Below, piece by piece: positions 1-64,000 of a stretch of DNA of 64,000 bases. The DNA is taken from contig NZ_CP017705.1 in NCBI RefSeq assembly GCF_002706795.1, positions 1,615,501 to 1,679,500 on the forward strand, given 5' to 3'. Positions within the stretch are counted from its first letter, which is position 1. Every line of letters starts with the position of its first letter. The position numbers were made by a program, and so were the translations under genes. Origin of the DNA: Brevibacillus laterosporus DSM 25. Lineage in GTDB: Bacteria; Bacillota; Bacilli; Brevibacillales; Brevibacillaceae. A model generated the notes under the pieces. The model was not told where the DNA came from. It searched no databases and saw only the letters and a list, made by a program, of their open reading frames with translations.

Positions 1-540
1 GAAAATACGCTGGAGCATTTCGTTTCGCTCACTGCCTTTTAAGGTCAAAAACTTAGAGAATTGACCTTGTGGCAACACAACCGCTCGTGTGAAATCGTGA
101 ATGGTCAAACCCACTAGCTTTTCAATCATAGATGTAGCCGCTGTGGCTTTAGACTCCAGCACCTGATCTTGTTCATCATCAAGTAATCCATGTTGAATTA
201 AACGAACTTCCGGTTGCTTTCGATTACCGTTTTTATTGAGACCAAACTCCCTCTCGATGGTAAATCGTTGTCGCTGGCTCGCGCTTCCTAATTCAAAGGT
301 AAAAGAGACAAACAACCGTGACTCCAATTGATTTAAAACCTCTTGTGGATGTGAACCTCCGCCTGTACGAACAACCTGTCCATATAACGCCAACGTAATC
401 GCGTCTAAAATGGTTGACTTACCGCTACCAGTAGGGCCAAAAATACCAAACAATCCCGCTTCACATAACGTTTCAAAATCAATCTCTTGCAAATCCCGAT
501 AACTATTTAATCCTGATAGTTTCAAGTGAATAGGTTTCAT
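1..540 (-). CDS. sbcC: SbcC exonuclease subunit, N-terminal part (cut by window edge)
   Basis: ATPase subunit of the SbcCD (Rad50/Mre11-type) nuclease, which cuts DNA hairpins and processes double-strand ends in the cytoplasm. My reading of the complement gives about 180 residues with no stop before the window edge. The start reads MKPIHLKLSGLNSYRD, with Walker A GPTGSGKST at residues 35-43 and a Q-loop-like LPQGQFSKFL near residue 157. The rest (coiled coil, zinc hook, Walker B) lies outside. The ATG at 540 shares its A with the TAA of sbcD, so the two are translationally coupled. Identification is firm from the Rad50-like N-terminus and the sbcD neighbour. Confidence 0.93.
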   Translation of the reverse strand, partial: MKPIHLKLSGLNSYRDLQEIDFETLCEAGLFGIFGPTGSGKSTILDAITLALYGQVVRTGGGSHPQEVLNQLESRLFVSFTFELGSASQRQRFTIEREFGLNKNGNRKQPEVRLIQHGLLDDEQDQVLESKATAATSMIEKLVGLTIHDFTRAVVLPQGQFSKFLTLKGSERNEMLQRIF

Positions 541-1796
541 TATTCATCTCCTCCTGGCTGTTTCTTTGTCTCAGCATCAGAGGTTATCATCAAACGGGAA
601 AATAACTGGATAACCTGTTCATCCGGCGATGTTCCACGCTTACGTTCATAAAAACGAGTAAAAAGCTGTACAGGATTCAATTCCTCGCGTTTTTCAATTT
701 CCTGCTTCTCTTGCTCTGTGGAAGCAACAAGCACACGCTGTACTTTTACAAAGTTATCGCTCAACTTGCGTATACGCTGAAACTCTGCGGGATCAATCAC
801 ATCATCCACGTGAATTTCTAAATCAATCCAACAATCTGCATCTTTACCTTCTTCTAACCACTTTTCTACTTCTGCTATTCCGCCAGTCGCCTTCCATCTT
901 GCCAAGGTTCGACCGCATTTCAAATAAATAATTTCTTCTGTCGGTTGTTGACCTGGAATAATCTCAACCATCACTACCGCCTTGCTTTGTCCTGCTTCCG
1001 AAAAGCTGTACGATAACGGTGAACCACTATAGCGAATCAAAGGTGTTTCACTCAATTTTTGCAAGCGGTGCAAGTGACCTAATGCAACATAATCTGCTTG
1101 CGGAGGGAATGCATTCAGTGAAACTGTATGCGTCCCCCCAATCTGTATCGGACGCTCCGAATCGGTTTCAAGTCCACCCATAGCAAACAGATGGCTCGTC
1201 ATGATATTGACAGTATCCTCACGAAAATGGCTAGCTAAATCATGCAAAAGATCTTTGATTCTCTCGCTAAATGCTTGTTGCATTTGCTCTGGTGTAAAGC
1301 TTTCACTAACTAATTCCTTTAATCGTGCTTCTGAAGGATATGATAAAGCCACAACTACGGCTGTATGCTCTACTCCTGGAATCGCAATTTCAAACCAGGA
1401 TGGTCCGCCATCAATTATTCTTACTTTATCTGCCGATGTATCAACTTTAGTAAGCAAGGGTTGTTCCTTAGGTAATCCGAGCAACACAATTCCATGCTTA
1501 TGAGCCAGTGGCGAAGCAGCGCGCACCCGTTCTGGTTGGTCGTGATTACCTGCAATAACGACTACCCCGCGCTTACCTTCTGCTGACAATCTTTCTAAGG
1601 CTTCATAATAAAGCTCCTCCGCCCACGCAGGTGGGTTTACAGAGTCATACACATCACCTGCAATCACTACTAAATCTATTTGCTTGTCCTCAACAATCTG
1701 GCATAGTTCGTCTACAAAAGCCGCTTGTTCTATTCGTCTATCCCGACCTTCTAGCAATCTGCCGAAGTGCCAGTCTGCTGTATGCAAAATGCGCAT
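540..1796 (-). CDS. sbcD: SbcD exonuclease subunit
   Basis: Mre11-type metallophosphoesterase subunit of SbcCD, a Mn-dependent 3'-5' exonuclease and hairpin endonuclease. All phosphoesterase motifs are visible: DWHFG near residue 8, AGDVYD near 47, AGNHD near 84 and GHLHR in the second half. About 418 residues, normal for the family. An ATG seven codons further upstream (1817) is in frame but has no ribosome binding site. The ATG at 1796 follows AGAGGTGGAAGG and starts MRILHTADWH as homologues do. Overlaps sbcC by one base. Confidence 0.95.
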   Translation of the reverse strand: MRILHTADWHFGRLLEGRDRRIEQAAFVDELCQIVEDKQIDLVVIAGDVYDSVNPPAWAEELYYEALERLSAEGKRGVVVIAGNHDQPERVRAASPLAHKHGIVLLGLPKEQPLLTKVDTSADKVRIIDGGPSWFEIAIPGVEHTAVVVALSYPSEARLKELVSESFTPEQMQQAFSERIKDLLHDLASHFREDTVNIMTSHLFAMGGLETDSERPIQIGGTHTVSLNAFPPQADYVALGHLHRLQKLSETPLIRYSGSPLSYSFSEAGQSKAVVMVEIIPGQQPTEEIIYLKCGRTLARWKATGGIAEVEKWLEEGKDADCWIDLEIHVDDVIDPAEFQRIRKLSDNFVKVQRVLVASTEQEKQEIEKREELNPVQLFTRFYERKRGTSPDEQVIQLFSRLMITSDAETKKQPGGDE

Positions 1797-1979
1797 CCTT
1801 CCACCTCTATCGATCATTTGTTTGCTTTTCTCTATTGTACCAGAAGTAAGAGCGTTGCTTCAGAAAAGATAGTGATGAAAGTTTTGGAGATATTCTTTTG
1901 TTTCTACCAAAACCTGTGATATACATAGAATAAGAAAAAATACGTATAAGAAACTAATACTTACAAAGGAGTTTGATTA

Positions 1980-2564
1980 ATGATAACCGACTACCCTGTT
2001 CTCGTAACCGAACGGCTCATGCTCCTCCATTTATCCTTACATCAAGCCGATGACCTATTTGAAATCTTTTCAAAGGAAGAAACTACACATCACGTGCCTA
2101 GAAAAATCCATAAAAGTAAATTGGATACTGTTTTGTACTTAGAGAAACGCATGGCAGATTGCGCGGAGAAAAAAGCATTCATTTGGGCGATCTACCATCG
2201 AGAATCTGGTAAAACCATTGGAGTGGCCGGCCTTTTCCAATATGCAGATAAAGAAAAAAGCGCTTCATTAGGTGCAGTCCTACATCCTGACTATCGTGGA
2301 AAAGGAATGACATTCGAATCGCTTAGAGCTGTAATGGCTTATGGTTTTAAAGAAATTGGACTCGTGAGAATGGAAGGTAAATGCGAAGCAACCAACACTC
2401 TATCTGAACGTGTCATGCAAAGATTGGGGATGGTTTATGAAGGAACATTGCGTAAAAATGTGTTAATCAAAGGGGAATTGCGTGATTCTAAGGTATACTC
2501 CGTTTTACAGGACGAATACAAGGAAGATGATCATGCTTCTTCATCTAATAATTCGTTAACCTAA
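1980..2564 (+). CDS. GNAT N-acetyltransferase, RimJ/RimL type
   Basis: Predicted cytoplasmic acetyl-CoA-dependent N-acetyltransferase of 194 residues. The start resembles RimJ/YdaF proteins (TERLMLLHLSLHQADDLFEIF). The acetyl-CoA loop is seen as LHPDYRGKGMTFESL (about residues 100-114), followed by the family's EATNTLSERVMQRLGMVYEG segment. AAAGGAG lies about 9 bases before the ATG. Monocistronic and convergent with ctaA across a shared terminator. The substrate (ribosomal protein, amino acid or drug) cannot be read from the sequence. Confidence 0.85.
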   Translation: MITDYPVLVTERLMLLHLSLHQADDLFEIFSKEETTHHVPRKIHKSKLDTVLYLEKRMADCAEKKAFIWAIYHRESGKTIGVAGLFQYADKEKSASLGAVLHPDYRGKGMTFESLRAVMAYGFKEIGLVRMEGKCEATNTLSERVMQRLGMVYEGTLRKNVLIKGELRDSKVYSVLQDEYKEDDHASSSNNSLT

Positions 2565-2593
2565 GAAAAGAGCGAGAAAACCTCGCTCTTTTC
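2565..2593. terminator. Bidirectional terminator between GNAT gene and ctaA
   Basis: Perfect 12-bp inverted repeat (GAAAAGAGCGAG / CTCGCTCTTTTC) around a 5-base AAAAC loop. The A/T-rich ends give a T-tract on both strands, so it can stop the GNAT transcript (+) and the ctaA transcript (-). Confidence 0.85.
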
Positions 2594-2606
2594 CATCTCC
2601 ACTTTT

Positions 2607-3503
2607 TTAGGATGGCCTCTTCAATGTCTGTAAACCTAAATAACATAGTATTCCAAAAAATACTGTAATGATGGCAGAATGGATCAAAGTAGCATATAAT
2701 TCTAAATTAGCAAATACCACTAATCCCCCACTAAGCACTTGGAGAATAACCAATCCCAGCGCTAGCTTAGAACAGGTATAAATATCTTTACGTGATTCTT
2801 TATAATGTCTGGCAGCATATACATAAATTCCGATAATTAGTAGCACCAATACAGCAGCAGCCACCCTATGTAAAAACTGAACACCCACCTGACCGCTCAA
2901 TTCCGGAATTAGCTTCCCATTACAAAGCGGCCAGCCTGAACAGCCCAAGCTGGAGCCTGTATGACGTACATAGGCACCCAGATACACAACCCCGTAAGCG
3001 TATACACTTACCATCCACACATATAAACCAAAGCCTTTATCTACAGTTCCCTTAATTAGTTTCTGAAGACGTTCATGGTTAATAACAAACATAGTGAGCA
3101 TAAATACTCCTGTATATGCGAGCAAAGAAAAGCCAAAATGTAGAGCTAAGACAGGTGAAGATTGTGGCCAGATGACAGCAGAGGCACCAAGAATAGATTC
3201 TACTACAATAAAAAACATTCCGAATATTGCTAGTCCTAATACTTCTTTATTACCTTTGTATTTATAAATGGAGTAAATAGAAAAGACAACCACTACAATT
3301 CCCGCTAGACCGGTTGTTAATCGATGAACGTATTCAATGATTGACTCCAAAGCATACGAGGGAACAAACTTCCCATTACACAGTGGCCAATCATTTCCAC
3401 AGCCAAGACCAGAGTTAGTTTTGGTTACTAAAGAACCAGCAATCATCACGATAAACATAACAACAGTCGAGAGGATCGCTAATCGTTTTACATTTTTGTC
3501 CAT
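2607..3503 (-). CDS. ctaA: Heme A synthase CtaA
   Basis: Membrane enzyme that oxidises the C8 methyl of heme O to give heme A for cytochrome aa3 oxidase. About 298 residues with some eight hydrophobic segments in two homologous halves. Each half carries a cysteine-pair loop (GLGCGNDWPLCNGK and SLGCSGWPLCNGK). The four heme-ligand histidines are recognisable in EYVHRL, LALHFG, QFLHRV and TLIHSA. An ATG two codons upstream (3509) sits 1 base from the AGAGG; the ATG at 3503 has a normal 7-base spacing, so I chose it. Same strand as and downstream of ctaB, about 200 bp away. Confidence 0.95.
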   Translation of the reverse strand: MDKNVKRLAILSTVVMFIVMIAGSLVTKTNSGLGCGNDWPLCNGKFVPSYALESIIEYVHRLTTGLAGIVVVVFSIYSIYKYKGNKEVLGLAIFGMFFIVVESILGASAVIWPQSSPVLALHFGFSLLAYTGVFMLTMFVINHERLQKLIKGTVDKGFGLYVWMVSVYAYGVVYLGAYVRHTGSSLGCSGWPLCNGKLIPELSGQVGVQFLHRVAAAVLVLLIIGIYVYAARHYKESRKDIYTCSKLALGLVILQVLSGGLVVFANLELYATLIHSAIITVFFGILCYLGLQTLKRPS

Positions 3504-3709
3504 TCTCATACCTCTTTTATCAATGTAGCAAATCTTTTTGAAGAAGCAACGAACCTAGCTGGCGCAAAAATGTAACCGCCATCTTTTTGAATAACTTCCT
3601 TTATTCCGAATTTTTTCTTACTTTCTTTAACAGTAAAGAAACATCCCCCGCTTTGCAAGAGATGTTCCTGTATAAATGTGTGATAAACATGTCAACTTTT
3701 CAAACTTTT

Positions 3710-4660
3710 TTATAAGTGAACCAAAATAGCGCTAATAACCATGGCTGCACACATTACTGTTAAGTAAATGAGCGAATAACCAAATAGCTTTTTCGCCCAT
3801 GCCATATCATCCTTGACTGAAAAACCTTGGAAGAGAAGTACTAGGTAAATAATTCCCATGATGGATGCGACAATAAAATACAACATACCTACATTACCAT
3901 ATAGGAATAAAATAAGTGATGCCGGCAATAAGGCAGATCCCCAGAAGAACATCTGACGCTTGGTCTCTTCAAATCCTCGTACCACCGGGAGCATTGGGAT
4001 ACCCCCCGCTCGATAATCTTCCACTTTCATCATAGCTAATGACAAGAAGTGAGGAGATTGCCACAAGAAAATTATTAGAAACAAAGTCCAAGCTCCCAAA
4101 TCAAGCGTTCCTGTTACCGCAGCCCATCCAATTAAAGGAGGCATTGCCCCTGAGACACTGCCTACCACGGTATTCAAAGTACTGACACGCTTCATCGGTG
4201 TATAAATAAGCACATAAAAAATGTGACCCACCAAGCCACAGACTGCTGCCAGTGGATTAGCTAGAAAGAACAACACTATTAATCCAAGCAATAATAAACC
4301 TAGTCCAAAAATCAATGCATTACGTGGTTGGATTCGTCCTGATGCTAAGGCACGGTTTTGCGTCCGTTTCATTCTTTTATCCAGATCTCGATCCAGATAG
4401 TTATTTAATACAGCACCAGAGCCAATAATTACAGAAGTTCCGATCAACGTATAAATCGTAAGGTCAAAATGAAAATTTTTAAATCCTGCTGAAGCAAGCC
4501 AAATACCAGCAAAAGCAGTTAGTAAGTTAGAAAAAATAATACCTGGCTTCATTAATTGTACATAATCTGATAACGTTGCGGGTTCAGTTTGCACTTGTTT
4601 TGTATCCATATCATCTAGGAAAGAGGTGCCGGACTCCTTTAAGTCAACCTCGTGTTCCAT
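3710..4660 (-). CDS. ctaB: Protoheme IX farnesyltransferase CtaB (heme O synthase)
   Basis: UbiA-family polytopic prenyltransferase that adds a farnesyl group to protoheme to make heme O, the substrate of CtaA. It shows the prenyl-diphosphate Asp-rich motif NNYLDRDLDKRMKRTQNR, the YTPMKR loop and the second loop DYRAGGIPMLPVV. A TTG nine codons upstream (4687) keeps the frame open, but the AAAGGAG lies inside that stretch, 9 bases before the ATG at 4660, which fixes the start (316 residues). The 206-bp gap to ctaA holds a weak hairpin (AACATC/GATGTT near 3633-3664). Confidence 0.95.
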   Translation of the reverse strand: MEHEVDLKESGTSFLDDMDTKQVQTEPATLSDYVQLMKPGIIFSNLLTAFAGIWLASAGFKNFHFDLTIYTLIGTSVIIGSGAVLNNYLDRDLDKRMKRTQNRALASGRIQPRNALIFGLGLLLLGLIVLFFLANPLAAVCGLVGHIFYVLIYTPMKRVSTLNTVVGSVSGAMPPLIGWAAVTGTLDLGAWTLFLIIFLWQSPHFLSLAMMKVEDYRAGGIPMLPVVRGFEETKRQMFFWGSALLPASLILFLYGNVGMLYFIVASIMGIIYLVLLFQGFSVKDDMAWAKKLFGYSLIYLTVMCAAMVISAILVHL

Positions 4661-4931
4661 ATTGCAAGGCTCCTTTCCTTCTTTCAAAATAAGTGATCCC
4701 TTATACTATAACAGCGGAAAAATTACTCGAAAGTCTATAGCGTAAGAAGTGATTTTTTTCATAAATAGATTCGCATTCATTGTAGCGAATCTTTCCATAT
4801 ACAGTCAACAATAGAAACACAGTTAGCACATAACAACTGCCTTTCGCCTATTTTTTTGTCGATACGCACCCCGATTCTAACCACTCCATACCATGTAAGG
4901 TAGCATTCGCCCATGGAAGAGAGGGTTTCGC

Positions 4932-5702
4932 ATGATCGATATTTCATTAACTCTCATCGGTTTGTTAGTTGGCTTTCTTGTCGGATTAACAGGAGTAGGT
5001 GGGGCAGCATTACTGACGCCTTTCTTAATCATGATGGGAATTCAACCAACGATTGCCGTAGGAACAGATCTTGTATATAACTCCATTACAAAAATATTTG
5101 GAACTCTCCAGCATTGGAGACAAAAAACCATCGACTGGACCATTGTACTCTACTTAGGTATTGGAAGTGTTCCCAGTGCCATTCTCGCAGTCCATTTTCT
5201 ACATTGGATACAAACGAATTTCGGTTCAGCTGATGCAGTAGTCAAAAAGGTATTAGGTTTTGCCCTGATTCTCATTCCTATTGTCATGTTGATTAAAACG
5301 ATCCAATCTCGTAAAGAAGTGAAGCCAAACAAATGGCAACAAAAAACCACGCAAGAAAAAAGTATTTTAGCCATTACCTCAGGAGCCATTTTAGGCTTTA
5401 TCGTAGGACTTACTTCTGTCGGCAGTGGTTCCCTATTTGCCCTTGTTTTGCTTTACTTTTTTCAGATGCGAGGTGCCTCAACAGTCGGAACCGATATTGC
5501 CCACGCTTTCTTTCTAGTTACCGCTGCTGGTTTTACTCATATTTTATATGGAAACATAAATTATGCCACCGTATTCCAACTGTTAACAGGTTCGATTCCT
5601 GGTGTTTTTATTGGGAGTTTGCTTGCGCTTAAAGTACCTACTATTCATTTACGTTACATGATTTGCGCTATTATTTTAATTAGCGGTCTAAAAATGATTT
5701 AA
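4932..5702 (+). CDS. TSUP-family (TauE/SafE) membrane transporter
   Basis: 256-residue membrane protein of the TauE/SafE (COG0730) family, typically exporters or importers of sulfite, sulfonates or other organic anions. The two half-repeats are visible: GFLVGLTGVGGAALLTPFLI near residue 15 and GFIVGLTSVGSGSLFALVLLY near 155, with about eight hydrophobic segments. A GAGAGGG precedes the ATG. It stands alone, divergent from ctaB, so the substrate cannot be assigned from context. Confidence 0.85.
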   Translation: MIDISLTLIGLLVGFLVGLTGVGGAALLTPFLIMMGIQPTIAVGTDLVYNSITKIFGTLQHWRQKTIDWTIVLYLGIGSVPSAILAVHFLHWIQTNFGSADAVVKKVLGFALILIPIVMLIKTIQSRKEVKPNKWQQKTTQEKSILAITSGAILGFIVGLTSVGSGSLFALVLLYFFQMRGASTVGTDIAHAFFLVTAAGFTHILYGNINYATVFQLLTGSIPGVFIGSLLALKVPTIHLRYMICAIILISGLKMI

Positions 5703-5822
5703 CAATCATGACATTTTACAAAATAATACAACAAAGGAAAATATCATGATATAATAAAATGTAAGCAGATAAGTCAAACGACGGTAAGGCGGACCGTATC
5801 CCCACAGAAAGGGGGTGGGCAT

Positions 5823-5909
5823 ATGTCAGTGTATGAAGGCTTATCATTGATGATTACGTTTGGGACACTCATCATAGCCTTGCTGACCGCCTCTGCCAAA
5901 CGGAAATGA
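5823..5909 (+). CDS. Putative holin-like type I toxin (TxpA-like), 28 aa
   Basis: Small ORF starting ATG at 5823, reading MSVYEGLSLMITFGTLIIAL with a short basic tail AKRK. It has a hydrophobic membrane helix. The N-terminus matches the pattern of the putative holin-like toxin family (Bacillus TxpA begins MSTYESLMVMIGF). A strong GGGGGTGGG precedes the start, a TATAAT lies at 5750-5755, and a terminator follows at 5989-6018. In TxpA-like modules an antisense RNA overlaps the 3' end of the toxin mRNA; I cannot identify its promoter here. Shorter than typical TxpA (59 aa), so possibly a reduced form. Confidence 0.7.
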   Translation: MSVYEGLSLMITFGTLIIALLTASAKRK

Positions 5910-5988
5910 CCACTAGTCTGTCTAATAAACAGAAAAGTGGCCATGGCTGACTCGAACGGCTACCTACCCCGTACGACTATTTGCGATC

Positions 5989-6018
5989 GCCGCAGGTGTC
6001 CAGCCACCTGCGGCTTTT
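5989..6018 (+). terminator. Terminator of the toxin-like transcript
   Basis: Ten-bp perfect stem GCCGCAGGTG / CACCTGCGGC with a 6-base loop, followed by TTTT on the + strand. The minus strand has no T-run, so it ends the + transcript about 80 nt after the toxin stop codon. Confidence 0.8.
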
Positions 6019-6170
6019 CTATGGTGATCGACATTTTTTGTAAATTTTTGTCGAAATAGGTTGCTATTTCCAACAATTCATATGTTATCACAAATGCTCG
6101 AATTGATGTAACCTATTTTCTAATTTTTCGTGAAGACTTTCTAACAAGTTGTCTTTTTTGTTCCTATTAC

Positions 6171-8468
6171 CTAGTCTTTCCACACTTCAATTGTAGCCTT
6201 TGTAAAATCATCCTCAACATCCTTAATCTTGATGTTAAGACCTACCTGTGGTAGTACCATTCCTACATCTTCTAGACCTGGCATCGAGTAATCCTTTTCA
6301 TCAGAGAAGGTTGTTACACCCTTCCGAGATGGACTCCACATCTTACCCAAGATATAATCAAGATTAATTTCACTTGTAGGATTTGGACTAAATGCAGCAT
6401 CACTTACTTGGTAACGAGCATCGGCTGGTTTCTTCTTGTTATCATCCCAATAACGAATTTGTTGATGAGAATCAACTACACCAAGCATTCCATGTCCAGG
6501 ATGCAAGCTGGTTTTGTTATCTTCCGTTGCACCATATCGCCCATCGTAATACCAAACAACCATTCCAGGATCATAGGTTAAAAATGTTTCTCCACGGCGA
6601 AAATATTTTAATCCCTCATCAGCACCGTTATAAGAGCGTAATTCTACGAGATAATAGGCATCATATTCTTTACCTTTTCCATTGAAATGGGTGAAGCCGT
6701 CTAATTCCATCTTAGGCTTCCCTTCCCCGTTATCTTTAAATACCACTTCACCATCAGCTGATACCACGATGTTATCCAGATATACTCCTTGTCTCGTCGT
6801 TGCAGCATCTGTCACGTACTCAAATTGAAATTTCACTTTTTTACCGACATAATCAGAGAGATCGATCTCCTCTTCTTCCCATTCTTCGGGATCATCGCTC
6901 CAATCTTCTACTATTTCCTCCTCGCCTGTGTCTACATCAATAGCATTTAGGTATAAGAAATCGTAATTTTTTTCAATACTCCTCCACATATCAACAGTCA
7001 TTGTCGCTTCCGTAGCATCCGTGAGGTCGATTTCAGGAGTTGTAATCGTACTTGTTAAATTATCACCCTCATCGGAAAAATAAGAATATTCACCTTGAAA
7101 GGGCTTTGTTGGCGCATCCTTAATAATCTCAGGCATATCAATTTTAAGTACCATATTATTATCAATATCTTGGTTTACCGCTTCGTGCAATGTAAACCTC
7201 TGTTTCTTACGTAGGTCAGCATAATCTACCACCTGCGGAGATACCCATTTCCCACCGTACATTTCTTGTAGCATCATTTTAGACCAAGGGTCAAGACTGG
7301 TGGGTTCTGTTTGAAATACATAGCCTGTGTGACTACCGCTTGACATCAATGACCAAGCTCCAACTGGAGAATCATGCCCGCCTTTATTCGTATCATATAA
7401 GTCCGGTAAACCCAAATTATGACCATACTCATGGCTGAAGACACCTGGTGCCCCATCTTCGGGTTGAATCATGTAATCATACGCAAGTAAATTTGTTCCT
7501 GGTATCTTTACAGGCTCTTTTAGCGTCCAACGATGTGACCAGATCGCATCATCATCCTCCCCTGTTTCTTCCCCGATACCAGCATGTACCAACATCAGAT
7601 TATCCAAAATGCCATCCGGTTCATTTAGATCCCCGTCACCATCAAGATCGTAAGGGTCACGTTGATCGTACTCTTCCTCATGACCTGCGATTGCCTGACC
7701 TACCTGTTCCAAAGTTTCAATTACTAAATCGCGTGGGCGAGCATCTCCACCGTTCCGATTCTTTCCATAGTATTTATAAGAATGTTCAGCGGTTATCCAA
7801 GGTGTTACTATGCCATTTACCGACCAGGTATCACGAGATTGCTCTTCGTAATATTTAGCCATTGTGGTCATTGGCGTGCCCTCTGGCGTTGTGTATCCTC
7901 CCGGTTCAAACAACATTTTTTCATAATGCTCTTCATTAAAATCAGCTGTCCAAATCGAATCTTTCACTTTTGGTAATTCATTGTGGCGTCTATCTGGGAA
8001 CTCAACGAGGCTAACGACGATATTATCAACAAACATATTATCATCAAAATTTCTAGAACGTTTCTTTCCTTTGAATTCAGCTACATTCTGAATAACCTCT
8101 TCTTTAGCAACTTCTTGACTACGCTTTGCCTCAGCACCAAATGAACTGGAGGTATCTGGCCCACTTGGGATGCGCTTATCCTCCAGGTATTCCTTGATAG
8201 AATCTCGAATCTCATCCTGGGTAGCATCTTCAGCGATAATGCCTCTTGCCTGTAGATTTTTCGCTAAACGATCAAGGTTGAGAGTGGATTCATCTACCGG
8301 TGAAAAATTGTCTTTGGTCGTTACCTTTTCTTTTTTCTTCTTCTGGTGAAGCTTTTGCTGCTTCGTATCTTTCTTGCTCTTAGCTTCCGTAATGGTTGGC
8401 ACGCCTGCAATTGTACTAAAAAGCAGTGCGGATGCAAGCATCGCGGACATCGTCTTTCTCCACTTCAT
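6171..8468 (-). CDS. inhA: Immune inhibitor A-like secreted M6 metalloprotease
   Basis: Secreted zinc protease of peptidase family M6 (InhA/camelysin group), which degrades host antimicrobial peptides and matrix proteins in the B. cereus/thuringiensis group. 765 residues: basic N-terminus plus hydrophobic stretch with cleavage near TEA-KS (about residue 29), a lysine-rich propeptide, an acidic DLDGDGDLNEPDG calcium-type loop at 274-286, the zinc motif HEYGH at 346-350 with NLGLPDLYD after it, and C-terminal acidic beta domains (residues ~450-600) typical of InhA. AAGGGAGGT lies 9 bases before the ATG. Monocistronic. Likely a virulence or nutrient-release factor (inference from family). Confidence 0.92.
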   Translation of the reverse strand: MKWRKTMSAMLASALLFSTIAGVPTITEAKSKKDTKQQKLHQKKKKEKVTTKDNFSPVDESTLNLDRLAKNLQARGIIAEDATQDEIRDSIKEYLEDKRIPSGPDTSSSFGAEAKRSQEVAKEEVIQNVAEFKGKKRSRNFDDNMFVDNIVVSLVEFPDRRHNELPKVKDSIWTADFNEEHYEKMLFEPGGYTTPEGTPMTTMAKYYEEQSRDTWSVNGIVTPWITAEHSYKYYGKNRNGGDARPRDLVIETLEQVGQAIAGHEEEYDQRDPYDLDGDGDLNEPDGILDNLMLVHAGIGEETGEDDDAIWSHRWTLKEPVKIPGTNLLAYDYMIQPEDGAPGVFSHEYGHNLGLPDLYDTNKGGHDSPVGAWSLMSSGSHTGYVFQTEPTSLDPWSKMMLQEMYGGKWVSPQVVDYADLRKKQRFTLHEAVNQDIDNNMVLKIDMPEIIKDAPTKPFQGEYSYFSDEGDNLTSTITTPEIDLTDATEATMTVDMWRSIEKNYDFLYLNAIDVDTGEEEIVEDWSDDPEEWEEEEIDLSDYVGKKVKFQFEYVTDAATTRQGVYLDNIVVSADGEVVFKDNGEGKPKMELDGFTHFNGKGKEYDAYYLVELRSYNGADEGLKYFRRGETFLTYDPGMVVWYYDGRYGATEDNKTSLHPGHGMLGVVDSHQQIRYWDDNKKKPADARYQVSDAAFSPNPTSEINLDYILGKMWSPSRKGVTTFSDEKDYSMPGLEDVGMVLPQVGLNIKIKDVEDDFTKATIEVWKD

Positions 8469-8802
8469 CTGAAAACCTCCCTTTCCCCTTGTAAAAACTC
8501 TTTATTCGGGTATCTTTTTACCATTCTTTTCATCCTCTTAAATTCCTTTTACATTTTTTTATTTTTTTCGATAAATTCAGATATAAATTTCGACAATAGT
8601 TCAATTATCATTTAACTATCGCCTCAGTCTTGAGAAGGAGATAAAAATCATTCGTTTGCTGGTATAAAAACCATTGATTCACTTGTAAAATAAAAGTGTA
8701 AAAGAAGAGCATGACTTTTTGAAATTTCATTTAGAACGTGATATCATGTGAATCTATCGTTACTCATGTGATATTTGCAATAACGAATAGGAGGTTTATG
8801 CT
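8469..8802. other. Divergent intergenic region, inhA / DUF4870 gene
   Basis: AT-rich region that must hold both promoters. The only structure I see is a near-palindrome ACGTGATATCATGT at 8736-8749 (7-bp arms, one mismatch) with a related CATGTGATAT at 8765-8774, possibly a regulator site for the + strand gene. No RNA element recognised. Confidence 0.35.
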
Positions 8803-9117
8803 ATGGAAATGAATCAAGTCTTAAAATTACTCTCCCATGCCAGCACTTTTTTTGCTCCCATTATTGGGCCCATTATTATTTGGATACTCGCATCTGATCG
8901 ATATGTAAAAAACGTAGCTCTGCAAGCACTCGTTTTCCATATTTCTATGTCTGTTTTGATCGCTATTTCTTGGGCATTGTCGTTCATACTAATCGGCATT
9001 CCGTTCCTCATTGTATTCGGAATCATGGCACTCTACTGCCCAATCAAAGGTATCTTCTACTCTCTTACAGGTAGAACGTACTACTATCCAATCATTGGTC
9101 GTCTGATCAACGGCTAA
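8803..9117 (+). CDS. DUF4870-type small membrane protein
   Basis: 104-residue protein with about three membrane segments. The pattern of short helix (LKLLSHASTFFAPIIGPIIIWIL), charged loop (ASDRYVKNVALQALVFHIS) and two further helices ending in YYYPIIGRLING is that of the DUF4870/Tic20-like family. Function unknown. AGGAGG is at 8789-8794, so the ATG at 8803 (spacing 8) is chosen over the ATG at 8798, which opens only a few codons in another frame. Own terminator follows. Confidence 0.8.
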   Translation: MEMNQVLKLLSHASTFFAPIIGPIIIWILASDRYVKNVALQALVFHISMSVLIAISWALSFILIGIPFLIVFGIMALYCPIKGIFYSLTGRTYYYPIIGRLING

Positions 9118-9133
9118 TAGGGATTTTCATATA

Positions 9134-9176
9134 AAAAGCCAATGCCCAGGTCTTTTGACCATAAGCATTGGCTTTT
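9134..9176. terminator. Bidirectional terminator, DUF4870 gene / ABC ATPase gene
   Basis: Twelve-bp perfect stem AAAAGCCAATGC / GCATTGGCTTTT with an inner GGTC/GACC mini-stem. A/T tails on both sides suit both convergent transcripts. Confidence 0.85.
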
Positions 9177-9197
9177 ACATTTTCAAACCCAAATCTA

Positions 9198-9992
9198 TTA
9201 CGACAGCAAATACCGATCCTCCGTAAAGCTCTCTCCTCGCGCTGTTTCAAAAGCCTGTAACAGTTCCTTTGTAGTCATGTTAGCTTTTTTCTCCTGCCCT
9301 ACGTCCAAAATGATTTTACCTTCATGGAGCATCAGCAATCGATTTCCTAGTGTGAGTGCTTGCTCCATGTTATGCGTAACCATCAGAGTCGTTAGCTGAT
9401 CACGCTCCACAATTCGCTTAGTCAGTGCTGTTATGAGAGCTGCTCGCTTCGGATCGAGTGCTGCGGTATGTTCATCTAATAACAAGATTTTTGGCTTAGT
9501 AAGAGTTGCCATTAACAAGCTCAGAGCTTGACGTTGTCCTCCAGATAATAGACCTACCTTAGCTTGCAGACGATCTTCTAATCCCTGCTCCAAAATGCTC
9601 AATTGTTCACGAAATAAGTTTCGTTTTGACTTAGTGACGCCTAGCCGGAACAGTCTACGCTCTCCTCGGGCTAAAGCAATAGCTAGATTTTCCTCAATGG
9701 TCATATGGGGTGCAGTTCCCGCCATTGGGTCTTGGAATACTCGCCCTATATATTTGGCGCGTTGATGCTCTCCCCTACGTGTTACATCCTGTCCATCAAT
9801 AAGTACTTGTCCCCTATCTGGCAACAAGGCTCCGCCGATCATATTTAGCAGTGTTGATTTGCCTGCTCCATTACTACCTATTACTGTGACAAAATCACCT
9901 GGCTTCAAATGTAAATGAATCTGCTGTAATGCGATTTTCTCGTTTACTGTTCCTCCATAAAATAGCTTAGATACATCTGTTAGCTTTAGCAT
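9198..9992 (-). CDS. ABC transporter ATPase, TrpZ-like (COG1101)
   Basis: 264-residue cytoplasmic ATPase that powers the adjacent importer. Walker A GSNGAGKST (about 39-47), ABC signature LSGGQRQALSLL, Walker B ILLLDEHTAALD (with His after Glu, as in this subgroup) and H-loop VTHN are all intact. AAGGAGG precedes the ATG, which overlaps the permease gene by 7 bases. Family members paired with COG2984 receptors and COG4120 permeases import tryptophan/tyrosine-like compounds in streptococci; the actual substrate here is not shown by sequence. Confidence 0.88.
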   Translation of the reverse strand: MLKLTDVSKLFYGGTVNEKIALQQIHLHLKPGDFVTVIGSNGAGKSTLLNMIGGALLPDRGQVLIDGQDVTRRGEHQRAKYIGRVFQDPMAGTAPHMTIEENLAIALARGERRLFRLGVTKSKRNLFREQLSILEQGLEDRLQAKVGLLSGGQRQALSLLMATLTKPKILLLDEHTAALDPKRAALITALTKRIVERDQLTTLMVTHNMEQALTLGNRLLMLHEGKIILDVGQEKKANMTTKELLQAFETARGESFTEDRYLLS

Positions 9993-10915
9993 GATTTGTT
10001 TCCTCCTTTACCTATGACAGGCAGGTACTTATTCATCCCACGCAAAACATTTGGTAAAGTAAGTGCTACGATCACAAGTAAAGCGGTGATCAGCTTCATA
10101 TCCCCAGGTGACAAGCCTATTTTTAGTGCGTATGCAATAACAAACCGGTACAACAAAGAGCCAATAATAACTGCTAATGTGGCTCTCATGATGCTTTTAT
10201 CTCCAACAATTACTTCTCCGATAATAACAGAGGCCAGCCCGATGATAATCATGCCGATTCCCATGTTTACATCACCAAAGCCTTGATATTGCGCAATCAG
10301 TGCTCCAGATAAAGCCACCAGTGCATTAGAAAGGGCGAGTCCCATAATTAATGTTCCATCCGTACCAACACCATAACTACGTATCATAGTTGGATTATCT
10401 CCAGTAGCACGAAGGTCAAGTCCTACATCAGAATGTAAAAAGTAATCTAAGACTCCTTTTAAGATTAGGATTCCCAACAGGAAAAGCAAGGCAACTCCCG
10501 AAAAGAATGTAATACCATTAACAGTAAAGTCTGGAATAGACATATCCTGTGCTATTGAATACAGTGTTGTTTCACGTAGCAAGGGAACATTTGATTTACC
10601 CATTATCCGTAAATTAATCGAGTATAGGGCAATCATGGTTAAAATCCCTGCAAGTAAACCGTTAATTTTACCTTTAGTAGTGAGTACTCCTGTAAATGCT
10701 CCCGCTAATGCCCCGACTCCTGTGGCAACGAATGTAGCTAGCACGGGATGCGTTCCTTCCGTAATCAATGTAGCTGCCATCGCCCCACCTAAAGCAAAGC
10801 TCCCATCTACCGTTAAATCCGGAAAGTTAAGTATCCGAAACGTAAGATAGACGCCTAAAGCCATAACCGCAAATAATAATCCTTGTTCTAAAGCTCCCAT
10901 CATTGCTACACTCAT
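9986..10915 (-). CDS. ABC transporter permease, TrpY-like (COG4120)
   Basis: 309-residue permease with about eight to nine hydrophobic segments, of the branched-chain-type permease superfamily (LNFPDLTVDGSFALGGAMAA is the family's N-terminal signature). AGGAGG sits 7 bases before the ATG. Middle gene of the receptor-permease-ATPase set. The 124-bp gap to the receptor gene contains a terminator, so the permease is expected at lower level than the receptor. Confidence 0.87.
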   Translation of the reverse strand: MSVAMMGALEQGLLFAVMALGVYLTFRILNFPDLTVDGSFALGGAMAATLITEGTHPVLATFVATGVGALAGAFTGVLTTKGKINGLLAGILTMIALYSINLRIMGKSNVPLLRETTLYSIAQDMSIPDFTVNGITFFSGVALLFLLGILILKGVLDYFLHSDVGLDLRATGDNPTMIRSYGVGTDGTLIMGLALSNALVALSGALIAQYQGFGDVNMGIGMIIIGLASVIIGEVIVGDKSIMRATLAVIIGSLLYRFVIAYALKIGLSPGDMKLITALLVIVALTLPNVLRGMNKYLPVIGKGGNKSC

Positions 10916-11014
10916 CTGTCATCCTCCTGTGCTCATCTCAGCTTTCTAATCTCAACCATATACATATAAAAACTCTGCTTTATCAAAGCATGAATCCATC
11001 TAATCAAACGCTAA

Positions 11015-11038
11015 AAAGAGGGCATTGCTGCCCTCTTT
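11015..11038 (-). terminator. Intra-operon terminator after the receptor gene
   Basis: Ten-bp perfect stem (AAAGAGGGCA / TGCCCTCTTT) with a 4-base loop and TTTTT on the minus strand. It starts 2 bases after the receptor stop codon and lies upstream of the permease. Partial read-through would give more receptor than membrane complex. Confidence 0.85.
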
Positions 11039-11039
11039 G

Positions 11040-12053
11040 TTATTTCACGATTTCTTTCGCTTGTTTACGCAAATCATCTGAAATAGTCAAACCAAACTTT
11101 TGAGCAGCTTTCTCGTTAATGACCAATTCGGTATCCTTCCCTACTTCAACCGGTGTATCTGCCACACTCTGACCTTTCAAAATACGTGCGACCATTTCAC
11201 CAGTCTGTTTGCCCATCTTGTAATAATCAATGCCATACGTAGCCACTGCACCGCGCTTAACAGTATCCATATCGGATGCAAATACCGGTACTTTAGCCTT
11301 CTCCGCTACACCAAGTACGCCTTCAATGGAAGCAACCACTGTATTATCAATGGGAATAAAAATAGCTTCCACTTTACCAATTAAGGATTGAGCGCCCATT
11401 TGCACTTCATTTTGACTGCTGATGCCTGCTGGGACGACTTCAATACCCATTTTTTGACCAGCTGCCTGTAAATCCTTAACCTGAACCTCAGCGTTTACTT
11501 CTGCTGTAGTATAGATGACACCTATTTTTTTGATGGTAGGAATGAACTTTTGAACGAGCTTCAACTGCACTTCCATTGACAATTTATCAGAAGTCCCTGT
11601 TACATTCTTATCTGGTTTATCTAAAGAAGGTACTAATCCTGCTGATACAGGATCTGTTACCGTAGTAAATACTACTGGAACATCTCCAATTGCTTTAGCC
11701 AAAGCTTGAGCGGACGGAGTAGCAATCGCCACTGCAACGTCTTTCTTGTCGCTGGCAAACTTCTGAGCAATTGTGATCGTATTATTCAGTTCGCCGTTTG
11801 CGTTCTGATAATCTACTTCCAGGTTCTTACCTTCTTCAAAGCCTTTATCTTTTAATCCATCCTTAATTCCTTGATAAATGGAATCCAGGGCAGGATGCTG
11901 TACAAATTGGGATACACCAATTTTGACCTGCTTATCTGATGTACTTTGTCCAGCTGCTGTTGCTCCCTCCTGCTTTTCAGTTGGTGCAGCACCACATGCA
12001 GCTAATGACAACGCTAATCCAATGGACATGATAAACCCTGTTACTTTTCTCAT
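11040..12053 (-). CDS. ABC transporter substrate-binding lipoprotein, TrpX-like (COG2984)
   Basis: 337-residue lipoprotein receptor. Lipoprotein signal peptide with lipobox LAAC (cysteine at about 20), then a two-lobed fold of the COG2984 type: KIGVSQFVQHPALDSIYQGIKDGLKDKG, VVFTTVTDPVSAGLVPS and VFASDMDTVKRGAVATYGIDYYKMG. GGAGGAG precedes the ATG. First gene of the importer operon. In streptococci such loci are tryptophan-controlled. I looked in the 370 bp upstream for a T-box GGUGGNACCGCG core or a trp leader and see none, so the ligand stays open. Confidence 0.88.
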   Translation of the reverse strand: MRKVTGFIMSIGLALSLAACGAAPTEKQEGATAAGQSTSDKQVKIGVSQFVQHPALDSIYQGIKDGLKDKGFEEGKNLEVDYQNANGELNNTITIAQKFASDKKDVAVAIATPSAQALAKAIGDVPVVFTTVTDPVSAGLVPSLDKPDKNVTGTSDKLSMEVQLKLVQKFIPTIKKIGVIYTTAEVNAEVQVKDLQAAGQKMGIEVVPAGISSQNEVQMGAQSLIGKVEAIFIPIDNTVVASIEGVLGVAEKAKVPVFASDMDTVKRGAVATYGIDYYKMGKQTGEMVARILKGQSVADTPVEVGKDTELVINEKAAQKFGLTISDDLRKQAKEIVK

Positions 12054-12313
12054 CTTAACTCTCCTCCTCAGCTCTGTAAAACCTGTACTATACTGGTCTA
12101 ACCTGCACTGTTCACTTAAAACCTATCTACTCTTCTCTTACTACTCTCTCAACTGTACTGCTATGGTTCTTTTGTAATACATTATCTGATTTTTTGAAGA
12201 CTGTAAATATAATTTCTGAAATATGCTGAAATTAACAAACGTTTCGTTACAATTTTTTACATAGTAAGAATAAAGCAATTAAAATAAAAATATCGCTGTC
12301 GCCTAGGGAAAAG

Positions 12314-12343
12314 AAAAAAACGGCGAGCCAGATTCGGCTCGCC
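12314..12343 (-). terminator. adhE terminator
   Basis: Eight-bp GC-rich stem GGCGAGCC / GGCTCGCC, 6-base loop and seven T on the minus strand, 85 bases after the adhE stop. The rest of 12054-12427 is AT-rich and carries the receptor-gene promoter; nothing else recognised. Confidence 0.88.
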
Positions 12344-12427
12344 CAATTTAGTAGTGTGAAGGGAAGGTTATCATATGAAATCGGAAAGGAGAAGCTATAT
12401 GGTATAGCTAACACAAATTGTGTAGCT

Positions 12428-15037
12428 CTACACGCCTTTGAATGTGTTTCGATAAATCTCTGCAAGTTCAGTAACTAATGGCATTTTAGGGTTAGCAGTA
12501 GTACATTGGTCTTCGAATGCGAGAACTGCCAAGCGATCCACTTCTTTTTCGAACGCTTCTTTACTTACTCCATTCGCTTCAATGCTCATTGGGATATCTA
12601 AAGATTTTCCTAATGTAACTACCGCTTGGATTAAACTTTCTACACCCTCTTCTGTTGTTTTAGCAGGCAGTCCTAGCAAGCGAGCTATTTCAGCGTAACG
12701 CTCATGTGCTATGAACTTTTCATATCGAGGGAAAGATGCGAATTTATTTGGAACAGTCGCATTAAAACGAATGACATGTGGCATCAGAATCGCATTAGAA
12801 CGACCGTGGGCAATATGGAATTCAGCGCCCAATTTGTGTGCTAAGCTGTGGTTGATACCAAGGAATGCGTTAGCAAAAGCCATACCTGCAATGCAAGATG
12901 CATTGTGGACTTTTTGACGGGCGACCTCGTCTCCACCGTCTTTATAGGCACGTGGCAAGTATTCAAAGATAAGCTGAATTGCTTTTAGAGCCAGACCATC
13001 TGTGAAATCATTCGCCATTACGGATACATAAGCTTCCATCGCGTGAGTCAGGACGTCCATACCAGTATCAGCAGTGATTACTTTTGGCACAGTCATTACA
13101 AATTGCGGATCAAGGATCGCTACGTCAGGAGTCAATTCATAGTCAGCAATTGGATATTTCATGTTTTTCTCTCGGTCAGTAATTACCGCAAAAGGTGTTA
13201 CCTCAGAGCCAGTACCAGAAGTGGTAGGAATGGCTACGAATTTAGCTAGGCGACCTAGTTTAGGGAATTTATAAACACGTTTACGGATATCCAAGAATTT
13301 TTGGTATAGGTTTTGGAATTCTTCATTTGGATATTCATAGAATAACCACATAGCTTTCGCAGCGTCCATTGCAGAACCACCACCTAATGCAATGATCACA
13401 TCAGGTCGGAAATCCGTCATTAGTTCGGTTCCTTTACGTACGGTTGTTACAGATGGATCTGGTTCTACATCGCTAAACACTTTACAATGAACGTATTGAG
13501 AACGACTGCGCAGATTTCTCAATACCTTATCTACATAGCCTAGTTTTACCATAGCTGGGTCTGTCACGATTACAGCACGAGAGATATCAGGCATGTCTTG
13601 CAGATATTGAATAGAATTTTTTTCGAAGTATATTTTCTCTGGAATCTTAAACCATTGCATGTTCACGCGTCGTTTCGCCACCTTTTTGACGTTGATCATA
13701 TGCACAGCACTTACGTTGGTAGATACAGAGTTTCGACCATAAGAACCGCAACCAAGCGTTAGAGAAGGAATGAACTCATTGTAAATATCTCCGATTGCCC
13801 CTTGAGAAGAAGGAGCATTAACTACGATACGGCAAGCCTTCATTCTCATTCCAAATGCTTCCATAAGATCATCGTCTTCTGTATGGATAACCGCTGTATG
13901 TCCCAGGCCACCGAACTCAAGCATTTCTTCTGCACGGCGGAATCCTTCATCCGCATTTTTCACTTTGTAGCATGCAAGGACAGGGCTCAATTTTTCACGG
14001 GATAATGGATGATCAGCACCTACCCCTGTCAGTTCTGCGATTAGAATTTTCGTTTCAGGATCTACGTGTATACCGGCCATTTCAGCAATGACTGCGGCTG
14101 GTTTTCCCACGATATCCGCATTTACTGCGCATGTATTTTCATTTATGACCAATTTCTCCACTTTTGCCTTTTCATCAGGTGTCAAAAAGTGACAATTATT
14201 AGAGATCATAAGTTGTTTTACTCGTTCATAGATTGGTGCGTCAACAATTACAGCTTGTTCAGAAGCGCAGATCATCCCATTGTCAAACGTTTTAGATAAG
14301 ATCAGATCATTTACTGCACGCTCGATTACCGCAGTTCGCTCAATATAGCAAGGTACGTTACCAGGACCTACACCAAGTGCTGGTTTACCTGTACTATAAG
14401 CTGATTTCACCATGGCAGCTCCACCTGTTGCTAATACGAGAGCTGTGCCTGGATGGTTCATTAATTGTTTAGTTGCTTCTAAGGACGGTTGATCAATCCA
14501 CTGAATACAATTCTTTGGAGCACCAGCTTTTATTGCTGCTTCATATAATGTACGCGCTGCTTCTGCACTAGACTTCTGTGCAGATGGATGGAAGGCGAAG
14601 ATAATTGGATTTCTTGTTTTAATAGAAATGATTGCTTTGAACATGGTGGTAGAGGTCGGGTTTGTTACTGGTGTAACCCCTGCTACTACGCCAATCGGTT
14701 CAGCTATTTCGATGATACCATTCTGCTCATCTTCACGAATGAGACCAACTGTTTTATCTTTTTTAATACTGTTATAAATATATTCTGTAGAGAAAATGTT
14801 TTTGATCATCTTGTCTTCAAAAACACCGCGTCCTGTTTCTTCATGAGCCAGTTTGGCTAAATATACGTGCTTATCTAACCCAGCTAACGCCATTGCTTTT
14901 ACAATGCTATCAATTTTCTCCTGATCGTAATTAGCAAAGTCTTTTAATGCTTGGTTACCATTCTCGACCAAGGTATCAATCATTGTTTTTACTGCCTCTT
15001 CTTTTGCTTGCTCTTGCACTTTTATCTCATTGCTCAT
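12428..15037 (-). CDS. adhE: Bifunctional acetaldehyde/alcohol dehydrogenase AdhE
   Basis: Two-domain fermentative enzyme that reduces acetyl-CoA to acetaldehyde and then ethanol, reoxidising two NADH. 869 residues, full length. Aldehyde dehydrogenase domain with catalytic Cys257 in GMICASEQ and LATGGAAMV. Linker near 450. Iron-dependent alcohol dehydrogenase domain with GGGSAMDAAK (NAD binding), GTGSEVTPFAVITD, HAMEAYVS and the iron site region GINHSLAHKLGAEFHIAHGRSNAI. AAGGAGG before the ATG. Single-gene unit with a terminator. Three NADH/oxygen-regulator-like palindromes lie upstream, in line with anaerobic induction. Confidence 0.97.
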   Translation of the reverse strand: MSNEIKVQEQAKEEAVKTMIDTLVENGNQALKDFANYDQEKIDSIVKAMALAGLDKHVYLAKLAHEETGRGVFEDKMIKNIFSTEYIYNSIKKDKTVGLIREDEQNGIIEIAEPIGVVAGVTPVTNPTSTTMFKAIISIKTRNPIIFAFHPSAQKSSAEAARTLYEAAIKAGAPKNCIQWIDQPSLEATKQLMNHPGTALVLATGGAAMVKSAYSTGKPALGVGPGNVPCYIERTAVIERAVNDLILSKTFDNGMICASEQAVIVDAPIYERVKQLMISNNCHFLTPDEKAKVEKLVINENTCAVNADIVGKPAAVIAEMAGIHVDPETKILIAELTGVGADHPLSREKLSPVLACYKVKNADEGFRRAEEMLEFGGLGHTAVIHTEDDDLMEAFGMRMKACRIVVNAPSSQGAIGDIYNEFIPSLTLGCGSYGRNSVSTNVSAVHMINVKKVAKRRVNMQWFKIPEKIYFEKNSIQYLQDMPDISRAVIVTDPAMVKLGYVDKVLRNLRSRSQYVHCKVFSDVEPDPSVTTVRKGTELMTDFRPDVIIALGGGSAMDAAKAMWLFYEYPNEEFQNLYQKFLDIRKRVYKFPKLGRLAKFVAIPTTSGTGSEVTPFAVITDREKNMKYPIADYELTPDVAILDPQFVMTVPKVITADTGMDVLTHAMEAYVSVMANDFTDGLALKAIQLIFEYLPRAYKDGGDEVARQKVHNASCIAGMAFANAFLGINHSLAHKLGAEFHIAHGRSNAILMPHVIRFNATVPNKFASFPRYEKFIAHERYAEIARLLGLPAKTTEEGVESLIQAVVTLGKSLDIPMSIEANGVSKEAFEKEVDRLAVLAFEDQCTTANPKMPLVTELAEIYRNTFKGV

Positions 15038-15084
15038 GGTTTCTTCCTCCTTATTAAATAAGAAAGCATTGTATCCACTGATTT

Positions 15085-15100
15085 AGTGAAAATTTTCACG
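15085..15100. promoter_or_regulatory. Rex/Fnr-like operator 1 of adhE
   Basis: AGTGAAAATTTTCACG, 48-63 bases before the adhE start codon. The core GTGAAAATTTTCAC is a perfect 14-bp palindrome, close to the Rex consensus TTGTGAAWWWWTTCACAA. Best Rex match of the three sites. Confidence 0.7.
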
Positions 15101-15124
15101 TACACGTTAAAAAAATAAAGCGAA

Positions 15125-15140
15125 AGTGAAATTTTTCACA
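15125..15140. promoter_or_regulatory. Rex/Fnr-like operator 2 of adhE
   Basis: AGTGAAATTTTTCACA, centre exactly 40 bases (about four helical turns) from site 1. AT-only centre again favours Rex over Fnr. Confidence 0.65.
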
Positions 15141-15277
15141 TTCTAGTTTACAAGGAACTTTTGTTAATGATGTTAAGTAGTGCATAAAAGCAATTCCTTA
15201 TAAACCGCCTTGGGGCTATCTTTTTCTATTCAGCTCCTTGGTACACTCTAATCTTACTCGATAACCATATATATGTA

Positions 15278-15293
15278 TGTGATGTTTCTCACA
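15278..15293. promoter_or_regulatory. Rex/Fnr-like operator 3 between adhE and the HesB-like gene
   Basis: TGTGATGTTTCTCACA, exact TGTGA-N6-TCACA. The non-AT centre (TGTTTC) resembles a B. subtilis Fnr site more than a Rex site. It lies about 240 bases upstream of adhE and 145 before the divergent gene, so it could serve either. Confidence 0.55.
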
Positions 15294-15437
15294 CGTTTTC
15301 CTGTATTTTTTTAACTAACTTTTTTAGACTTTACACTTATATCCTATCATGTTTCAATAAAAATCTGGTATGCTACAATAAAAGGATACTTCTGTATCGA
15401 CCAATCTCCAGATGACATGATGAAGGAGTGGCTCTCA

Positions 15438-15725
15438 ATGTCCATTACCATTACACCACAAGCACTTGCTTGGTTCAAAAAAGACTGGGGCTTCAAATCA
15501 GGCGATTCCATTCGCTTTTTCGTCCGATACGGTGGGGGTACCAGCCTACATAAAAGCTATTCCATGGGGATTTCTAAAGCCGAACCGAATGAAATTGCAC
15601 TCTCCAGTACGGTTGAAGGCATCACCTTCTTTTTTGAGCAAGATGACATGTGGTTTATTGAAGATAAAAGTATGACCGTTGATTTTATTGAAGCTTTAGA
15701 AGAAATTACGTTTTCTTTCCAATAA
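15438..15725 (+). CDS. HesB/IscA-like protein, YneR type
   Basis: 95-residue protein of the HesB-like fold (SITITPQALAWFKKDWGFKSGDSIRFFVRYGGG), similar in length and layout to B. subtilis YneR. It has no cysteine at all, so it lacks the three Fe-S ligands of true A-type carriers; a direct cluster-carrier role is unlikely. An in-frame ATG seven codons earlier (15417) lacks a ribosome binding site; AAGGAG 9 bases before 15438 decides the start. Divergent from adhE. Confidence 0.8.
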   Translation: MSITITPQALAWFKKDWGFKSGDSIRFFVRYGGGTSLHKSYSMGISKAEPNEIALSSTVEGITFFFEQDDMWFIEDKSMTVDFIEALEEITFSFQ

Positions 15726-15737
15726 GAAAATAGATAG

Positions 15738-15791
15738 AAAAGCAGGTAATAGCGAAAGGAATCCTCTGATTCTTCTCTATTACCTGCTTTT
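15738..15791. terminator. Bidirectional terminator, HesB-like gene / hydroxybutyrate dehydrogenase gene
   Basis: Fifteen-bp perfect stem AAAAGCAGGTAATAG / CTATTACCTGCTTTT with a further internal stem. T-runs flank it in both directions. Confidence 0.9.
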
Positions 15792-15818
15792 TCTATTGCA
15801 TTCTTCAGTTAAGGCTTT

Positions 15819-16601
15819 TTATTGGGCAGTATATCCTCCATCAATAGCTGCGGCGATACCTGTTACTCCCTTTAATCTATCGCTTACCAGCATAGAGGCA
15901 TAGTCTGCAATCTCCTCTACGGACAACAATCTCTTCTGAGGGACTAATGGGTAAATGACTTCCTCCAGTACTTTTTCTAACGGTACATTACGAGTAACAG
16001 CCAAATCCTTCAACTGATTTTGTACTAATGGAGTATCAACATAGCCGGGACACAAAGCATTTACTGTAATCCCATGCACGGCCCCTTCTAATGCGGCTAC
16101 TTTCGTCAGTCCAATCACTCCATGCTTGGCACTGTTGTAAGCCGCCTTTCCCGCAAATCCGATCAGTCCATTTATAGAAGACATATTTAAAATCCGACCA
16201 TATCCCTGTTGTTTCATTATAGGAAACGCATGCTTAATGCCTAAAAAGGGTCCCACTAGCATGACTTTCAACAACAGCTCAAAACGTTCTGTCGGGAACT
16301 CTTCGATTGGGGACACATGCTGTAGACCTGCATTATTAATTAAAATCTCCAATCTGCCGTACTCTTCGACAACCCGCTGTACGCTGACTGCAACCTGCTC
16401 CTCATTTGAAACATCACAGCATAAGCCGATCACCTTATTCCCCTGCTGACGTAGCTTCTCTGCTGACATCGCAACCGCTCCCGCATTAAGATCAGCAATG
16501 GCGATGATCGCTCCTTCCTTGGCAAAATGCTGTGCCATCTCATAACCAATACCGCTCGCAGCCCCAGTAATTAATGCTACTCTTTGATCTAATAACCCCA
16601 T
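15819..16601 (-). CDS. 3-Hydroxybutyrate dehydrogenase (SDR family)
   Basis: 260-residue NAD(P)-dependent short-chain dehydrogenase expected to interconvert 3-hydroxybutyrate and acetoacetate. Cofactor loop TGAASGIG (12-19), NNAG (89-92), catalytic Ser141/142, Tyr155 and Lys159 (YNSAK). The C-terminus AAIDGGYTAQ and LCPGYVDTPLVQNQ are typical of the 3-hydroxybutyrate dehydrogenase subgroup. AGGAG 9 bases before the ATG. Second gene after the GntP-type permease (gap 69 bp), which supports uptake and oxidation of hydroxybutyrate or a related hydroxy acid. Confidence 0.87.
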   Translation of the reverse strand: MGLLDQRVALITGAASGIGYEMAQHFAKEGAIIAIADLNAGAVAMSAEKLRQQGNKVIGLCCDVSNEEQVAVSVQRVVEEYGRLEILINNAGLQHVSPIEEFPTERFELLLKVMLVGPFLGIKHAFPIMKQQGYGRILNMSSINGLIGFAGKAAYNSAKHGVIGLTKVAALEGAVHGITVNALCPGYVDTPLVQNQLKDLAVTRNVPLEKVLEEVIYPLVPQKRLLSVEEIADYASMLVSDRLKGVTGIAAAIDGGYTAQ

Positions 16602-16670
16602 TAGACATTTCTCCTATTCCTTATTATCATGGCAAAAGCCTTATCCTTATCTTTTTCAACACCCATCTTA

Positions 16671-18053
16671 TTAGAAAATGGAAACCACGAAAGCCAGTAT
16701 GAAAACCGTCACTGTCTTCAATACGGTAATGATAAAAATATCCTTGTAGGACTGACGGTGCGTAAGTCCAGTGATAGCCAATAGTGTAATAACAGCACCA
16801 TTATGAGGTAACGTATCCATCCCTCCTGAAGCCATTGACGCAATCCGATGTAGTAGTTCAGGTGAAATACCAACAGCATCTGCTAGCTCTACGTACTGTT
16901 TTCCCATTACTTCCAAGGCAATCGACAAACCACCAGAGGCTGAGCCAGTCATTCCAGACAGTACATTTACCGCTAAGGCTTCAGAAACCAATGGATGATC
17001 GCTTGCCCCCAAAATCCAGCTTTGAATGATTTTGAACCCTGGCAACGTTTTTACCACGTTCCCAAAGCCTACTTCAGAAGCTGTGTTAAAGATGGCAAGT
17101 AAAGCCCCCATTGCTGCTGTCGTAAGGCCTGCTGCCAGTTTGCTATGCACCGCTTTTACATTTATAGCTAGAGCTGAAATAACCCCTACTAGCAACGCAA
17201 TGATCAAAGCCCACGAAGAAGCTACCGTCTTTACATTCTCAATCTTAAATTTTTCTTGAAGCATAGCTGGGTCGTACCAGCTATCAACTGCAATGAATCC
17301 TCTGCTTAATAGAAAATTGGTGAGGAGTACAAGCAACAAAGGTAAGATAGCCAAGGCAATATGAGGATACTTTTCAGCTTCTTTTGCTTCTGGCTCATTT
17401 TTGTGATTGTCACCATATCCCTCTCCTGCTATGGCCGCCTGCTTGCGACGTCTTTCCAACCAAAGCATCCCGCCTACGAAAATCATGAAGGCTCCCACAA
17501 TTCCCACAAGTGGAGCCGCATAGGCATCTGTCCCAAAGTAATTCGTTGGAATAATATTTTGAATCTGTGGTGTACCGGGCAATGCATCCATCGTGAATGT
17601 AAACGCTCCCAAAGCTATCGTGCCTGGAATCAAGCGTTTAGGAATATTCGCCTCCCGAAAAAGAGCTGCTGCAAATGGATAGACAGCAAACGCTACAACG
17701 AACAAGGAGACACCACCATAGGTGAGGATTGCACAAGCTAATACAATGGATAACATGGCTCGATTTGATCCCAGCCCTTTGACGATTGTCTGTGCGATAG
17801 AACCAGCCGCTCCGCTTAATTCCATCACTTTACCGAAAATCGCTCCTAATAAAAATACAGGGAAGAATGCCTTAATATAATTAGCTGCATTTGTCATAAA
17901 TGTCTCTGTATAGCTTGGCAGTAACGCTAAGCCCGATAGGACGACAGCCAATAGAGTAAAAATGGGGGCAAATACGATAACAGGATAGCCTCGATATGCA
18001 AAAAACATTAGTAAACATAAAGACACAAGGATCGCTACGATCTCTAAAAACAT
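16671..18053 (-). CDS. GntP-family carboxylate/gluconate permease
   Basis: 460-residue membrane permease of the GntP family (gluconate, 3-hydroxybutyrate and other hydroxy acids), with about 12 hydrophobic segments. Family features: FPVFLLGAIFGKVMELSGAA, the Gly-rich re-entrant NVLSGMTGSASGGLSIAL and GGMDTLPHNGAVITLL. A longer reading from 18080 exists, but AGAGGGG 8 bases before the ATG at 18053 sets the start. Co-transcribed with the hydroxybutyrate dehydrogenase and preceded by a sigma-54 promoter, so the likely substrate is D-3-hydroxybutyrate (inference). Confidence 0.87.
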   Translation of the reverse strand: MFLEIVAILVSLCLLMFFAYRGYPVIVFAPIFTLLAVVLSGLALLPSYTETFMTNAANYIKAFFPVFLLGAIFGKVMELSGAAGSIAQTIVKGLGSNRAMLSIVLACAILTYGGVSLFVVAFAVYPFAAALFREANIPKRLIPGTIALGAFTFTMDALPGTPQIQNIIPTNYFGTDAYAAPLVGIVGAFMIFVGGMLWLERRRKQAAIAGEGYGDNHKNEPEAKEAEKYPHIALAILPLLLVLLTNFLLSRGFIAVDSWYDPAMLQEKFKIENVKTVASSWALIIALLVGVISALAINVKAVHSKLAAGLTTAAMGALLAIFNTASEVGFGNVVKTLPGFKIIQSWILGASDHPLVSEALAVNVLSGMTGSASGGLSIALEVMGKQYVELADAVGISPELLHRIASMASGGMDTLPHNGAVITLLAITGLTHRQSYKDIFIITVLKTVTVFILAFVVSIF

Positions 18054-18104
18054 AAATAATTCCCCTCTCTCATCTGACAAAAATGTGTCTATCCTCTATA
18101 AAGA

Positions 18105-18120
18105 AGCATGATTTATGCCA
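18105..18120 (-). promoter_or_regulatory. Sigma-54 (-24/-12) promoter of the gntP-bdh operon
   Basis: Minus strand reads TGGCATAAATCATGCT, against the sigma-54 consensus TGGCAC-N5-TTGCW: the GG at -24 and GC at -12 are kept with exact spacing. It ends 51 bases before the permease ATG. Candidate activator sites upstream: TGTTATGTAACA (18136-18147) and TTTCCGGAAA (18248-18257, about 130 bp from the promoter). The next gene upstream encodes a sigma-54 activator. Confidence 0.8.
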
Positions 18121-18341
18121 TTTATTGAGCAAAGGTGTTATGTAACATCATTCCAGTCAATCTGACAGATACTAACAACATTTTCATCGTACCCAGCCTT
18201 TTACAAGCTGAACGATTTCGCATGCCGCCCCTGAGTTTAAGTCCAAATTTCCGGAAAAAAATCACGTAATACTTCGCGTCCTGCAAATACATAAAAGCTC
18301 TCCTCTTTATGAATCATTGGTTGTAAGCTGTACATATAAAA

Positions 18342-18380
18342 AAGTCCAAGATTCTGGACTCATTCCGGTATCTTGGACTT
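18342..18380 (-). terminator. Terminator of the sigma-54 activator gene
   Basis: Eleven-bp stem AAGTCCAAGAT / ATCTTGGACTT one base after the stop codon, followed by TTTTTT on the minus strand. Confidence 0.88.
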
Positions 18381-18381
18381 A

Positions 18382-19776
18382 CTACTTCACTTGTTTTATT
18401 TGCCTGTCGATTAGCTTCTCCCACTTTTGATAGAAGCTTGATTTACTAATTCCGAGCAGTTTTGCTGCCTCTCGTTTATTTCCCCCAGCAAGTTGTACGG
18501 CCTGTTGCAACGCCTCTCGTTCAGCTTTTGCTAACCACTCCTTGAGGCTAGGAAAGCTACTCTGTAGCATGGGGCTTCCTGGTATGGATGTAGGTAACAG
18601 AATATGTTCGGCCCTAATCCACTTTCCCTCCATCATATGCATGGCACGCTCCAATACATTACGTAATTCTCTGACGTTGCCAGGCCAGCTGTGATAACGT
18701 AACAGCTCCCATACCTCTTCATCCATTCCTTTCACTACAATCCCGGTTGACTCCATCAACTGCTCACGTATAATCTCTACCAAATATGGTAAGTCTTCCA
18801 ACCTATCCCGAAGCGGTGGTATTGTAAGGGTAACAACATGCAAACGATAAAATAAATCCTCGCGAAATTTGCCTGCTTTCATCAAAGCGATCATATCTTT
18901 ATTAGTAGAAGCAATCACTCGTACATTTAGTGATAGTGGCCGACTCGCCCCAACTCGCTCTACTTCTTTTTCTTGTAAAATGCGTAAGATCTTGGCTTGT
19001 AGAGCTAGTGGCATATCCCCAATTTCATCTAAAAGGATTGTACCTCGATCTGCTAGTTCAAACTTACCTTTTTTTCCTTTGCGTAGAGCCCCTGTAAATG
19101 CTCCCTCTTCATATCCAAACAGCTCGGACTCCAATAAATTATCCGGGATAGCCGCACAATTTACACGAATAAATGGTCCCATCGCCCTCTGACTTGCCGC
19201 GTGAATAGCATGCGCAAACAATTCTTTTCCCGTGCCACTCTCTCCTGTAATCAGTACGGTTGTATCGCTGTTAGCAACCTTCATTGCCAGTTCCTTACAT
19301 TTGTTCATTAAGTCGCTGGTGCTCACAATCTGTTCAAAACGATAGGTTGCTCTCAGCTTCCTCTGTAATTCACCTTTATAGTAATCTAATTCTTGTTTTA
19401 ATTGATCTACAGTAGCAGACAAAGCGTGAAGCTGCCGCACATCCTGAAACATAACAGTTCCGAGTACAGCAATCATTTTCTCTTCCCGATAGATAGGGAC
19501 ACGGTTCGCTATCATCTCCCGGCCATTAATACGTTGAACCTCAGCCAGCTCTGCTATGCCAGTTTTGGCTACTACATGCATTCGCGTATTCTCAATAACC
19601 GTCGTAACATGCCTACCGATTGGGTCAGCTATGCCAATAAAATTCCGATATTTATGATTCATCATTAGAATAATCCCCTCTGGATCAGTCACCACTATAC
19701 ATTCATATGCTTTTTCAAATACATCCTCCAATAGTTCTAAATATTCCGACGATAAAACAGAATGGAATGCCATCAT
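18382..19776 (-). CDS. Sigma-54-dependent enhancer-binding regulator with PAS domain
   Basis: 464-residue bacterial enhancer-binding protein that remodels sigma-54 polymerase with ATP. N-terminal PAS domain (about 15-110, [21 protein letters not shown]), short coiled coil (115-145), AAA+ core with Walker A GESGTGKE (178-185), sigma-54 contact loop GAFTGA (225-230), Walker B GTILLDE (245-251), and a C-terminal Fis-type helix-turn-helix [26 protein letters not shown] before the start. Lies just upstream of the gntP-bdh operon and its -24/-12 promoter, so it very probably activates it; the PAS ligand (hydroxybutyrate?) is a guess. Confidence 0.94.
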
Positions 19777-20187
19777 TCATCCCCCCTCCTAGAATGCAAC
19801 AACTGATATTATCACATTTTTCTAACAACAACAAATATAAGTTTGTTTTCCTCTTGTATCCACCTCCCTCTTCCTACATTCTTATTATTTCTAGTTTCTT
19901 ACTCTAAATTCTAACATCTAGTTGATTGTTGCATAGTCCAACTCGTGCAAATTACCCTTTTATAGGAGTAAAAAAATTTACAATTCCTTCTATTTTTCAT
20001 CGTTTTATTTACTTCACTCCCCTCCTAAACTTAACAAATGTGCTTTTTTTCTTCCAACTTACCTGTTATCGCTGCCTCTATTTTCTATTATTTTGATCCA
20101 GCTTCATCCCTTTAGCCACTTGAACTCTTCCTAGTTCCTCCTTTTCTCATCAAATTTTAATAGGAATTTTTATCTACTTTTACCAAT

Positions 20188-20373
20188 TATCTACCGCTTT
20201 TTCCTTGCTGGTAACTTTGTTATTCTGAGTTTGCCGAAACTTCCCAAGTCATGAGAAGTACGGGGGATGACTGATGGTGTATGGCTTATGCTAACCGCCT
20301 GGGGTGAATCGCACATGGATGCTGCGTAGGTTTGTATCCTCAATCCGAACCCGACAACTAACCTCGTAGGTAA
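20188..20373 (+). ncRNA. c-di-AMP riboswitch (ydaO-yuaA type)
   Basis: The leader carries the conserved blocks of the ydaO/yuaA class in order: TTTGCCGAAAC (20230-20240), ACGGGGGATGACTGA (20260-20274), GGGGTGAATCGC (20301-20312) and CCCGACAACTAACCTCGTAGG (20350-20370). The class binds cyclic di-AMP and usually controls cell-wall hydrolases and osmolyte transport. Ends are approximate. It stops about 4 bases before the AAAGGAG of the CAP-protein gene with no terminator hairpin between them. The remaining gap 19777-20187 is very T-rich and shows nothing else recognisable. Confidence 0.88.
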
Positions 20374-20392
20374 AAAAAAGGAGCGATGAGAA

Positions 20393-21208
20393 GTGAAGAA
20401 AAAATGGATGTCTAAAACAGTATTTGCATTGGCAGTAGGAATGGCAGTAAGCGGTATCGCTACGTCTGCATTTGCTGCTTCTCCAGATTGCACGGTGAAA
20501 AAGTTACCGATCCAAAAAGGTACTGCTAACCTTGATCTGAATGCATTGCCTGATTTACTTAAACAGAAGCAAGGAAACTCTAAGGATTGTCTTCCTACCG
20601 ATGTATTAAATAGCCTTTTAAATCAAAATTCGGATAAGGGAAAATCCATCGTCGATCAATTGAAAAACATTGAAGATTGCGACATTGAATTACCTTCTAA
20701 ATCAAAGGGTAAAGACAGATGGGCTGACAAAGAGACTTCTAAAAAGGATTCCGATAAAGCTTCTGTAGACGAACAGAAAAAACCTTCCATCAAAGAGCCA
20801 GTAAAAGATAGCGATTCAAAAGAGAACGTATCTTCTGAAGCAAGCGCAATGGTGAACGAAGTAGTAGATATCGTAAACCAGGAGCGTGCAAAGGCTGGTC
20901 TGAAACCACTTAGCATGGATAAAGAACTATCTAAAATGGCAACAGACAAAGCAAAAGACATGGCACAAAACAATTATTTTGATCATGACAGCCCAACTTT
21001 CGGATCTCCATTCGACATGATGAAGCAGTATGACATTTCTTTCCGTACAGCTGGTGAAAACATCGCTGAGGGACAACGTTCTGCAGAAGAAGTTATGAAA
21101 GACTGGATGGGTAGCGACGGACACCGTAGAAACATTATGGATTCTTCCTTTACAAAAATCGGAGTAGGATACTATAACGGTTACTGGGTACAAGAATTCA
21201 TCGGATAA
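20393..21208 (+). CDS. Secreted CAP/SCP-domain protein (YkwD-like)
   Basis: 271-residue exported protein. Signal peptide with AFA-AS cleavage (about residue 28), a low-complexity Lys/Ser/Asp linker (100-150), then a CAP (cysteine-rich secretory/SCP) domain from about 155: VNQERAKAGLKPLSMDKELSKMA, FDHDSPTFGSPFDMM, AGENIAEGQRSAEEVMKDWMGSDGHRRNIMD, IGVGYYNGYWVQEF. Start is GTG at 20393 with AAAGGAG upstream; the nearby ATG at 20385 is in another frame. Preceded by a c-di-AMP riboswitch, which ties it to cell-wall homeostasis. Biochemical activity of bacterial CAP proteins is not settled. Confidence 0.9.
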   Translation: MKKKWMSKTVFALAVGMAVSGIATSAFAASPDCTVKKLPIQKGTANLDLNALPDLLKQKQGNSKDCLPTDVLNSLLNQNSDKGKSIVDQLKNIEDCDIELPSKSKGKDRWADKETSKKDSDKASVDEQKKPSIKEPVKDSDSKENVSSEASAMVNEVVDIVNQERAKAGLKPLSMDKELSKMATDKAKDMAQNNYFDHDSPTFGSPFDMMKQYDISFRTAGENIAEGQRSAEEVMKDWMGSDGHRRNIMDSSFTKIGVGYYNGYWVQEFIG

Positions 21209-21261
21209 ACCACTTATTTCGGAATAGAGGATCAATAAAATCCCTATCCATGTTATCTCAT

Positions 21262-21296
21262 AAAGACAGACGAAACTCCTCATTTCGTCTGTCTTT
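21262..21296 (+). terminator. Terminator of the CAP-protein gene
   Basis: Fourteen-bp perfect stem AAAGACAGACGAAA / TTTCGTCTGTCTTT, 7-base loop, continuing into a run of T. Confidence 0.92.
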
Positions 21297-21398
21297 TTTT
21301 TATGCTTATAGGGCTTTATTGATTTTGTATAACTGGACAAGATAATGTATTACTAGGAAACAAAGGAGAAACCTGTGTCCAAACCGGAGGAATCTGTT

Positions 21399-22241
21399 AT
21401 GAAAAATCGATTTACAATTGGCAAGATGGCTCGTATGCACCGGATCGCCGAATCAACGCTTCGCTATTATGATGAAAAAGGCATTTTTCAGCCTAAAAGT
21501 ATTGATCAGAAAACACAATACCGTTACTACACAATTGATCAATTTTCTACTTTAACTTCTATTAAGTTTTTTCGCCATTTAGGTATTCCACTCCAAGAGA
21601 TTAAAAGATTTATGGATGAACGTACCCCAGATCTAGCTTTGGACATCCTAGAAAAACAAAGAACATCGCTTAAACAAAAACAACAGGAAATCGCCTACAT
21701 GCTAAATCGCTTGGAAAGTAAGATCACAACCATCAAACAAGGCGTAGATAAACCGGATGATTCCGTCGTATTTAAAGATTTACCGAAGCGCTATATTCAC
21801 TCCATAGTCGTAGAAGCAGACCTCTCTGATGAAGAGTTTGAGTATCACCTTAATACATTACAAAGTGATCTTCAGCTTTTAGAGGTATCATTATTTGCTG
21901 GCGATATTGGTACTTCTGTGTCCAAATCCTCCATCCTAAAAGGGGAATATCAAGATTACAATAGTTTATTTATCATGATTGATGATCTTCCGGTTGATAA
22001 AGAGCGCTATGCCAGTATTCCAGCTGGTTTGTACGCATGTACCATGCATTATGGACCTTACGAACAGCTCGATCAGTCCTATGAACGCCTCCTTTCAGCA
22101 ATCAGAAGGCGTAATTATGAGATTACTGATAAATCCTATGAGCTAGGCATTGTAGATTTATCTATCACCAGTGAATCCGATGAATTTGTTACTGAAATCC
22201 AAATTCCAATCCAACCCTCTACCTCCCTTATAACTGACTGA
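21399..22241 (+). CDS. MerR-family regulator with GyrI-like effector domain
   Basis: About 280-residue BmrR/BltR-type activator. N-terminal winged helix FTIGKMARMHRIAESTLRYYDEKGIF...YRYYTIDQF, a dimerising coiled coil (about 75-115) and a C-terminal GyrI-like drug-binding domain (GLYACTMHYGPYEQLDQSYERLLSAI). Two starts are possible: GTG at 21375 with AAAGGAG, and ATG at 21399 with GGAGG 8 bases upstream; the latter gives the usual MerR N-terminus. Directly upstream of the MATE pump, whose promoter has MerR-type geometry. Confidence 0.88.
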   Translation: MKNRFTIGKMARMHRIAESTLRYYDEKGIFQPKSIDQKTQYRYYTIDQFSTLTSIKFFRHLGIPLQEIKRFMDERTPDLALDILEKQRTSLKQKQQEIAYMLNRLESKITTIKQGVDKPDDSVVFKDLPKRYIHSIVVEADLSDEEFEYHLNTLQSDLQLLEVSLFAGDIGTSVSKSSILKGEYQDYNSLFIMIDDLPVDKERYASIPAGLYACTMHYGPYEQLDQSYERLLSAIRRRNYEITDKSYELGIVDLSITSESDEFVTEIQIPIQPSTSLITD

Positions 22242-22289
22242 TTTCAAATAAATTTATTGACTGACAAACAAAAAAATTTTTGCGCCCCC

Positions 22290-22320
22290 TTGAGCTTCAA
22301 GTAGCTTGAAGGTTTACAAT
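22290..22320 (+). promoter_or_regulatory. MerR-type promoter/operator of the MATE gene
   Basis: -35 TTGAGC (22290-22295) and -10 TACAAT (22315-22320) are separated by 19 bases, the over-long spacer that MerR activators correct by DNA distortion. The spacer holds a perfect 7-bp inverted repeat CTTCAAG-TAG-CTTGAAG (22295-22311). Confidence 0.85.
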
Positions 22321-22346
22321 AAGAGCTATCACAAGGAGGTCGTATT

Positions 22347-23708
22347 ATGACAGACGCAGCAATTAAACTAAGGGAGACCCCCGTGCCAAAGCTATTCATC
22401 TCGTATCTCATCCCTTCTGTACTCGGCATGCTACTTATGTCGATTAATATTTTTGTGGATGGGGTATTTGTCAGTCGGGGGGTAGGGCCAGAAGGACTAG
22501 CTGGGGTAAACATCTCCGTACCCGCCTTTTCCATCTTCCTTTCTATCTCTCTTTGGATCGGAATGGGTGGAGCTACTCTCTATTCAGCTGCCTTGGGAAG
22601 AAATGAAGTAACACACGCTCGCCAGATTTTTACTCAATCTTTTACACTGGCAATTCTATTGGTTAGTCTAATAATGGTCGTTTGCTTAACAAATATTGAA
22701 CAAATTGCCTATATTTTTGGAGCTGACAAGGCAATCTTGCCTTATGTACTTGATTATTTACGTGTGCTGTTAACTTTCGGGATGGTTTATGTATTAGAAA
22801 ACATCTTGAGCATTTTTATCCGTAATGACGGAAACCCCAAGCTAGCAATGATGGGCCTAATTGTCACATCGGTCCTTAATATAATATTTAACTATATCTT
22901 TATTTTCATGATGGGGATGGGTGTAAAAGGGGCAGCCTATGCTACGATATTATCGGCTGCTATTGGTTTTTTAGTTCTACTTACTCACTTTTGTAAGAAA
23001 GGTAGCACATTGCGTTTTGTGGCCTTCCGATTTCAGCTAAAGGAAATTGGGCAAATAGTAAATATTGGCTTCCCTAGCTTTATTGCTGAGAGTACCATCG
23101 CGATCACTACATTGGCATACAACCTAGCTTTCATGAAATATCTGGGTGCACAGGGTGTTGCAGCATATGCCATCGTCAATTATATTCATGCCATGCTATT
23201 GCTATTGTTCATGGGGGTAGGGGCGGCTCTTCAACCAATTGCAAGCTTTCATTATGGCGCAAGATTAAGTGAACGATTGCGAGCTAGCTTACGTTTAACA
23301 GTAAAAACTGGTTGGATTTTTGGAGTAGCTGCCTTACTTTTTGGAGTTTTGTTTTCAAATGTATTTATCATGTTGTTTGACATTCAATCTAAAGAGTTGA
23401 TTCAAATCACCGTGAACGGGATGAATCTATTTTTTGTCAACTATCTTTTCTTAGGATATAATCTGGTATATGGAGAGTACTTCCAAGCCATACAGAAGAT
23501 ACGTAAATCACTATGGATTATATTAACCCGTGGTGTCCTGCTGGTTATTCCTCTGTTGTTTATCCTACCTAAATGGTTCGGGGTAAATGGTATTTGGCTG
23601 GCAGTACCTATTGCAGAAGCCCTGACGGCATTAGGGGTTAGTATGTTGAATCGCAAAACACCACCAGTTCCACAATTCACAAAACAGGAAACAGAAGTTA
23701 CTTTGTAA
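22347..23708 (+). CDS. MATE-family multidrug efflux pump
   Basis: 453-residue transporter of the MATE superfamily (MepA/NorM type), exporting cationic drugs by H+ or Na+ antiport. Twelve hydrophobic segments; the two halves start similarly (PVPKLFISYLIPSVLGMLLMSINIFVDGVFVSRGVGPEGLAGVNI and IVNIGFPSFIAESTIAITTLAYNLAFMKYLG). AAGGAGG before the ATG. Controlled in all likelihood by the MerR regulator just upstream. Confidence 0.9.
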   Translation: MTDAAIKLRETPVPKLFISYLIPSVLGMLLMSINIFVDGVFVSRGVGPEGLAGVNISVPAFSIFLSISLWIGMGGATLYSAALGRNEVTHARQIFTQSFTLAILLVSLIMVVCLTNIEQIAYIFGADKAILPYVLDYLRVLLTFGMVYVLENILSIFIRNDGNPKLAMMGLIVTSVLNIIFNYIFIFMMGMGVKGAAYATILSAAIGFLVLLTHFCKKGSTLRFVAFRFQLKEIGQIVNIGFPSFIAESTIAITTLAYNLAFMKYLGAQGVAAYAIVNYIHAMLLLLFMGVGAALQPIASFHYGARLSERLRASLRLTVKTGWIFGVAALLFGVLFSNVFIMLFDIQSKELIQITVNGMNLFFVNYLFLGYNLVYGEYFQAIQKIRKSLWIILTRGVLLVIPLLFILPKWFGVNGIWLAVPIAEALTALGVSMLNRKTPPVPQFTKQETEVTL

Positions 23709-23715
23709 AAAAGCC

Positions 23716-23749
23716 AAAAAAGGTAGCGCTAGTAAGTGCTACCTTTTTT
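23716..23749 (+). terminator. Terminator of the MATE gene
   Basis: Twelve-bp stem AAAAAAGGTAGC / GCTACCTTTTTT, 10-base loop. A/T ends could also serve the convergent uhpT-like gene. Confidence 0.9.
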
Positions 23750-23862
23750 ATATGCATTCAAGCTGTAGAGTGCATCTGGTGCTTTTGGTTCTGCTCTAGT
23801 GTTTTTCGTATGGGATATAAGCTTAAAGCCCGAACTCTCTTGTTCAGAATTCGGGCCATTTT

Positions 23863-25230
23863 TTATAATTCTGAGGCTTCCTGTTTCTTGTTGCGTTCTA
23901 GCTCTTTTGCCCCTAAATGGGTCAATATACAGAAAATAATGCAGCAGACAACAGCAGACAATAGTACATAGAAACCACCATTCCAGCCTACTTTGTCAAC
24001 CATCACACCAAAGAGGGTAGTACCTAAAGATGCACCCAAGATATAGCTCATAAAGCCCCGTAAACCAACCGCGGAACCAACCGCAAAAGGTGGTACTACC
24101 TCCAGAGTTTGTACGGAAGCCAGAAATTGTGGAACGTAAATCAGACAACCAATTATCGCGGCAAAGACCGTAGTTGCAAATAAAGTACCACTTTGCCAGT
24201 AGCCAATTATACAGAAGAAAATTAACACCATAGCAATGATAGCTGGTGGCATGCGATATCCCTTGAAAAACTTGTCCGAAAGATAACCAACCAAGAGAGT
24301 GGACGGAATGGCTGCCCATTCAAAAAATAAAAAGGCAACGCTCATTTCTACTTTGGTGAAATGTTTTACATTCAACAGATAAATTGGCAACCAACTTATA
24401 ATGCCAAAACGAACCATATATACAAAAACGTCTACAAAGGAAACAAACCATGCATTTTTATTGCATAATACATAATTTTTGAAGATTTGCCAGACAGTCA
24501 TATCCTCTGGCGGTTTGGAATCAGCTCTTTGTTGCAAAGTCGAGTCCAGCTCATCCTTGATGATTTCGTTTAAAGGCGGCAATCCTTCGTTTACCGGGGA
24601 ACCCTTTGTCAAGGCTAATACAACCATGGCAAAAACGATAGCAACCGCTGCCGGTACTTGGTAGCTTGCTGCTTGCCATTGGTCGGATCCAAGCATAGCA
24701 AAGCCGACGCCAACGATAGGTGCTACGATACCACCACCCAAATTATGCGATATATTCCAGATGGCGCCGACAAAACCTCTCTCCTTACGAGGAAACCAGT
24801 TTGCGATGGTAATAAAGCTAGGCCCTACTCCCATTCCCTGAAAAATACCGTTCAGTACAACGAGAGCGGCAAACATCCAGAATGCCGTCGTAAATCCCAT
24901 CATTATATTGACCAGTCCGCACATAAGCAAACCAAGCGCCATATACCTTTTAGGATCTGCTTTATCCGCAAGACTGCTCATGAATCCCTTGCTAATTCCA
25001 TACGCAATTAGCAGACAACTGCTTAACAGTCCAACTTCTGTAGCACTAAGGTGGAGTTGCTCTTTTAGATAAGGAGTAGATAATGCAAAGTTATTGCGGA
25101 CAATATAATAAGCCATGTAACCAAAAAAAACACCAACTAATGATTGCAATCGGAAGAGCTTATAGGTTTTTTGAATATGTTCTGTCGCTATTTTTGTAGT
25201 ATTGATCTTCGGCTTTAAAAATGAAATCAT
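23863..25230 (-). CDS. uhpT: Hexose-phosphate:phosphate antiporter, UhpT-like (MFS)
   Basis: 455-residue major facilitator protein of the organophosphate:phosphate antiporter family (UhpT/GlpT). The family N-terminus is clear: GVFFGYMAYYIVRNNFALSTPYLKEQLHLS, followed by GISKGFMSSLADKADPKRYMALGL and GIFQGMGVGPSFITIANWFPRKERGFVGAIWNISHNLGGG. Twelve hydrophobic segments. UhpT rather than GlpT is favoured by the divergent sensing cassette (lipoprotein, kinase, regulator), which in Staphylococcus (HptARS) controls hexose-phosphate uptake. Substrate exact identity is inferred. Confidence 0.85.
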   Translation of the reverse strand: MISFLKPKINTTKIATEHIQKTYKLFRLQSLVGVFFGYMAYYIVRNNFALSTPYLKEQLHLSATEVGLLSSCLLIAYGISKGFMSSLADKADPKRYMALGLLMCGLVNIMMGFTTAFWMFAALVVLNGIFQGMGVGPSFITIANWFPRKERGFVGAIWNISHNLGGGIVAPIVGVGFAMLGSDQWQAASYQVPAAVAIVFAMVVLALTKGSPVNEGLPPLNEIIKDELDSTLQQRADSKPPEDMTVWQIFKNYVLCNKNAWFVSFVDVFVYMVRFGIISWLPIYLLNVKHFTKVEMSVAFLFFEWAAIPSTLLVGYLSDKFFKGYRMPPAIIAMVLIFFCIIGYWQSGTLFATTVFAAIIGCLIYVPQFLASVQTLEVVPPFAVGSAVGLRGFMSYILGASLGTTLFGVMVDKVGWNGGFYVLLSAVVCCIIFCILTHLGAKELERNKKQEASEL

Positions 25231-25759
25231 ACCATCAACCTCAATTCTTAGCTGTTATGAATAGGACATAAATAGATAACCATCGTTTTTTGGTTTTTGT
25301 GCTAGTACACATAACCTTTCTTTAGCGAAAATATTTGTATTAATCTCTATAACCTTTACCTGTTTCAAGTTAGATGTGAATGAAAATTTCAGCTGATCAC
25401 TGGATTTATGATAGTGCTTTCAAAAATGCTTAGCGTCATATTAACCTCCTTGTTTTTTATTATCGTGTAAATTTACGTTGTAAAAATATCAGCAAACATC
25501 TGATTTTTTTGTAAGATATTTTAGGAGGTCTTGTCAGAAATATTCCTATACGAGATGTACCGAAATTTGCTACAGATTTAAAAAAGCTTTCTTTACTTGA
25601 TTACTCTAAAGATCATGTACACTATCCTGTAAATACTGGGGTATAGGTAGTCATAGAGGATGTGCTATACTTGGAGCACTACATGCAATCCAGAGATTAC
25701 TACCCCCGAGTTGATTCGTTATTTTTGTTTGAAGTTCCCTATAAAGAATGGAGAAAAGC
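25231..25759. promoter_or_regulatory. Divergent control region of the uhpT-like gene and its sensor cassette
   Basis: About 530 bp. It contains three ATAACC copies at 25276, 25311 and 25349 (the last two as ATAACCTTT, 38 bp apart) and a palindrome GTAAATTTAC at 25467-25476. These are candidate sites for the NarL-type regulator but none is proven. Also holds the 37-codon open fragment at 25533-25646. Confidence 0.35.
25533..25646 (+). pseudogene. Short open reading fragment without start codon
   Basis: Open frame of 37 codons ending in TAG that reads like protein (VRNIPIRDVPKFATDLKKLS... to HYPVNTGV), but with no usable start codon; a stop lies 7 codons upstream in the same frame. AGGAGG at 25523-25528 is not placed for any start. 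Possibly the tail of a decayed gene; origin not recognised. Confidence 0.25.
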
Positions 25760-26668
25760 ATGATAAGGACGCTGAGAATACTACTTATTATTTTGCTTAC
25801 GTTACTTGCGTCAGGATGCCAGAACAAAAATTCAAATTATCAAATTGTTTTTTCTGAGTCTGATGTTACGCCCGTTACTTCCCAAAATAGCGAACCTTTC
25901 CCGATACGAGTGGCAATTTCAAGTGTACTATCGCCGAGTGATACGGTTATGTACTACAGAAAAATTGCAGATTATCTGGGTGAGAAACTCAATAGGCCAG
26001 CAATTCTTATTCAGCGCAAGAGTTACCATGAATTAAGCATGCTAATGATGAACGGTGGTGCTGACATAGCCTTGCTTTCATCGGGTGCGTATTTAACTTA
26101 CAAACAAGTCGAGGGATTTGAAGCAATTGCAATGCAGGAGCGAATGGGAGTACCGTACTATTATGGTTATCTTGTTGTAAATCGTGACAGCAATATTATA
26201 GATATCAATAATTTAAGAGGAAAAAGTGTCGCCATTACCGATCCCACCAGTTATTCCAGTTATATTTTTGTAAGCGAAAAGTTAGCTGATTTTGGTGAAA
26301 CTCCGGAGCATTTCTTTGGCAGCTATGTTTATACGTACAATCATGAAAACTCTCTGAAAGCAGTAATAGATAGGGTTGTTGATGCTGCTGCTGTGAATAG
26401 TTTGGTTTACGAACAAGCCAAACTAAAAAATCCTGAATTAGCAGATACGTTACAAATTATTGCTAAGTCAGAGCCAACAGGTACCAGTCCAGTGGTAATC
26501 AGTAGCAGTTTACCAGATGAAGAAAAGAAAATTATTAGAGAGAGTTTTTTAACCATTCACGAGCAAGAAACCATAAAACCAGCGTTGCAGGGTTTATGCA
26601 TTGATCGATTTGTTCCTTTTGATCCGCAATTATATGACACCGCTTACAGTACAGGGTTTTATAAATGA
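25760..26668 (+). CDS. PhnD-like sensor lipoprotein (HptA-like)
   Basis: 302-residue periplasmic-binding-type lipoprotein; lipobox LASGC at about residue 20. Fold of the PhnD/phosphate-phosphonate receptor family: FPIRVAISSVLSPSDTVMYYRKIADYLGEKL, GGADIALLSSGAYLTY, DINNLRGKSVAITDPTSYSSYIF, GTSPVVISSSLP. ATG at 25748 lacks a ribosome binding site; GGAG before 25760 is better. No permease or ATPase follows; instead it overlaps a histidine kinase by 4 bases, so it most likely serves as a ligand sensor for the kinase, as HptA does for HptS, rather than as a transporter receptor. Confidence 0.85.
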   Translation: MIRTLRILLIILLTLLASGCQNKNSNYQIVFSESDVTPVTSQNSEPFPIRVAISSVLSPSDTVMYYRKIADYLGEKLNRPAILIQRKSYHELSMLMMNGGADIALLSSGAYLTYKQVEGFEAIAMQERMGVPYYYGYLVVNRDSNIIDINNLRGKSVAITDPTSYSSYIFVSEKLADFGETPEHFFGSYVYTYNHENSLKAVIDRVVDAAAVNSLVYEQAKLKNPELADTLQIIAKSEPTGTSPVVISSSLPDEEKKIIRESFLTIHEQETIKPALQGLCIDRFVPFDPQLYDTAYSTGFYK

Positions 26669-28137
26669 GGTCACTTATGAGATGGATGAAAAAATTTCAG
26701 ATAAACCAAAAGATATTTGGAACTATTATCGTTGCGCTACTCTTTCTTGCCTCAGTTTTAGGATGGATCATTTGGGATTCACTTACAAAAATGATGGGTG
26801 AAGAGCTTACGAAACGCGGAGTCAATATTGCGAATAATATTGCGGCATTGTCCTCTGACTACATTCTTACTGATGATCAATTTTCAATTCATCTCCTCAT
26901 CTCCCAGGCACAAAAAGCGAATGAAGATGTTCGTTATATCTTGATAATCAATAGTAATAACAGTCTTGTAGGGCACACGTTCTCCAATCACATACCAAAG
27001 GGAATATTACCTTCACATACTCCTAATGGCTTAAATAGTCAACAAGTTGCCACACTAACTTCAGACGAAGGGAATATCCACGATATCCTCGTTCCCATAG
27101 AAGGAGGAGAGGTAGGATTTGTTCGCGTTGGCATGGAGGAAAAACAGGCAAAAACCTATATTTTCATTAAGATTGGTGAATTGATTTTAGCGACATTATT
27201 GGTTTGCATAGCAACTGCTGGAATCACTTATTATGTGACTCGCTTTATTACGAAACCGATTAATAGTTTGGTTGCTGTTGCAACAGGCATATCAGCTGGA
27301 AATTTGACTTTGAGGGCTAAAGTAACAAGTGAAGACGAAGTAGGGAAACTAGCGCAAGCTTTCAATGAAATGGCTGACAACTTAATTAACTCTAACACTG
27401 AGGTAGAAACACTATTGAAGGAACTTCAAGAAAAAGACAAGCTTCGAGACACGCTTATCTTGAAGCTGTTATCTGCTCAGGAGGATGAGAGAAAAAGAAT
27501 TTCTCGTGAACTTCATGATGAAACAAGCCAAGCTCTTACTTCTCTGATGGTCACAATGCGTGTTTTGGCTAATGAAGCTAAAGATATCGAACAGCAGGAG
27601 TTGTTGAACTCCAGCCGAGAGATTGCGGCAAGTATTTTGCGAGAAATTAGAGATTTAGCGGTAGAATTAAGGCCACCCATTTTAGATGATATGGGTTTAA
27701 TCCCGGCAATAAAGAAATATACTAGAAAGTTTGAAGAGAAATACGGTATTGCGGTTATCCTATTCGTCCCTAAAGATGAAATGATTATCGATAATCATGC
27801 TGCTGTAGCCTTGTATCGAATTCTTCAAGAAAGCCTAACTAATGTAGTCAAGCATACAGTAGCCACCCAGATTGTGATTAATATGAGCATCGTAGATCAT
27901 GGTATACAATTGACGATCCATGATAACGGGCACGGTATCCAGCAGGAGGATTTTGAAAGGGCTCGCCAGCAAAATCGAATTGGAATATATGGTATGAAGG
28001 AAAGAGCCGAGTTGCTTGGCGGTTCTTTCTCTGTCAAAACTACGAATATCGGTGGGACCGAACTCATGGTGTCTATCCCGCTACCATTGGAAAAAGGGGG
28101 CAGTAATGGAACAGACAGTCCAAATCATGCTAGTTGA
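26665..28137 (+). CDS. Sensor histidine kinase, HAMP plus HisKA_3 (NarL-system type)
   Basis: 490-residue membrane kinase. Membrane segment 1 about 18-37, extracytoplasmic sensor domain about 38-165, segment 2 about 170-191, HAMP domain 192-245, dimerisation/phosphoacceptor region with His284 in ERKRISRELHDETSQAL, then an ATPase domain with N-box LQESLTNVVKHT and G-box DNGHGI...GIYGMKERAELLGG. ATGA overlap with the lipoprotein gene and a 32-base overlap with the regulator show tight coupling. Expected to sense hexose phosphate through the lipoprotein. Confidence 0.92.
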   Translation: MRSLMRWMKKFQINQKIFGTIIVALLFLASVLGWIIWDSLTKMMGEELTKRGVNIANNIAALSSDYILTDDQFSIHLLISQAQKANEDVRYILIINSNNSLVGHTFSNHIPKGILPSHTPNGLNSQQVATLTSDEGNIHDILVPIEGGEVGFVRVGMEEKQAKTYIFIKIGELILATLLVCIATAGITYYVTRFITKPINSLVAVATGISAGNLTLRAKVTSEDEVGKLAQAFNEMADNLINSNTEVETLLKELQEKDKLRDTLILKLLSAQEDERKRISRELHDETSQALTSLMVTMRVLANEAKDIEQQELLNSSREIAASILREIRDLAVELRPPILDDMGLIPAIKKYTRKFEEKYGIAVILFVPKDEMIIDNHAAVALYRILQESLTNVVKHTVATQIVINMSIVDHGIQLTIHDNGHGIQQEDFERARQQNRIGIYGMKERAELLGGSFSVKTTNIGGTELMVSIPLPLEKGGSNGTDSPNHAS

Positions 28138-28774
28138 TGACCACTCTTTACTGAGATCGGGCTTAAAACTGCTACTGCATAAGAAACCATCCTTAAAAGT
28201 TGTAGGTGAAGCTGCCGATGGAGTGGAAGCAATTCGGCTTTATGAAGATATAAGACCTCATATTTTAATACTCGACATCAGTATGCCACGCCTGGACGGA
28301 ATTCAAGTTCTCAGAGAAATAAAAATGCGTCATGAACAAGCTAAAGTAATTGTACTTACAATGCATGAAGATGAAGACTACATAACATCTATCATGCATG
28401 CAGGGGCTTCAGGTTACGTTCCTAAGGCGGCAGTAGATGAAGAATTATATACAGCTATTGATACCGTTATGAACGGATATGTATACCTTCGGCCAAAAGA
28501 AACTCAGACATTGATTTCATCAATACTTAAAAGAACGCCGTCAGAAACCGATTCACGAAATCCTTACGTAATTTTAAGTCCCCGCGAACGTGAGGTCTTA
28601 CGGTTTCTTGCAAGAGGATATTCTCTAGTTGAGACGGCTCAGGAATTAATGTTGAGTATCAAAACAGTTGATACTCATAAGACGAGAATTATGAATAAAC
28701 TTAACGTTTCTAGAAAAAGGGAACTTGTTGAATATGCGATGAAATATAATCTTTTAAATGACGAACAAGCATAA
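28106..28774 (+). CDS. NarL/FixJ-type response regulator
   Basis: 222-residue two-component regulator. Receiver domain with acidic pair Asp11/Asp12, phosphoacceptor Asp57 (LILDISMP) and Lys in YVPKAAVDEE; C-terminal LuxR-type helix-turn-helix LSPREREVLRFLARGYSLVETAQELMLSIKTVDTHKTRIM. The frame is open from 28016, but GGGGG 5 bases before the ATG at 28106 and the standard N-terminus MEQTVQIMLVDDH set the start inside the kinase gene. Probable activator of the divergent uhpT-like gene. Confidence 0.92.
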   Translation: MEQTVQIMLVDDHSLLRSGLKLLLHKKPSLKVVGEAADGVEAIRLYEDIRPHILILDISMPRLDGIQVLREIKMRHEQAKVIVLTMHEDEDYITSIMHAGASGYVPKAAVDEELYTAIDTVMNGYVYLRPKETQTLISSILKRTPSETDSRNPYVILSPREREVLRFLARGYSLVETAQELMLSIKTVDTHKTRIMNKLNVSRKRELVEYAMKYNLLNDEQA

Positions 28775-28800
28775 TACGTGGATGAGATGACCTGTACAGA

Positions 28801-28835
28801 AAATAAGCCGATCGCACCATCGCGATCAGCTTATT
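28801..28835. terminator. Terminator after the response regulator (also downstream of the DHA2 pump gene)
   Basis: Stem AAATAAGCcGATCGC / GCGATCaGCTTATTT with one mismatch and a 5-6-base loop, followed by TTATTTTT on the + strand; A-rich left side allows use from the minus strand too. Confidence 0.8.
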
Positions 28836-28889
28836 TTTATTTTTGCAGAATTTCATCATCATCTTCCGATAGTACCCGTATTGCTCCGG

Positions 28890-30473
28890 TTAGCTTTCTT
28901 GCTGTGATGTACCTTTATCGGCAGAACGGAGCGGTATTTCTTTGAGGAAGAAGACCAACACCAGTGCGACAACCAAGATCCCAGCCCCAGTAAAAAACAC
29001 AGTTGACAGCGTATCGCTCAATACGGATCGGAGCATATCCATCATTTGTGCAAAATACAATTGAAGTCCTTCCGGCAACGTAGCTTCAATCATCTTTAAT
29101 TTTGGTTGATCCAATAGAACTTGCGGATTTAGAAATGGTACCAGTTGTTCCGCTTGCTGTGGGTCTAATTGAGACAGATTCAGACCTTCTCCTGAAGCAA
29201 TCGTTTCTTCCAACTTCCGCTTAAGTATGGAGTTCATGATAGAACCGAATACAGCGATCCCAATCGTTCCTCCTAAATTTCTAAACAAGGTTGCTGTAGC
29301 CGTTACCACACCCAGTTGGTTTAACGGAACTGCATTTTGAGCAGCTAATGTAAAGACTGGCATCCCTAATCCTAGTCCCAATCCAAACAAACACATACTC
29401 ACCACAGCTAATGCAATACTGTTCATAAATCCCATCAGCAACATACCCAGGATCATGAAAAAGATACCGAAAATTGCATAGCGCTTGTATTTTCCTGATT
29501 TAGATATCCATCGACCAGCCATACTGCTCAGTATGACCATCATCAATGACATAGGCATATTAACAAATCCAGATTGGGTCGGACTTAAGCCCTTAACGCC
29601 CTGTACGAAAAAAGGCAAATATACCATAGCCCCCATCATTCCTGCATTCATAAGAAATCCAACAACGTTAGAATTGGTTACAATCCCGTTTTTAAAAAGG
29701 GACAATGGCAAAACGGGGCTTTTTACTTTGCGTTCAATCAGAATCAAAATGACAGCGAAGATTAGCGCTGCTATAAACAGTCCAATAATCTCTATGGAGT
29801 TCCATGAATATTTTGATCCTGCCCAAGAAAAGCCTAATAAAAGCGTAATAATGAAAAGAGACAAAAAGAGCGAACCCCAATAATCAATCGATTCAGATTG
29901 AACACGGGGTGTCTTTGGAAACATCCGTAAGATCATCATAAAAGCGACAATTCCAAGAGGCAAAAACGCCCAAAACAACCATTTCCAATCCATATTATCA
30001 ATCATGATACCACCTAAGGTCGGTCCAACAACGCTGGAAAAACCGAAAATAGCCATCATGAGTCCTGTCCATTTCGCTCTTTCACGAGGCATAAATAAAT
30101 CACCAACGGCCATTGTCGTGACGGACATCAAAACTCCACCACCTATGCCCTGAATTCCTCGATACACAATCATCTGAAAGATATTAGTGGATAAGCCGGT
30201 AAGAAAGGAACCCAACATGAAAATGACAATTCCAGTTAATAGGAACGGTTTTCGTCCGTAGATATCCGATAACTTACCAACCAAAATAGTAGCCACCGTA
30301 GAGGTTAGCATATAAACCGTGATGACCCATGAGTAATAATCCAAGCCGCCCAACATAGCGATAATCCTTGGCATAGCTGAACTGACAAGCGTTTGATTGA
30401 TGGCCGCAAAAAACATCGATGCCATTAACGCGATCATTACAACAACTTTTTGTTTCTGTGATAAGTTCTCCAT
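28890..30473 (-). CDS. DHA2-family multidrug efflux transporter (MFS, 14 TM)
   Basis: 527-residue drug:H+ antiporter of the EmrB/QacA type. Family motifs: NQTLVSSAMPRIIAMLGG in helix 1, loop 2-3 GKLSDIYGRKPFLLTG, and motif C GGGVLMSVTTMAVGDLFMPRERAKWTGLMMAIFGFSSVVGPTLGG. The long loop between helices 13 and 14 (about 425-480) is polar. AAAGGGG before the ATG. Divergent from a MarR gene; an inverted repeat between the two suggests repression by that MarR protein. Confidence 0.9.
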   Translation of the reverse strand: MENLSQKQKVVVMIALMASMFFAAINQTLVSSAMPRIIAMLGGLDYYSWVITVYMLTSTVATILVGKLSDIYGRKPFLLTGIVIFMLGSFLTGLSTNIFQMIVYRGIQGIGGGVLMSVTTMAVGDLFMPRERAKWTGLMMAIFGFSSVVGPTLGGIMIDNMDWKWLFWAFLPLGIVAFMMILRMFPKTPRVQSESIDYWGSLFLSLFIITLLLGFSWAGSKYSWNSIEIIGLFIAALIFAVILILIERKVKSPVLPLSLFKNGIVTNSNVVGFLMNAGMMGAMVYLPFFVQGVKGLSPTQSGFVNMPMSLMMVILSSMAGRWISKSGKYKRYAIFGIFFMILGMLLMGFMNSIALAVVSMCLFGLGLGLGMPVFTLAAQNAVPLNQLGVVTATATLFRNLGGTIGIAVFGSIMNSILKRKLEETIASGEGLNLSQLDPQQAEQLVPFLNPQVLLDQPKLKMIEATLPEGLQLYFAQMMDMLRSVLSDTLSTVFFTGAGILVVALVLVFFLKEIPLRSADKGTSQQES

Positions 30474-30520
30474 TCCATTCCCCTTTACTATTGTTTTAAA
30501 ACTTATATCTTGATAAAATA

Positions 30521-30539
30521 ATTAGGTAGGAAACCTAAT
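30521..30539. promoter_or_regulatory. Candidate MarR operator
   Basis: Perfect inverted repeat ATTAGGT-AGGAA-ACCTAAT, 48 bp before the pump start codon and 134 bp before the MarR start. Size and spacing fit a MarR dimer site. Confidence 0.6.
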
Positions 30540-30672
30540 GAATATTATAAGGCTGATTTTTATATTTTCAAGATTTATTTTGAGTTAATACCTTCATTAT
30601 CATTCCCGAATATTGAAAGCTCTTGTGTTTGCTGTATTCGTTTACGATAAAATAACAATTGAGGTGGTAAAA

Positions 30673-31137
30673 ATGAATGCAAATAGTTATGAGAATGTTA
30701 CACAATTAAGAAGTCTGTTCTCACGTTTAGCAAAGTCAGACTGGCGAAAACAACAAACCAAATGGAACATTAAAGCAAGTGAAGTTCGTTTACTGCTGGC
30801 TGTAAAAGAAGGTAGTAAACAGGCGGACAGCGAAGGCATTACTGTTTCTGATATTAGTAAAATTTTGCAGGTCACTTCTCCAACCGTAACCCAAATGATT
30901 AATAATTTGATTAAAAATGATTATGTCAAACGTTCGGTCCATCCAACAGATCGAAGAATAGCTGAAATAACGTTATCTGAAAAGGGTAAACAAATTGCCA
31001 AAGAGGCCAGTGAACAGGCTACGAATATTTTTGAAGGGTTAATTGATTACTTGGGCAAGGAGCAGAGCGACCAGCTGGTGAATCTTTTAGAGCAATCATT
31101 TACTTACTTCGAACAAATAAATAAAGAACAGATATAA
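30673..31137 (+). CDS. MarR-family transcriptional regulator
   Basis: 154-residue winged-helix repressor. Core ITVSDISKILQVTSPTVTQMINNLIKNDYVKRSVHPTDRRIAEITLSEKGKQIA carries the recognition helix and the wing (DRR). The frame is open from 30613, but GAGGTGG five bases before the ATG at 30673 marks the start. Divergently paired with the DHA2 pump, the usual layout of a ligand-relieved repressor and its exporter. Confidence 0.9.
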   Translation: MNANSYENVTQLRSLFSRLAKSDWRKQQTKWNIKASEVRLLLAVKEGSKQADSEGITVSDISKILQVTSPTVTQMINNLIKNDYVKRSVHPTDRRIAEITLSEKGKQIAKEASEQATNIFEGLIDYLGKEQSDQLVNLLEQSFTYFEQINKEQI

Positions 31138-31169
31138 ACTGACCCAGAAATAACTAGTTAAGTAAACAG

Positions 31170-31200
31170 ACGTCCGACTCGCCAAATCGGACGTTTTTTT
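31170..31200 (+). terminator. Terminator of the MarR gene
   Basis: Eight-bp stem ACGTCCGA / TCGGACGT, 9-base loop, then seven T. Confidence 0.9.
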
Positions 31201-31401
31201 GTATACAGATATCTCCTAATAGGACAACAGCAAGTTGTTATCGTAGATAGTTGTCTAGGGATCTTGCTCTACCTGTTTTTTCTGCTATCAGCTACTTCAC
31301 TTCTTCTCCCCTTGTACCTTGTACATACAGGTGGCTCCCTACTGTTTACTAGAGAGCCGTCTGTTAGCTTGACGGAATCAGCACTTATATACATACTTCA
31401 A

Positions 31402-32331
31402 TTATTCAGCATTTGCTTCTAGGTGTTTTTTGTTTTGCATGTTTTCTAACAACTCATGTAGCAGTTTGTTCACTGTATCAGCATCATCCGCATCGGCTGC
31501 TACTTTAATCTGTTCCATGATATTTTCTTTGCCTTCACGAACAGCGTGCTTAAAGCCCAATTTTTCCATTTCTTCTTTTGCCTGTTCTTGAGTTAACGTA
31601 CCATTTTTCATTTGTTCACGAATTTCATCTAATTTTTTCTTGGTTGCTTCATCCACTTCTACTTTCCCATATTTCGCATTACCTTTGTCAAAGCCTTTCA
31701 CACCAAGCTTCTCATTAGCTTGTTCTTGAGTTAACGTACCGTTTTTTACTTGTTCACGAATTTCATCTAGCTTTGTCTTGGTTGCTTCATCCACTTCCAC
31801 TTTCACATATTTCACATTGCCCTTGTCAAAGCCTTTCACACCAAGCTTCTCATTAGCTTGTTCTTGAGTTAACGTACCGTTCTTTACTTGTTCACGAATT
31901 TCATCTAGCTTTGTCTTGGTTGCTTCATCCACTTCCACTTTCCGAAATTCCACATTGCCTTTGTCAAAGCCTTTCACACCAAGCTTCTCATTAGCTTGTT
32001 CTTGAGTTAACGTACCGTTCTTTACTTGTTCACGAATTTCATCTAGCTTTTTCTTCGTTGCTTCATCCACTTCCACTTTCCCTTTTTCCTGCTGGTCAAA
32101 TAGTTTCTGGAAATCGTCAGCTAGATCAGGATTGTATTTGTTGATAATCTTCATTAATTCCTGTTGATTGGTTTGTCTATTCTCAAGTGAGTCGTATCCG
32201 CCTTTTTGATGAAAGGTTCTCTCTACTTTCGTTTCATCTACATTTGTATTCGTTGCCGCAAAGGCCGCCGTTGGTGCAAAAACTGCTAGTGCTAACGCCC
32301 CAATCATCCATCTTGATGCTTTTTTATTCAT
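31402..32331 (-). CDS. Secreted protein with four 46-residue tandem repeats
   Basis: 309-residue exported protein of unknown function. Signal peptide MNKKASRWMIGALALAVFAPTAAFA (cleavage about residue 25). Residues 85-268 are four tandem copies of a 46-residue unit built on KVEVDEATKxKLDEIREQVK and NGTLTQEQANEKLGVKGFDKG; copies 1-3 are nearly identical, copy 4 diverges at its end (AKEEMEKLGFKHAVREG). The helix-turn-helix-like pattern (L.eI...vknG.lT.EQA...l) resembles short helical hairpins in DUF2680/SHOCT-like exported Bacillus proteins, but I do not recognise the family. Acidic helical tail (270-309). No cysteine. AAGGGG lies 10 bases before the ATG. Confidence 0.8.
   Translation of the reverse strand: MNKKASRWMIGALALAVFAPTAAFAATNTNVDETKVERTFHQKGGYDSLENRQTNQQELMKIINKYNPDLADDFQKLFDQQEKGKVEVDEATKKKLDEIREQVKNGTLTQEQANEKLGVKGFDKGNVEFRKVEVDEATKTKLDEIREQVKNGTLTQEQANEKLGVKGFDKGNVKYVKVEVDEATKTKLDEIREQVKNGTLTQEQANEKLGVKGFDKGNAKYGKVEVDEATKKKLDEIREQMKNGTLTQEQAKEEMEKLGFKHAVREGKENIMEQIKVAADADDADTVNKLLHELLENMQNKKHLEANAE
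31528..32079 (-). repeat. In-frame tandem repeat, 4 x 138 bp
   Basis: DNA-level repeat inside the secreted-protein gene, unit 138 bp, boundaries by protein alignment at residues 85, 131, 177 and 223. Long stretches are identical between copies 1-3, so copy number could change by recombination; it would stay in frame. Confidence 0.85.
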
Positions 32332-32648
32332 TCAAATCAAACCCCTTCATAGTTAGTTTTACAAGAATAACTTCTTACAAGAACAATGTACTAACGGGGC
32401 ATGTCAGGTGAATGTTCATCTTGAGGAAAAGTTGTGGGAAAGCTGAGGTAGACTATGGAAATGAGTTTTTCTTGTAAAAAAGCATAAATAGCTGGAGCGG
32501 TTGGAGCAACGTTGGTTTTACGTTTGATTGAGCAGTGCGATTACAAAGAAGGGTTGAGCAGTTTTCATTTGCTCAACCCTTTATACTTATTATCAGTATC
32601 ATCTTCAAACACCTATCAGCTTCTATTCCTCCATAACTAAAATTACTT
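32332..32648. terminator. Intergenic region with hairpin, ROK kinase / repeat protein
   Basis: Contains the promoter of the repeat-protein gene and, at 32549-32581, a 12-bp stem AAGGGTTGAGCA / TGCTCAACCCTT with a 9-base loop, placed to end the ROK-kinase transcript on the minus strand (TTCTTTGT tail, moderate). Nothing else recognised. Confidence 0.55.
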
Positions 32649-33530
32649 TTACCCCTGCACCAAGCTTCCCTTTGCTAATGCCAAAGCACCAGACACCCCT
32701 GCATTATCTCCAAGGGCTGGAGGAACAATGTAGGTTGATAAATCACCATAGAAATACTCATTTTCACTCACATAACCTTGTAATAGTTCGATCAATTGTC
32801 GACTCACTAGTGGATATAGTTGCTTTTGCTTCATAACCCCTCCACCTATGATAAGCCTTTTAGGAGCTAAGATAAGGACATAATTCATCAAAGCCTGCGC
32901 TAGATAATAGGCTTCTAATTCCCAAACCTCTGTGCTTGTTTGCAATTCTGTTCCCTGTTGATTCCACCGTTTCTCAATAGCTGGTCCAGATGCCATGCCT
33001 TCTAAACAGTTACCATGGTACGGACACACACCTGTAAATGAATCTGTATGATGTGGTTTTAACAAAATATGTCCCATCTCTGGGTGAGACATACCGTGTA
33101 AAAGCTTCCCTTCCACAATAGCTCCAACACCAATTCCAGTACCCACTGTCATATAGATGCAACTATCTAAGCCTTTAGCGGCTCCCCAAGTAGCTTCTCC
33201 CAATGCAGCAGCATTCACATCTGTATCAAAGGCAATTGGAACCGAAAAATGTTCTTTCATATGACCAAGAACATCATAATTTCTCCAAGCCAGCTTTGGT
33301 GTATTCATTACATACCCATAGGTATTACTACTCGTGTTTACATCTATCGGTCCAAACGAACCTATCCCAATTGCATCTAAGTTCTTTCGATGCAAAAAGG
33401 CAATAACCTGTTCCAATGTTTCTTTTGGCGTCGTGGTTGGAAAGCTAGTTCTCTCCAAAATATCACCATATTCATTCCCGATTGCACAAACAAACTTCGT
33501 TCCACCTGCTTCTACAGCTCCAAGTCTCAT
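32649..33530 (-). CDS. ROK-family sugar kinase (fructokinase-like)
   Basis: 293-residue cytoplasmic hexokinase of the ROK family, most like Firmicute fructokinases (ScrK/GmuE). N-terminal phosphate loop [16 protein letters not shown], catalytic [17 protein letters not shown], and the ROK zinc signature [36 protein letters not shown] with its cysteines intact. ATG at 33530 is preferred over a GTG four codons upstream, which abuts the AAAGGA. It stands alone without a PTS or invertase, so the in vivo sugar is inferred from family only. Confidence 0.88.
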   Translation of the reverse strand: [293 protein letters not shown]

Positions 33531-33577
33531 CTTTTGGTGCACTCCTTTGCAACCCGAATGTTTTTCCGATTGTTTAC

Positions 33578-33976
33578 TTACCGGTACGAGCTACCCTTAT
33601 TATTAGATGCTACCATTTCAGCTTCTTCACTGTGCTTTCCTTCTGCTGATCCACCATGGGAGTCTCCTTGCAAATTTAAAAGAACACACCCTCCAATGAT
33701 CAATAGAATAGCAATTACCTTTTGTACGGATAGGCTATCTTTAAACCAGATAATTCCAATAGTCGCAATCAATGCGGTACCTATCCCTGACCAGATTGCA
33801 TACACAACGCCAACCTCTAGCTTTTTTAAAGCTAGGCTTAACGAAGAAAAGCAAATCAGATAAAACACAAACATAAGAATGGTTGGCCATATCTTTGTTA
33901 ATCCATTCGACAGCTTCATCATAGTCGTACCTGCAACTTCTAATAAAATAGCCACCCCTAAAAAGACCCAACTCAT
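33578..33976 (-). CDS. SMR-family small multidrug efflux protein
   Basis: 132-residue membrane protein; residues 1-103 form the four-helix SMR unit with the essential membrane glutamate at position 13 (FLGVAILLEVAGTTMMK) and the signature GVVYAIWSGIGTALIATIGIIWFKD. Unusual polar tail of about 28 residues rich in Ser, Glu and Gly (GDSHGGSAEGKHSEEAEMVASNNKG). Starts inside the end of the tetR gene (ATGA, 4-base overlap). SMR pumps often act as pairs; no second SMR gene is here, so it may form homodimers. Confidence 0.88.
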   Translation of the reverse strand: MSWVFLGVAILLEVAGTTMMKLSNGLTKIWPTILMFVFYLICFSSLSLALKKLEVGVVYAIWSGIGTALIATIGIIWFKDSLSVQKVIAILLIIGGCVLLNLQGDSHGGSAEGKHSEEAEMVASNNKGSSYR

Positions 33977-34563
33977 TTCGCTCTCTCCTCTCTATTTTCC
34001 GGCTCACTATCTTTATTTCTTACACCCTCCACCATAATATCCATGATGGCTTCCAGAGCCTCTTGCACTGTCATTTGCTGCTGTGTGAGCGGAGACTGAT
34101 AGGTCATCTGTTGTAAGGAGCCTATAAACATCTGGATAAATACCTTTACATTCACAGGTCGAAATATCCCTTCTGCAATCCCTTCTTCCATAAACCTACT
34201 TATATTGTCCCATCCCTCATGCATGAGTGTGTTAAAAATCTGCCACTGATCAGGATAAAACCTCTTTAATTCTGCTAAAAATCGTAAATCAAACGTGATA
34301 AGCTCACTAGGGATGACCAAAAACAGTTGTTTTAGTTTTTCAATCGGTCCCAACTGCTTATTTTGTAGGATTTCTGTTTCTTTATCGAAATAATGCTGCA
34401 TATCCTGCTGAATAATGTAGGCAAGCAGCTCTTCTTTGGATACAAAAATGCCATATAAAGTCTTGGTACTAATACCTGCATGCTGAGCAATGTTTGCCAT
34501 TGTGAATTTGATACCATATTGTTTTATCTCTTCTTTCACACACATAGCAATGCGTTCTTGCAT
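33973..34563 (-). CDS. TetR-family regulator of the SMR pump
   Basis: 196-residue repressor: N-terminal helix-turn-helix KFTMANIAQHAGISTKTLYGIFVSKEELLAYI, then a helical ligand domain. The frame is open to 34668, but AGGAGGTGATTTCA directly before the ATG at 34563 fixes the start. Translationally coupled to the SMR gene, so it probably represses itself and the pump. Confidence 0.88.
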   Translation of the reverse strand: MQERIAMCVKEEIKQYGIKFTMANIAQHAGISTKTLYGIFVSKEELLAYIIQQDMQHYFDKETEILQNKQLGPIEKLKQLFLVIPSELITFDLRFLAELKRFYPDQWQIFNTLMHEGWDNISRFMEEGIAEGIFRPVNVKVFIQMFIGSLQQMTYQSPLTQQQMTVQEALEAIMDIMVEGVRNKDSEPENREERAK

Positions 34564-34813
34564 TGAAATCACCTCCTGGGGAACCAAGGAAAATATTTTA
34601 TTTTTTATATTTTCCACTACTACTACTAAGTGTACAAGAAAAAATATGTATTGGCAATCCACTTTCACTCGTCCCCTTTGAAGCTACATCACCATTCCGG
34701 TACCTTTGATATTTCATATCCTCTTAGATAAAACGTGATTGAAAAGCTAGCTGGTTATGTAGCTTATCTGACATTTCGGCTTGGCAGACGAATCGATATA
34801 CTGTTGCATAAAC

Positions 34814-34852
34814 AAACAGAGTGTTGGAATTGACTCTTCCAACACTCTGTTT
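34814..34852 (-). terminator. Terminator of the bdbDC operon
   Basis: Long stem ACAGAGTGTTGGAA / TTCCAACACTCTGT plus two flanking A-T pairs (about 16 bp), 7-base loop, 66 bases after the bdbC stop; minus strand continues GTTTGTTT. The rest of 34564-34917 shows nothing further. Confidence 0.8.
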
Positions 34853-34917
34853 GTCTGTTTCTATTTTCAAATCGTTTTTGCATTTCATTTGATACTTCTA
34901 TACTCACTTTTTCTACC

Positions 34918-35328
34918 TTACTCGACATCTGCCTCTCTTTTCACTACAAGCAGACAAATTGTAATCATCACAAAAGCAACTAATGCCAAGAAAGGTATTG
35001 TAATGAAGCCAAGCCAATTAATATACTCACCTGTGCACGGCACACCTTGGGTACAGAGGGCTGCCCCCTTCATAAATGGTACCTTCTGCACGCCATAGTG
35101 ATAAGCTGAAGTGATCATTCCCACGATTGAAAGCGGCAATATGTATCTATAGATACTGGTATCATTACGATACACAGCTATCCCTAACAGGATTGTCAAT
35201 GGGTACATCAAAATTCGCTGATACCAGCAAAGCGTACATGGTACAAAATGCATTACTTCACTAAAATAAAGACTCCCAATCGTTGCAATAAGTGCAGTAA
35301 TCCAGGAAAATACTAACGACTTATTCAT
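34918..35328 (-). CDS. bdbC: Disulfide bond formation protein BdbC (DsbB-like)
   Basis: 136-residue four-helix membrane quinone oxidoreductase that reoxidises BdbD. Both redox pairs are present: CTLC at 31-34 (FVPCTLCWYQRILMYP, the family signature) and C92/C98 in LCTQGVPC. GAGGGG precedes the ATG. Three bases after bdbD: an oxidative folding pair for exported proteins. Confidence 0.94.
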   Translation of the reverse strand: MNKSLVFSWITALIATIGSLYFSEVMHFVPCTLCWYQRILMYPLTILLGIAVYRNDTSIYRYILPLSIVGMITSAYHYGVQKVPFMKGAALCTQGVPCTGEYINWLGFITIPFLALVAFVMITICLLVVKREADVE

Positions 35329-35331
35329 GCA

Positions 35332-36066
35332 CTATTTCCCCTCTGTAGCAGGGGTAGCTGCTTCTTCTACAGCTTTTTTGAAGTCATCCATCGTACTTCC
35401 CTCAAATCGCTTCCCATTAATGTATAAGGTTGGCGTTCCCCTTACATCAAGCCTTTTTACAATAGCTAAATCTTTGTCAACAGCCGCTTGATATTTCTTA
35501 GCCGTAAAAGCCTGCATTACCTTTTCCGTTTGTTGTTGGTCAGCTATTTGGCTTATCAGATCTTTTAACATACCTTCTGTAAAATAATCCTGCCCTTCTA
35601 GCTTAAGATCTGCTGGTTGGTTTTTATACAATAAATCATGGAATTTCCAGAAAAAATCATTCCCTAATTCTCCATAAACAGTTTCAGCAAATAAAGCTGT
35701 ACGATGAGAATCTACAGCAATAAATGGATCTTGCAAGAAATAAAACTGAGCTACTCCAGTCTCTACAAAATCCTTATCAATCTGTTTTACAAGCTCTTCA
35801 TTAAATGTTTTGCAGGCTGGGCACTTATAGTCACCAAACTCAACAATTTTAACTTTGGCAGTCTCTTTCCCAAGATAAGGCTGCCCTTCATAGTCTGTAG
35901 CTTCCATCAATGCCAACTGCGTTGATTTTGGCATAAGGAAGAGATACGCTACCACTAAAACAGCTATGATTCCGATACTCCAAAAAATCCATTTTGAAGA
36001 TGGATCAGATGCTTTACCTTTTTTACCTGATCCAGCTTTCATCTTTTTGTTGTGTTGCTGTTTCAA
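35332..36066 (-). CDS. bdbD: Thiol-disulfide oxidoreductase BdbD (DsbA-like)
   Basis: About 244-residue membrane-anchored DsbA-like oxidase. Lysine-rich N-terminus, one membrane anchor (about 26-45), thioredoxin fold with the active site CPAC at C82/C85 (VEFGDYKCPACKTFN), helical insert, and cis-Pro loop RGTPTLYINGKRFEG. The frame starts with an ATG at 36081, but only the TTG at 36066 has a ribosome binding site (GGGTGG), giving the natural start (M)KQQHNKKMK; either is possible. Operon with bdbC. Confidence 0.92.
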   Translation of the reverse strand: MKQQHNKKMKAGSGKKGKASDPSSKWIFWSIGIIAVLVVAYLFLMPKSTQLALMEATDYEGQPYLGKETAKVKIVEFGDYKCPACKTFNEELVKQIDKDFVETGVAQFYFLQDPFIAVDSHRTALFAETVYGELGNDFFWKFHDLLYKNQPADLKLEGQDYFTEGMLKDLISQIADQQQTEKVMQAFTAKKYQAAVDKDLAIVKRLDVRGTPTLYINGKRFEGSTMDDFKKAVEEAATPATEGK

Positions 36067-36703
36067 CTTGACACCACCCATACTATTATTTATTTACTTA
36101 CAAAAGTACAGTTATTTTCCATAGTAGTTGATATTGGGATTAATCGCAATGCTGTGATCTTCTCTAAAGTGGATATTTTTTGAACGAATTGTAATAGTAC
36201 TTCTATTTTTGATTTTATTATTACCAGCAATCTTTTGGGGAGTATCTTCAGTATATTTTTTATATGTTTCGAATTGCAAGTCTATTATTCCTTATTTAAA
36301 ACGGTAATGTTACCTTATTAAGCATCATGAAGTAATGATTAAATGGCTTTTCACACCATTTCCTCAAGTTTACATTAACTGAAACATTAGTAATTATTAC
36401 CATTATATGCTTTGGATAGTTTTATCTTAACTAAGAAACTTTCCCAATATGAAAGCTTTTAACTAAAATATTGGAAAAAAATCAAACAAACTTAGCAGGA
36501 AAAAAGATGAAAATGGGTCGAGAGTATGACTTTTTTCTCTTGTAAAAAACCGTGATAAGCACTATTCTGATACTTAGCCGTATATTTCATAGGAATTCGA
36601 ATGTAGGGAGAATTCCAAGCCAATTTGCCGTTTCAATATCAGGATAAAGTGTTTACAAATGAATATCAAAGACGAATTGATCCACTATCTGGAGGGGAAT
36701 GAC
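36067..36703. other. AT-rich intergenic region before the copper-amine-oxidase-N-domain gene
   Basis: Very AT-rich. Includes an inverted repeat GGAATTC / GAATTCC (36592-36598 and 36610-36616) about 90 bp before the gene start and a short hydrophobic frame without start codon (about 36140-36300). No RNA element recognised. Confidence 0.35.
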
Positions 36704-37432
36704 ATGTTTAAAAAGAAAACACTACTTTTGCTGTCCTCAGCTTTGTTAATTGGGGCTTTGCCTGCTACAACTGATGCAGCTGTTGTGAAAAAAAATATTC
36801 AAGCTACTTATAACAATGTGAAAGTAAAGTATAACGGCTATGTAGTTAATACTGATACCGAACCATTCATCGTTAACGGGACTACATACATCCCACTACG
36901 CATGATGGCAGGCGTATTTAACAAGGATGTTTCTTGGGATCAATCTACCTTTACAGTAACTGTAGGAGACCGTGTAGACCCTAAAATCGCACAACTACAA
37001 GCTGAGCTTGCTAACAAGGACTCTAAAATCTCTACGTTAGAAAAAGACGTTACCTACTATAGAGATCAATTAAACAAAAAAGATACAGATAAAAAGAAAA
37101 AGAGCAAAAAAGATGATGTAGATGATCTGGAAGACGAGTTGAACGATGATTATGGTAAATGGAAAAAAATCGAATGGGATATTACCTTAAAAGGTGATGA
37201 GGATGATATCGATGTAACCATTAAAGTCGACCTCGATGATTACAAGAGTAAATATGAAGACCTAAGCGATTCAGAAATCAAAAAATTCATCAAGGATATC
37301 TGTGATGACATCTGGGATGAGTTTGACGATGCTGACATTGATGGAACCATCTATGATACTGATGGTAAAGATGATTTGTGGGAATTCAAAGGTAAAGGTA
37401 AAACCAATAAAGTTACCTACGACAAACAATAA
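36704..37432 (+). CDS. Exported protein with copper amine oxidase N-terminal-like domain
   Basis: 242-residue secreted protein. Signal peptide MFKKKTLLLLSSALLIGALPATTDA; then a copper-amine-oxidase-N domain (about 28-95: NVKVKYNGYVVNTDTEPFIVNGTTYIPLRMMAGVFNKDVSWD), a domain that in Gram-positives is an envelope module, not an enzyme; coiled coil (about 97-130, QLQAELANKDSKISTLEKDV); lysine-rich link; strongly acidic C-terminal domain with many Asp (DDLEDELNDDYGKW...DDIDVTIKVDLDDY). The frame is open from 36659, but GGAGGGG before the ATG at 36704 decides. Role unknown, probably envelope-associated and cation-binding (inference). Confidence 0.82.
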   Translation: MFKKKTLLLLSSALLIGALPATTDAAVVKKNIQATYNNVKVKYNGYVVNTDTEPFIVNGTTYIPLRMMAGVFNKDVSWDQSTFTVTVGDRVDPKIAQLQAELANKDSKISTLEKDVTYYRDQLNKKDTDKKKKSKKDDVDDLEDELNDDYGKWKKIEWDITLKGDEDDIDVTIKVDLDDYKSKYEDLSDSEIKKFIKDICDDIWDEFDDADIDGTIYDTDGKDDLWEFKGKGKTNKVTYDKQ

Positions 37433-37450
37433 GATTTTTTATTCACCTTC

Positions 37451-37479
37451 GTCCCGGAGACCTTCTCCGGGGCTTTTTT
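37451..37479 (+). terminator. Terminator of the preceding gene
   Basis: Stem GTCCCGGAGA / TCTCCGGGGC (one G-T pair), 3-base loop, then TTTTTT. Confidence 0.9.
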
Positions 37480-37632
37480 GTATCATGTTCACCTTATAAG
37501 CGAAAGCATTCCAAGCGGAAAGCTGAACAGAACAAGAAACCAGACATAAAAAACAGAAACTCTCTGTTTCATCTTCTGGCTTCTTTATCATTGATCACTA
37601 TATCTAATAGAAGTTACTCTCACCCCAGGCTA

Positions 37633-38076
37633 TTACCCAAGCTTCTGTGCAAAGATAGACCCAAACTCCTTACATTCCTCAATCTCCTTATCTCCAGGTG
37701 ACAGCTCTACCTTCAAGCCTTCCAACACGATTTCTGCTCCTAAGGATTGCAGCTTCTTAGTCAACGTTTCTACAGCTTCTCCAAACATCGGATAGCTAGT
37801 ATCTCCAGAACCGAATACTGCCGCTTTCTTACCGCTAAGATCCAGTCCGTCCATTTCATCGTAAAAGTCGAGGAATTCATCTGGCAGATCTCCGTCGCCC
37901 CAAGTGTATGCCCCTAACAGGATCGCATCATATTCAACCAAGTCAGCAGCTTTCGCATTCCATACCTCTTTTACTTCAATTTCTACCCCTTGTTCACGAA
38001 TGCTTCCAGCAATCAATTCTGCCATTTCCTCGGTGTTTCCTGTCATGCTCGCATATATCATCCCAATTTTGCTCAC
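37633..38076 (-). CDS. Flavodoxin, iron-regulated
   Basis: 147-residue FMN electron carrier of the short-chain flavodoxin type (YkuN/YkuP-like). Phosphate loop SMTGNTEEMAE (10-20), FMN-stacking region GAYTWGDGDLPDEF (55-68) and FGSGDTSYPMFGEA (88-101). Single gene. Two Fur-box-like elements lie just upstream, so it probably replaces ferredoxin under iron starvation, as the B. subtilis ykuNOP flavodoxins do. Confidence 0.93.
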   Translation of the reverse strand: MSKIGMIYASMTGNTEEMAELIAGSIREQGVEIEVKEVWNAKAADLVEYDAILLGAYTWGDGDLPDEFLDFYDEMDGLDLSGKKAAVFGSGDTSYPMFGEAVETLTKKLQSLGAEIVLEGLKVELSPGDKEIEECKEFGSIFAQKLG

Positions 38077-38115
38077 GGAGATCTCTCCCTTATATCTATA
38101 TTTCTAATCCTTAAA

Positions 38116-38130
38116 TGAAAATTATTATCA
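38116..38130. promoter_or_regulatory. Fur box 1 upstream of flavodoxin
   Basis: TGAAAATTATTATCA, 14 of 15 matches to the 7-1-7 Fur core TGATAATNATTATCA, 40 bp before the flavodoxin start. Confidence 0.8.
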
Positions 38131-38142
38131 CTTACATAATAT

Positions 38143-38157
38143 TGATACTGATTCTCA
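38143..38157. promoter_or_regulatory. Fur box 2 upstream of flavodoxin
   Basis: TGATACTGATTCTCA, two mismatches to the 7-1-7 core, 27 bp (centre to centre) from box 1. Confidence 0.65.
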
Positions 38158-38172
38158 TTGTCAATATTTTTT

Positions 38173-38204
38173 TATAAAAAACAAGCTGATTCTTACATCA
38201 GCCT
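38173..38204 (-). terminator. Terminator of the efflux operon (after the DUF4188 gene)
   Basis: Eight-bp stem AGGCTGAT / ATCAGCTT (one G-T pair) with GTTTTTTATAAA on the minus strand. Confidence 0.75.
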
Positions 38205-38234
38205 GTCACCTAACATCATGGACGAAACCCTGCT

Positions 38235-38726
38235 TTATTCTATTTTCTCTTCAGGAGGATGTGCTGTTAATCTTTTTCTAGAGCTTTGATATCTACCTGT
38301 TGCAGGTACCTGCCCAATTGCCTTTGCTAGTCCGAACAACGGCATATTCGCATAAATCGCCTCATACTTGGCAGGTTCCATGTTGTATGTTTCATGAAAA
38401 ATACCTACACTTCCATCTGAACCTATTTGACGTTGAAAAGCTTTCCAAGCCTCCAGATGATAGCCCCCATGTGCATAGGTTTCTAGCTGTTCATATGAAT
38501 TCCAATACTGTATGAGACTGATTGTTCTACCATTCCAGCAATATTCTGCTCCCATAAATCCTAATTCCGGGTGCTGGTATAACTCTTTAAGCATTTTCAC
38601 CATTGCTAAAAAGACAGGAAACCATTTATGGATAGCCCACCATTTATTGATGCGCATCCCAATGTAAAACACCACAAATGATTTTCCAGCTGTTGCAGCA
38701 AACCGACCATTTTGCACGTTACTCAT
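38235..38726 (-). CDS. DUF4188 family protein (dimeric alpha/beta-barrel, monooxygenase-like)
   Basis: About 163-residue protein. Segments FVVFYIGMRINKWWAIHKWFPVFLAMVKMLKELYQHPELGFMGAEYCWNGRTISLIQYWNSYEQLETYAH and GIFHETYNM are characteristic of DUF4188, distant relatives of antibiotic biosynthesis monooxygenase barrels. Start choice: GGAG 8 bases before the ATG at 38726; upstream ATGs at 38741 and 38729 are less well spaced. Last gene of the hlyD-MFS-lipoprotein unit; function unknown. Confidence 0.78.
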   Translation of the reverse strand: MSNVQNGRFAATAGKSFVVFYIGMRINKWWAIHKWFPVFLAMVKMLKELYQHPELGFMGAEYCWNGRTISLIQYWNSYEQLETYAHGGYHLEAWKAFQRQIGSDGSVGIFHETYNMEPAKYEAIYANMPLFGLAKAIGQVPATGRYQSSRKRLTAHPPEEKIE

Positions 38727-38756
38727 CATCTTCTCTCCCATTCTTTTCTTGGATTG

Positions 38757-39046
38757 TCACTTGGCATTTTCCGTGATTGTTACCATTCCTCCGCTATCGA
38801 AGCTATCTCTTCCTCTGGTACACCTGTACGCTTGCCACCCTCCCAGCACTTTTGGAATAGATGTATAGCTATAGAGTGGATTGTTAGTAGACTTGTTTTG
38901 ATTAACATTCACTGAATCTTCCGTCTTCACTGAAGCCATTACGATTTTCTCCGGTTCGATGCTAGTACAACCGACTAGGGAACTAATGCTACTTACAATA
39001 ATACAAGAGAGTGCTATTTTTGTGTCAGCTTCGCACTTTTTTTCAT
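38757..39046 (-). pseudogene. Small lipoprotein gene with apparent one-base frameshift
   Basis: ATG at 39046 after GGAGGA starts MKKSAKLTQK and meets a TAG at 39016-39014. Adding one A to the A5 run (complement of 39017-39021) restores a 96-residue lipoprotein: signal KIALSCIIVSSISSLVGC with a lipobox cysteine, then MASVKTEDSVNVNQNKSTNN, ending GRDSFDSGGMVTITENAK. So either a real frameshift, a sequencing slip in the homopolymer, or slippage-controlled expression. Between the EmrB-like and DUF4188 genes, same strand. Family not recognised. Confidence 0.65.
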
Positions 39047-39065
39047 CGAAGTATCCTCCATTTTT

Positions 39066-40655
39066 TCATTCATGTGGCACTGATTGTTTTGGTGAGGCTA
39101 CATCAGATATTTTCTTTTCCCGTATCAAAAAAATCAATGCAAGAGCTACTATGAATGCGATCACTGCCATGGCCAAGCTATCTTGCAAAGCCTGAATAGT
39201 AGCATATTTTCGAACCAGTTGCTCCATTACTCCCAATGACATACCGTGAGCCTCCTCGCTCGAAAATCCTTTACTACTAAACATCTGTATAAAATGGCGG
39301 AGTGTCTCACTAGTTACTACGCTTTTATATGTAACCGTTTCTGATAAATGAACGGTATGTGTAGCACCTCGTTGATAAAAATAGCTAATTAATCCAGCAA
39401 TTCCAATCGATATAGCCATTTGTCGAGAAACGTTAGTAATGACAGATCCTGCCGGTATCCTGCTTTGATCAGTAATGGCTAGCAGAGGAATATGCATAGA
39501 AGTCATTAAGCATAGCCCCATTCCCACACCTCTGAGTACCAGTAACCATGTTATGTAGTTCATATCCGTATGCAGGTCGATCTGAGCAATGCCGACCCCA
39601 GATAGGATACAAAGTGCAATTCCAGTAATAATAAAAGGCTTCACCCCCCATTTAGGAGCCAGCATTCCGCTTAACGGAGTTACAATACCAGATGCAATAG
39701 CTTGAGGTAGTAAGAGAAGTCCTGTTTCCATTGCTGTTTTTCCTAACATATTTTCCGAGTAAATGGGCAGCAGATAAATGACACTGAAATTAGCTGCCAT
39801 GATCAAGCTGTTAACCAAAACACCTATTGTAAAATCTCGATTAGCAAACAAACGGATATCCACTAAAGGCTCTGATGTCGATAGCTCTCTCTGTATAAAT
39901 AAAACACCACTAACTAACGCTGATAAAAATAATGAAACGATGTAAAAGGAACTCCAGCCCTCCTGTTCCCCCTTGGTAAAGGCTAACAAAATCGTAACAA
40001 GAAATATACTAGCGTACACAAATCCGGGTAAATCAAAGCGGTGATTTCCTTCTGCGCTTGTCTCTGGTAAAAAGCGCCAGACCAAATAAAGAGCCAGTAA
40101 TCCAAACGGAATATTTACAGTAAAAATCAGCCGCCAATCCAGATATTCTACAAAATAGCCACTCAAGCTAGGTCCGATTGCTGGAGCGACGAATACCGAG
40201 ATACCGAATACTCCCATTGCAGGGCCCATTTTTTCCGCAGGCACAACATATTGAATCATCGACTGTCCAATTGTCATCATCAAGCCACCGCCCATCGCTT
40301 GAACAATCCTTGCTGCGATCATGCTTCCATTGCTCCACGCAAAACCACAAAATAACGAGCCTAACGTGAACAGGAGCAGGCTGACAAGATAACTCACTTT
40401 CATACCATAACGCACACCTAGGTATCCAGAAAGTGGAATGACGGCAGCCATTGTAAGTGTATAGATCGTAACAACCCATTGAATCTCATCTGTAGAAACC
40501 CCAAAAACATTCATCATTTCTGGGATAGCCACGTTAACAATACTCGTATCCAATACCGCCATAAATGTGCCTAACACAATGGCAAATACAGCAGGCCAAA
40601 AGTTCTGAGTGGAAGAATGCATAGGATTTAGATAAAGCTGTTTCGTTCTACTCAT
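39066..40655 (-). CDS. EmrB/QacA-type (DHA2) efflux transporter
   Basis: 529-residue 14-helix MFS drug:H+ antiporter. Motifs: LGTFMAVLDTSIVNVAIPEMM (helix 1, DHA2 motif D1), GYLGVRYGMKVSYLVSL (motif A), MGGGLMMTIGQSMIQYVVPAEKMGPAMGVFGISVFVAPAIGPSLSGYFVE (motif C). AGGAG before the ATG. Ten bases downstream of an EmrA-like adaptor gene; EmrB/EmrA pairs in Gram-positives pass drugs or lipids through membrane and wall. Substrate unknown. Confidence 0.92.
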   Translation of the reverse strand: MSRTKQLYLNPMHSSTQNFWPAVFAIVLGTFMAVLDTSIVNVAIPEMMNVFGVSTDEIQWVVTIYTLTMAAVIPLSGYLGVRYGMKVSYLVSLLLFTLGSLFCGFAWSNGSMIAARIVQAMGGGLMMTIGQSMIQYVVPAEKMGPAMGVFGISVFVAPAIGPSLSGYFVEYLDWRLIFTVNIPFGLLALYLVWRFLPETSAEGNHRFDLPGFVYASIFLVTILLAFTKGEQEGWSSFYIVSLFLSALVSGVLFIQRELSTSEPLVDIRLFANRDFTIGVLVNSLIMAANFSVIYLLPIYSENMLGKTAMETGLLLLPQAIASGIVTPLSGMLAPKWGVKPFIITGIALCILSGVGIAQIDLHTDMNYITWLLVLRGVGMGLCLMTSMHIPLLAITDQSRIPAGSVITNVSRQMAISIGIAGLISYFYQRGATHTVHLSETVTYKSVVTSETLRHFIQMFSSKGFSSEEAHGMSLGVMEQLVRKYATIQALQDSLAMAVIAFIVALALIFLIREKKISDVASPKQSVPHE

Positions 40656-40665
40656 GATTTCTCTC

Positions 40666-41331
40666 CTATCTCACAAGAATCGTGACCGAAGCATTACTTC
40701 CAGGCTTAAAATTAAACGCTTGTTCAACAAAGCTGATCTTAACCGGAATACGTTGTGTTACCTTGGTAAAACTACCTCCTGCATTTGTTGGAGGAAGCAA
40801 GGAAAATGTGGACTGCGTCGCTTCTCCGACATATTCGACCTTACCTTGATACACATGACCGGGAAACATATCTAAGCGAATTTCTACCGGCTGCCCGGCT
40901 TTCACATATCCTGCTTTGGTTTCTTCAATATTGGCCTGGATATATAAGCTTGCTTTGTTCATTACAAGAGCTAACGGATTACCAGCTCCTACAATCTCCC
41001 CTTGATTTGCAAGCTTTTGGATGATGATCCCATCAATTGGAGATCGTACAACCATGTTTTCTAAAGAAGAAATATTACTCGCATTTACTTGTTCAAGTTT
41101 GGAAACTACTTGATTCATACTCACCCGAGTACCTTCTTCCAAGTTGAATTGTTCTATCTTCCCTGGTACCCTAGCCGCTATTTTGTAGATTTCACCTGTA
41201 ACATGAGCGTCATCAGTTGTTATGTAATAGTAATTTTTATAGCTGTAGTACAAAATAACCAAGATGACCAATAATAGAATACTCGTAAGGATTATTTTAA
41301 AATTGCGCGTTTTTTTAGGTCTTACTTCCAT
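40666..41331 (-). CDS. HlyD/EmrA-type membrane fusion protein
   Basis: 221-residue adaptor: cytoplasmic start, one membrane anchor (about 13-33), then lipoyl/biotinyl-like halves TTDDAHVTGEIYKIAARVPGKIEQFNLEEGTRVSMNQVVSKLE and MVVRSPIDGIIIQKLANQGEIVGAGNPLALVM, and a beta-barrel KAGQPVEIRLDMFPGHVYQGKVEYVG. The coiled-coil hairpin of E. coli EmrA is almost absent, as expected for a cell without outer membrane. AGGAG 12 bases before the ATG. First gene of the pump operon, right after an operator. Confidence 0.9.
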   Translation of the reverse strand: MEVRPKKTRNFKIILTSILLLVILVILYYSYKNYYYITTDDAHVTGEIYKIAARVPGKIEQFNLEEGTRVSMNQVVSKLEQVNASNISSLENMVVRSPIDGIIIQKLANQGEIVGAGNPLALVMNKASLYIQANIEETKAGYVKAGQPVEIRLDMFPGHVYQGKVEYVGEATQSTFSLLPPTNAGGSFTKVTQRIPVKISFVEQAFNFKPGSNASVTILVR

Positions 41332-41353
41332 ATAAGCTATACACTCCTGCCAA

Positions 41354-41374
41354 ACAAACCGACTGGCGGTTTGT
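41354..41374. promoter_or_regulatory. TetR operator A (before the hlyD-like gene)
   Basis: Perfect inverted repeat ACAAACCG-ACTGG-CGGTTTGT, 23 bp before the adaptor start codon. Shares ACAnACCG-N5-CGGTTTGT with operator B at 42153-42177. Confidence 0.85.
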
Positions 41375-41497
41375 ACTTGATAAAAAAATAATGAGCTACT
41401 AAAGTAGGAGCTAGTATTCTATATACGTATCATTTGAAACGTCTCCTTCACCTGTAGGTCAAGTAGATGGAGATCAAGATTTGCCCCCCTGCTATGC

Positions 41498-42112
41498 CTA
41501 CTGTTTTTGACTGTCTTCGTTTTTGTTTTGTAATAAATCATTCATAATAAGGTATAGATCATCAGCCGAAAATTGATTTATACCCATTTCTTTTGCAATA
41601 ATGCTCCCATACATATTTGTCATAAAAAAATGGGCTAGTTTCAGTGGATCGATATTTTTAGAAATAGCATCAGCCTCCTGCCCACATTGTATCCACTTCA
41701 TTTGCATATCAACAGAGAATTGATGAAATCGGTTCAATAAAGTAGCAATCTCTTTATTCTCTTTTTGAGAGAGGAGATAAATAAAGATTTGACTGGAGAC
41801 TTCCTTTTCTCCCTCTAGCAATTCAGTAAAGCCATCAATGATCGATTTTAATGGATCGTGTAATTCTCCACGTTTAGCAATTTCAACTTGATATTGAAAT
41901 TGTTCATTTACCTTTTCCATTTTCGTTTGCAAAATATAGGCAAACAACTCATCCTTACTTTGCACATAATGATAAATGGCCCCTTTTGACAACTTGGTTC
42001 TGTTCATAATTTCTTGTAGGGTGGTTTGCCGGCATCCCCGTTCACGAATAATCTCTTCCGTAGTTGCTAATAGCATCTGAAATGTGGAGACGGAGTGATT
42101 CTGTTGTGTCAT
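41498..42112 (-). CDS. TetR-family regulator of the EmrAB-like pump
   Basis: 204-residue repressor. Helix-turn-helix RGCRQTTLQEIMNRTKLSKGAIYHYVQSKDELFAYI near residues 25-60, helical ligand domain after. Open frame extends to 42151, but AAAAGGAG 9 bases before the ATG at 42112 sets the start. Identical-type operators lie before this gene and before the pump operon, so it probably controls both. Confidence 0.92.
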   Translation of the reverse strand: MTQQNHSVSTFQMLLATTEEIIRERGCRQTTLQEIMNRTKLSKGAIYHYVQSKDELFAYILQTKMEKVNEQFQYQVEIAKRGELHDPLKSIIDGFTELLEGEKEVSSQIFIYLLSQKENKEIATLLNRFHQFSVDMQMKWIQCGQEADAISKNIDPLKLAHFFMTNMYGSIIAKEMGINQFSADDLYLIMNDLLQNKNEDSQKQ

Positions 42113-42152
42113 GAGCACGTTCTCCTTTTGGAATGATTTCCTGATTATCATC

Positions 42153-42177
42153 TTACATACCGACCGACGGTTTGTAA
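42153..42177. promoter_or_regulatory. TetR operator B within the tetR promoter
   Basis: TTACATACCG-ACCGA-CGGTTTGTAA, 10-bp arms with one mismatch. On the minus strand it overlaps a promoter: TTTACA (-35), 17-base spacer, TAAGAT (-10). Binding would block tetR transcription. Confidence 0.85.
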
Positions 42178-42189
42178 AGAGAAAAATAA

Positions 42190-42219
42190 AAAACAGACAA
42201 CAGATTGGCAGTCTGTTTT
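42190..42219 (-). terminator. Terminator downstream of the DinB-like gene
   Basis: Nine-bp stem AAAACAGAC / GTCTGTTTT with TTTTATTTTTC on the minus strand, about 130 bases after the dinB-like stop. Confidence 0.75.
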
Positions 42220-42347
42220 CCCTTATATCGTTTTCATAAGACTACGTAGGGACTAATTATAAAGAATTTTCTTTTTTAGGACTATATTCACTATCATAGC
42301 TATCGGCATACATAAAAAGAGCTTCATCCTACTCTTTCATTTAACAG

Positions 42348-42830
42348 CTACACGGATAAATGTGCTTTAATCTCTTTGATCTGCTCTAGGTGTCTTTGCT
42401 CATGGAATCCAACAAATTCTATCCATTGATTTATGTCTAGAAGCCCAAATGCCGGATGTGTAAATCCCTTTTTTGCAAGCTGAGAACTCTCTGCTCCTCC
42501 ATAAACAGCTAACAAAGAAGTACGAGCAGACTCTAGCTTCAGCAATAGATCCTGTACATGCTTAGGCTCAGTTGTCGGTTCATAAGGAGCGGGAGCTTGC
42601 ACTTTATTACTACGATCCAGTATTAATGAAATGGGCTTTGGTTCTATTTGTACCTCTTCATTACTCAACGCTTTTTTAACATGGTGAGCTATTGCGGTTT
42701 CAGTCAGGTACAAATGCTCCAACACCTGCCCAATTGTCCAGACACCCTCCACAGCTCTCTGATTGATTTCTGCATCTGACAAGCCATCTACAGTCTCAAT
42801 TAGTTCTGCCCTGACTGCATGCATATTCAT
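42348..42830 (-). CDS. DinB-like (YfiT/DfsB-type) metal-dependent protein
   Basis: 160-residue four-helix-bundle protein of the DinB superfamily, putative thiol- or metal-dependent transferases/hydrolases. The three metal-binding histidines are placed as in the family: GQVLEHLYLTE (His39) and GFHEQRHLEQI (two His, HxxxH) near the C-terminus. GAAGGAGG 7 bases before the ATG. Single gene; substrate unknown (bacillithiol-dependent in some relatives). Confidence 0.87.
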   Translation of the reverse strand: MNMHAVRAELIETVDGLSDAEINQRAVEGVWTIGQVLEHLYLTETAIAHHVKKALSNEEVQIEPKPISLILDRSNKVQAPAPYEPTTEPKHVQDLLLKLESARTSLLAVYGGAESSQLAKKGFTHPAFGLLDINQWIEFVGFHEQRHLEQIKEIKAHLSV

Positions 42831-42961
42831 GTATGTACCTCCTTCTCTTAGAATTTTTCCATTATCAATGTATTCTTCACGTTAATTGGGATTTCCTGTA
42901 TCTCTTACACCTGTAGACCATCAACTCGCAGGTAAAAAACAATGGAAGATGAATTTCCCCC

Positions 42962-44065
42962 TTAGCATACTGATATGTACTGTCCTATTGGTAAATATTC
43001 GCCCATCTGCATAGGAACCTGTTGACCAAGGGGGATATTTACTGCTGTGCATGGAAAACATGCCGATACCACCATATTGCGATAAATGACACCTTTTACT
43101 GGCTGGTTGCCCAAATCAACCCAATTGTAACCACGCTCTGGTATGGCAAAAGCGGGACGTGGAGCTCCAAAACCTACTAGTAATGTAGCAAATCCTTGTT
43201 CGTCCAATACAGTTTGGTAATCAGCTAACGTACAAATAGTAGCAGTCCCTACAGTAGAAACAAAGGACATGCTCCAATACCGCATATTTTCTAGTCCTGT
43301 AATGGACTGGTTATGGTACGTATCAGGAAACGTGGGAGCTTTCCATCTCAGACACAAATACTGAGCAGGCGAAGAGCAAAGGGACGCATACATATAACCT
43401 CCCTGCGGGTTTCCAAATAAAACGCGATTTTGCTTGTATGATGGCCGAGACCAGATTAGCACATTAGTTGTAGGCGTCAAAGGTACTGTTCGATTTCCTA
43501 TTGGTCTAGACGGCATAGTGCATAACTGACTGCTTTGTTGTAAAATTGCTTCCAAATCTAACGGCTTCGGATTTTTTACTCTGAGTCGTTTTCCGTCTTT
43601 TTTGCGCCTATAGGTGATTGTTGGTAGCTCCCCTCCTGCCTCGTCTGTCCCTTCACTTGCTACATAAATACGGTAGACTAAGATCCCCCATAAATTAGGT
43701 TGTCCATTAGGCAGTGCTCCAATAAAAAATGTATTATTTCCTACCCCTGGAACAAAGAGACATACATATTTCGGCGGTGGGGTGAACTGAAGCTTGAGTG
43801 TATAACTGCGATTCATAGCTTCCCAATTCGCATGTGGTTCGAACGTATTTACACACCCTTCGTTTGGAATTAGCATTTGATCAAACGCGCTTCCAATCAC
43901 CTGTTGATTGCATCCGTACACCGTATAAGACATATAACGTGAACAAGGATATTCTCCCTCAATAATGATCTCTACTTCAGGATCAACTACAAACGGATAG
44001 AAATAATACCTTGCATTACAATCAGGGTACAACGCATTTTCTTGAAAAGCCGTCCACTCACTCAT
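42962..44065 (-). CDS. Cysteine-rich protein of unknown function, distant DUF1254/DUF1214-like
   Basis: 367 residues, no signal peptide or membrane segment. Segments such as EGEYPCSRYMSYTVYGCNQQVIGSAFDQMLIPNEGCVNTFEP and ENMRYWSMSFVS recall the RYMSFTLYD...D.SL.P..GS.NPF pattern of DUF1214-type proteins, but the match is weak. Twelve cysteines spread along the chain, many in aromatic-Cys contexts (YPC, YGC, YVC, YLC, FPC), ending in SVC. AGGAGAGG before the ATG. Not in an obvious operon. Function not assigned. Confidence 0.65.
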   Translation of the reverse strand: MSEWTAFQENALYPDCNARYYFYPFVVDPEVEIIIEGEYPCSRYMSYTVYGCNQQVIGSAFDQMLIPNEGCVNTFEPHANWEAMNRSYTLKLQFTPPPKYVCLFVPGVGNNTFFIGALPNGQPNLWGILVYRIYVASEGTDEAGGELPTITYRRKKDGKRLRVKNPKPLDLEAILQQSSQLCTMPSRPIGNRTVPLTPTTNVLIWSRPSYKQNRVLFGNPQGGYMYASLCSSPAQYLCLRWKAPTFPDTYHNQSITGLENMRYWSMSFVSTVGTATICTLADYQTVLDEQGFATLLVGFGAPRPAFAIPERGYNWVDLGNQPVKGVIYRNMVVSACFPCTAVNIPLGQQVPMQMGEYLPIGQYISVC

Positions 44066-44295
44066 GATATTTCCTCTCCTCTTCCGAAAATGAACCGCTT
44101 TTGTTTACTTCCCCTCTCTTGTTGCTCAGCTTCGTGCAGATGATCCGATTCATGCATCCATCTCTTTTGATTTATTCACATACCTTATTTCGCATTCCTA
44201 ATAAAATAGATGCTCGTCCAATAAATCCGTCCAGAAATATGAGCCTTGGGCAGTAAAGGATAGAATGGCCATACGAATATTTTTCGGATATAAAT

Positions 44296-44329
44296 AAAGC
44301 CACAACTCAATGAATTGAATTGTGGCTTT
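44296..44329 (-). terminator. Terminator of the WG-repeat gene
   Basis: Fifteen-bp stem AAAGCCACAACTCAA / TTGAATTGTGGCTTT with one mismatch and a 4-base loop; minus strand ends in TTTATTTAT. Confidence 0.8.
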
Positions 44330-44344
44330 CTCCTATCTAGCTTG

Positions 44345-46450
44345 TTAATGGAACGACTTCCAAAATGCTCCCTGTGTATGAATAATTGACATAATATCTT
44401 TAAACGGAATGCGAAAAGTAGGAAATCCTGCAACATAAGGAGCGATTTCATAGGGAGCGAAATAGATATAAAGAGCGTCCTCTTTAATATAAAAGGGCTG
44501 GTTTGGTGCTATTCCTTTATAGGTATCAGGAAAAACATAGGAGTATTGTGGGTCTGTCTTTATCTTTTGACCGATAATGTCACTTAGCACCTTTACATAG
44601 TTACTAGTAGGCTTGAACAAATCTGGTAGTGTATAGAATTGTCCTGTAACTAAATCAATTGGGGTATATATCTGTGTAGGCATTCCATGCGCTGCACCAA
44701 ACGGATAGTTATAACCAAGTAGCTTTAATTGCACAAGCTGATTGTTAAAGAAATCAACGGAGAAGTCACCGAAATAATTATAATCTAGCTGGGCATTCTG
44801 ATCGATCGGCTTGATTTGAGATAAGCCTTTTAAACGCTTGTTTACCTGTTCCTGCGCCGCTTTGTTAGCCATTCCTTCTATTTGTGGATAGTAGACGAGA
44901 TAATCCTTGTTAGGATGATATATCTCTTCTTTGACCCGGTATTGCTTGGTAAGCGGAATGACCGTGTTTTGTGCGTAAATCAATGTGCCATTTGGCTTGT
45001 AATAACTTACACGTTGGTTCACATCAGCCTTAATTATGTCTCCCATTTTAGTAAGTGTTCCGGTCCCCTTAATAATTGGTAGATTCTTCACGGTCCTCCC
45101 TGAACGATCAATAAAGAAGGTGGTTTGTTCATTAGTCGCTGAAGCTACCCCATCCTGATAATTCTCTACTCTGTTGTATACGAATTCTGTCAAAAAACGG
45201 CCATCCTTATCAGCAATTGCATATGTAGAACCCATGTATGGTGCTTTGTTGTCTTTTAGAACGCCTACTGCTACCCGGTCTTCCCCTAGCATCTCAATAT
45301 CACTATACCCCGGCTTAATTTTGAATGCTCCCGTTTTATCAATCAGCCCCCATTTAAAAACGAAATCATCCACCGATGTATCTACTACAGCACGCCCTGA
45401 TTTGAATGCCTGTGCTGAAGTAAATTGCGGCTCAATGATTATTTTTTCTTGTTCATTCATATAGCCAAACGGTTCTTTTTCTTTCTGCTGAACAGCCATT
45501 AATCCATCGCTCAACGATCCGACAGTATGGTAGGGATACGTATGTAATACCTCCCCGTTACGACCTAAAAGAGCATATTGATTTTCTTTGATTTTAACAA
45601 CTGCCTTCCCGTCTATGAAATCATTGGCTTCTTCATATTTGTTGGGAATCACAATCTTACCTTCCAGATTGAGATAGCCATATCGGTAGTTCCCCTGTTC
45701 ATCTGTATCAGCAAATATTGCCCTACCATTTTGATACGTCCCGATATAAGAGTGAGGTTTGTCGCTCAACACTGTTCCCTTGTCATCTATCACCCAAAAG
45801 CCTTTGTCATCGATTACAGTTGCTCGACCTTCCGTAAACGAGTTAATTGAACTATATATAGGTTTTACAACGTACTGAGCTAATTCATTGATTAATCCGG
45901 TACCATTTGCGACTGAAACAATAGCAAGCCCGTTCTTTTGAAAAGGAAGAGCATACACAAATTGAGGACCGATTAAAAACTGTCCGCGCTCATTAATGTA
46001 GCCCCATTTCACTCCTTCCCTCGTACTCATGGATGCCGGATATAGAGCAATTGATTTTTGGTGTATTTGCATGCGAATATGTTGAATTAGATCATTCCAT
46101 TTCTCTACATAAGTAGATGATGATTTGATACGGATACCTGTCTCTATAGATTCAATCGCCATAGCAGGTAGATTTTCTTGTAATTGAGCCTTAGCTAGAC
46201 AATACCAATAGAGTGGATGAGCAGTCCCTTCCTGAAGTACCTGCCAACCACCGCAGTCTTGTTTTAGCATCACCAGTGAAATTCCCCCGTGCCATCTATA
46301 AGCAACAGCTGCCCCCATATTGCCTTCTTTGTCCATGTCGATAGCACGAACATAAGATGAATGATGAGGCTCCCTCATCGGCAAAACCTCTGCACCTTCT
46401 GGCAAATGGCTCCATGCCACCTCTAATACTTCCTGTTCCTCCCACATCAT
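44345..46450 (-). CDS. WG-repeat protein with C-terminal DUF3298 domain
   Basis: 701-residue protein. N-terminal part (1-135) with a TPR-like stretch; about eight WG (KWG) repeats of roughly 35 residues from 137 to 430, e.g. KWGYINERGQFLIGPQFVYALPF, GYLNLEGKIVIPNKYEEANDF, GYMNEQEKIIIEPQFTSAQAF, KWGLIDKTGAFKIKPGYSDIE; then a DUF3298/RsiV-like domain (about 500-695, FPTFRIPFKDI near the end). No signal peptide, so placement is unclear although DUF3298 is usually extracytoplasmic. Monocistronic, AGGAGG before the ATG. Probably a protein-interaction scaffold; function unknown. Confidence 0.82.
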   Translation of the reverse strand: MMWEEQEVLEVAWSHLPEGAEVLPMREPHHSSYVRAIDMDKEGNMGAAVAYRWHGGISLVMLKQDCGGWQVLQEGTAHPLYWYCLAKAQLQENLPAMAIESIETGIRIKSSSTYVEKWNDLIQHIRMQIHQKSIALYPASMSTREGVKWGYINERGQFLIGPQFVYALPFQKNGLAIVSVANGTGLINELAQYVVKPIYSSINSFTEGRATVIDDKGFWVIDDKGTVLSDKPHSYIGTYQNGRAIFADTDEQGNYRYGYLNLEGKIVIPNKYEEANDFIDGKAVVKIKENQYALLGRNGEVLHTYPYHTVGSLSDGLMAVQQKEKEPFGYMNEQEKIIIEPQFTSAQAFKSGRAVVDTSVDDFVFKWGLIDKTGAFKIKPGYSDIEMLGEDRVAVGVLKDNKAPYMGSTYAIADKDGRFLTEFVYNRVENYQDGVASATNEQTTFFIDRSGRTVKNLPIIKGTGTLTKMGDIIKADVNQRVSYYKPNGTLIYAQNTVIPLTKQYRVKEEIYHPNKDYLVYYPQIEGMANKAAQEQVNKRLKGLSQIKPIDQNAQLDYNYFGDFSVDFFNNQLVQLKLLGYNYPFGAAHGMPTQIYTPIDLVTGQFYTLPDLFKPTSNYVKVLSDIIGQKIKTDPQYSYVFPDTYKGIAPNQPFYIKEDALYIYFAPYEIAPYVAGFPTFRIPFKDIMSIIHTQGAFWKSFH

Positions 46451-46516
46451 GAGGCACCCTCCTCTAGTTGTGTTTTTGATATTCTATGTATCAGAGAATG
46501 CAACGTGCCCAAACAA

Positions 46517-46559
46517 AAAAGCATCTGTCACAGCAAAAACGCTAGAAACAGATGCTTTT
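46517..46559 (-). terminator. Terminator of the hydrolase gene
   Basis: Twelve-bp stem AAAAGCATCTGT / ACAGATGCTTTT with inner AGC/GCT pairing, 54 bases after the stop codon; T-rich on the minus strand. Confidence 0.85.
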
Positions 46560-46612
46560 AACACTAATTTTTAATTTTTTGGAGGAAGATATCTAAACAC
46601 ACAACTGCTTTC

Positions 46613-47566
46613 CTAGAGTACCTTTTCAATAAAATTCTTTACACGCTCTTGATACTCTGCTTTTGCTACGGTAAATGATTTCGTGTGCCCTGCTCCAGGT
46701 ACTATCCAGAGTTGTTTCTCTCCTTGTGCAGCGTCAAAGATTCGATATGCCATCTCTGTTGGTACCAGCTTATCCTGATCACCATGGATGATAAATAATG
46801 GTCGAGTATTCTTCTTGACTTGCTCTATGGGAGACACTTCTTCAAACGAATAGCCTGCCCGTAGCTTAGTAGTCCAACTCGTTGTTTGCATAAGCGGGAA
46901 AGTCGGCAACTGATACAAATGCTTCAATTGATAGGCCAATTCCTCAGTCATAGTGGTAAATCCACTATCCTCGATAATTCCTTTTACCTCAGGTGGCAGC
47001 TCCTCTCCGCTAGTCATTAAGACTGTGGCTCCACCCATGGAGACGCCATGCAAGAAAATATGCTTGGCTTTTGCCTGTTTCGTTAACATTTTAATCCAGC
47101 CCAGATAGTCTTTACGATCATGCCAGCCATATCCGACATAGTCGCCTTCACTATTACCATGCCCACGAGCATCCGGCATTAACACCTGAAAGCCCAAGTC
47201 ATGATAGAACTTTGCGTAGTTTTTCATGTCTTCCCCTTTGCGACGGTAGCCATGAGCTAAAATGACTGCCTTGTCACTAGGTTGTTCACTTGGTATGTAA
47301 GTAGCTTTTAGTTTCAATCCGTCGAATGAGGTTTGCTCTAGACTGCCTTTTTCCTGCTTTTTGTACCATTCCTCTACGTTGATTTTATCCTGTTCCACTG
47401 CTGCATTTACAGGGGTAGCGGAAGCCTCTTGTTCACCAGAATACAGCGTGACTTGACCACCACGACTGATGCTGATTTGATAAAAATAGCTACTAGCGGC
47501 AATGATCGCAATAAAAAAGAAAGCCACGATTGAGCCACAAGTAATCATGATTCGGCGTTTGTTCAT
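46613..47566 (-). CDS. Membrane-anchored alpha/beta hydrolase (YqkD-like)
   Basis: 317-residue serine hydrolase with one N-terminal membrane anchor (about 7-30) and an outward catalytic domain. Nucleophile elbow GVSMGG (Ser176), oxyanion region LAHGYRRKGEDM, acid HGDQD (about 261-265) and His294 in GAGHTKSF. FQVLMPDARGHGNSEGDYVGYGWHDRKD is typical of the BEM46/YqkD group. AGAGGAG before the ATG. Single gene with terminator. Substrate unknown (esterase or peptidase). Confidence 0.87.
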   Translation of the reverse strand: MNKRRIMITCGSIVAFFFIAIIAASSYFYQISISRGGQVTLYSGEQEASATPVNAAVEQDKINVEEWYKKQEKGSLEQTSFDGLKLKATYIPSEQPSDKAVILAHGYRRKGEDMKNYAKFYHDLGFQVLMPDARGHGNSEGDYVGYGWHDRKDYLGWIKMLTKQAKAKHIFLHGVSMGGATVLMTSGEELPPEVKGIIEDSGFTTMTEELAYQLKHLYQLPTFPLMQTTSWTTKLRAGYSFEEVSPIEQVKKNTRPLFIIHGDQDKLVPTEMAYRIFDAAQGEKQLWIVPGAGHTKSFTVAKAEYQERVKNFIEKVL

Positions 47567-47750
47567 GCGTGTTTCTCCTCTAAAGTAAGCTTATTTATGT
47601 TATTACAGGTTGGTTCGATGTCACATTTCATTGAAATAGATATCAATACCAATTAATTCTATAAAAAATAACAAATCCCTCTGAATAAACATAAAGTAAA
47701 AGCAACTGATACCCCTATCACATGCTTTTATTCCTTTACATAAGATGCGG

Positions 47751-47924
47751 TTATTCCCAGCTACCGTATTTTTGTCTGAGATTGTTACATGTAACTAACC
47801 CTTTTTGTAGAGAAATAGGGCATATTCCATTATATTTTTTAATCTCACTATTGATGCCTGCAATCTTTTGCTGTATATAATCTTCGCTCGCGTCTTGATC
47901 CATGAGTCCTATCGCTTGTTTCAT
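47751..47924 (-). CDS. Small ORF, 57 aa, unknown (possible gene remnant)
   Basis: Open from an in-frame TAG near 47976 to a TAA at 47751. From the ATG: MKQAIGLMDQDASEDYIQQK followed by IAGINSEIKKYNGICPISLQ and ending LRQKYGSWE. Charged and helical-looking, with two cysteines. AGGGAGGA lies 15 bases upstream of the ATG and 12 bases before an in-frame TTG at 47927, so translation is doubtful. May be the tail of a lost gene. The rest of 47567-48070 shows only the terminator at 48030-48060. Confidence 0.35.
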   Translation of the reverse strand: MKQAIGLMDQDASEDYIQQKIAGINSEIKKYNGICPISLQKGLVTCNNLRQKYGSWE

Positions 47925-48029
47925 CAAATCTAAAGTGATTCCTCCCTCTTTACTAAACTGTTTTACCTTGTAGTACTATCTACCATCCCTTTCTACATAA
48001 ATATTTCCATTCCTTTTTTCAATAAACAA

Positions 48030-48060
48030 AAAGCCATGCGCAGGATTTTCGCATGACTTT
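48030..48060 (-). terminator. Terminator of the siderophore importer operon
   Basis: Stem AAAGTCATGCG / CGCATGGCTTT (one G-T-type mismatch) followed by TTGTTTATTG on the minus strand, 10 bases after the receptor stop. Confidence 0.8.
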
Positions 48061-48070
48061 CTGCTTTTGC

Positions 48071-49000
48071 CTATTTACTAAAGATTTCCTCAGCGTTATC
48101 CAACGCCATTTTCGCACCAAGTGCTGAATAGTCCAGCCATGGTTGTTCAGGAATCATGTAGACGTGGTTTGCTTTCACAGCTTTTAAATCTTTCCAGATC
48201 GGATTGCTCTGTAATTGCTCAAATACCTTATCGGCTCCACCTCTATTGTTCACAATAACAAAGATGGCATCTGCATCAAAATCAGGCAGTACCTCTTGAG
48301 AAATCACTTCAAAAGCTTTCTTTTTATTAAGCTTCTCTACACCGTTGGCAGGTTTCAAGCCTAAATCATCGTATAGAAGAGGTCCCATTGGTCGTCTCGT
48401 ACTAAACACACGTAGCTCTTTCCCCGTTACTCGAATTCCCATCACGGTACCATCGCCGATTTTGTTATGTACGAGCTGTTTCACACGTTCAGCCTGTGCT
48501 TCGTAATCTTTAATAAAGGTTTCCGCTTGTTGTTCTCGGTCGACAAGCTTCCCTACTTTTTTCAAAGCATCCCGCCATGTTCCATCATCTAGGTTAAAGG
48601 AATGCGTTTCAGTAATTTTTTTAAACTTAGACAAATCATTCCCTGCATATTGTTGATCTACATAAATCACATCTGGCTTTAATGCTAAAAGAGCTTCCAT
48701 ATCAGGGTCTGCTACTACACCTAATGGTTTCGTATCCTTCAAGCGATCAGCTACGTGAGGCAAGAAGGATTTTAAATCACCACCAATTACAGAACCAACT
48801 GGAGTAATTCCTAGTGCTAGCAGGTTATTCGTCAAATGAATTGACATAGAGGCAATCCGAGGCTCTTTCTTATCTGCCGGTTGCTCAGCTGTTTGCCCTT
48901 TTGTCGACTCTGTATGATTCGATTGCGATGTGCTTTGACCGCAAGCAGATAATACAAAAATAGATAGAATACACATAAAAATCATTAATTTCTCTTTCAT
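48071..49000 (-). CDS. Fe3+-siderophore-binding lipoprotein
   Basis: 309-residue receptor of the FecB/FhuD (class III) type. Lipoprotein signal MKEKLMIFMCILSIFVLSAC, then RIASMSIHLTNNLLALGITPVGSVIGGD, LLALKPDVIYVD, the long inter-lobe helix and LGLKPANGVEKLNKKKAFEVISQEVLPDFDADAIFV. The frame is open from 49063, but AGAAGGAG before 49000 and the lipoprotein signal fix the start. Third gene after two permease genes. Ligand cannot be read. Confidence 0.9.
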   Translation of the reverse strand: MKEKLMIFMCILSIFVLSACGQSTSQSNHTESTKGQTAEQPADKKEPRIASMSIHLTNNLLALGITPVGSVIGGDLKSFLPHVADRLKDTKPLGVVADPDMEALLALKPDVIYVDQQYAGNDLSKFKKITETHSFNLDDGTWRDALKKVGKLVDREQQAETFIKDYEAQAERVKQLVHNKIGDGTVMGIRVTGKELRVFSTRRPMGPLLYDDLGLKPANGVEKLNKKKAFEVISQEVLPDFDADAIFVIVNNRGGADKVFEQLQSNPIWKDLKAVKANHVYMIPEQPWLDYSALGAKMALDNAEEIFSK

Positions 49001-49022
49001 TTTTTCTCCTTCTGAAAATGAT

Positions 49023-50039
49023 TTATTTTGTTTTACATAATACGTATAAAAAATAGGGAGCACCTACAGCGGCTACTACTACACCTGCCGGGATCGCATT
49101 CGGTTGAAAAATGGAACGACCAATCGTATCTGCAATCACCAAAATGACCAATCCAACAAGACCTGCTATCGGTAGCAAATGCTGATGCAATGGCCCAACA
49201 AGTCGACGAGCCAGATGAGGGGCTACTAAGCCAATAAAACCAATTCCTCCCGCCATCGAAACACTAGCACACGATAGGGCTACAGCTGTCCCCAGTAACA
49301 ATAATCGTTTACGGTTCACAGCAGTCCCAATTCCCATTGCTACTTCATCCCCAAGCGAGAAAGCATTGAGTGCTTTTGATTGGGCGAGTGCATATGGAGT
49401 AAATATCAGTATCCATGGCAGCAATGCCACCACATTGATCCAATCTCGTCCCCAGACATTACCGACCAGCCATCTAGAAGTAAAAGCATATGTCGTTTCA
49501 TCTAAGGCAAGTGAGAGAAACAGCGTAATGGCACTGAAGCCAGCTGTAATGGCAATACCAACCAGTATGAGGCGAATAGGCAGTAACCCTTTATGCCGAT
49601 CATAAGCAAGGAGCATGATCAGTACCGCAGTCACTACCCCACCTAGAAAGGTAAACAGTGGGATCAGTAAGGCAGAGGTTCCTTTTAATGATTGAAAAAA
49701 ACTAACAAAGATCATCAATCCAAAAGAAGCTCCTGCATGAAGCCCCAGAATCCCCGGATCTGCCAGTGAATTACGGGATAACCCTTGCAGAATAGCTCCA
49801 GAAACCCCTAAGCCCACACCAGCAAGCATCGTGACAACAATACGGGGAAGACGGTATTCAAATAAAACCATCATATCCTCTTGACTACCATTGCCAATAA
49901 AGGCTTGTAAAACAGTTAAAGGAGCAAGTCGGATAGAGCCTGTATTGAGACTGATAAGAATGATGACTAAACTAATAAACACCAGGATGACTCCGACCAT
50001 CCCTGCTCGCCTTTCTCTACTGAGAATTCGCTGTTCCAT
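49023..50039 (-). CDS. Siderophore ABC permease, FecCD family (second)
   Basis: 338-residue permease with about nine to ten helices. Family marks: LPRIVVTMLAGVGLGVSGAILQGLSRNSLADPGILGLHAGASFG and GGIGFIGLVAPHLARRLVGPLHQHLLPIAGLVGLVILVIADTIGR. AAAGGAG before the ATG, which directly follows the stop of the first permease. Pairs with it as a heterodimer. Confidence 0.92.
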   Translation of the reverse strand: MEQRILSRERRAGMVGVILVFISLVIILISLNTGSIRLAPLTVLQAFIGNGSQEDMMVLFEYRLPRIVVTMLAGVGLGVSGAILQGLSRNSLADPGILGLHAGASFGLMIFVSFFQSLKGTSALLIPLFTFLGGVVTAVLIMLLAYDRHKGLLPIRLILVGIAITAGFSAITLFLSLALDETTYAFTSRWLVGNVWGRDWINVVALLPWILIFTPYALAQSKALNAFSLGDEVAMGIGTAVNRKRLLLLGTAVALSCASVSMAGGIGFIGLVAPHLARRLVGPLHQHLLPIAGLVGLVILVIADTIGRSIFQPNAIPAGVVVAAVGAPYFLYVLCKTK

Positions 50040-51071
50040 TTATAAGCCTCTCCTTTCTTTGCGGGCAAGGTAAAGAAAGAAAGGAACACCGACAAGTGCA
50101 ACCATTACGCCAATTGCTAACTCTCTAGGCGGATTTATTGTCCTTGCTCCTAAGTCAGCTACTACTAACAGGATTGCCCCTAAAAGAGCTGACATTGGAA
50201 TAATATATCGATAATTAACTCCTACTAGCTTTCGGGAAATATGCGGAATCACTAAGCCTACAAATCCAATTGAACCAACAGCTGAAACGGATACCCCAGC
50301 AAGCAGTACAGCAATCGCCATTCCAAGTAAACGAATCTGCTTTGTATGAACACCCAAATTATCTGCAACGTCGTCGCCTAATGAGAGTAAGGATACAGAA
50401 CGTCCCAATAGAAAAGCACATAAAATGGCAATCAAGATAACCGGCACCAGTACAGTAAGATGAGACCATCTCACCCCAGAGACACCCCCAGCATACCAAA
50501 AGGCCAAATCTTGACTCAAATCATAATAAATAGCGATTCCAGAACTAAGTGAATGTAAAAAGGCTGCAACAACCGCCCCTGCGATCGTTAAACGCAACGG
50601 TGTTAGCCCTCCAGCTACCTGTGATCCCAGTAAAAAGATGAGTATGGTACTAAGCACGGCTCCTAGAAATGACATAATCATCAAGCTCGTGTAAGACAAA
50701 CTTGGCAAAAATGCAAAACTGATTGCTACAACAAACGTAGCGCCTGCATTAATCCCCAAAATTCCTGCATCAGCCAGTGGGTTACGAGTAACTCCCTGCA
50801 TCAACGCTCCTGCAACTGCGAACGCTGCTCCAACAACGGCCGCCCCAATCACACGTGGCAACCGCATTTCATGAACGATTTGATGTGTCGTCAGCTCCGG
50901 ATTATAAGAAGTAATGGCCGTCCATACCGTACTCAGTGTCAAATCCTTTGCACCAAATGAAATAGCTACAAACATAGAAGCAACTAAACCGACAAGCGAC
51001 AAGATAAACAACACCCCAATGAGTAAGGGTCCCCATCTTGCTGTTGTTTTTATCACAAGCTTATTCAACAA
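50040..51071 (-). CDS. Siderophore ABC permease, FecCD family (first)
   Basis: 343-residue permease: LPRVIGAAVVGAAFAVAGALMQGVTRNPLADAGILGINAGATF and GSIGFVGLVIPHISRKLVGVNYRYIIPMSALLGAILLVVADLGARTI. The start appears to be TTG (two TTG codons in a row at 51071 and 51068) 8 bases after AGGAG; no ATG is available nearby. First gene of the importer operon, behind a Fur box. No ATPase gene follows, so it must borrow one encoded elsewhere, as several B. subtilis importers use YusV. Confidence 0.9.
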   Translation of the reverse strand: MLNKLVIKTTARWGPLLIGVLFILSLVGLVASMFVAISFGAKDLTLSTVWTAITSYNPELTTHQIVHEMRLPRVIGAAVVGAAFAVAGALMQGVTRNPLADAGILGINAGATFVVAISFAFLPSLSYTSLMIMSFLGAVLSTILIFLLGSQVAGGLTPLRLTIAGAVVAAFLHSLSSGIAIYYDLSQDLAFWYAGGVSGVRWSHLTVLVPVILIAILCAFLLGRSVSLLSLGDDVADNLGVHTKQIRLLGMAIAVLLAGVSVSAVGSIGFVGLVIPHISRKLVGVNYRYIIPMSALLGAILLVVADLGARTINPPRELAIGVMVALVGVPFFLYLARKERRGL

Positions 51072-51133
51072 AATTCCTTCTCCTACAAACGATTTCTTGT
51101 TTGAATTTTATGTACCACGAGTTTACTTAACGG

Positions 51134-51154
51134 TGAAAATGATAATTATTTTCA
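51134..51154. promoter_or_regulatory. Fur box of the siderophore importer operon
   Basis: TGAAAATGATAATTATTTTCA contains TGATAATTATTTTCA (51140-51154), one mismatch to the 7-1-7 core, and overlaps a second near-match, giving the classical 19-21-bp Fur palindrome. It lies 63 bp before the first permease start. Confidence 0.88.
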
Positions 51155-51287
51155 GTTGTGATTATAGCTTGGTTCTTTATGAAAAATCAAGAAAAAATAT
51201 AAGCACAATCTTTTTTTGATTTTTGTGAAAGTTGTTCTGTCCTGTTATCTATGGAGTATAAAACCCTTCCCTTGTTTCGATTAAAAG

Positions 51288-51311
51288 ACCCAGTACCTTT
51301 TGGCACTGGGT
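51288..51311 (-). terminator. Possible terminator after the VanS-like kinase
   Basis: Stem ACCCAGTACC / GGCACTGGGT (one mismatch, 4-base loop), minus strand followed by CTTTTAAT. Weak T-tract and 138 bases from the stop, so uncertain. No other element seen in 51072-51448 besides the Fur box. Confidence 0.5.
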
Positions 51312-51448
51312 TCATAGGGAAAGAAACAGGATTGCCTATACAGAATTCCACACATGAAGGATCGTCGCATTCCTCTACTTTGTTACTTTCAATACCTTAT
51401 CTAACACGTCGGCATCTGTATCAAGTGTTTCAATTCTATCAATCTGTT

Positions 51449-52840
51449 CTATTTCATAACATTCGCTAAGGGCATCGTAAAGTAAAAAGCAATGATCTCC
51501 TGTTCTACGCGTACTCCAAATGATGCATGATGTTTCTGCAAAATGGTTTGAACAATAGATAATCCTAATCCGGTACCACTCAAATTCTTATTTCGGGAGC
51601 TCTCGATTACATAGAAGGGTTGCCAAATTTTTTCGGAATACTTGCTATCCCAATACTCAATACCATTTTTTATACAGAACACTAAATGCTCTTCATCTCT
51701 TTGAAGCAAGATTTCTATCTGTTGATTTTTTGTGTACTTCACTGCATTACTGATAAAATTATCAAGCACAATCTCAATCTTTGCTCGATCCCCTACAACA
51801 AAACAATTGCTTAGTCCACAATCTTCTACTGTGAGAATGAGGTCTTTCTGCTGAATAGCAATCTGATATTTGTCTATGGTTTGCTTCCATAAAAGACAAA
51901 AGTCAAATGACTCCATCGTGAATGAGTCATTCTGTAGTTTGGACAGATTCAGTAGCTTGTCTACAATCCCAGACATATCATCCGCTTGCCTTTTAATAAC
52001 ATCAATGAACGTGCCATCATCTAGTCCATCCTTTATCCCGGTAGAGTACGCTTTGATAAGCGAAATCGGTGTTTTTAACTCGTGGGAAATGTCCGAAATA
52101 AATATGCGTAGGTTTTGATTTTTTTCTTCCAACGCTTCTAGGGCCTCTTTTAACTTGTCACTCATAATATTAATGCTTTCCGCCAAGCTTTCTATTTCAT
52201 CACCAGTCTGAATCTCGGATTTTTGAAAAGACAAATGAGAGATGTCCTCTGCCGTTTGTCGTAACTGGCTCAGGGGACGTACAATTTGCCTAGAAATGAG
52301 CCATGATAATCCGATTGTCAATAATAGTGTTCCTATCGCTAAATATAAGTTAAATTCGTTAACCATTTGAATAAATGCACTTGAATGGGCAATGGAATCA
52401 CCGATAACGAATAATGTACCATTCTTGTTTAAAAAAGTTACCAAAAAACTAGTCTCTAGCTTCTCTTGGCTATAAATTTTGCGGACTGTCTCATGCTTTT
52501 CTAATTTTTCATAGCTCTCTTCTGTAATCCAGAATTTAGACAGCGTAATTCCTTTTTTATGTAATTCGTCTCGTACCAAACCATTCAATTTATTGATATC
52601 TGTACGAAAAGGTGCTTGCACAATTGTTACATTGTAGTCATACTCCAGCTTTTCAACATCATCGAGTAATTGTGCTATATCCATTGTTTCCAGCTTAGAA
52701 GTAAGCTCTGCTAAATTAATTTTTTTCTGATGCAAAATATAGCTTGGTAAAAAAAACGTAGTAAGTAGATAAGACAGCACAAATACAAAGCAAATAATAC
52801 CTGATGTGCGTAAAAATAGCTTTCGACTTAGCTTATTCAT
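51449..52840 (-). CDS. Sensor histidine kinase, VanS-like
   Basis: 463-residue membrane kinase: segment 1 about 11-33, extracytoplasmic domain of about 130 residues, segment 2 about 163-182, HAMP 183-240, HisKA with His253 (FISDISHELKTPISLIKAYSTGI), ATPase domain with NFISNAVKYT and GTGLGLSIVQTILQKH. ATG at 52840 lies inside the end of the regulator gene (8-base overlap); the frame extends upstream, but that part is the regulator's coding region. The large outward domain fits sensing of an external or lipid-II-linked signal. Last gene of the SDR-MurG-regulator-kinase unit. Confidence 0.9.
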   Translation of the reverse strand: MNKLSRKLFLRTSGIICFVFVLSYLLTTFFLPSYILHQKKINLAELTSKLETMDIAQLLDDVEKLEYDYNVTIVQAPFRTDINKLNGLVRDELHKKGITLSKFWITEESYEKLEKHETVRKIYSQEKLETSFLVTFLNKNGTLFVIGDSIAHSSAFIQMVNEFNLYLAIGTLLLTIGLSWLISRQIVRPLSQLRQTAEDISHLSFQKSEIQTGDEIESLAESINIMSDKLKEALEALEEKNQNLRIFISDISHELKTPISLIKAYSTGIKDGLDDGTFIDVIKRQADDMSGIVDKLLNLSKLQNDSFTMESFDFCLLWKQTIDKYQIAIQQKDLILTVEDCGLSNCFVVGDRAKIEIVLDNFISNAVKYTKNQQIEILLQRDEEHLVFCIKNGIEYWDSKYSEKIWQPFYVIESSRNKNLSGTGLGLSIVQTILQKHHASFGVRVEQEIIAFYFTMPLANVMK

Positions 52841-53480
52841 GTCCGACTTCCAAACTATATCCGACGCCACGATGGGTCTTGATAAGCTGCTCCCCAATTT
52901 TTTCACGGAGCCTACGAATGTGTGTATCTACGGTTCTTTCTTCTCCATAATAATCGAATCCCCAAACCTGATCTAACAGCGTTTTCCGCGATAAAATTCT
53001 TCCACGATTTGTGAGAAAGCATTTCATTAATTGGAACTCCTTTTTCGTAGCCTCTAGGTCGATTCCATCCTTAAATATTTTGCCCCCTTGCATATCCACC
53101 CGCAATGGACCAATTCGAATGCTATCTTCTATTTGCAGTAGCTTTTTCGCTCGTACTATTAAAATTCGCGGCTCAAAGGGCTTCCTGACATATTCATCCG
53201 CTCCCATTTCTAATGCCATCAGTTCGTCCTCATGCTCTCCTTTAGCTGTAAGCATTAATACTTTGGCGGTATGATGTCCTTTAATCTCTTTGCACACCTC
53301 AAGTCCACTAATCTTTGGCATCATCCAATCAAGCACGGCTAGATCAATCTTTTGATTATAAAAGACCGCTAAGGCTTCCTCACCATCTTGTGCTGTAAAC
53401 GTCTGAAATCCCTCTTTTTCAAAATAGAGCCGTATAATTCTCAGCATGTCCAGATCATCGTCTGCAAGTAATATATTCAT
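52833..53480 (-). CDS. OmpR/VanR-type response regulator
   Basis: 215-residue regulator. Receiver: acidic pocket Asp7-Asp9, phosphoacceptor Asp51 (LAVLDWMMP), Thr/Lys switch (MLTAKGEHEDE, YVRKPFEP). C-terminal winged helix GRILSRKTLLDQVWGFDYYGEERTVDTHIRRLREKIG. AAGGAG before the ATG. 53 bp after the murG-like gene, probably the same transcript, and it likely regulates that unit. Confidence 0.92.
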   Translation of the reverse strand: MNILLADDDLDMLRIIRLYFEKEGFQTFTAQDGEEALAVFYNQKIDLAVLDWMMPKISGLEVCKEIKGHHTAKVLMLTAKGEHEDELMALEMGADEYVRKPFEPRILIVRAKKLLQIEDSIRIGPLRVDMQGGKIFKDGIDLEATKKEFQLMKCFLTNRGRILSRKTLLDQVWGFDYYGEERTVDTHIRRLREKIGEQLIKTHRGVGYSLEVGHE

Positions 53481-53533
53481 AGATACTCCTTGTTCCCATC
53501 ATTTATGTAAGCAATCAGTCTCGCATCTTCCAT

Positions 53534-54613
53534 TTAATGATAGAGACTACGTTTATCAAAACCCTTAATTAATTCCATAACCTTCTCCACAGCTTTTCCA
53601 GAATCGTCGGTTTTCATCTGTCGGATATATGATTCACGATTTTGATGTAGATAATAGACATGCTCCAAAAATGTTTGATTTGTCATATTCTCTTGCATGA
53701 GAATCTCTGCATATCCCGCATGTTGAAAATTTTGTGCGTTCCTTATCTGTCCATTTCTTGTACCGCCACTGGTATGCGGAATTAGCAGCATAGGCTTTTG
53801 CAAGGCTAACAATTCATGTATAGAGTTAGAACCAGCGCGTGACACCACTATATCAGCCGCTGCCAACAAATCAGGCAATACATGTGTGACATATTCAAAT
53901 TGTTGATACCCCTCTTGATGGATGGAAGCATCTATTTTCCCCGGCCCACATAAATGGATCACTTGGAAGCTTAGTAATAGCTCAGGTAAAACCGCTCGAA
54001 CAACCTGATTAATTTTCTCTGCACCTTGGCTCCCTCCCATCACAAGAAGGACGGGCTTTTGAAAGGTAAAGTTACAGAAAGAAATTCCTCGCTCTCGCTC
54101 CCCCGATTTGAGCGTATCTTTAACAATAGCTCCTATATGAGTGATCTTTTTTGATGGATCATTTTTTTTCGTTTCTAAAAAGGTTGTACACACCTTTGTA
54201 GCAAAAGGATAAGATATCCGATTCGCAAGCCCCATACGCACATCAGGTTCATGAATGATAGTAGCAATCCCATTCATTTTTGCTCCGAGGACTACTGGAA
54301 CGGAAACAAATCCGCCTAGAGAAAATACCACATCAGGTTTCAGCTTTCTCATTAGGAGATACGCTTGAAGGATACCTTTCATCACTTTGTAGATATCAGT
54401 AATGTTCTTCCAATCGAGATAGCGCCGTAGCTTACCAGTTGATACGCTGTGATAGTGAACCTGCTCGAATTCCGCTACAAGCCTTTGCTCTATACCATTT
54501 TCTGATCCGATATAATGGATTTCATAATTTTCCTCTGTACATTTGGGAATCAGCACTAAGTTGGCCGTTACATGACCGGCTGAACCGCCTCCTGTAAAAA
54601 TGATTTTTTTCAT
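53534..54613 (-). CDS. MurG-like N-acetylglucosaminyltransferase (probable second copy)
   Basis: 359-residue GT28 glycosyltransferase; MurG adds GlcNAc to lipid I to make lipid II on the inner membrane face. N-terminal loop GGGSAGHV (8-15; classical MurG has GGTGGH), SLGGFVSVPVVLGA, HEPDVRMGLANRI, UDP-GlcNAc loop MGGSQGAEKINQVV and SRAGSNSIHELLALQKPMLLIPH. This version resembles the clostridial/B. cereus-type MurG. It is not in a division-cell-wall cluster, so the housekeeping murG is probably elsewhere (inference). ATGA overlap with the SDR gene; VanRS-like pair follows. Confidence 0.88.
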   Translation of the reverse strand: MKKIIFTGGGSAGHVTANLVLIPKCTEENYEIHYIGSENGIEQRLVAEFEQVHYHSVSTGKLRRYLDWKNITDIYKVMKGILQAYLLMRKLKPDVVFSLGGFVSVPVVLGAKMNGIATIIHEPDVRMGLANRISYPFATKVCTTFLETKKNDPSKKITHIGAIVKDTLKSGERERGISFCNFTFQKPVLLVMGGSQGAEKINQVVRAVLPELLLSFQVIHLCGPGKIDASIHQEGYQQFEYVTHVLPDLLAAADIVVSRAGSNSIHELLALQKPMLLIPHTSGGTRNGQIRNAQNFQHAGYAEILMQENMTNQTFLEHVYYLHQNRESYIRQMKTDDSGKAVEKVMELIKGFDKRSLYH

Positions 54614-55593
54614 TTTAAGAACCCCCCAGTCTTTAGCATTTGTTTAACCTCTTCTTTTGTCATAAGGGAGCTTTCAGAATGGTAACTATGAAAACCAACC
54701 GGTTGGCAATTAGCGTAATGCTCCTGTAGCTCTGGAGATTGATAGGTAGGTAGAATCACAAAATAATCTTGGTTAAAATGAATCGCTCTGTGACTTTCAC
54801 ACTCCGAGATTAGTGTTTCATTAAGCTTCTCTCCAGGACGTAAGCCCAAAAGCTTTATTCCTATGTCATTTCTTCTCGATTCCTCGATGAATACCTCAGC
54901 CATATCACTGATCTTACAGGATGGCATATGTAAGACAAACGTCTCTCCTCCCATACTTTGCTCGGTAGCTATAAACAACATTTGAATCGCTTCTTCTAGT
55001 CGTAAAAAAAATCTTGTCATATTCATATCCGTCACACCCAAATCCAGTCCTTGCTGAATCTGATTTTGAAAAATAGGAATGACACTTCCTGTTGATCCTA
55101 GAACATTTCCACTTCTCACACAAACAAATCTGGTAGACGTGTCTCGCATATTGGCTTGAATAATGAGACGTTCCCCGATCGCTTTTGTCATTCCGTATGT
55201 ACTTGAAGGATTTGAGGCTTTATCGGTTGATACATAAATGACTTTTTTCACCTTATTTATGATGGCAGCTTCAATAACATTTTGTGTGCCGACCACATTT
55301 GTTTTAATAGCGATATCTGGTTGATTTTCACAAATAGGTACATGCTTTAAAGCGGCTAAATGATAGATATGATCGACACCCTGACAAGCCTGTATCATTT
55401 CTTGTTTATCGCGAATATCACCAATAATGAACTGCAATCGGTGATCATGAAAATACTGACTCATTTCCACTTGAAGCGCTTCATTGCGAGAATAGATACG
55501 TATTTCCTTTGGATTTTTCTCTAATAACTGAGTTACTAGTTCCCATCCCCAAGAACCGGTACCACCTGTAAGTAAGAATGTCTCGTTTTTCAT
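54610..55593 (-). CDS. UDP-sugar 4,6-dehydratase-like SDR (PseB/CapD type)
   Basis: 327-residue extended SDR of the polysaccharide-biosynthesis group acting on UDP-GlcNAc-like sugars. NAD loop TGGTGSWG (9-16), DIRDKQEM, HLAALKHVPICE, catalytic STDKA (Asp124/Lys125) with Tyr133 and Lys137 (YGMTK), MTRFFLRLEEA and LGLRPGEKLNE. ATG at 55611 is in frame, but GGAGGG before 55593 decides. Overlaps the murG-like gene by 4 bases: the pair suggests a modified UDP-sugar made and transferred in one step, though this is inference. Confidence 0.88.
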   Translation of the reverse strand: MKNETFLLTGGTGSWGWELVTQLLEKNPKEIRIYSRNEALQVEMSQYFHDHRLQFIIGDIRDKQEMIQACQGVDHIYHLAALKHVPICENQPDIAIKTNVVGTQNVIEAAIINKVKKVIYVSTDKASNPSSTYGMTKAIGERLIIQANMRDTSTRFVCVRSGNVLGSTGSVIPIFQNQIQQGLDLGVTDMNMTRFFLRLEEAIQMLFIATEQSMGGETFVLHMPSCKISDMAEVFIEESRRNDIGIKLLGLRPGEKLNETLISECESHRAIHFNQDYFVILPTYQSPELQEHYANCQPVGFHSYHSESSLMTKEEVKQMLKTGGFLK

Positions 55594-55702
55594 TTGAATT
55601 CCCTCCAGCACGTTGTTGCGAATGACTAGGTATATAGTAGTGCTGAAGTGTTACACCAGTATGACAAAAAAAGAAATGATAGGGCAGTCACGCTCAAGCC
55701 AC

Positions 55703-55728
55703 GAAAAAAGCCACCCCGGCAGGTGACT
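55703..55728 (-). terminator. Terminator at the end of the opp operon
   Basis: Seven-bp stem AGTCACC / GGTGGCT (one mismatch) with TTTTTTCG on the minus strand, 35 bases after the 147-aa gene. Confidence 0.75.
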
Positions 55729-55763
55729 TTCCATTGAAAAATTGCGTAATTACGCTCCAATGC

Positions 55764-56207
55764 TTACGAACGAACCATCTCTATTTTTACTACCTTAAAA
55801 TCTGAGTTTCGCTCTTGTTCTTGCTCCACGACCGTCCAATTTTTAGAGAGTACAGACTGTAGCCAGATGACTTCCGCTTCTTTAAGCTTAATTCCCGATA
55901 AATGATCACCATTATGTTGGTAATCACGGTCAGCCATTTGGTTTAATCTAACAGAGATCAAATATTTGATACCATTGATTGTATTAAATTTAATCTGATA
56001 TCCTTCTCTTACTGCTTGTTCAAACTCACCCCAGTTCTGTCTTGAGAAATCAAGCAGATTGGAAAAATCGAAGTCATCGCTCCATTTTTGAAAAGCACTG
56101 ATATCTCCCTCTTTTAAGACATCAAATAACTCTTTTTCTGTCACACCCTTTGCCCGGAGTACCTCAATCATGAGTGCTTCATTTTGCGAAAGTTTTACTA
56201 GAGACAT
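55764..56207 (-). CDS. Unknown 147-aa protein, last gene of the opp operon
   Basis: Soluble, acidic 147-residue protein: MSLVKLSQNEALMIEVLRAKG, a helical first half (KELFDVLKEGDISAFQKWSDDFDFSNLLDF), then a beta-rich second half (GYQIKFNTINGIKYLISVRLN) and a tail VVEQEQERNSDFKVVKIEMV. No signal peptide, no cysteine. GGAGAGGG before the ATG; 26 bases after oppF, with the operon terminator behind it, so it is co-transcribed with the peptide importer. Not recognised. Confidence 0.75.
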   Translation of the reverse strand: MSLVKLSQNEALMIEVLRAKGVTEKELFDVLKEGDISAFQKWSDDFDFSNLLDFSRQNWGEFEQAVREGYQIKFNTINGIKYLISVRLNQMADRDYQHNGDHLSGIKLKEAEVIWLQSVLSKNWTVVEQEQERNSDFKVVKIEMVRS

Positions 56208-56233
56208 TTTGTAATACCCTCTCCATTTCTGAC

Positions 56234-57214
56234 TTATTCACTAAACAAGTGACAGGCAACCTGATGACCCGGGCTAATAGATACTAGCTTCGGCTGTTCT
56301 TCGACACAGCGTGATGATGCATACGGACATCTCGATTGGAATTTACAGCCGCGAATGGCTGCCAATGGGCTTGGAATGTCCCCTTCCATCATGATACGTT
56401 TTTGATTACGCAACTTGGGATCAGCTATCGGAATAGAAGAAAGAAGTGCTTGTGTATATGGGTGTGCCGGATGATCATATAGCTCGTTACTTTCAGCTAC
56501 TTCTACAAGTTGACCTAGATACATCACCCCGATGCGATCTGAAATATGACGTACCATCGATAAATCATGGGCAATGAACAGATAGGTCAGCCCTAATTCA
56601 TTTTGCAAATCCTCTAGCATATTGACAACCTGGGCCTGAACGGACACATCCAGCGCTGAGATTGGTTCATCGCACATGATAAACTCTGGCTTCACTGCTA
56701 GAGATCGAGCAATGCTGACTCTCTGCCTCTGCCCTCCACTAAATTCGTGCGGGTAACGATCCAAATGTTCTTTCTTTAGACCGACACGCTCCAAGAGATC
56801 CTGAATGATTTCCTTCCGCTCTTTTTCTCCAAGGGAATCATGAATATTCATAGGTTCACTGATCAGCTCGAAGACAGTCATCCCCGGATTTAAAGAAGAA
56901 TACGGGTCCTGAAAAATGGTTTGCATTCGTTTGCGAAATGGTTTGAGCTGTTGTTCACTCATCTTCGCTACGTCATGTCCATCAAACAATATTTTCCCAT
57001 CAGTCACATCGAACAGCCGGACGATACTGCGCCCTGTTGTAGATTTACCACATCCGGACTCTCCAACTAACCCAAACGTTTCTCCCTTATAAATCTGAAA
57101 GCTGATGTCATCAACAGCCTTGACATATTTCTTTGTCCCACCAAAAAAACCTTTATTGATTGGATAATATTTCCTGAGACGTTCTACATCAACTAAAATG
57201 TCTTTGGGTTTCAT
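56234..57214 (-). CDS. Oligopeptide ABC transporter ATPase, OppF/DppF-like
   Basis: 326-residue ATPase. Starts with the OppF-type preface LVDVERLRKYYPINKGFFGG; Walker A GESGCGKST, Q-loop TIFQDPYSSLNPGMTV, signature FSGGQRQRVSIARSL, Walker B FIMCDEPISALD, and the OppF/D C-terminal extension with GCKFQSRCPYASSRC. Start overlaps oppD by 26 bases (GGGGGG before the ATG). Confidence 0.93.
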   Translation of the reverse strand: MKPKDILVDVERLRKYYPINKGFFGGTKKYVKAVDDISFQIYKGETFGLVGESGCGKSTTGRSIVRLFDVTDGKILFDGHDVAKMSEQQLKPFRKRMQTIFQDPYSSLNPGMTVFELISEPMNIHDSLGEKERKEIIQDLLERVGLKKEHLDRYPHEFSGGQRQRVSIARSLAVKPEFIMCDEPISALDVSVQAQVVNMLEDLQNELGLTYLFIAHDLSMVRHISDRIGVMYLGQLVEVAESNELYDHPAHPYTQALLSSIPIADPKLRNQKRIMMEGDIPSPLAAIRGCKFQSRCPYASSRCVEEQPKLVSISPGHQVACHLFSE

Positions 57215-58199
57215 TCCTTTTCCCCCCGATCTCTTCTCCCAGCCAGCATTTCATCCGTTGGTCGGAACCTATCTCGTAAGAAGGCGGAATCTCGCTAAGA
57301 CATTTATCCATCATATGAGGGCAGCGTTCTGCAAATGGACAGCCATTTGTAGGGTTTAATAAACTAGGCGGAGTTCCCTCGATGGGAATTAGTCTTTCTT
57401 TATTTCCCTTATGGTGTTTAGGTAGAGAACGCAGAAGCCCTTGTGTATAAGGATGCTGTGGGCGATAGAAGATATCCTCAACCTTCCCCTCCTCCATCAC
57501 CATACCGCTATACATGACAATTACTCTTGTACATACCTGGGCGACTACACCCAAATCATGCGTGATCAGCATAACTGCTGTATCTGACTGGTTAGCTAGC
57601 TCTTTTATTAAATCAAGAATCTGAGCCTGTATCGTTACATCTAATGCGGTAGTAGGCTCATCTGCGATCAATAGCTCCGGTTCACATGAGAGTGCCATTG
57701 CAATCATCACTCTCTGCCTCATCCCGCCGCTGAATTCATGCGGGTATTGGTTAAAGCGTTCTTCAGGAGAGGAAATGCCCACCTGTTTTAATAAGTCGAT
57801 TGCCTTTTGTTTAGCTACCGACTTACTTACCTTTTGATGCCTCATAATTACTTCTGTCAGTTGGCGTCCAATTTTATATACAGGATTAAGAGAAGTCATG
57901 GGATCTTGAAAGATCATAGCGATCCGATTTCCCCGAATCGCTTTACGCTCTTTTTCTGTCGCTACTAACAGATCCTTTTCACCAAATTTGATCTCTCCAC
58001 CGACAATTTTCCCCGGTTGTGCAATCAGAGAGAGAATTGATTTGGCGGTCACACTTTTTCCACTCCCCGACTCTCCTACAATCCCTATTACTTCACCTTT
58101 TTGAACGGTAAAGCTAACTCCCCTAACAGCCTGCACCTCTCCAGCGCGTGTGAAGAAAGACGTTCTTAAATTCTTCACATCCAATAAAACTTCCGTCAT
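57189..58199 (-). CDS. Oligopeptide ABC transporter ATPase, OppD/DppD-like
   Basis: 336-residue ATPase: Walker A GESGSGKS, MIFQDPMTSLNPVYKIG, signature FSGGMRQRVMIAMAL, Walker B LLIADEPTTALD, and the C-terminal cysteine cluster GCPFAERCPHMMDKC plus KCW near the end, matching the 4Fe-4S-type motif of DppD/OppD. GTG at 58208 is in frame, but GGAG 8 bases before the ATG at 58199 is better. Confidence 0.93.
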   Translation of the reverse strand: MTEVLLDVKNLRTSFFTRAGEVQAVRGVSFTVQKGEVIGIVGESGSGKSVTAKSILSLIAQPGKIVGGEIKFGEKDLLVATEKERKAIRGNRIAMIFQDPMTSLNPVYKIGRQLTEVIMRHQKVSKSVAKQKAIDLLKQVGISSPEERFNQYPHEFSGGMRQRVMIAMALSCEPELLIADEPTTALDVTIQAQILDLIKELANQSDTAVMLITHDLGVVAQVCTRVIVMYSGMVMEEGKVEDIFYRPQHPYTQGLLRSLPKHHKGNKERLIPIEGTPPSLLNPTNGCPFAERCPHMMDKCLSEIPPSYEIGSDQRMKCWLGEEIGGKRNETQRHFS

Positions 58200-58243
58200 A
58201 TGACTCACTCCAAGCTAATCATCTTCATTCGTTATATCTATTC

Positions 58244-59089
58244 TTATTCGTCATTCGCTTTTGGTTCAAAGGCTACTCGCAAAACATCTCCTAGGACATT
58301 AAAGCTCATTACTGTAAGGAGAATAAACAAGCCAGGAAACAGAGCTAGATGGGGTGCTTCCCCTATAAATCCTTGTGCGTTGTTTAGCATACTCCCCCAC
58401 GATGAATTGGGCTGTTGAATACCCAGCCCCAGAAAACTCAGCGCCGATTCCATTAAAATCGCAGAAGCAATATTGATCGTCGCTGTCACAATGATAGTAG
58501 ACGAGATGCTTGGAATGATGTGATAACAGATAATTTTAAATGGGCTTTGTCCCGACACCTTGGCGTACAATACATATTCTCGTTCTTTAACAGACAATGT
58601 CTCTGCTCGGACAAGTCTTGCTACATTCATCCAAGTTAAAAGTCCAATGATAATGATCACGGTCTGAATACTAGGCTTTAAATACACACTTAGGATCAGC
58701 ATTAATAAAAAGGATGGGATCGACATTAAAATTTCTACTGTGCGCATGATAATGCTATCGACCATGCCTCCAAAATATCCACTAATCGCCCCAATTGTTG
58801 TTCCAAGTCCAGTAGCGATAATCATAGCGGCAAATCCAACCATTAAAGAAACTCGACCACCATGTAGGGCCCGCGAAAAATAATCTCTACCATAATCATC
58901 CGTGCCGAAAAAATGAGTTTGGCTCATTGCCTGGAGTCTATCCTGAATAACAATTTGATTAGGATCGTATGGAGCAAGAAAAGCAAACAAGGAACCCAGT
59001 GCAAAAACCATTAGAATAATGACTGAGATCAAGCCCAGTTTATTCGATAACAATTCCGTTTTTATGTTATTCCATCTTCTTCTATTCAT
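58244..59089 (-). CDS. Oligopeptide ABC permease, OppC/DppC-like
   Basis: 281-residue permease with the N-terminal helix and periplasmic loop typical of OppC (FLAPYDPNQIVIQDRLQAMSQTHFFGTDDYGRDYFSRALHGGRVSLMVG) and the EAA loop EREYVLYAKVSGQSPFKIICYHIIPS. The frame runs to 59122, but GGAGG 7 bases before the ATG at 59089 fixes the start, leaving a 4-base gap after oppB. Confidence 0.93.
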   Translation of the reverse strand: MNRRRWNNIKTELLSNKLGLISVIILMVFALGSLFAFLAPYDPNQIVIQDRLQAMSQTHFFGTDDYGRDYFSRALHGGRVSLMVGFAAMIIATGLGTTIGAISGYFGGMVDSIIMRTVEILMSIPSFLLMLILSVYLKPSIQTVIIIIGLLTWMNVARLVRAETLSVKEREYVLYAKVSGQSPFKIICYHIIPSISSTIIVTATINIASAILMESALSFLGLGIQQPNSSWGSMLNNAQGFIGEAPHLALFPGLFILLTVMSFNVLGDVLRVAFEPKANDE

Positions 59090-59093
59090 CTTG

Positions 59094-60044
59094 CTACCTC
59101 CATGCCCTGATTCGTGGATCAACTACGCTGTACAGGATATCTGCCAGTAAATTTCCGATGATGAGCAAGACGGACGTAAACATGGTAATTGCCATAATGA
59201 TCGGGTAATCAAATCCAAAGGCAGCTTTAATACTAAGAGAGCCAATTCCCGGCCAAGAAAATACCGTTTCAGTAATAATCGCCCCAGCAATCAAATCAGG
59301 TAATGACATCCCAAGAAGGGTAATAATCGGTAAAAGTACATTTTTCAATACATGACGAAAAAGAATTTGCCATCGCGTGGAGCCATAGGCGTATTGGATT
59401 TGGACATAATCCTCCTTTAGTTGTCCAATCGTGTTGGAACGAATATATCTCATGTAAACAGACAATTGACCAAAACTAAGGACCAAACAGGGAAGTATAC
59501 CGTGCTTGATAACATCCCAGGTGGAAGTTACCCCAATCGTTCTTATTCCCATGCTGGGAAGAAGATGCAGCTTAATCGCAAAAAAGTAGATGAGAAGCAT
59601 AGCAAACCAAAAAGCTGGAATCGAAATCCCTACATACGAAAACATATTTAAAATACTGTCAATCCACTTATTACGATTTGCCCCTGCTAGTAATCCTAAT
59701 GGAATAGCCAACAAAACAGAGAGAAGTATGGAGGCCCCCATTAACCCTGCCGTTGCCGGTAACCGTTCTATTACCTGTGTCAGCACAGGTCGGTGATTGA
59801 TAAGGGAATAGCCAAAATCACCCATAAACACATTTTTCAACCACATAAAATACTGAACATACCCAGGTCGATCTAATCCCATGCTATGCCGAATCCGTTC
59901 TATATCCTCAAGACTCATTTTGGGAGTAATGAAGGCTTGCAGGGGATCACCGGGAGCCAGCTTTATCAAAGCAAAGCAAACAATAGAAATAAAAAATAAC
60001 ATCGGAATTGATTGAAGAATTCGTTTTACTATAAATGAAAACAT
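59094..60044 (-). CDS. Oligopeptide ABC permease, OppB/DppB-like
   Basis: 316-residue permease: MFSFIVKRILQSIPMLFFISIVCFALIKLAPGDP is the OppB/DppB N-terminus, with SMGLDRPGYVQYFMWLKNVFMGDFGYS and the EAA loop EDYVQIQYAYGSTRWQILFRHVLKN. AGGAGG before the ATG. Preceded by a terminator-like hairpin that separates it from the receptor gene. Confidence 0.93.
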   Translation of the reverse strand: MFSFIVKRILQSIPMLFFISIVCFALIKLAPGDPLQAFITPKMSLEDIERIRHSMGLDRPGYVQYFMWLKNVFMGDFGYSLINHRPVLTQVIERLPATAGLMGASILLSVLLAIPLGLLAGANRNKWIDSILNMFSYVGISIPAFWFAMLLIYFFAIKLHLLPSMGIRTIGVTSTWDVIKHGILPCLVLSFGQLSVYMRYIRSNTIGQLKEDYVQIQYAYGSTRWQILFRHVLKNVLLPIITLLGMSLPDLIAGAIITETVFSWPGIGSLSIKAAFGFDYPIIMAITMFTSVLLIIGNLLADILYSVVDPRIRAWR

Positions 60045-60075
60045 GAATGTCCTCCTAGAACAGCTTCTTGGAATG

Positions 60076-60105
60076 AAAATAAGCTGATCCGAATCAGCTT
60101 ATTTT
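60076..60105 (-). terminator. Intra-operon terminator between oppA-like and oppB-like genes
   Basis: Thirteen-bp perfect stem AAAATAAGCTGAT / ATCAGCTTATTTT on a 4-base CCGA (minus strand TCGG) loop. Lies between receptor and permease genes, so partial read-through would favour the receptor. Confidence 0.8.
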
Positions 60106-60139
60106 CTCCCTTGTTCCCTATAAATGATCTAACTATTTA

Positions 60140-61738
60140 TTATTGCTCATAAATTTTGGACAAATCCTCAAACATAGTCACTGGCTTCGTAACCGCTTCT
60201 TGCAAACCACCAAATCTTTTGTCCACCGCTATAATGGATTTAGGGTAGGCAATTGGATAGATCGGTACATCATCTGCTACTGTTTCTTGGATTTTTTTGT
60301 ACAGTTCAGCACGTTTTGCAGTATCAACCTCTACAGCGGCTTTGGACCATAGCTGATCAAACTCTTTGTTATTGTAGTGCGAATAGTTAAAAGCCTCTGT
60401 ACTAACAAATAGAGATTTGTATGCATCCGGTTCATAGCCCATAATATAGCCACCGAAGGACAAGTCATAATCTTTATTTTTCATATCTTGAGATTTATTT
60501 GAGAACGCTGCCGGATCTAATGGCTGTAGTTCAATGTCAATTCCGATGTCTTTCAACTTCTGCTGAAGATAGAGTGCCTGACTAGTTTGTGGTTTGTTGT
60601 TATTCACATATGCTAATCTAAGCTTCAAATGGTTCACTCCTGCTTTTTTCAGCAAATCCTTAGCTTTCTCCACGTTATATTCATACGTAGGTAATTCCTT
60701 TGTATAGTAAAGCGCATCAGGAGTAAGTAAGGAATGAGCAGGTTCAGCATAATCAAGAGACGAGTACGCTGCATGAACTAATTCATTTTTATCAATAGCA
60801 TAGGCAATCGCTTGGCGAACCTCTTTTTTCTGTAGTACATCGATATTGAGGTTAAAAGCCATGTAAACCAATCGGCCTTCATTATATTTAATTAAATTAA
60901 ACATCTGCATGTCATTCATCTTGTTATAGTCCTGCGGATCGATAAATTTCATTTGAATTTCGCCATTTTGCATCGCTAAATTCGCTGCATTGGTATCCTT
61001 AGTAATACGATACGTAACAGTATCTAAATAGGATTTTCCTGCAAAGTAATTATCAAAACGTTCTAAGGTTACATACTCGCCAGGTTTATATTCCTTAAAT
61101 TTAAACGGTCCAGAACCTACTGGACTGAAGTTTTTTTCGCTCTTTTCAATATCCTCTACATTTTCAAAGATATGCTTAGGAATTGGAGAAACCTGAACCA
61201 AAGCCCCCTCAAAGGCTGCACTGACTTGAGGAAGTACAAAGTCTACTGTAGTATCATCAACCTTTTTTACTTGGATCGGCTTTCCATCTAATACAAACAA
61301 GCTTCGTTGTGGACTATGTTGCTTTTCATCCAAAATGCTAGCAAGCGTAAAGACTACGTCATCAGCAGTCAGCTTTTTCCCATCGTGCCAAGTCAGGTTA
61401 TCTCGCAATTTTAGTGTATAGGTTAAAAAGTCCTTGGATTGCGTCAAGCTTTCAGCTAATACAAATGTTTTCTTCCCATCATTGATTGTAAATAAGGGTG
61501 CAAACAAGGATTGATTAATGGTTAAAGTCACACGATCCCCAGCATAATTCGGGTTAAGTGCACTCGGATCATCGCCAACTGCGATTACCAAGCTTCCTCC
61601 ACTTTTGGGTTTACCGCTCTCAGCTACTGTTTGGCTCTGATCTCCCTGTTGCTGAGGTGCCATACCTTCACTAGCGCAACCGCTAAGAAATAAAAGGATA
61701 CTCATCATAATAGAAATAATTCCAAAGCGCTTCGTCAT
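60140..61738 (-). CDS. Oligopeptide-binding lipoprotein, SBP_bac_5 family (OppA/DppA-like)
   Basis: 532-residue lipoprotein receptor. Signal with lipobox LSGC (about residue 21), then KSGGSLVIAVGDDPSALNPNYAGDR, LTWHDGKKLTADDVVFTLAS, VGSGPFKFKEYKPGEYVTLERFDNY and VRQAIAYAIDKNELV, all hallmarks of family 5 receptors. GGAGGAG before the ATG at 61738; the frame upstream lacks a ribosome binding site. First gene of oppA-B-C-D-F. Peptide versus nickel specificity is not resolved, but peptide import is most likely. Confidence 0.92.
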   Translation of the reverse strand: MTKRFGIISIMMSILLFLSGCASEGMAPQQQGDQSQTVAESGKPKSGGSLVIAVGDDPSALNPNYAGDRVTLTINQSLFAPLFTINDGKKTFVLAESLTQSKDFLTYTLKLRDNLTWHDGKKLTADDVVFTLASILDEKQHSPQRSLFVLDGKPIQVKKVDDTTVDFVLPQVSAAFEGALVQVSPIPKHIFENVEDIEKSEKNFSPVGSGPFKFKEYKPGEYVTLERFDNYFAGKSYLDTVTYRITKDTNAANLAMQNGEIQMKFIDPQDYNKMNDMQMFNLIKYNEGRLVYMAFNLNIDVLQKKEVRQAIAYAIDKNELVHAAYSSLDYAEPAHSLLTPDALYYTKELPTYEYNVEKAKDLLKKAGVNHLKLRLAYVNNNKPQTSQALYLQQKLKDIGIDIELQPLDPAAFSNKSQDMKNKDYDLSFGGYIMGYEPDAYKSLFVSTEAFNYSHYNNKEFDQLWSKAAVEVDTAKRAELYKKIQETVADDVPIYPIAYPKSIIAVDKRFGGLQEAVTKPVTMFEDLSKIYEQ

Positions 61739-61842
61739 GTCTACTCCTCCGATTTTGATCTTCATTTCGGGAATAACGTTAAGTTGTTTTCTAGTATAGC
61801 ACCTTCGCTCAAAAAGGCAAGTAACCCGATCGGAATTAAACC

Positions 61843-61872
61843 ATAAAATAAAATAAAATAAAATAAAATAAA
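61843..61872. repeat. Microsatellite (ATAAA)6
   Basis: Six perfect copies of the pentamer ATAAA (30 bp), 105 bp upstream of the oppA-like start codon. On the minus strand it reads (TTTAT)6 directly after the hairpin at 61871-61910. Confidence 0.95.
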
Positions 61873-61910
61873 GCAGTCACTACAGGATAACTACCTGTTA
61901 ATGACTGCTT
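61871..61910 (-). terminator. Terminator using the pentamer repeat as T-tract
   Basis: Stem AAGCAGTCA / TGACTGCTT with inner ACAGG/CCTGT pairing; the minus strand continues into (TTTAT)6. It would insulate the oppA-like gene from upstream minus-strand transcription. Confidence 0.75.
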
Positions 61911-62116
61911 CATATAGTTGTTTCTACCTCGACTGTCCCATGATGCCCACACCCCGAATAACCAGCACGATTTCCATGAAAAAAACAGGTTGATCTGTTG
62001 ATATGCATGTTCCTTAAAACATTTATATTTTGTTCAAAATAGAGGGCGATCGTTTTCCAGTCAACTGTCCAGGAAAGCAATCGCTCTTCTTTCGTTTTCG
62101 AATAATGTAACAACAC
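61910..62116 (-). CDS. Small ORF, 68 aa, doubtful or remnant
   Basis: Starts at GTG (62116) or TTG (62113) after AGAGG with almost no spacing and ends exactly at the base of the terminator stem. The C-terminal half MHINRSTCFFHGNRAGYSGC followed by GHHGTVEVETTI looks like a genuine protein end (Gly/His/Cys-rich), while a TAG closes the frame two codons above the start. Most likely the 3' remnant of a larger gene whose terminator survives. Family not recognised. Confidence 0.35.
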   Translation of the reverse strand: MLLHYSKTKEERLLSWTVDWKTIALYFEQNINVLRNMHINRSTCFFHGNRAGYSGCGHHGTVEVETTI

Positions 62117-62179
62117 CCTCTATTGGAATCAGTCAAAGCAGAGGAATGTCACCCTCTCGTTAATGACTTTCCCTTTCTA

Positions 62180-62317
62180 TTATTTTTGATAGGCAACAGA
62201 GGGGACCAAGCTCTTTGGCATATCTGGCAGGTTGCCCCTAATAATGGCTGGAGTAATTGGGCCTCTTTAGGTGGTTGGATTGACCAGATAGCCGTAGAGT
62301 CCAGATTCCGTCGATGA
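62180..62317 (+). pseudogene. Remnant of a PLL/DUF346-like lectin repeat protein
   Basis: The frame contains GNRGDQALWHIWQVAPNNGW followed by SNWASLGGWIDQIAVESRF and then a stop. This matches the repeat unit of PLL-type/DUF346 beta-propeller lectins (pattern ..G.LWHIWQ.APN.GWS.WASLGG), normally present in 5-7 copies. Only about one unit remains, with no credible start or signal upstream. Confidence 0.55.
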
Positions 62318-62369
62318 GATACCTCGTAACAGATTTATCAGCTCTTTATGCGTAAGAATAAAAGAAAGA

Positions 62370-62414
62370 AAAAATGGAGATTGAACGTAGACTATCTGTT
62401 CAATCTCCATTTTT
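62370..62414. terminator. Bidirectional terminator near ywbE
   Basis: Seventeen-bp stem AAAAATGGAGATTGAAC / GTTCAATCTCCATTTTT with an 11-base loop; T-runs on both strands. About 115 bases after ywbE on the minus strand, and after the lectin remnant on the + strand. Confidence 0.88.
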
Positions 62415-62529
62415 GTGTGTTTAGTAAGAAAAAGGAATGTGTAGCCTGCCTACAGCCTTCTTCCTGAGTTTCTACAAAGGAATTTTCCCCTATCCCAAAA
62501 CATTGCCAGAATCTCAGAACAAACGTAAG

Positions 62530-62730
62530 CTACTCACCCTTGATAATCTCTTGTACTCTACCTACCATTCCGTTCGTTAATCTTACTTTGATCCCGTGCG
62601 GATGCGTACTAGAATTTGTCAGAATATCTTTCACAATTCCTCGTGTACGCTTTCCTGTCCTCTGATCTTGCTTTAAAACAATCTCCACTTCAAGCCCAGC
62701 TACGATCTCACTTCGCTTTTTCCCATCCAT
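62530..62730 (-). CDS. ywbE: YwbE family protein (DUF2196)
   Basis: 66-residue conserved Bacillales protein of unknown function: MDGKKRSEIVAGLEVEIVLK, then TGKRTRGIVKDILTNSSTHPHGIKVRLTNGMVGRVQEI, which is the DUF2196 signature. An SH3-like small beta barrel is likely. The frame extends to 62781, but GGTGAGG before the ATG at 62730 and the usual family length set the start. Confidence 0.88.
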   Translation of the reverse strand: MDGKKRSEIVAGLEVEIVLKQDQRTGKRTRGIVKDILTNSSTHPHGIKVRLTNGMVGRVQEIIKGE

Positions 62731-62941
62731 GTCCTCACCGCCTATACCTTCTATTTTGTATTTCCCTAGGTGTTTAATCAAGTTTGCTCTTCCTTCAAAT
62801 AATGGCGATGATAAGATGTAATCCTATCATTTATGCCTCCGTATTCTCTGTTCTCTATACTTCCTGCCATATCTGTTCCCGCTATCGTGGGAGGAAATTT
62901 TTTCTCACAATTATGCTATTATATGATTCTTATCTACCTGT

Positions 62942-64000
62942 TTACCAACGCAGCACTCCGTCCATTTCCTTCCATATTATAAATCGTTCACATTCACGTA
63001 GTGTGCCTGTTCCGATACCGTATTCATCCATCGCCTCAGCCTGTAAATCTAGAAGGTGAAGCATTCCCCCATAGGTACCGACTGCCAGTAAACTCTCGTC
63101 CTCGGACACCGCTATACCAGAAATCGTACTGCCGACAAAATGGCGCCATAACTCCTTACCTTCCTGATTGATAAATCGAACGTAGCCGTAGGCATGACCA
63201 AGCACAGTGCCCCCTGTTAGTGCCACAGCTGCATATACCCTAGACTCCTCATCCATGATCGGCCAATCTTCTATTGCTTTCGCCTGACCATTCTCCACCT
63301 CTTTTAATGGAACACGAAACGTCATTCCATTATAGAAGTGACATGAATTAAACCAAACGCTCTGATTATCTTTAGAAAATAAGCAGTAATGAGGATAGCT
63401 AGACTCTGGATAGAATGTATGGGTCTCTCCAGTTCTCCGGTCTATTAGCACATGGTCACTGGATTGGCTCCCAAAGGCAATCCAACGTTCATCATGGGAA
63501 ACCGAAGCGTGGGGCATATCGATGTCAGTATCCTCTGCCTCATATTCTAAGCACTCCGCAACACTAGGATGAAGAAGAGATACCTGGTCTTTTTCTACCA
63601 AGTAAATTCCGTACCCACTAGCCAGTAACAAGCTTTTCCCGTCTGTAAATGGAATTACTGCCTCCAGTATCGCCTCAGGATACTCACAATCAGCAAGGGT
63701 CTTCAAATCGGGAATTGTTGATTTAATCTGTGTCAATATATCTTCCCAACGAAACACTGCTATTTCTTTTCCCTGTAAATGTCGATCTGGATGACGGATT
63801 AGCCGGATATCCTGCTGACCAACCAAAGCATACACAGAGCCATCCATAGAGCAGCCAACATGGCTTAGCTCTGGAAACTGCTGTATCCCCTCTTCACTCG
63901 CTATGAAAACACTGCTCTTGTCCCATGTTGCTCCTGCGGTGAAGACGACCGTTTTTCTGTCCAGAAATGAAATAGACCGTACAGCCTGCATCGCTTTTTC
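62942..64000 (-). CDS. WD40/PQQ-like beta-propeller protein, 5' end outside window
   Basis: At least 349 residues, open to the window edge; an ATG at 63991 is in frame but no ribosome binding site can be judged, so the true start may lie outside. Repeated blades of the type ASVSHDERWIAFGSQSSDHVLIDRRTGE, FSKDNQSVWFNSCHFYNG, ISGIAVSEDESLLAVGTYGGMLHLLDLQ indicate a WD40- or quinoprotein-like propeller. No enzyme motif or signal seen. C-terminus ends IIWKEMDGVLRW. Function unknown. Confidence 0.72.
   Translation of the reverse strand, partial: EKAMQAVRSISFLDRKTVVFTAGATWDKSSVFIASEEGIQQFPELSHVGCSMDGSVYALVGQQDIRLIRHPDRHLQGKEIAVFRWEDILTQIKSTIPDLKTLADCEYPEAILEAVIPFTDGKSLLLASGYGIYLVEKDQVSLLHPSVAECLEYEAEDTDIDMPHASVSHDERWIAFGSQSSDHVLIDRRTGETHTFYPESSYPHYCLFSKDNQSVWFNSCHFYNGMTFRVPLKEVENGQAKAIEDWPIMDEESRVYAAVALTGGTVLGHAYGYVRFINQEGKELWRHFVGSTISGIAVSEDESLLAVGTYGGMLHLLDLQAEAMDEYGIGTGTLRECERFIIWKEMDGVLRW

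What the first reader, a model, noticed from the sequence alone, without database searches (positions are those of the whole stretch)
51449..55593. SDR + second MurG-like transferase + VanRS-like pair: candidate envelope-modification system
Seen: four minus-strand genes with 4-, 53- and 8-base junctions: a PseB/CapD-type UDP-sugar dehydratase-like SDR, a MurG-like GT28 enzyme with a variant N-terminal loop (GGSAGH), an OmpR-type regulator and a kinase with a large external domain. Known: VanRS-type systems sense lipid-II-directed antibiotics; MurG uses UDP-GlcNAc. Inference: the unit makes a modified UDP-sugar and places it on lipid I or a related lipid when the wall is attacked, a resistance route different from D-Ala-D-Lac. 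Brevibacillus makes wall-active peptides, so self-protection is plausible.
Basis: partly seen in the sequence, partly recalled or inferred. Interest (0 to 1): 0.75.

Follow-up and report, generated by a model that had tools for sequence, protein, structure and literature searches.

The report
Inducible second MurG with own sugar-maker
This bacterium carries a spare relative of a key cell-wall enzyme, paired with an enzyme that probably makes an unusual sugar and with a private sensor and switch; the pair recurs in related bacteria and the spare enzyme's sugar pocket looks altered, so it may build a modified cell-envelope building block on demand, though what triggers it and what it makes are untested.

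Summary
The four genes are real: SDR (54610-55593), MurG-family transferase GT (53534-54613), PhoB/OmpR-type regulator (52833-53480), kinase (51449-52840), all minus strand. The genome has a separate murG in its wall-gene cluster. The GT is no copy of it (28%); it belongs to the Staphylococcus-type MurG family (49%), whose members are the only full MurG match in two genomes taken as staphylococci and in one of the window's genus. GTs beside this SDR form one clade, as do their SDRs, whose sisters sit in CapEFG/FnlABC-like cassettes; this module lacks those partners. Two cleft loops invariant in 75 of 75 other family members (HESD, RGDQ) are changed in the clade. A direct-repeat promoter box precedes the SDR or its operon in 33 of 34 loci and occurs once in this genome. 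RR-HK is adjacent in 17 of 31 genomes, in two arrangements. Best reading: a dedicated switch drives a two-enzyme module that makes a 4-keto-6-deoxy UDP-sugar and puts it on a lipid-linked acceptor, perhaps lipid I. 'VanRS-like' and 'self-protection' are not supported. Product, acceptor and inducer are untested.

The parts
55634..55666 (-). Promoter box TGTCAT-N5-TGTAAC-N10-TACTAT ahead of the SDR: 11-bp direct repeat placed 10 nt before a -10-like TANNAT, the layout of a PhoB/WalR-family activated promoter (layout recalled)
   Evidence: 0 mismatches; only match at <=2 mismatches in the 5.4 Mb genome (the reversed-pattern control also gave 1); box ahead of the SDR or its operon in 33 of 34 loci at <=2 mismatches; 85 control loci, 1.05 Mb: 0 at <=2, 4 at 3
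54610..55593 (-). SDR: UDP-GlcNAc 4,6-dehydratase-like enzyme (PF02719), 327 aa, TDK...YxxxK residues kept
   Evidence: only strong PF02719 match in the genome (317 bits; next 50.8)
53534..54613 (-). GT: Staphylococcus-type MurG-family glycosyltransferase, 359 aa, with changed HEPD and RNGQ loops
52833..53480 (-). RR: OmpR/PhoB-type response regulator, 215 aa
51449..52840 (-). HK: sensor histidine kinase, 463 aa, about 130-residue external domain, HAMP-HisKA-HATPase
51288..51311 (-). Terminator-like hairpin behind the HK (10-pair stem, T-rich tail)
   Evidence: 1 found; shuffles give 2.9 on average, so weak

Best explanation
A dedicated two-component system (HK senses an unknown envelope signal; RR binds the box at 55634-55666) switches on one promoter. 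The SDR converts UDP-GlcNAc to a 4-keto-6-deoxy-HexNAc nucleotide sugar. The GT, a Staphylococcus-type MurG whose cleft has been re-cut, transfers that sugar, in place of GlcNAc, to a polyprenyl-diphosphate-linked acceptor, most likely lipid I, giving a variant lipid II (or related lipid-linked disaccharide) only when induced. Shown here: the genes, their linkage across genera, apparent single origin of the pair, loop switch, conserved box. Inferred: box-RR pairing, chemistry, donor, acceptor, envelope stress as trigger. If the C4-keto group stays, such a lipid II could not be extended at C4 and would act as a strand cap or decoy; if it is reduced, it could be polymerised (inference from transglycosylation chemistry, recalled).
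For: A separate full-score murG is present in 7 of 7 module genomes searched (its wall-cluster setting was checked only for the window genome), so the GT is an extra enzyme. GT belongs to NF009102 (474.5 bits, cut-off 339) and is 49% identical to the MurG of a genome taken as Staphylococcus. SDR-linked GTs are one clade, 14 of 14, support 100/98 (bootstrap not fully settled); GT-linked SDRs one clade, 32 of 32, 96/96. In 23 of 23 genomes of G213's family with this SDR a GT follows directly, one partial and one in two pieces. Loop switch: P123 in 34 of 34 readable rows vs S in 75 of 75; position 288 G in 31 and E in 2 of 33 vs D in 75 of 75; it adjoins Q289 in the loop aligned with E. coli Q288/Q289, named as important for UDP-GlcNAc binding (PMC10966019, passages). 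A strong CapF-type reductase match is missing in 9 of 17 module genomes including this one, so the keto sugar may be used directly. Box in 33 of 34 loci; one match in this genome. RR-HK adjacent in 17 of 31 distinct genomes, downstream in 10 and upstream in 7: linkage survives rearrangement. Where unlinked, HK matches of 477-635 bits occur in 4 genomes, each with a box at <=2 mismatches near the HK.
Against: No biochemistry, no structure (prediction was off), no expression data. The loops could equally change acceptor or regulation. In 14 of 31 distinct genomes the TCS is not adjacent. In 7 of the 12 unlinked genomes searched the best HK match is only 401-412 bits, the same level as in G041, which lacks the module (409.9), and 1 (G656) has none; so kinase co-occurrence is weak there. 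8 of 17 module genomes do have a strong reductase match, elsewhere in the genome, that could act on the sugar. The reversed control of the box pattern also matched once in the genome. Extra boxed genes in relatives (phosphoesterase, GH5, GH129) would also fit a glycolipid or polysaccharide programme. RR scores best against PhoB, so a phosphate-type signal is open.
Confidence: 0.46

Rival explanations
1. The module makes a non-peptidoglycan glycolipid or surface glycan: the GT glycosylates another lipid-linked sugar or a diacylglycerol lipid, and regulon hydrolases trim it outside. It would work like C. difficile HexRK-HexSDF.
For: HexSDF is a TCS-run operon with a predicted MGDG-synthase-like HexS, needed for a glycolipid and for daptomycin and bacitracin resistance (PMC10128005, abstract and passages). 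Box-bearing genes of relatives include a metallophosphoesterase (best models YaeI 152 bits and LpxG 152 bits, both below cut-off), a GH5 protein with a weak endoglycoceramidase match (21 bits) and a GH129 protein.
Against: GT scores far above diglucosyl-diacylglycerol synthase models as a MurG (474 vs 27 bits) and keeps other motifs of the Staphylococcus-type family such as TGKLRRY and GGFVSVP.
Confidence: 0.28
2. The GT is an ordinary back-up MurG using UDP-GlcNAc, switched on when MurG or lipid II supply fails; the SDR makes a sugar for something else.
For: Family members are the only full MurG match in G047 and G360 (taken as Staphylococcus) and in G002 of the same genus. MurG genes accompany van operons in Paenibacillus and Actinobacteria (PMC9689679, PMC8698665, passages).
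Against: SDR and GT overlap by 4 bases in 22 of 34 loci and are adjacent in all but one of the 34; changed loops only in the SDR-linked clade; I saw no other evident user of the SDR product in the neighbourhoods printed, which were not all annotated.
Confidence: 0.17
3. A phosphate- or nutrient-limitation response that swaps a wall polymer, run by a PhoB/PhoP-like pair.
For: RR best NCBIfam model is PhoB (184.6 bits, cut-off 296); box layout resembles a Pho box (recalled); phosphoesterase genes carry the box in some relatives.
Against: Box occurs once in this genome, unlike a Pho regulon (recalled); no polymer genes beside it.
Confidence: 0.09

Closest known systems
MurG of Staphylococcus (NF009102/PRK12446 family)
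   Same: Fold family, 49% identity, TGKLRRY, GGFVSVP, the G-loop H and the C-domain E kept
   Different: HESD and RGDQ loops changed; a second full-score murG is present in 7 of 7 module genomes checked
CapEFG / FnlABC / WbjBCD nucleotide-sugar cassettes (names recalled)
   Same: SDR is sister to their first enzyme
   Different: No reductase and no 2-epimerase beside it; a MurG-family GT instead
vanRS-vanHAX loci with a murG downstream (Paenibacillus; VanO of Rhodococcus)
   Same: Two-component pair with an extra murG (PMC9689679, PMC8698665, passages)
   Different: No vanHAX-like gene among the ORFs beside this one (by eye); SDR instead; the GTs of those loci were not compared
HexRK-HexSDF of Clostridioides difficile
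   Same: TCS beside a small operon with a glycolipid synthase (PMC10128005, abstract and passages)
   Different: HexS is predicted MGDG-synthase-like, partners are a deacetylase and a flippase; no SDR

Membership tests
MurG equivalog (TIGR01133) | Score at or above cut-off 250.25 | tested here: not met
   224.7 bits; MurG of L161, taken as Staphylococcus, 254.8
NF009102/PRK12446 MurG family | Score at or above cut-off 339 | tested here: met
   474.5 bits
NF009102/PRK12446 MurG family | HESD and RGDQ cleft loops (the compared residues invariant in 75 of 75 relatives without the SDR) | tested here: not met
   HEPD and RNGQ in the window; clade-wide switch
MurG activity | Transfers GlcNAc from UDP-GlcNAc to lipid I | not testable with these tools
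   needs enzyme assay
PseB (TIGR03589) / FnlA (TIGR04130) | Scores at or above 407.75 / 730 | tested here: not met
   314.6 / 243.6 bits
UDP-GlcNAc 4,6-dehydratase-like SDR | TDK and YxxxK catalytic residues (roles recalled) | tested here: met
   T123 D124 K125 Y133 K137 invariant in the 7 aligned SDRs; seen in the 14 rows
CapEFG/FnlABC cassette | Adjacent reductase and 2-epimerase | tested here: not met
   not among ORFs beside the SDR; best reductase match in the genome 37.8 bits
VanR / VanS | Scores at or above NCBIfam cut-offs (350; 400) | tested here: not met
   161.7 and 97.4 bits
PhoB/WalR-type activated promoter | 11-bp direct repeat, 10 nt before -10 (definition recalled) | tested here: met
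   by pattern only; RR binding not tested

The most novel reading that the evidence does not exclude
An inducible programme that replaces the GlcNAc of lipid II itself with a 4-keto-6-deoxy sugar, using a MurG paralogue whose donor pocket switched once when it captured a private UDP-sugar dehydratase: a way of altering the peptidoglycan precursor on its second sugar rather than on the stem peptide, which would cap glycan strands or make decoy lipid II against wall-directed agents.
Probability: 0.27. Interest if true: 0.88.

Novelty: new variant of a known kind. Interest (0 to 1): 0.62.

Why it matters
Known precursor-level resistance mostly changes the stem peptide (for example D-Ala-D-Lac; recalled). 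A MurG paralogue with its own nucleotide-sugar enzyme and a one-promoter two-component switch would be a route to change the sugar of lipid II or to make a new lipid-linked disaccharide, and it comes with a ready test: an easily scored promoter box, one donor enzyme and one transferase.

Tried and rejected
'VanRS-like': rejected on model cut-offs. 'GGSAGH is a special loop': rejected, family norm. 'GT is a duplicate of the host murG': rejected, 28% and far apart in the tree. 'Part of a pseudaminic acid, bacillosamine or FucNAc pathway': not supported; no other strong PF02719 match, the one strong DegT aminotransferase lies among flagellar genes about 0.1 Mb away, no strong CapF-type reductase. 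'Carried on plasmids': the 9 GT-hit and 36 SDR-hit plasmid records share no genus, so none holds both at those limits (E limits 1e-40 and 1e-80). The neighbours (opp and siderophore transport-like genes) gave no clue; opp-like genes also lie near the pair in two Paenibacillus loci, which I did not follow. Papers: 10 searches were made; those aimed at this unit listed nothing that by title or abstract start describes an SDR-MurG-two-component unit (15 of 43 listed; none found). Papers seen: PMC8698665, PMC9689679, PMC10966019, PMC10128005 passages only (with the abstract of the last); PMC5039524 and PMC4790310 passages and one whole section each. The rest: listings.

Weak points: the 'other' GT set (75) came from best matches and holds near-copies; the SDR-linked set is 35 rows, 32 distinct, including fragments of L252 and L262. 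L070/L247, L071/L243 and L076/L251 are the same genomes twice, so 34 loci are 31 distinct genomes. The SDR model A5 was built from seven of the module SDRs, so their top scores are partly built in, and scores alone do not separate: a cassette SDR of G393 scores 543, module SDRs of G213's family 532 to 633. Only part of the class-level GT hits had their neighbourhoods fetched. Rows L066, L067, L089, L092, L150 were dropped from the GT tree, L076 and L262 from the SDR tree.
Full report
Observation. Families: SDR PF02719; GT PF03033 and PF04101; RR and HK ordinary OmpR/PhoB-type parts. The window lies in a 5.4 Mb single-contig genome. Host: its family (f1) holds G017 and G023, whose contigs match the named records Brevibacillus fortis and B. 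porteri in length and gene map; the genus is not the same as theirs.

A second MurG. The genome has six matches to PF04101 and one over the MurG cut-off, 321.5 bits, flanked by a FtsW/SpoVE-like gene and murB- and murA-like genes (named by eye). The window GT scores 224.7 against MurG (cut-off 250.25) and 474.5 against NF009102 (cut-off 339). It is 28% identical to the other MurG and 49% to the MurG of L161, a genome taken as Staphylococcus from its arlRS-odhA-like surroundings (label by recall); a plasmid-collection record labelled S. aureus gives 47%. In G047 and G360 (both taken as Staphylococcus) this is the only full MurG match, next 47-48 bits; in G002, of the window's own genus, the only full match (249.8 bits) is also of this type, next 53. 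So the family includes enzymes that must do the normal job. In the order, 21 of 39 genomes have a family member over the cut-off; of the 23 loci fetched for them other than the window, 20 have neither this SDR nor this TCS beside the GT and 3 have SDR-GT-RR-HK.

Conserved unit. Among 30 named loci found with the GT, 9 carry SDR and GT together: Brevibacillus 2, Paenibacillus 4, Bacillus sp. FJAT-28004, Peribacillus simplex, Pseudalkalibacillus decolorationis (in Peribacillus a small gene with a NUDIX-like motif, by eye, lies between). In 398 sampled genomes of the class, 7 have a GT-linked SDR (572-627 bits); 7 genomes with lower-scoring SDRs (543 to 485 bits) were mapped: none beside a GT, 6 of 7 in cassettes with a reductase-like and an epimerase-like gene. 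In 394 genomes of the family of G213, 23 have the SDR at E <= 1e-159, and in 23 of 23 a GT follows directly (one partial, one in two pieces). Over 34 loci (31 distinct genomes), RR-HK is downstream in 10 distinct genomes, upstream in 7 and not adjacent in 14.

Apparent single origin. In a 91-row tree the SDR-linked GTs are one clade (14 of 14, 100/98); in a 56-row tree the GT-linked SDRs are one clade (32 of 32, 96/96; 95% of 200 bootstrap trees; no far outgroup, so clade status depends on the root).

Changed cleft. Against 75 relatives without the SDR, the linked GTs (35 rows, 32 distinct) differ at two loops: S123 to P in 34 of 34 readable rows, D288 to G (31) or E (2) of 33, the G before it kept in 2 of 34, R286 kept in 26 of 34, H121 kept in 9 of 33; the other set has a single residue in 75 of 75 at each of these five. 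Also position 280 is H in 31 of 33 (others L 67, Y 7, I 1). The second loop aligns with E. coli Q288/Q289, which PMC10966019 names as important for UDP-GlcNAc (passages); the first aligns with E. coli HEQN. The G-loop H and the C-domain E are kept. I read this as a change of donor, perhaps also of acceptor. The 1NLM paper was not held, so atomic contacts are not cited.

Donor enzyme. The SDR keeps TDK and YxxxK. It is the only strong PF02719 match in the genome. A CapF-type reductase from the sister cassettes has matches of 262 to 623 bits in 10 of 19 genomes searched (8 of 17 with the module, plus 2 module-free controls); the window genome's best is 37.8 bits. So in 9 of 17 module genomes the known next step was not found; in the other 8 it could act.

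Switch. A box TGYCAWAYTNNYGTAAC-N10-TANNAT stands before the SDR, or before a GH5-like gene leading the SDR operon (L259, L261), in 33 of 34 loci at <=2 mismatches; 85 control loci (1.05 Mb) have none at <=2 and 4 at 3. The pattern was drawn from these same loci, so their fit is partly built in; the control and the genome scan are the fairer tests. In this genome it occurs once at <=2 mismatches; its reversed control also gave one, so one chance match in a genome is possible, but its place ahead of the SDR is not explained by that. HK relatives (E <= 1e-70) were sought in 20 genomes: found in 15 of 16 with the module, 11 of 12 of those with no adjacent TCS, and 1 of 4 without the module (G041). 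Of the 11, four (G573, G568, G639, G629) score 477-635 bits and have a box near the HK (G573 at 2 mismatches, the others at 0-1); the other seven score 401-412, no better than G041 (409.9). Three of these seven had their HK locus held and scanned (L272, L274, L275), with no box at <=3 mismatches; the other four were not held. G656 lacks both HK and box while its GT keeps the changed loops. Further boxes precede a metallophosphoesterase gene (L071/L243, L246, L267, L268; L271 at 2 mismatches), a GH5-like gene (L269) and a GH129 gene (L072, 2 mismatches); Pfam was run on those of L071, L267 and L072 and on the GH5 protein of L259, the rest are alike by eye. Seven loci (L132, L254-L258, L260) carry a 3-mismatch box at the place that in L132 is 30 nt ahead of RR.

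Mechanism. See best explanation. Steps shown: anatomy, conservation, loop switch, box. Steps inferred: regulator-box pairing, sugar chemistry, acceptor, signal. Lipid I is preferred as acceptor because the GT is nested in a MurG family and keeps its other motifs; a glycolipid acceptor is the main rival, with HexRK-HexSDF as model.

Novelty. Extra murG genes near van loci are in print (passages); an SDR-MurG unit with its own switch did not appear in the listings of the searches made (open-licence papers only).

Noticed in passing
G002:C1:411779-412831 (L008, L043) and G038:C1:375578-376624 (L044): In G002, of the window's genus, and in G038 the Staphylococcus-type MurG is the only full MurG match found (G002; G038: only).
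   Followed up: partly
hits H3 and H5: MurG genes of this type on a 42.6 kb Legionella adelaidensis plasmid (46%) and, more distantly, an Aureispira plasmid (35%), outside Bacillota.
   Followed up: no
L071 9450-10313, L267 3038-3958, L259 4717-6066, L269, L072 9297-11591: Genes for hydrolases (metallophosphoesterase, GH5, GH129) carry the same promoter box in relatives and so may belong to the regulon.
   Followed up: partly
L252 (G411), L262 (G575), L261 (G629), L249 (G438): Degraded or split copies: GT partial in L252, GT in two pieces in L262, GH5-like gene short in L261, HK split in L249; could be sequencing errors or decay.
   Followed up: no
G000:C1:1784540-1786347 (L185 8541-10348): The genome's only strong DegT-type aminotransferase match lies beside a hexapeptide acetyltransferase-like gene near flagellar and secA-like genes (by eye); possibly a glycosylation pathway.
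   Followed up: no
window 55698-55730: A hairpin with a short T tail seen by eye ahead of the box would separate the operon from the 147-aa gene upstream; the scan did not flag it.
   Followed up: no
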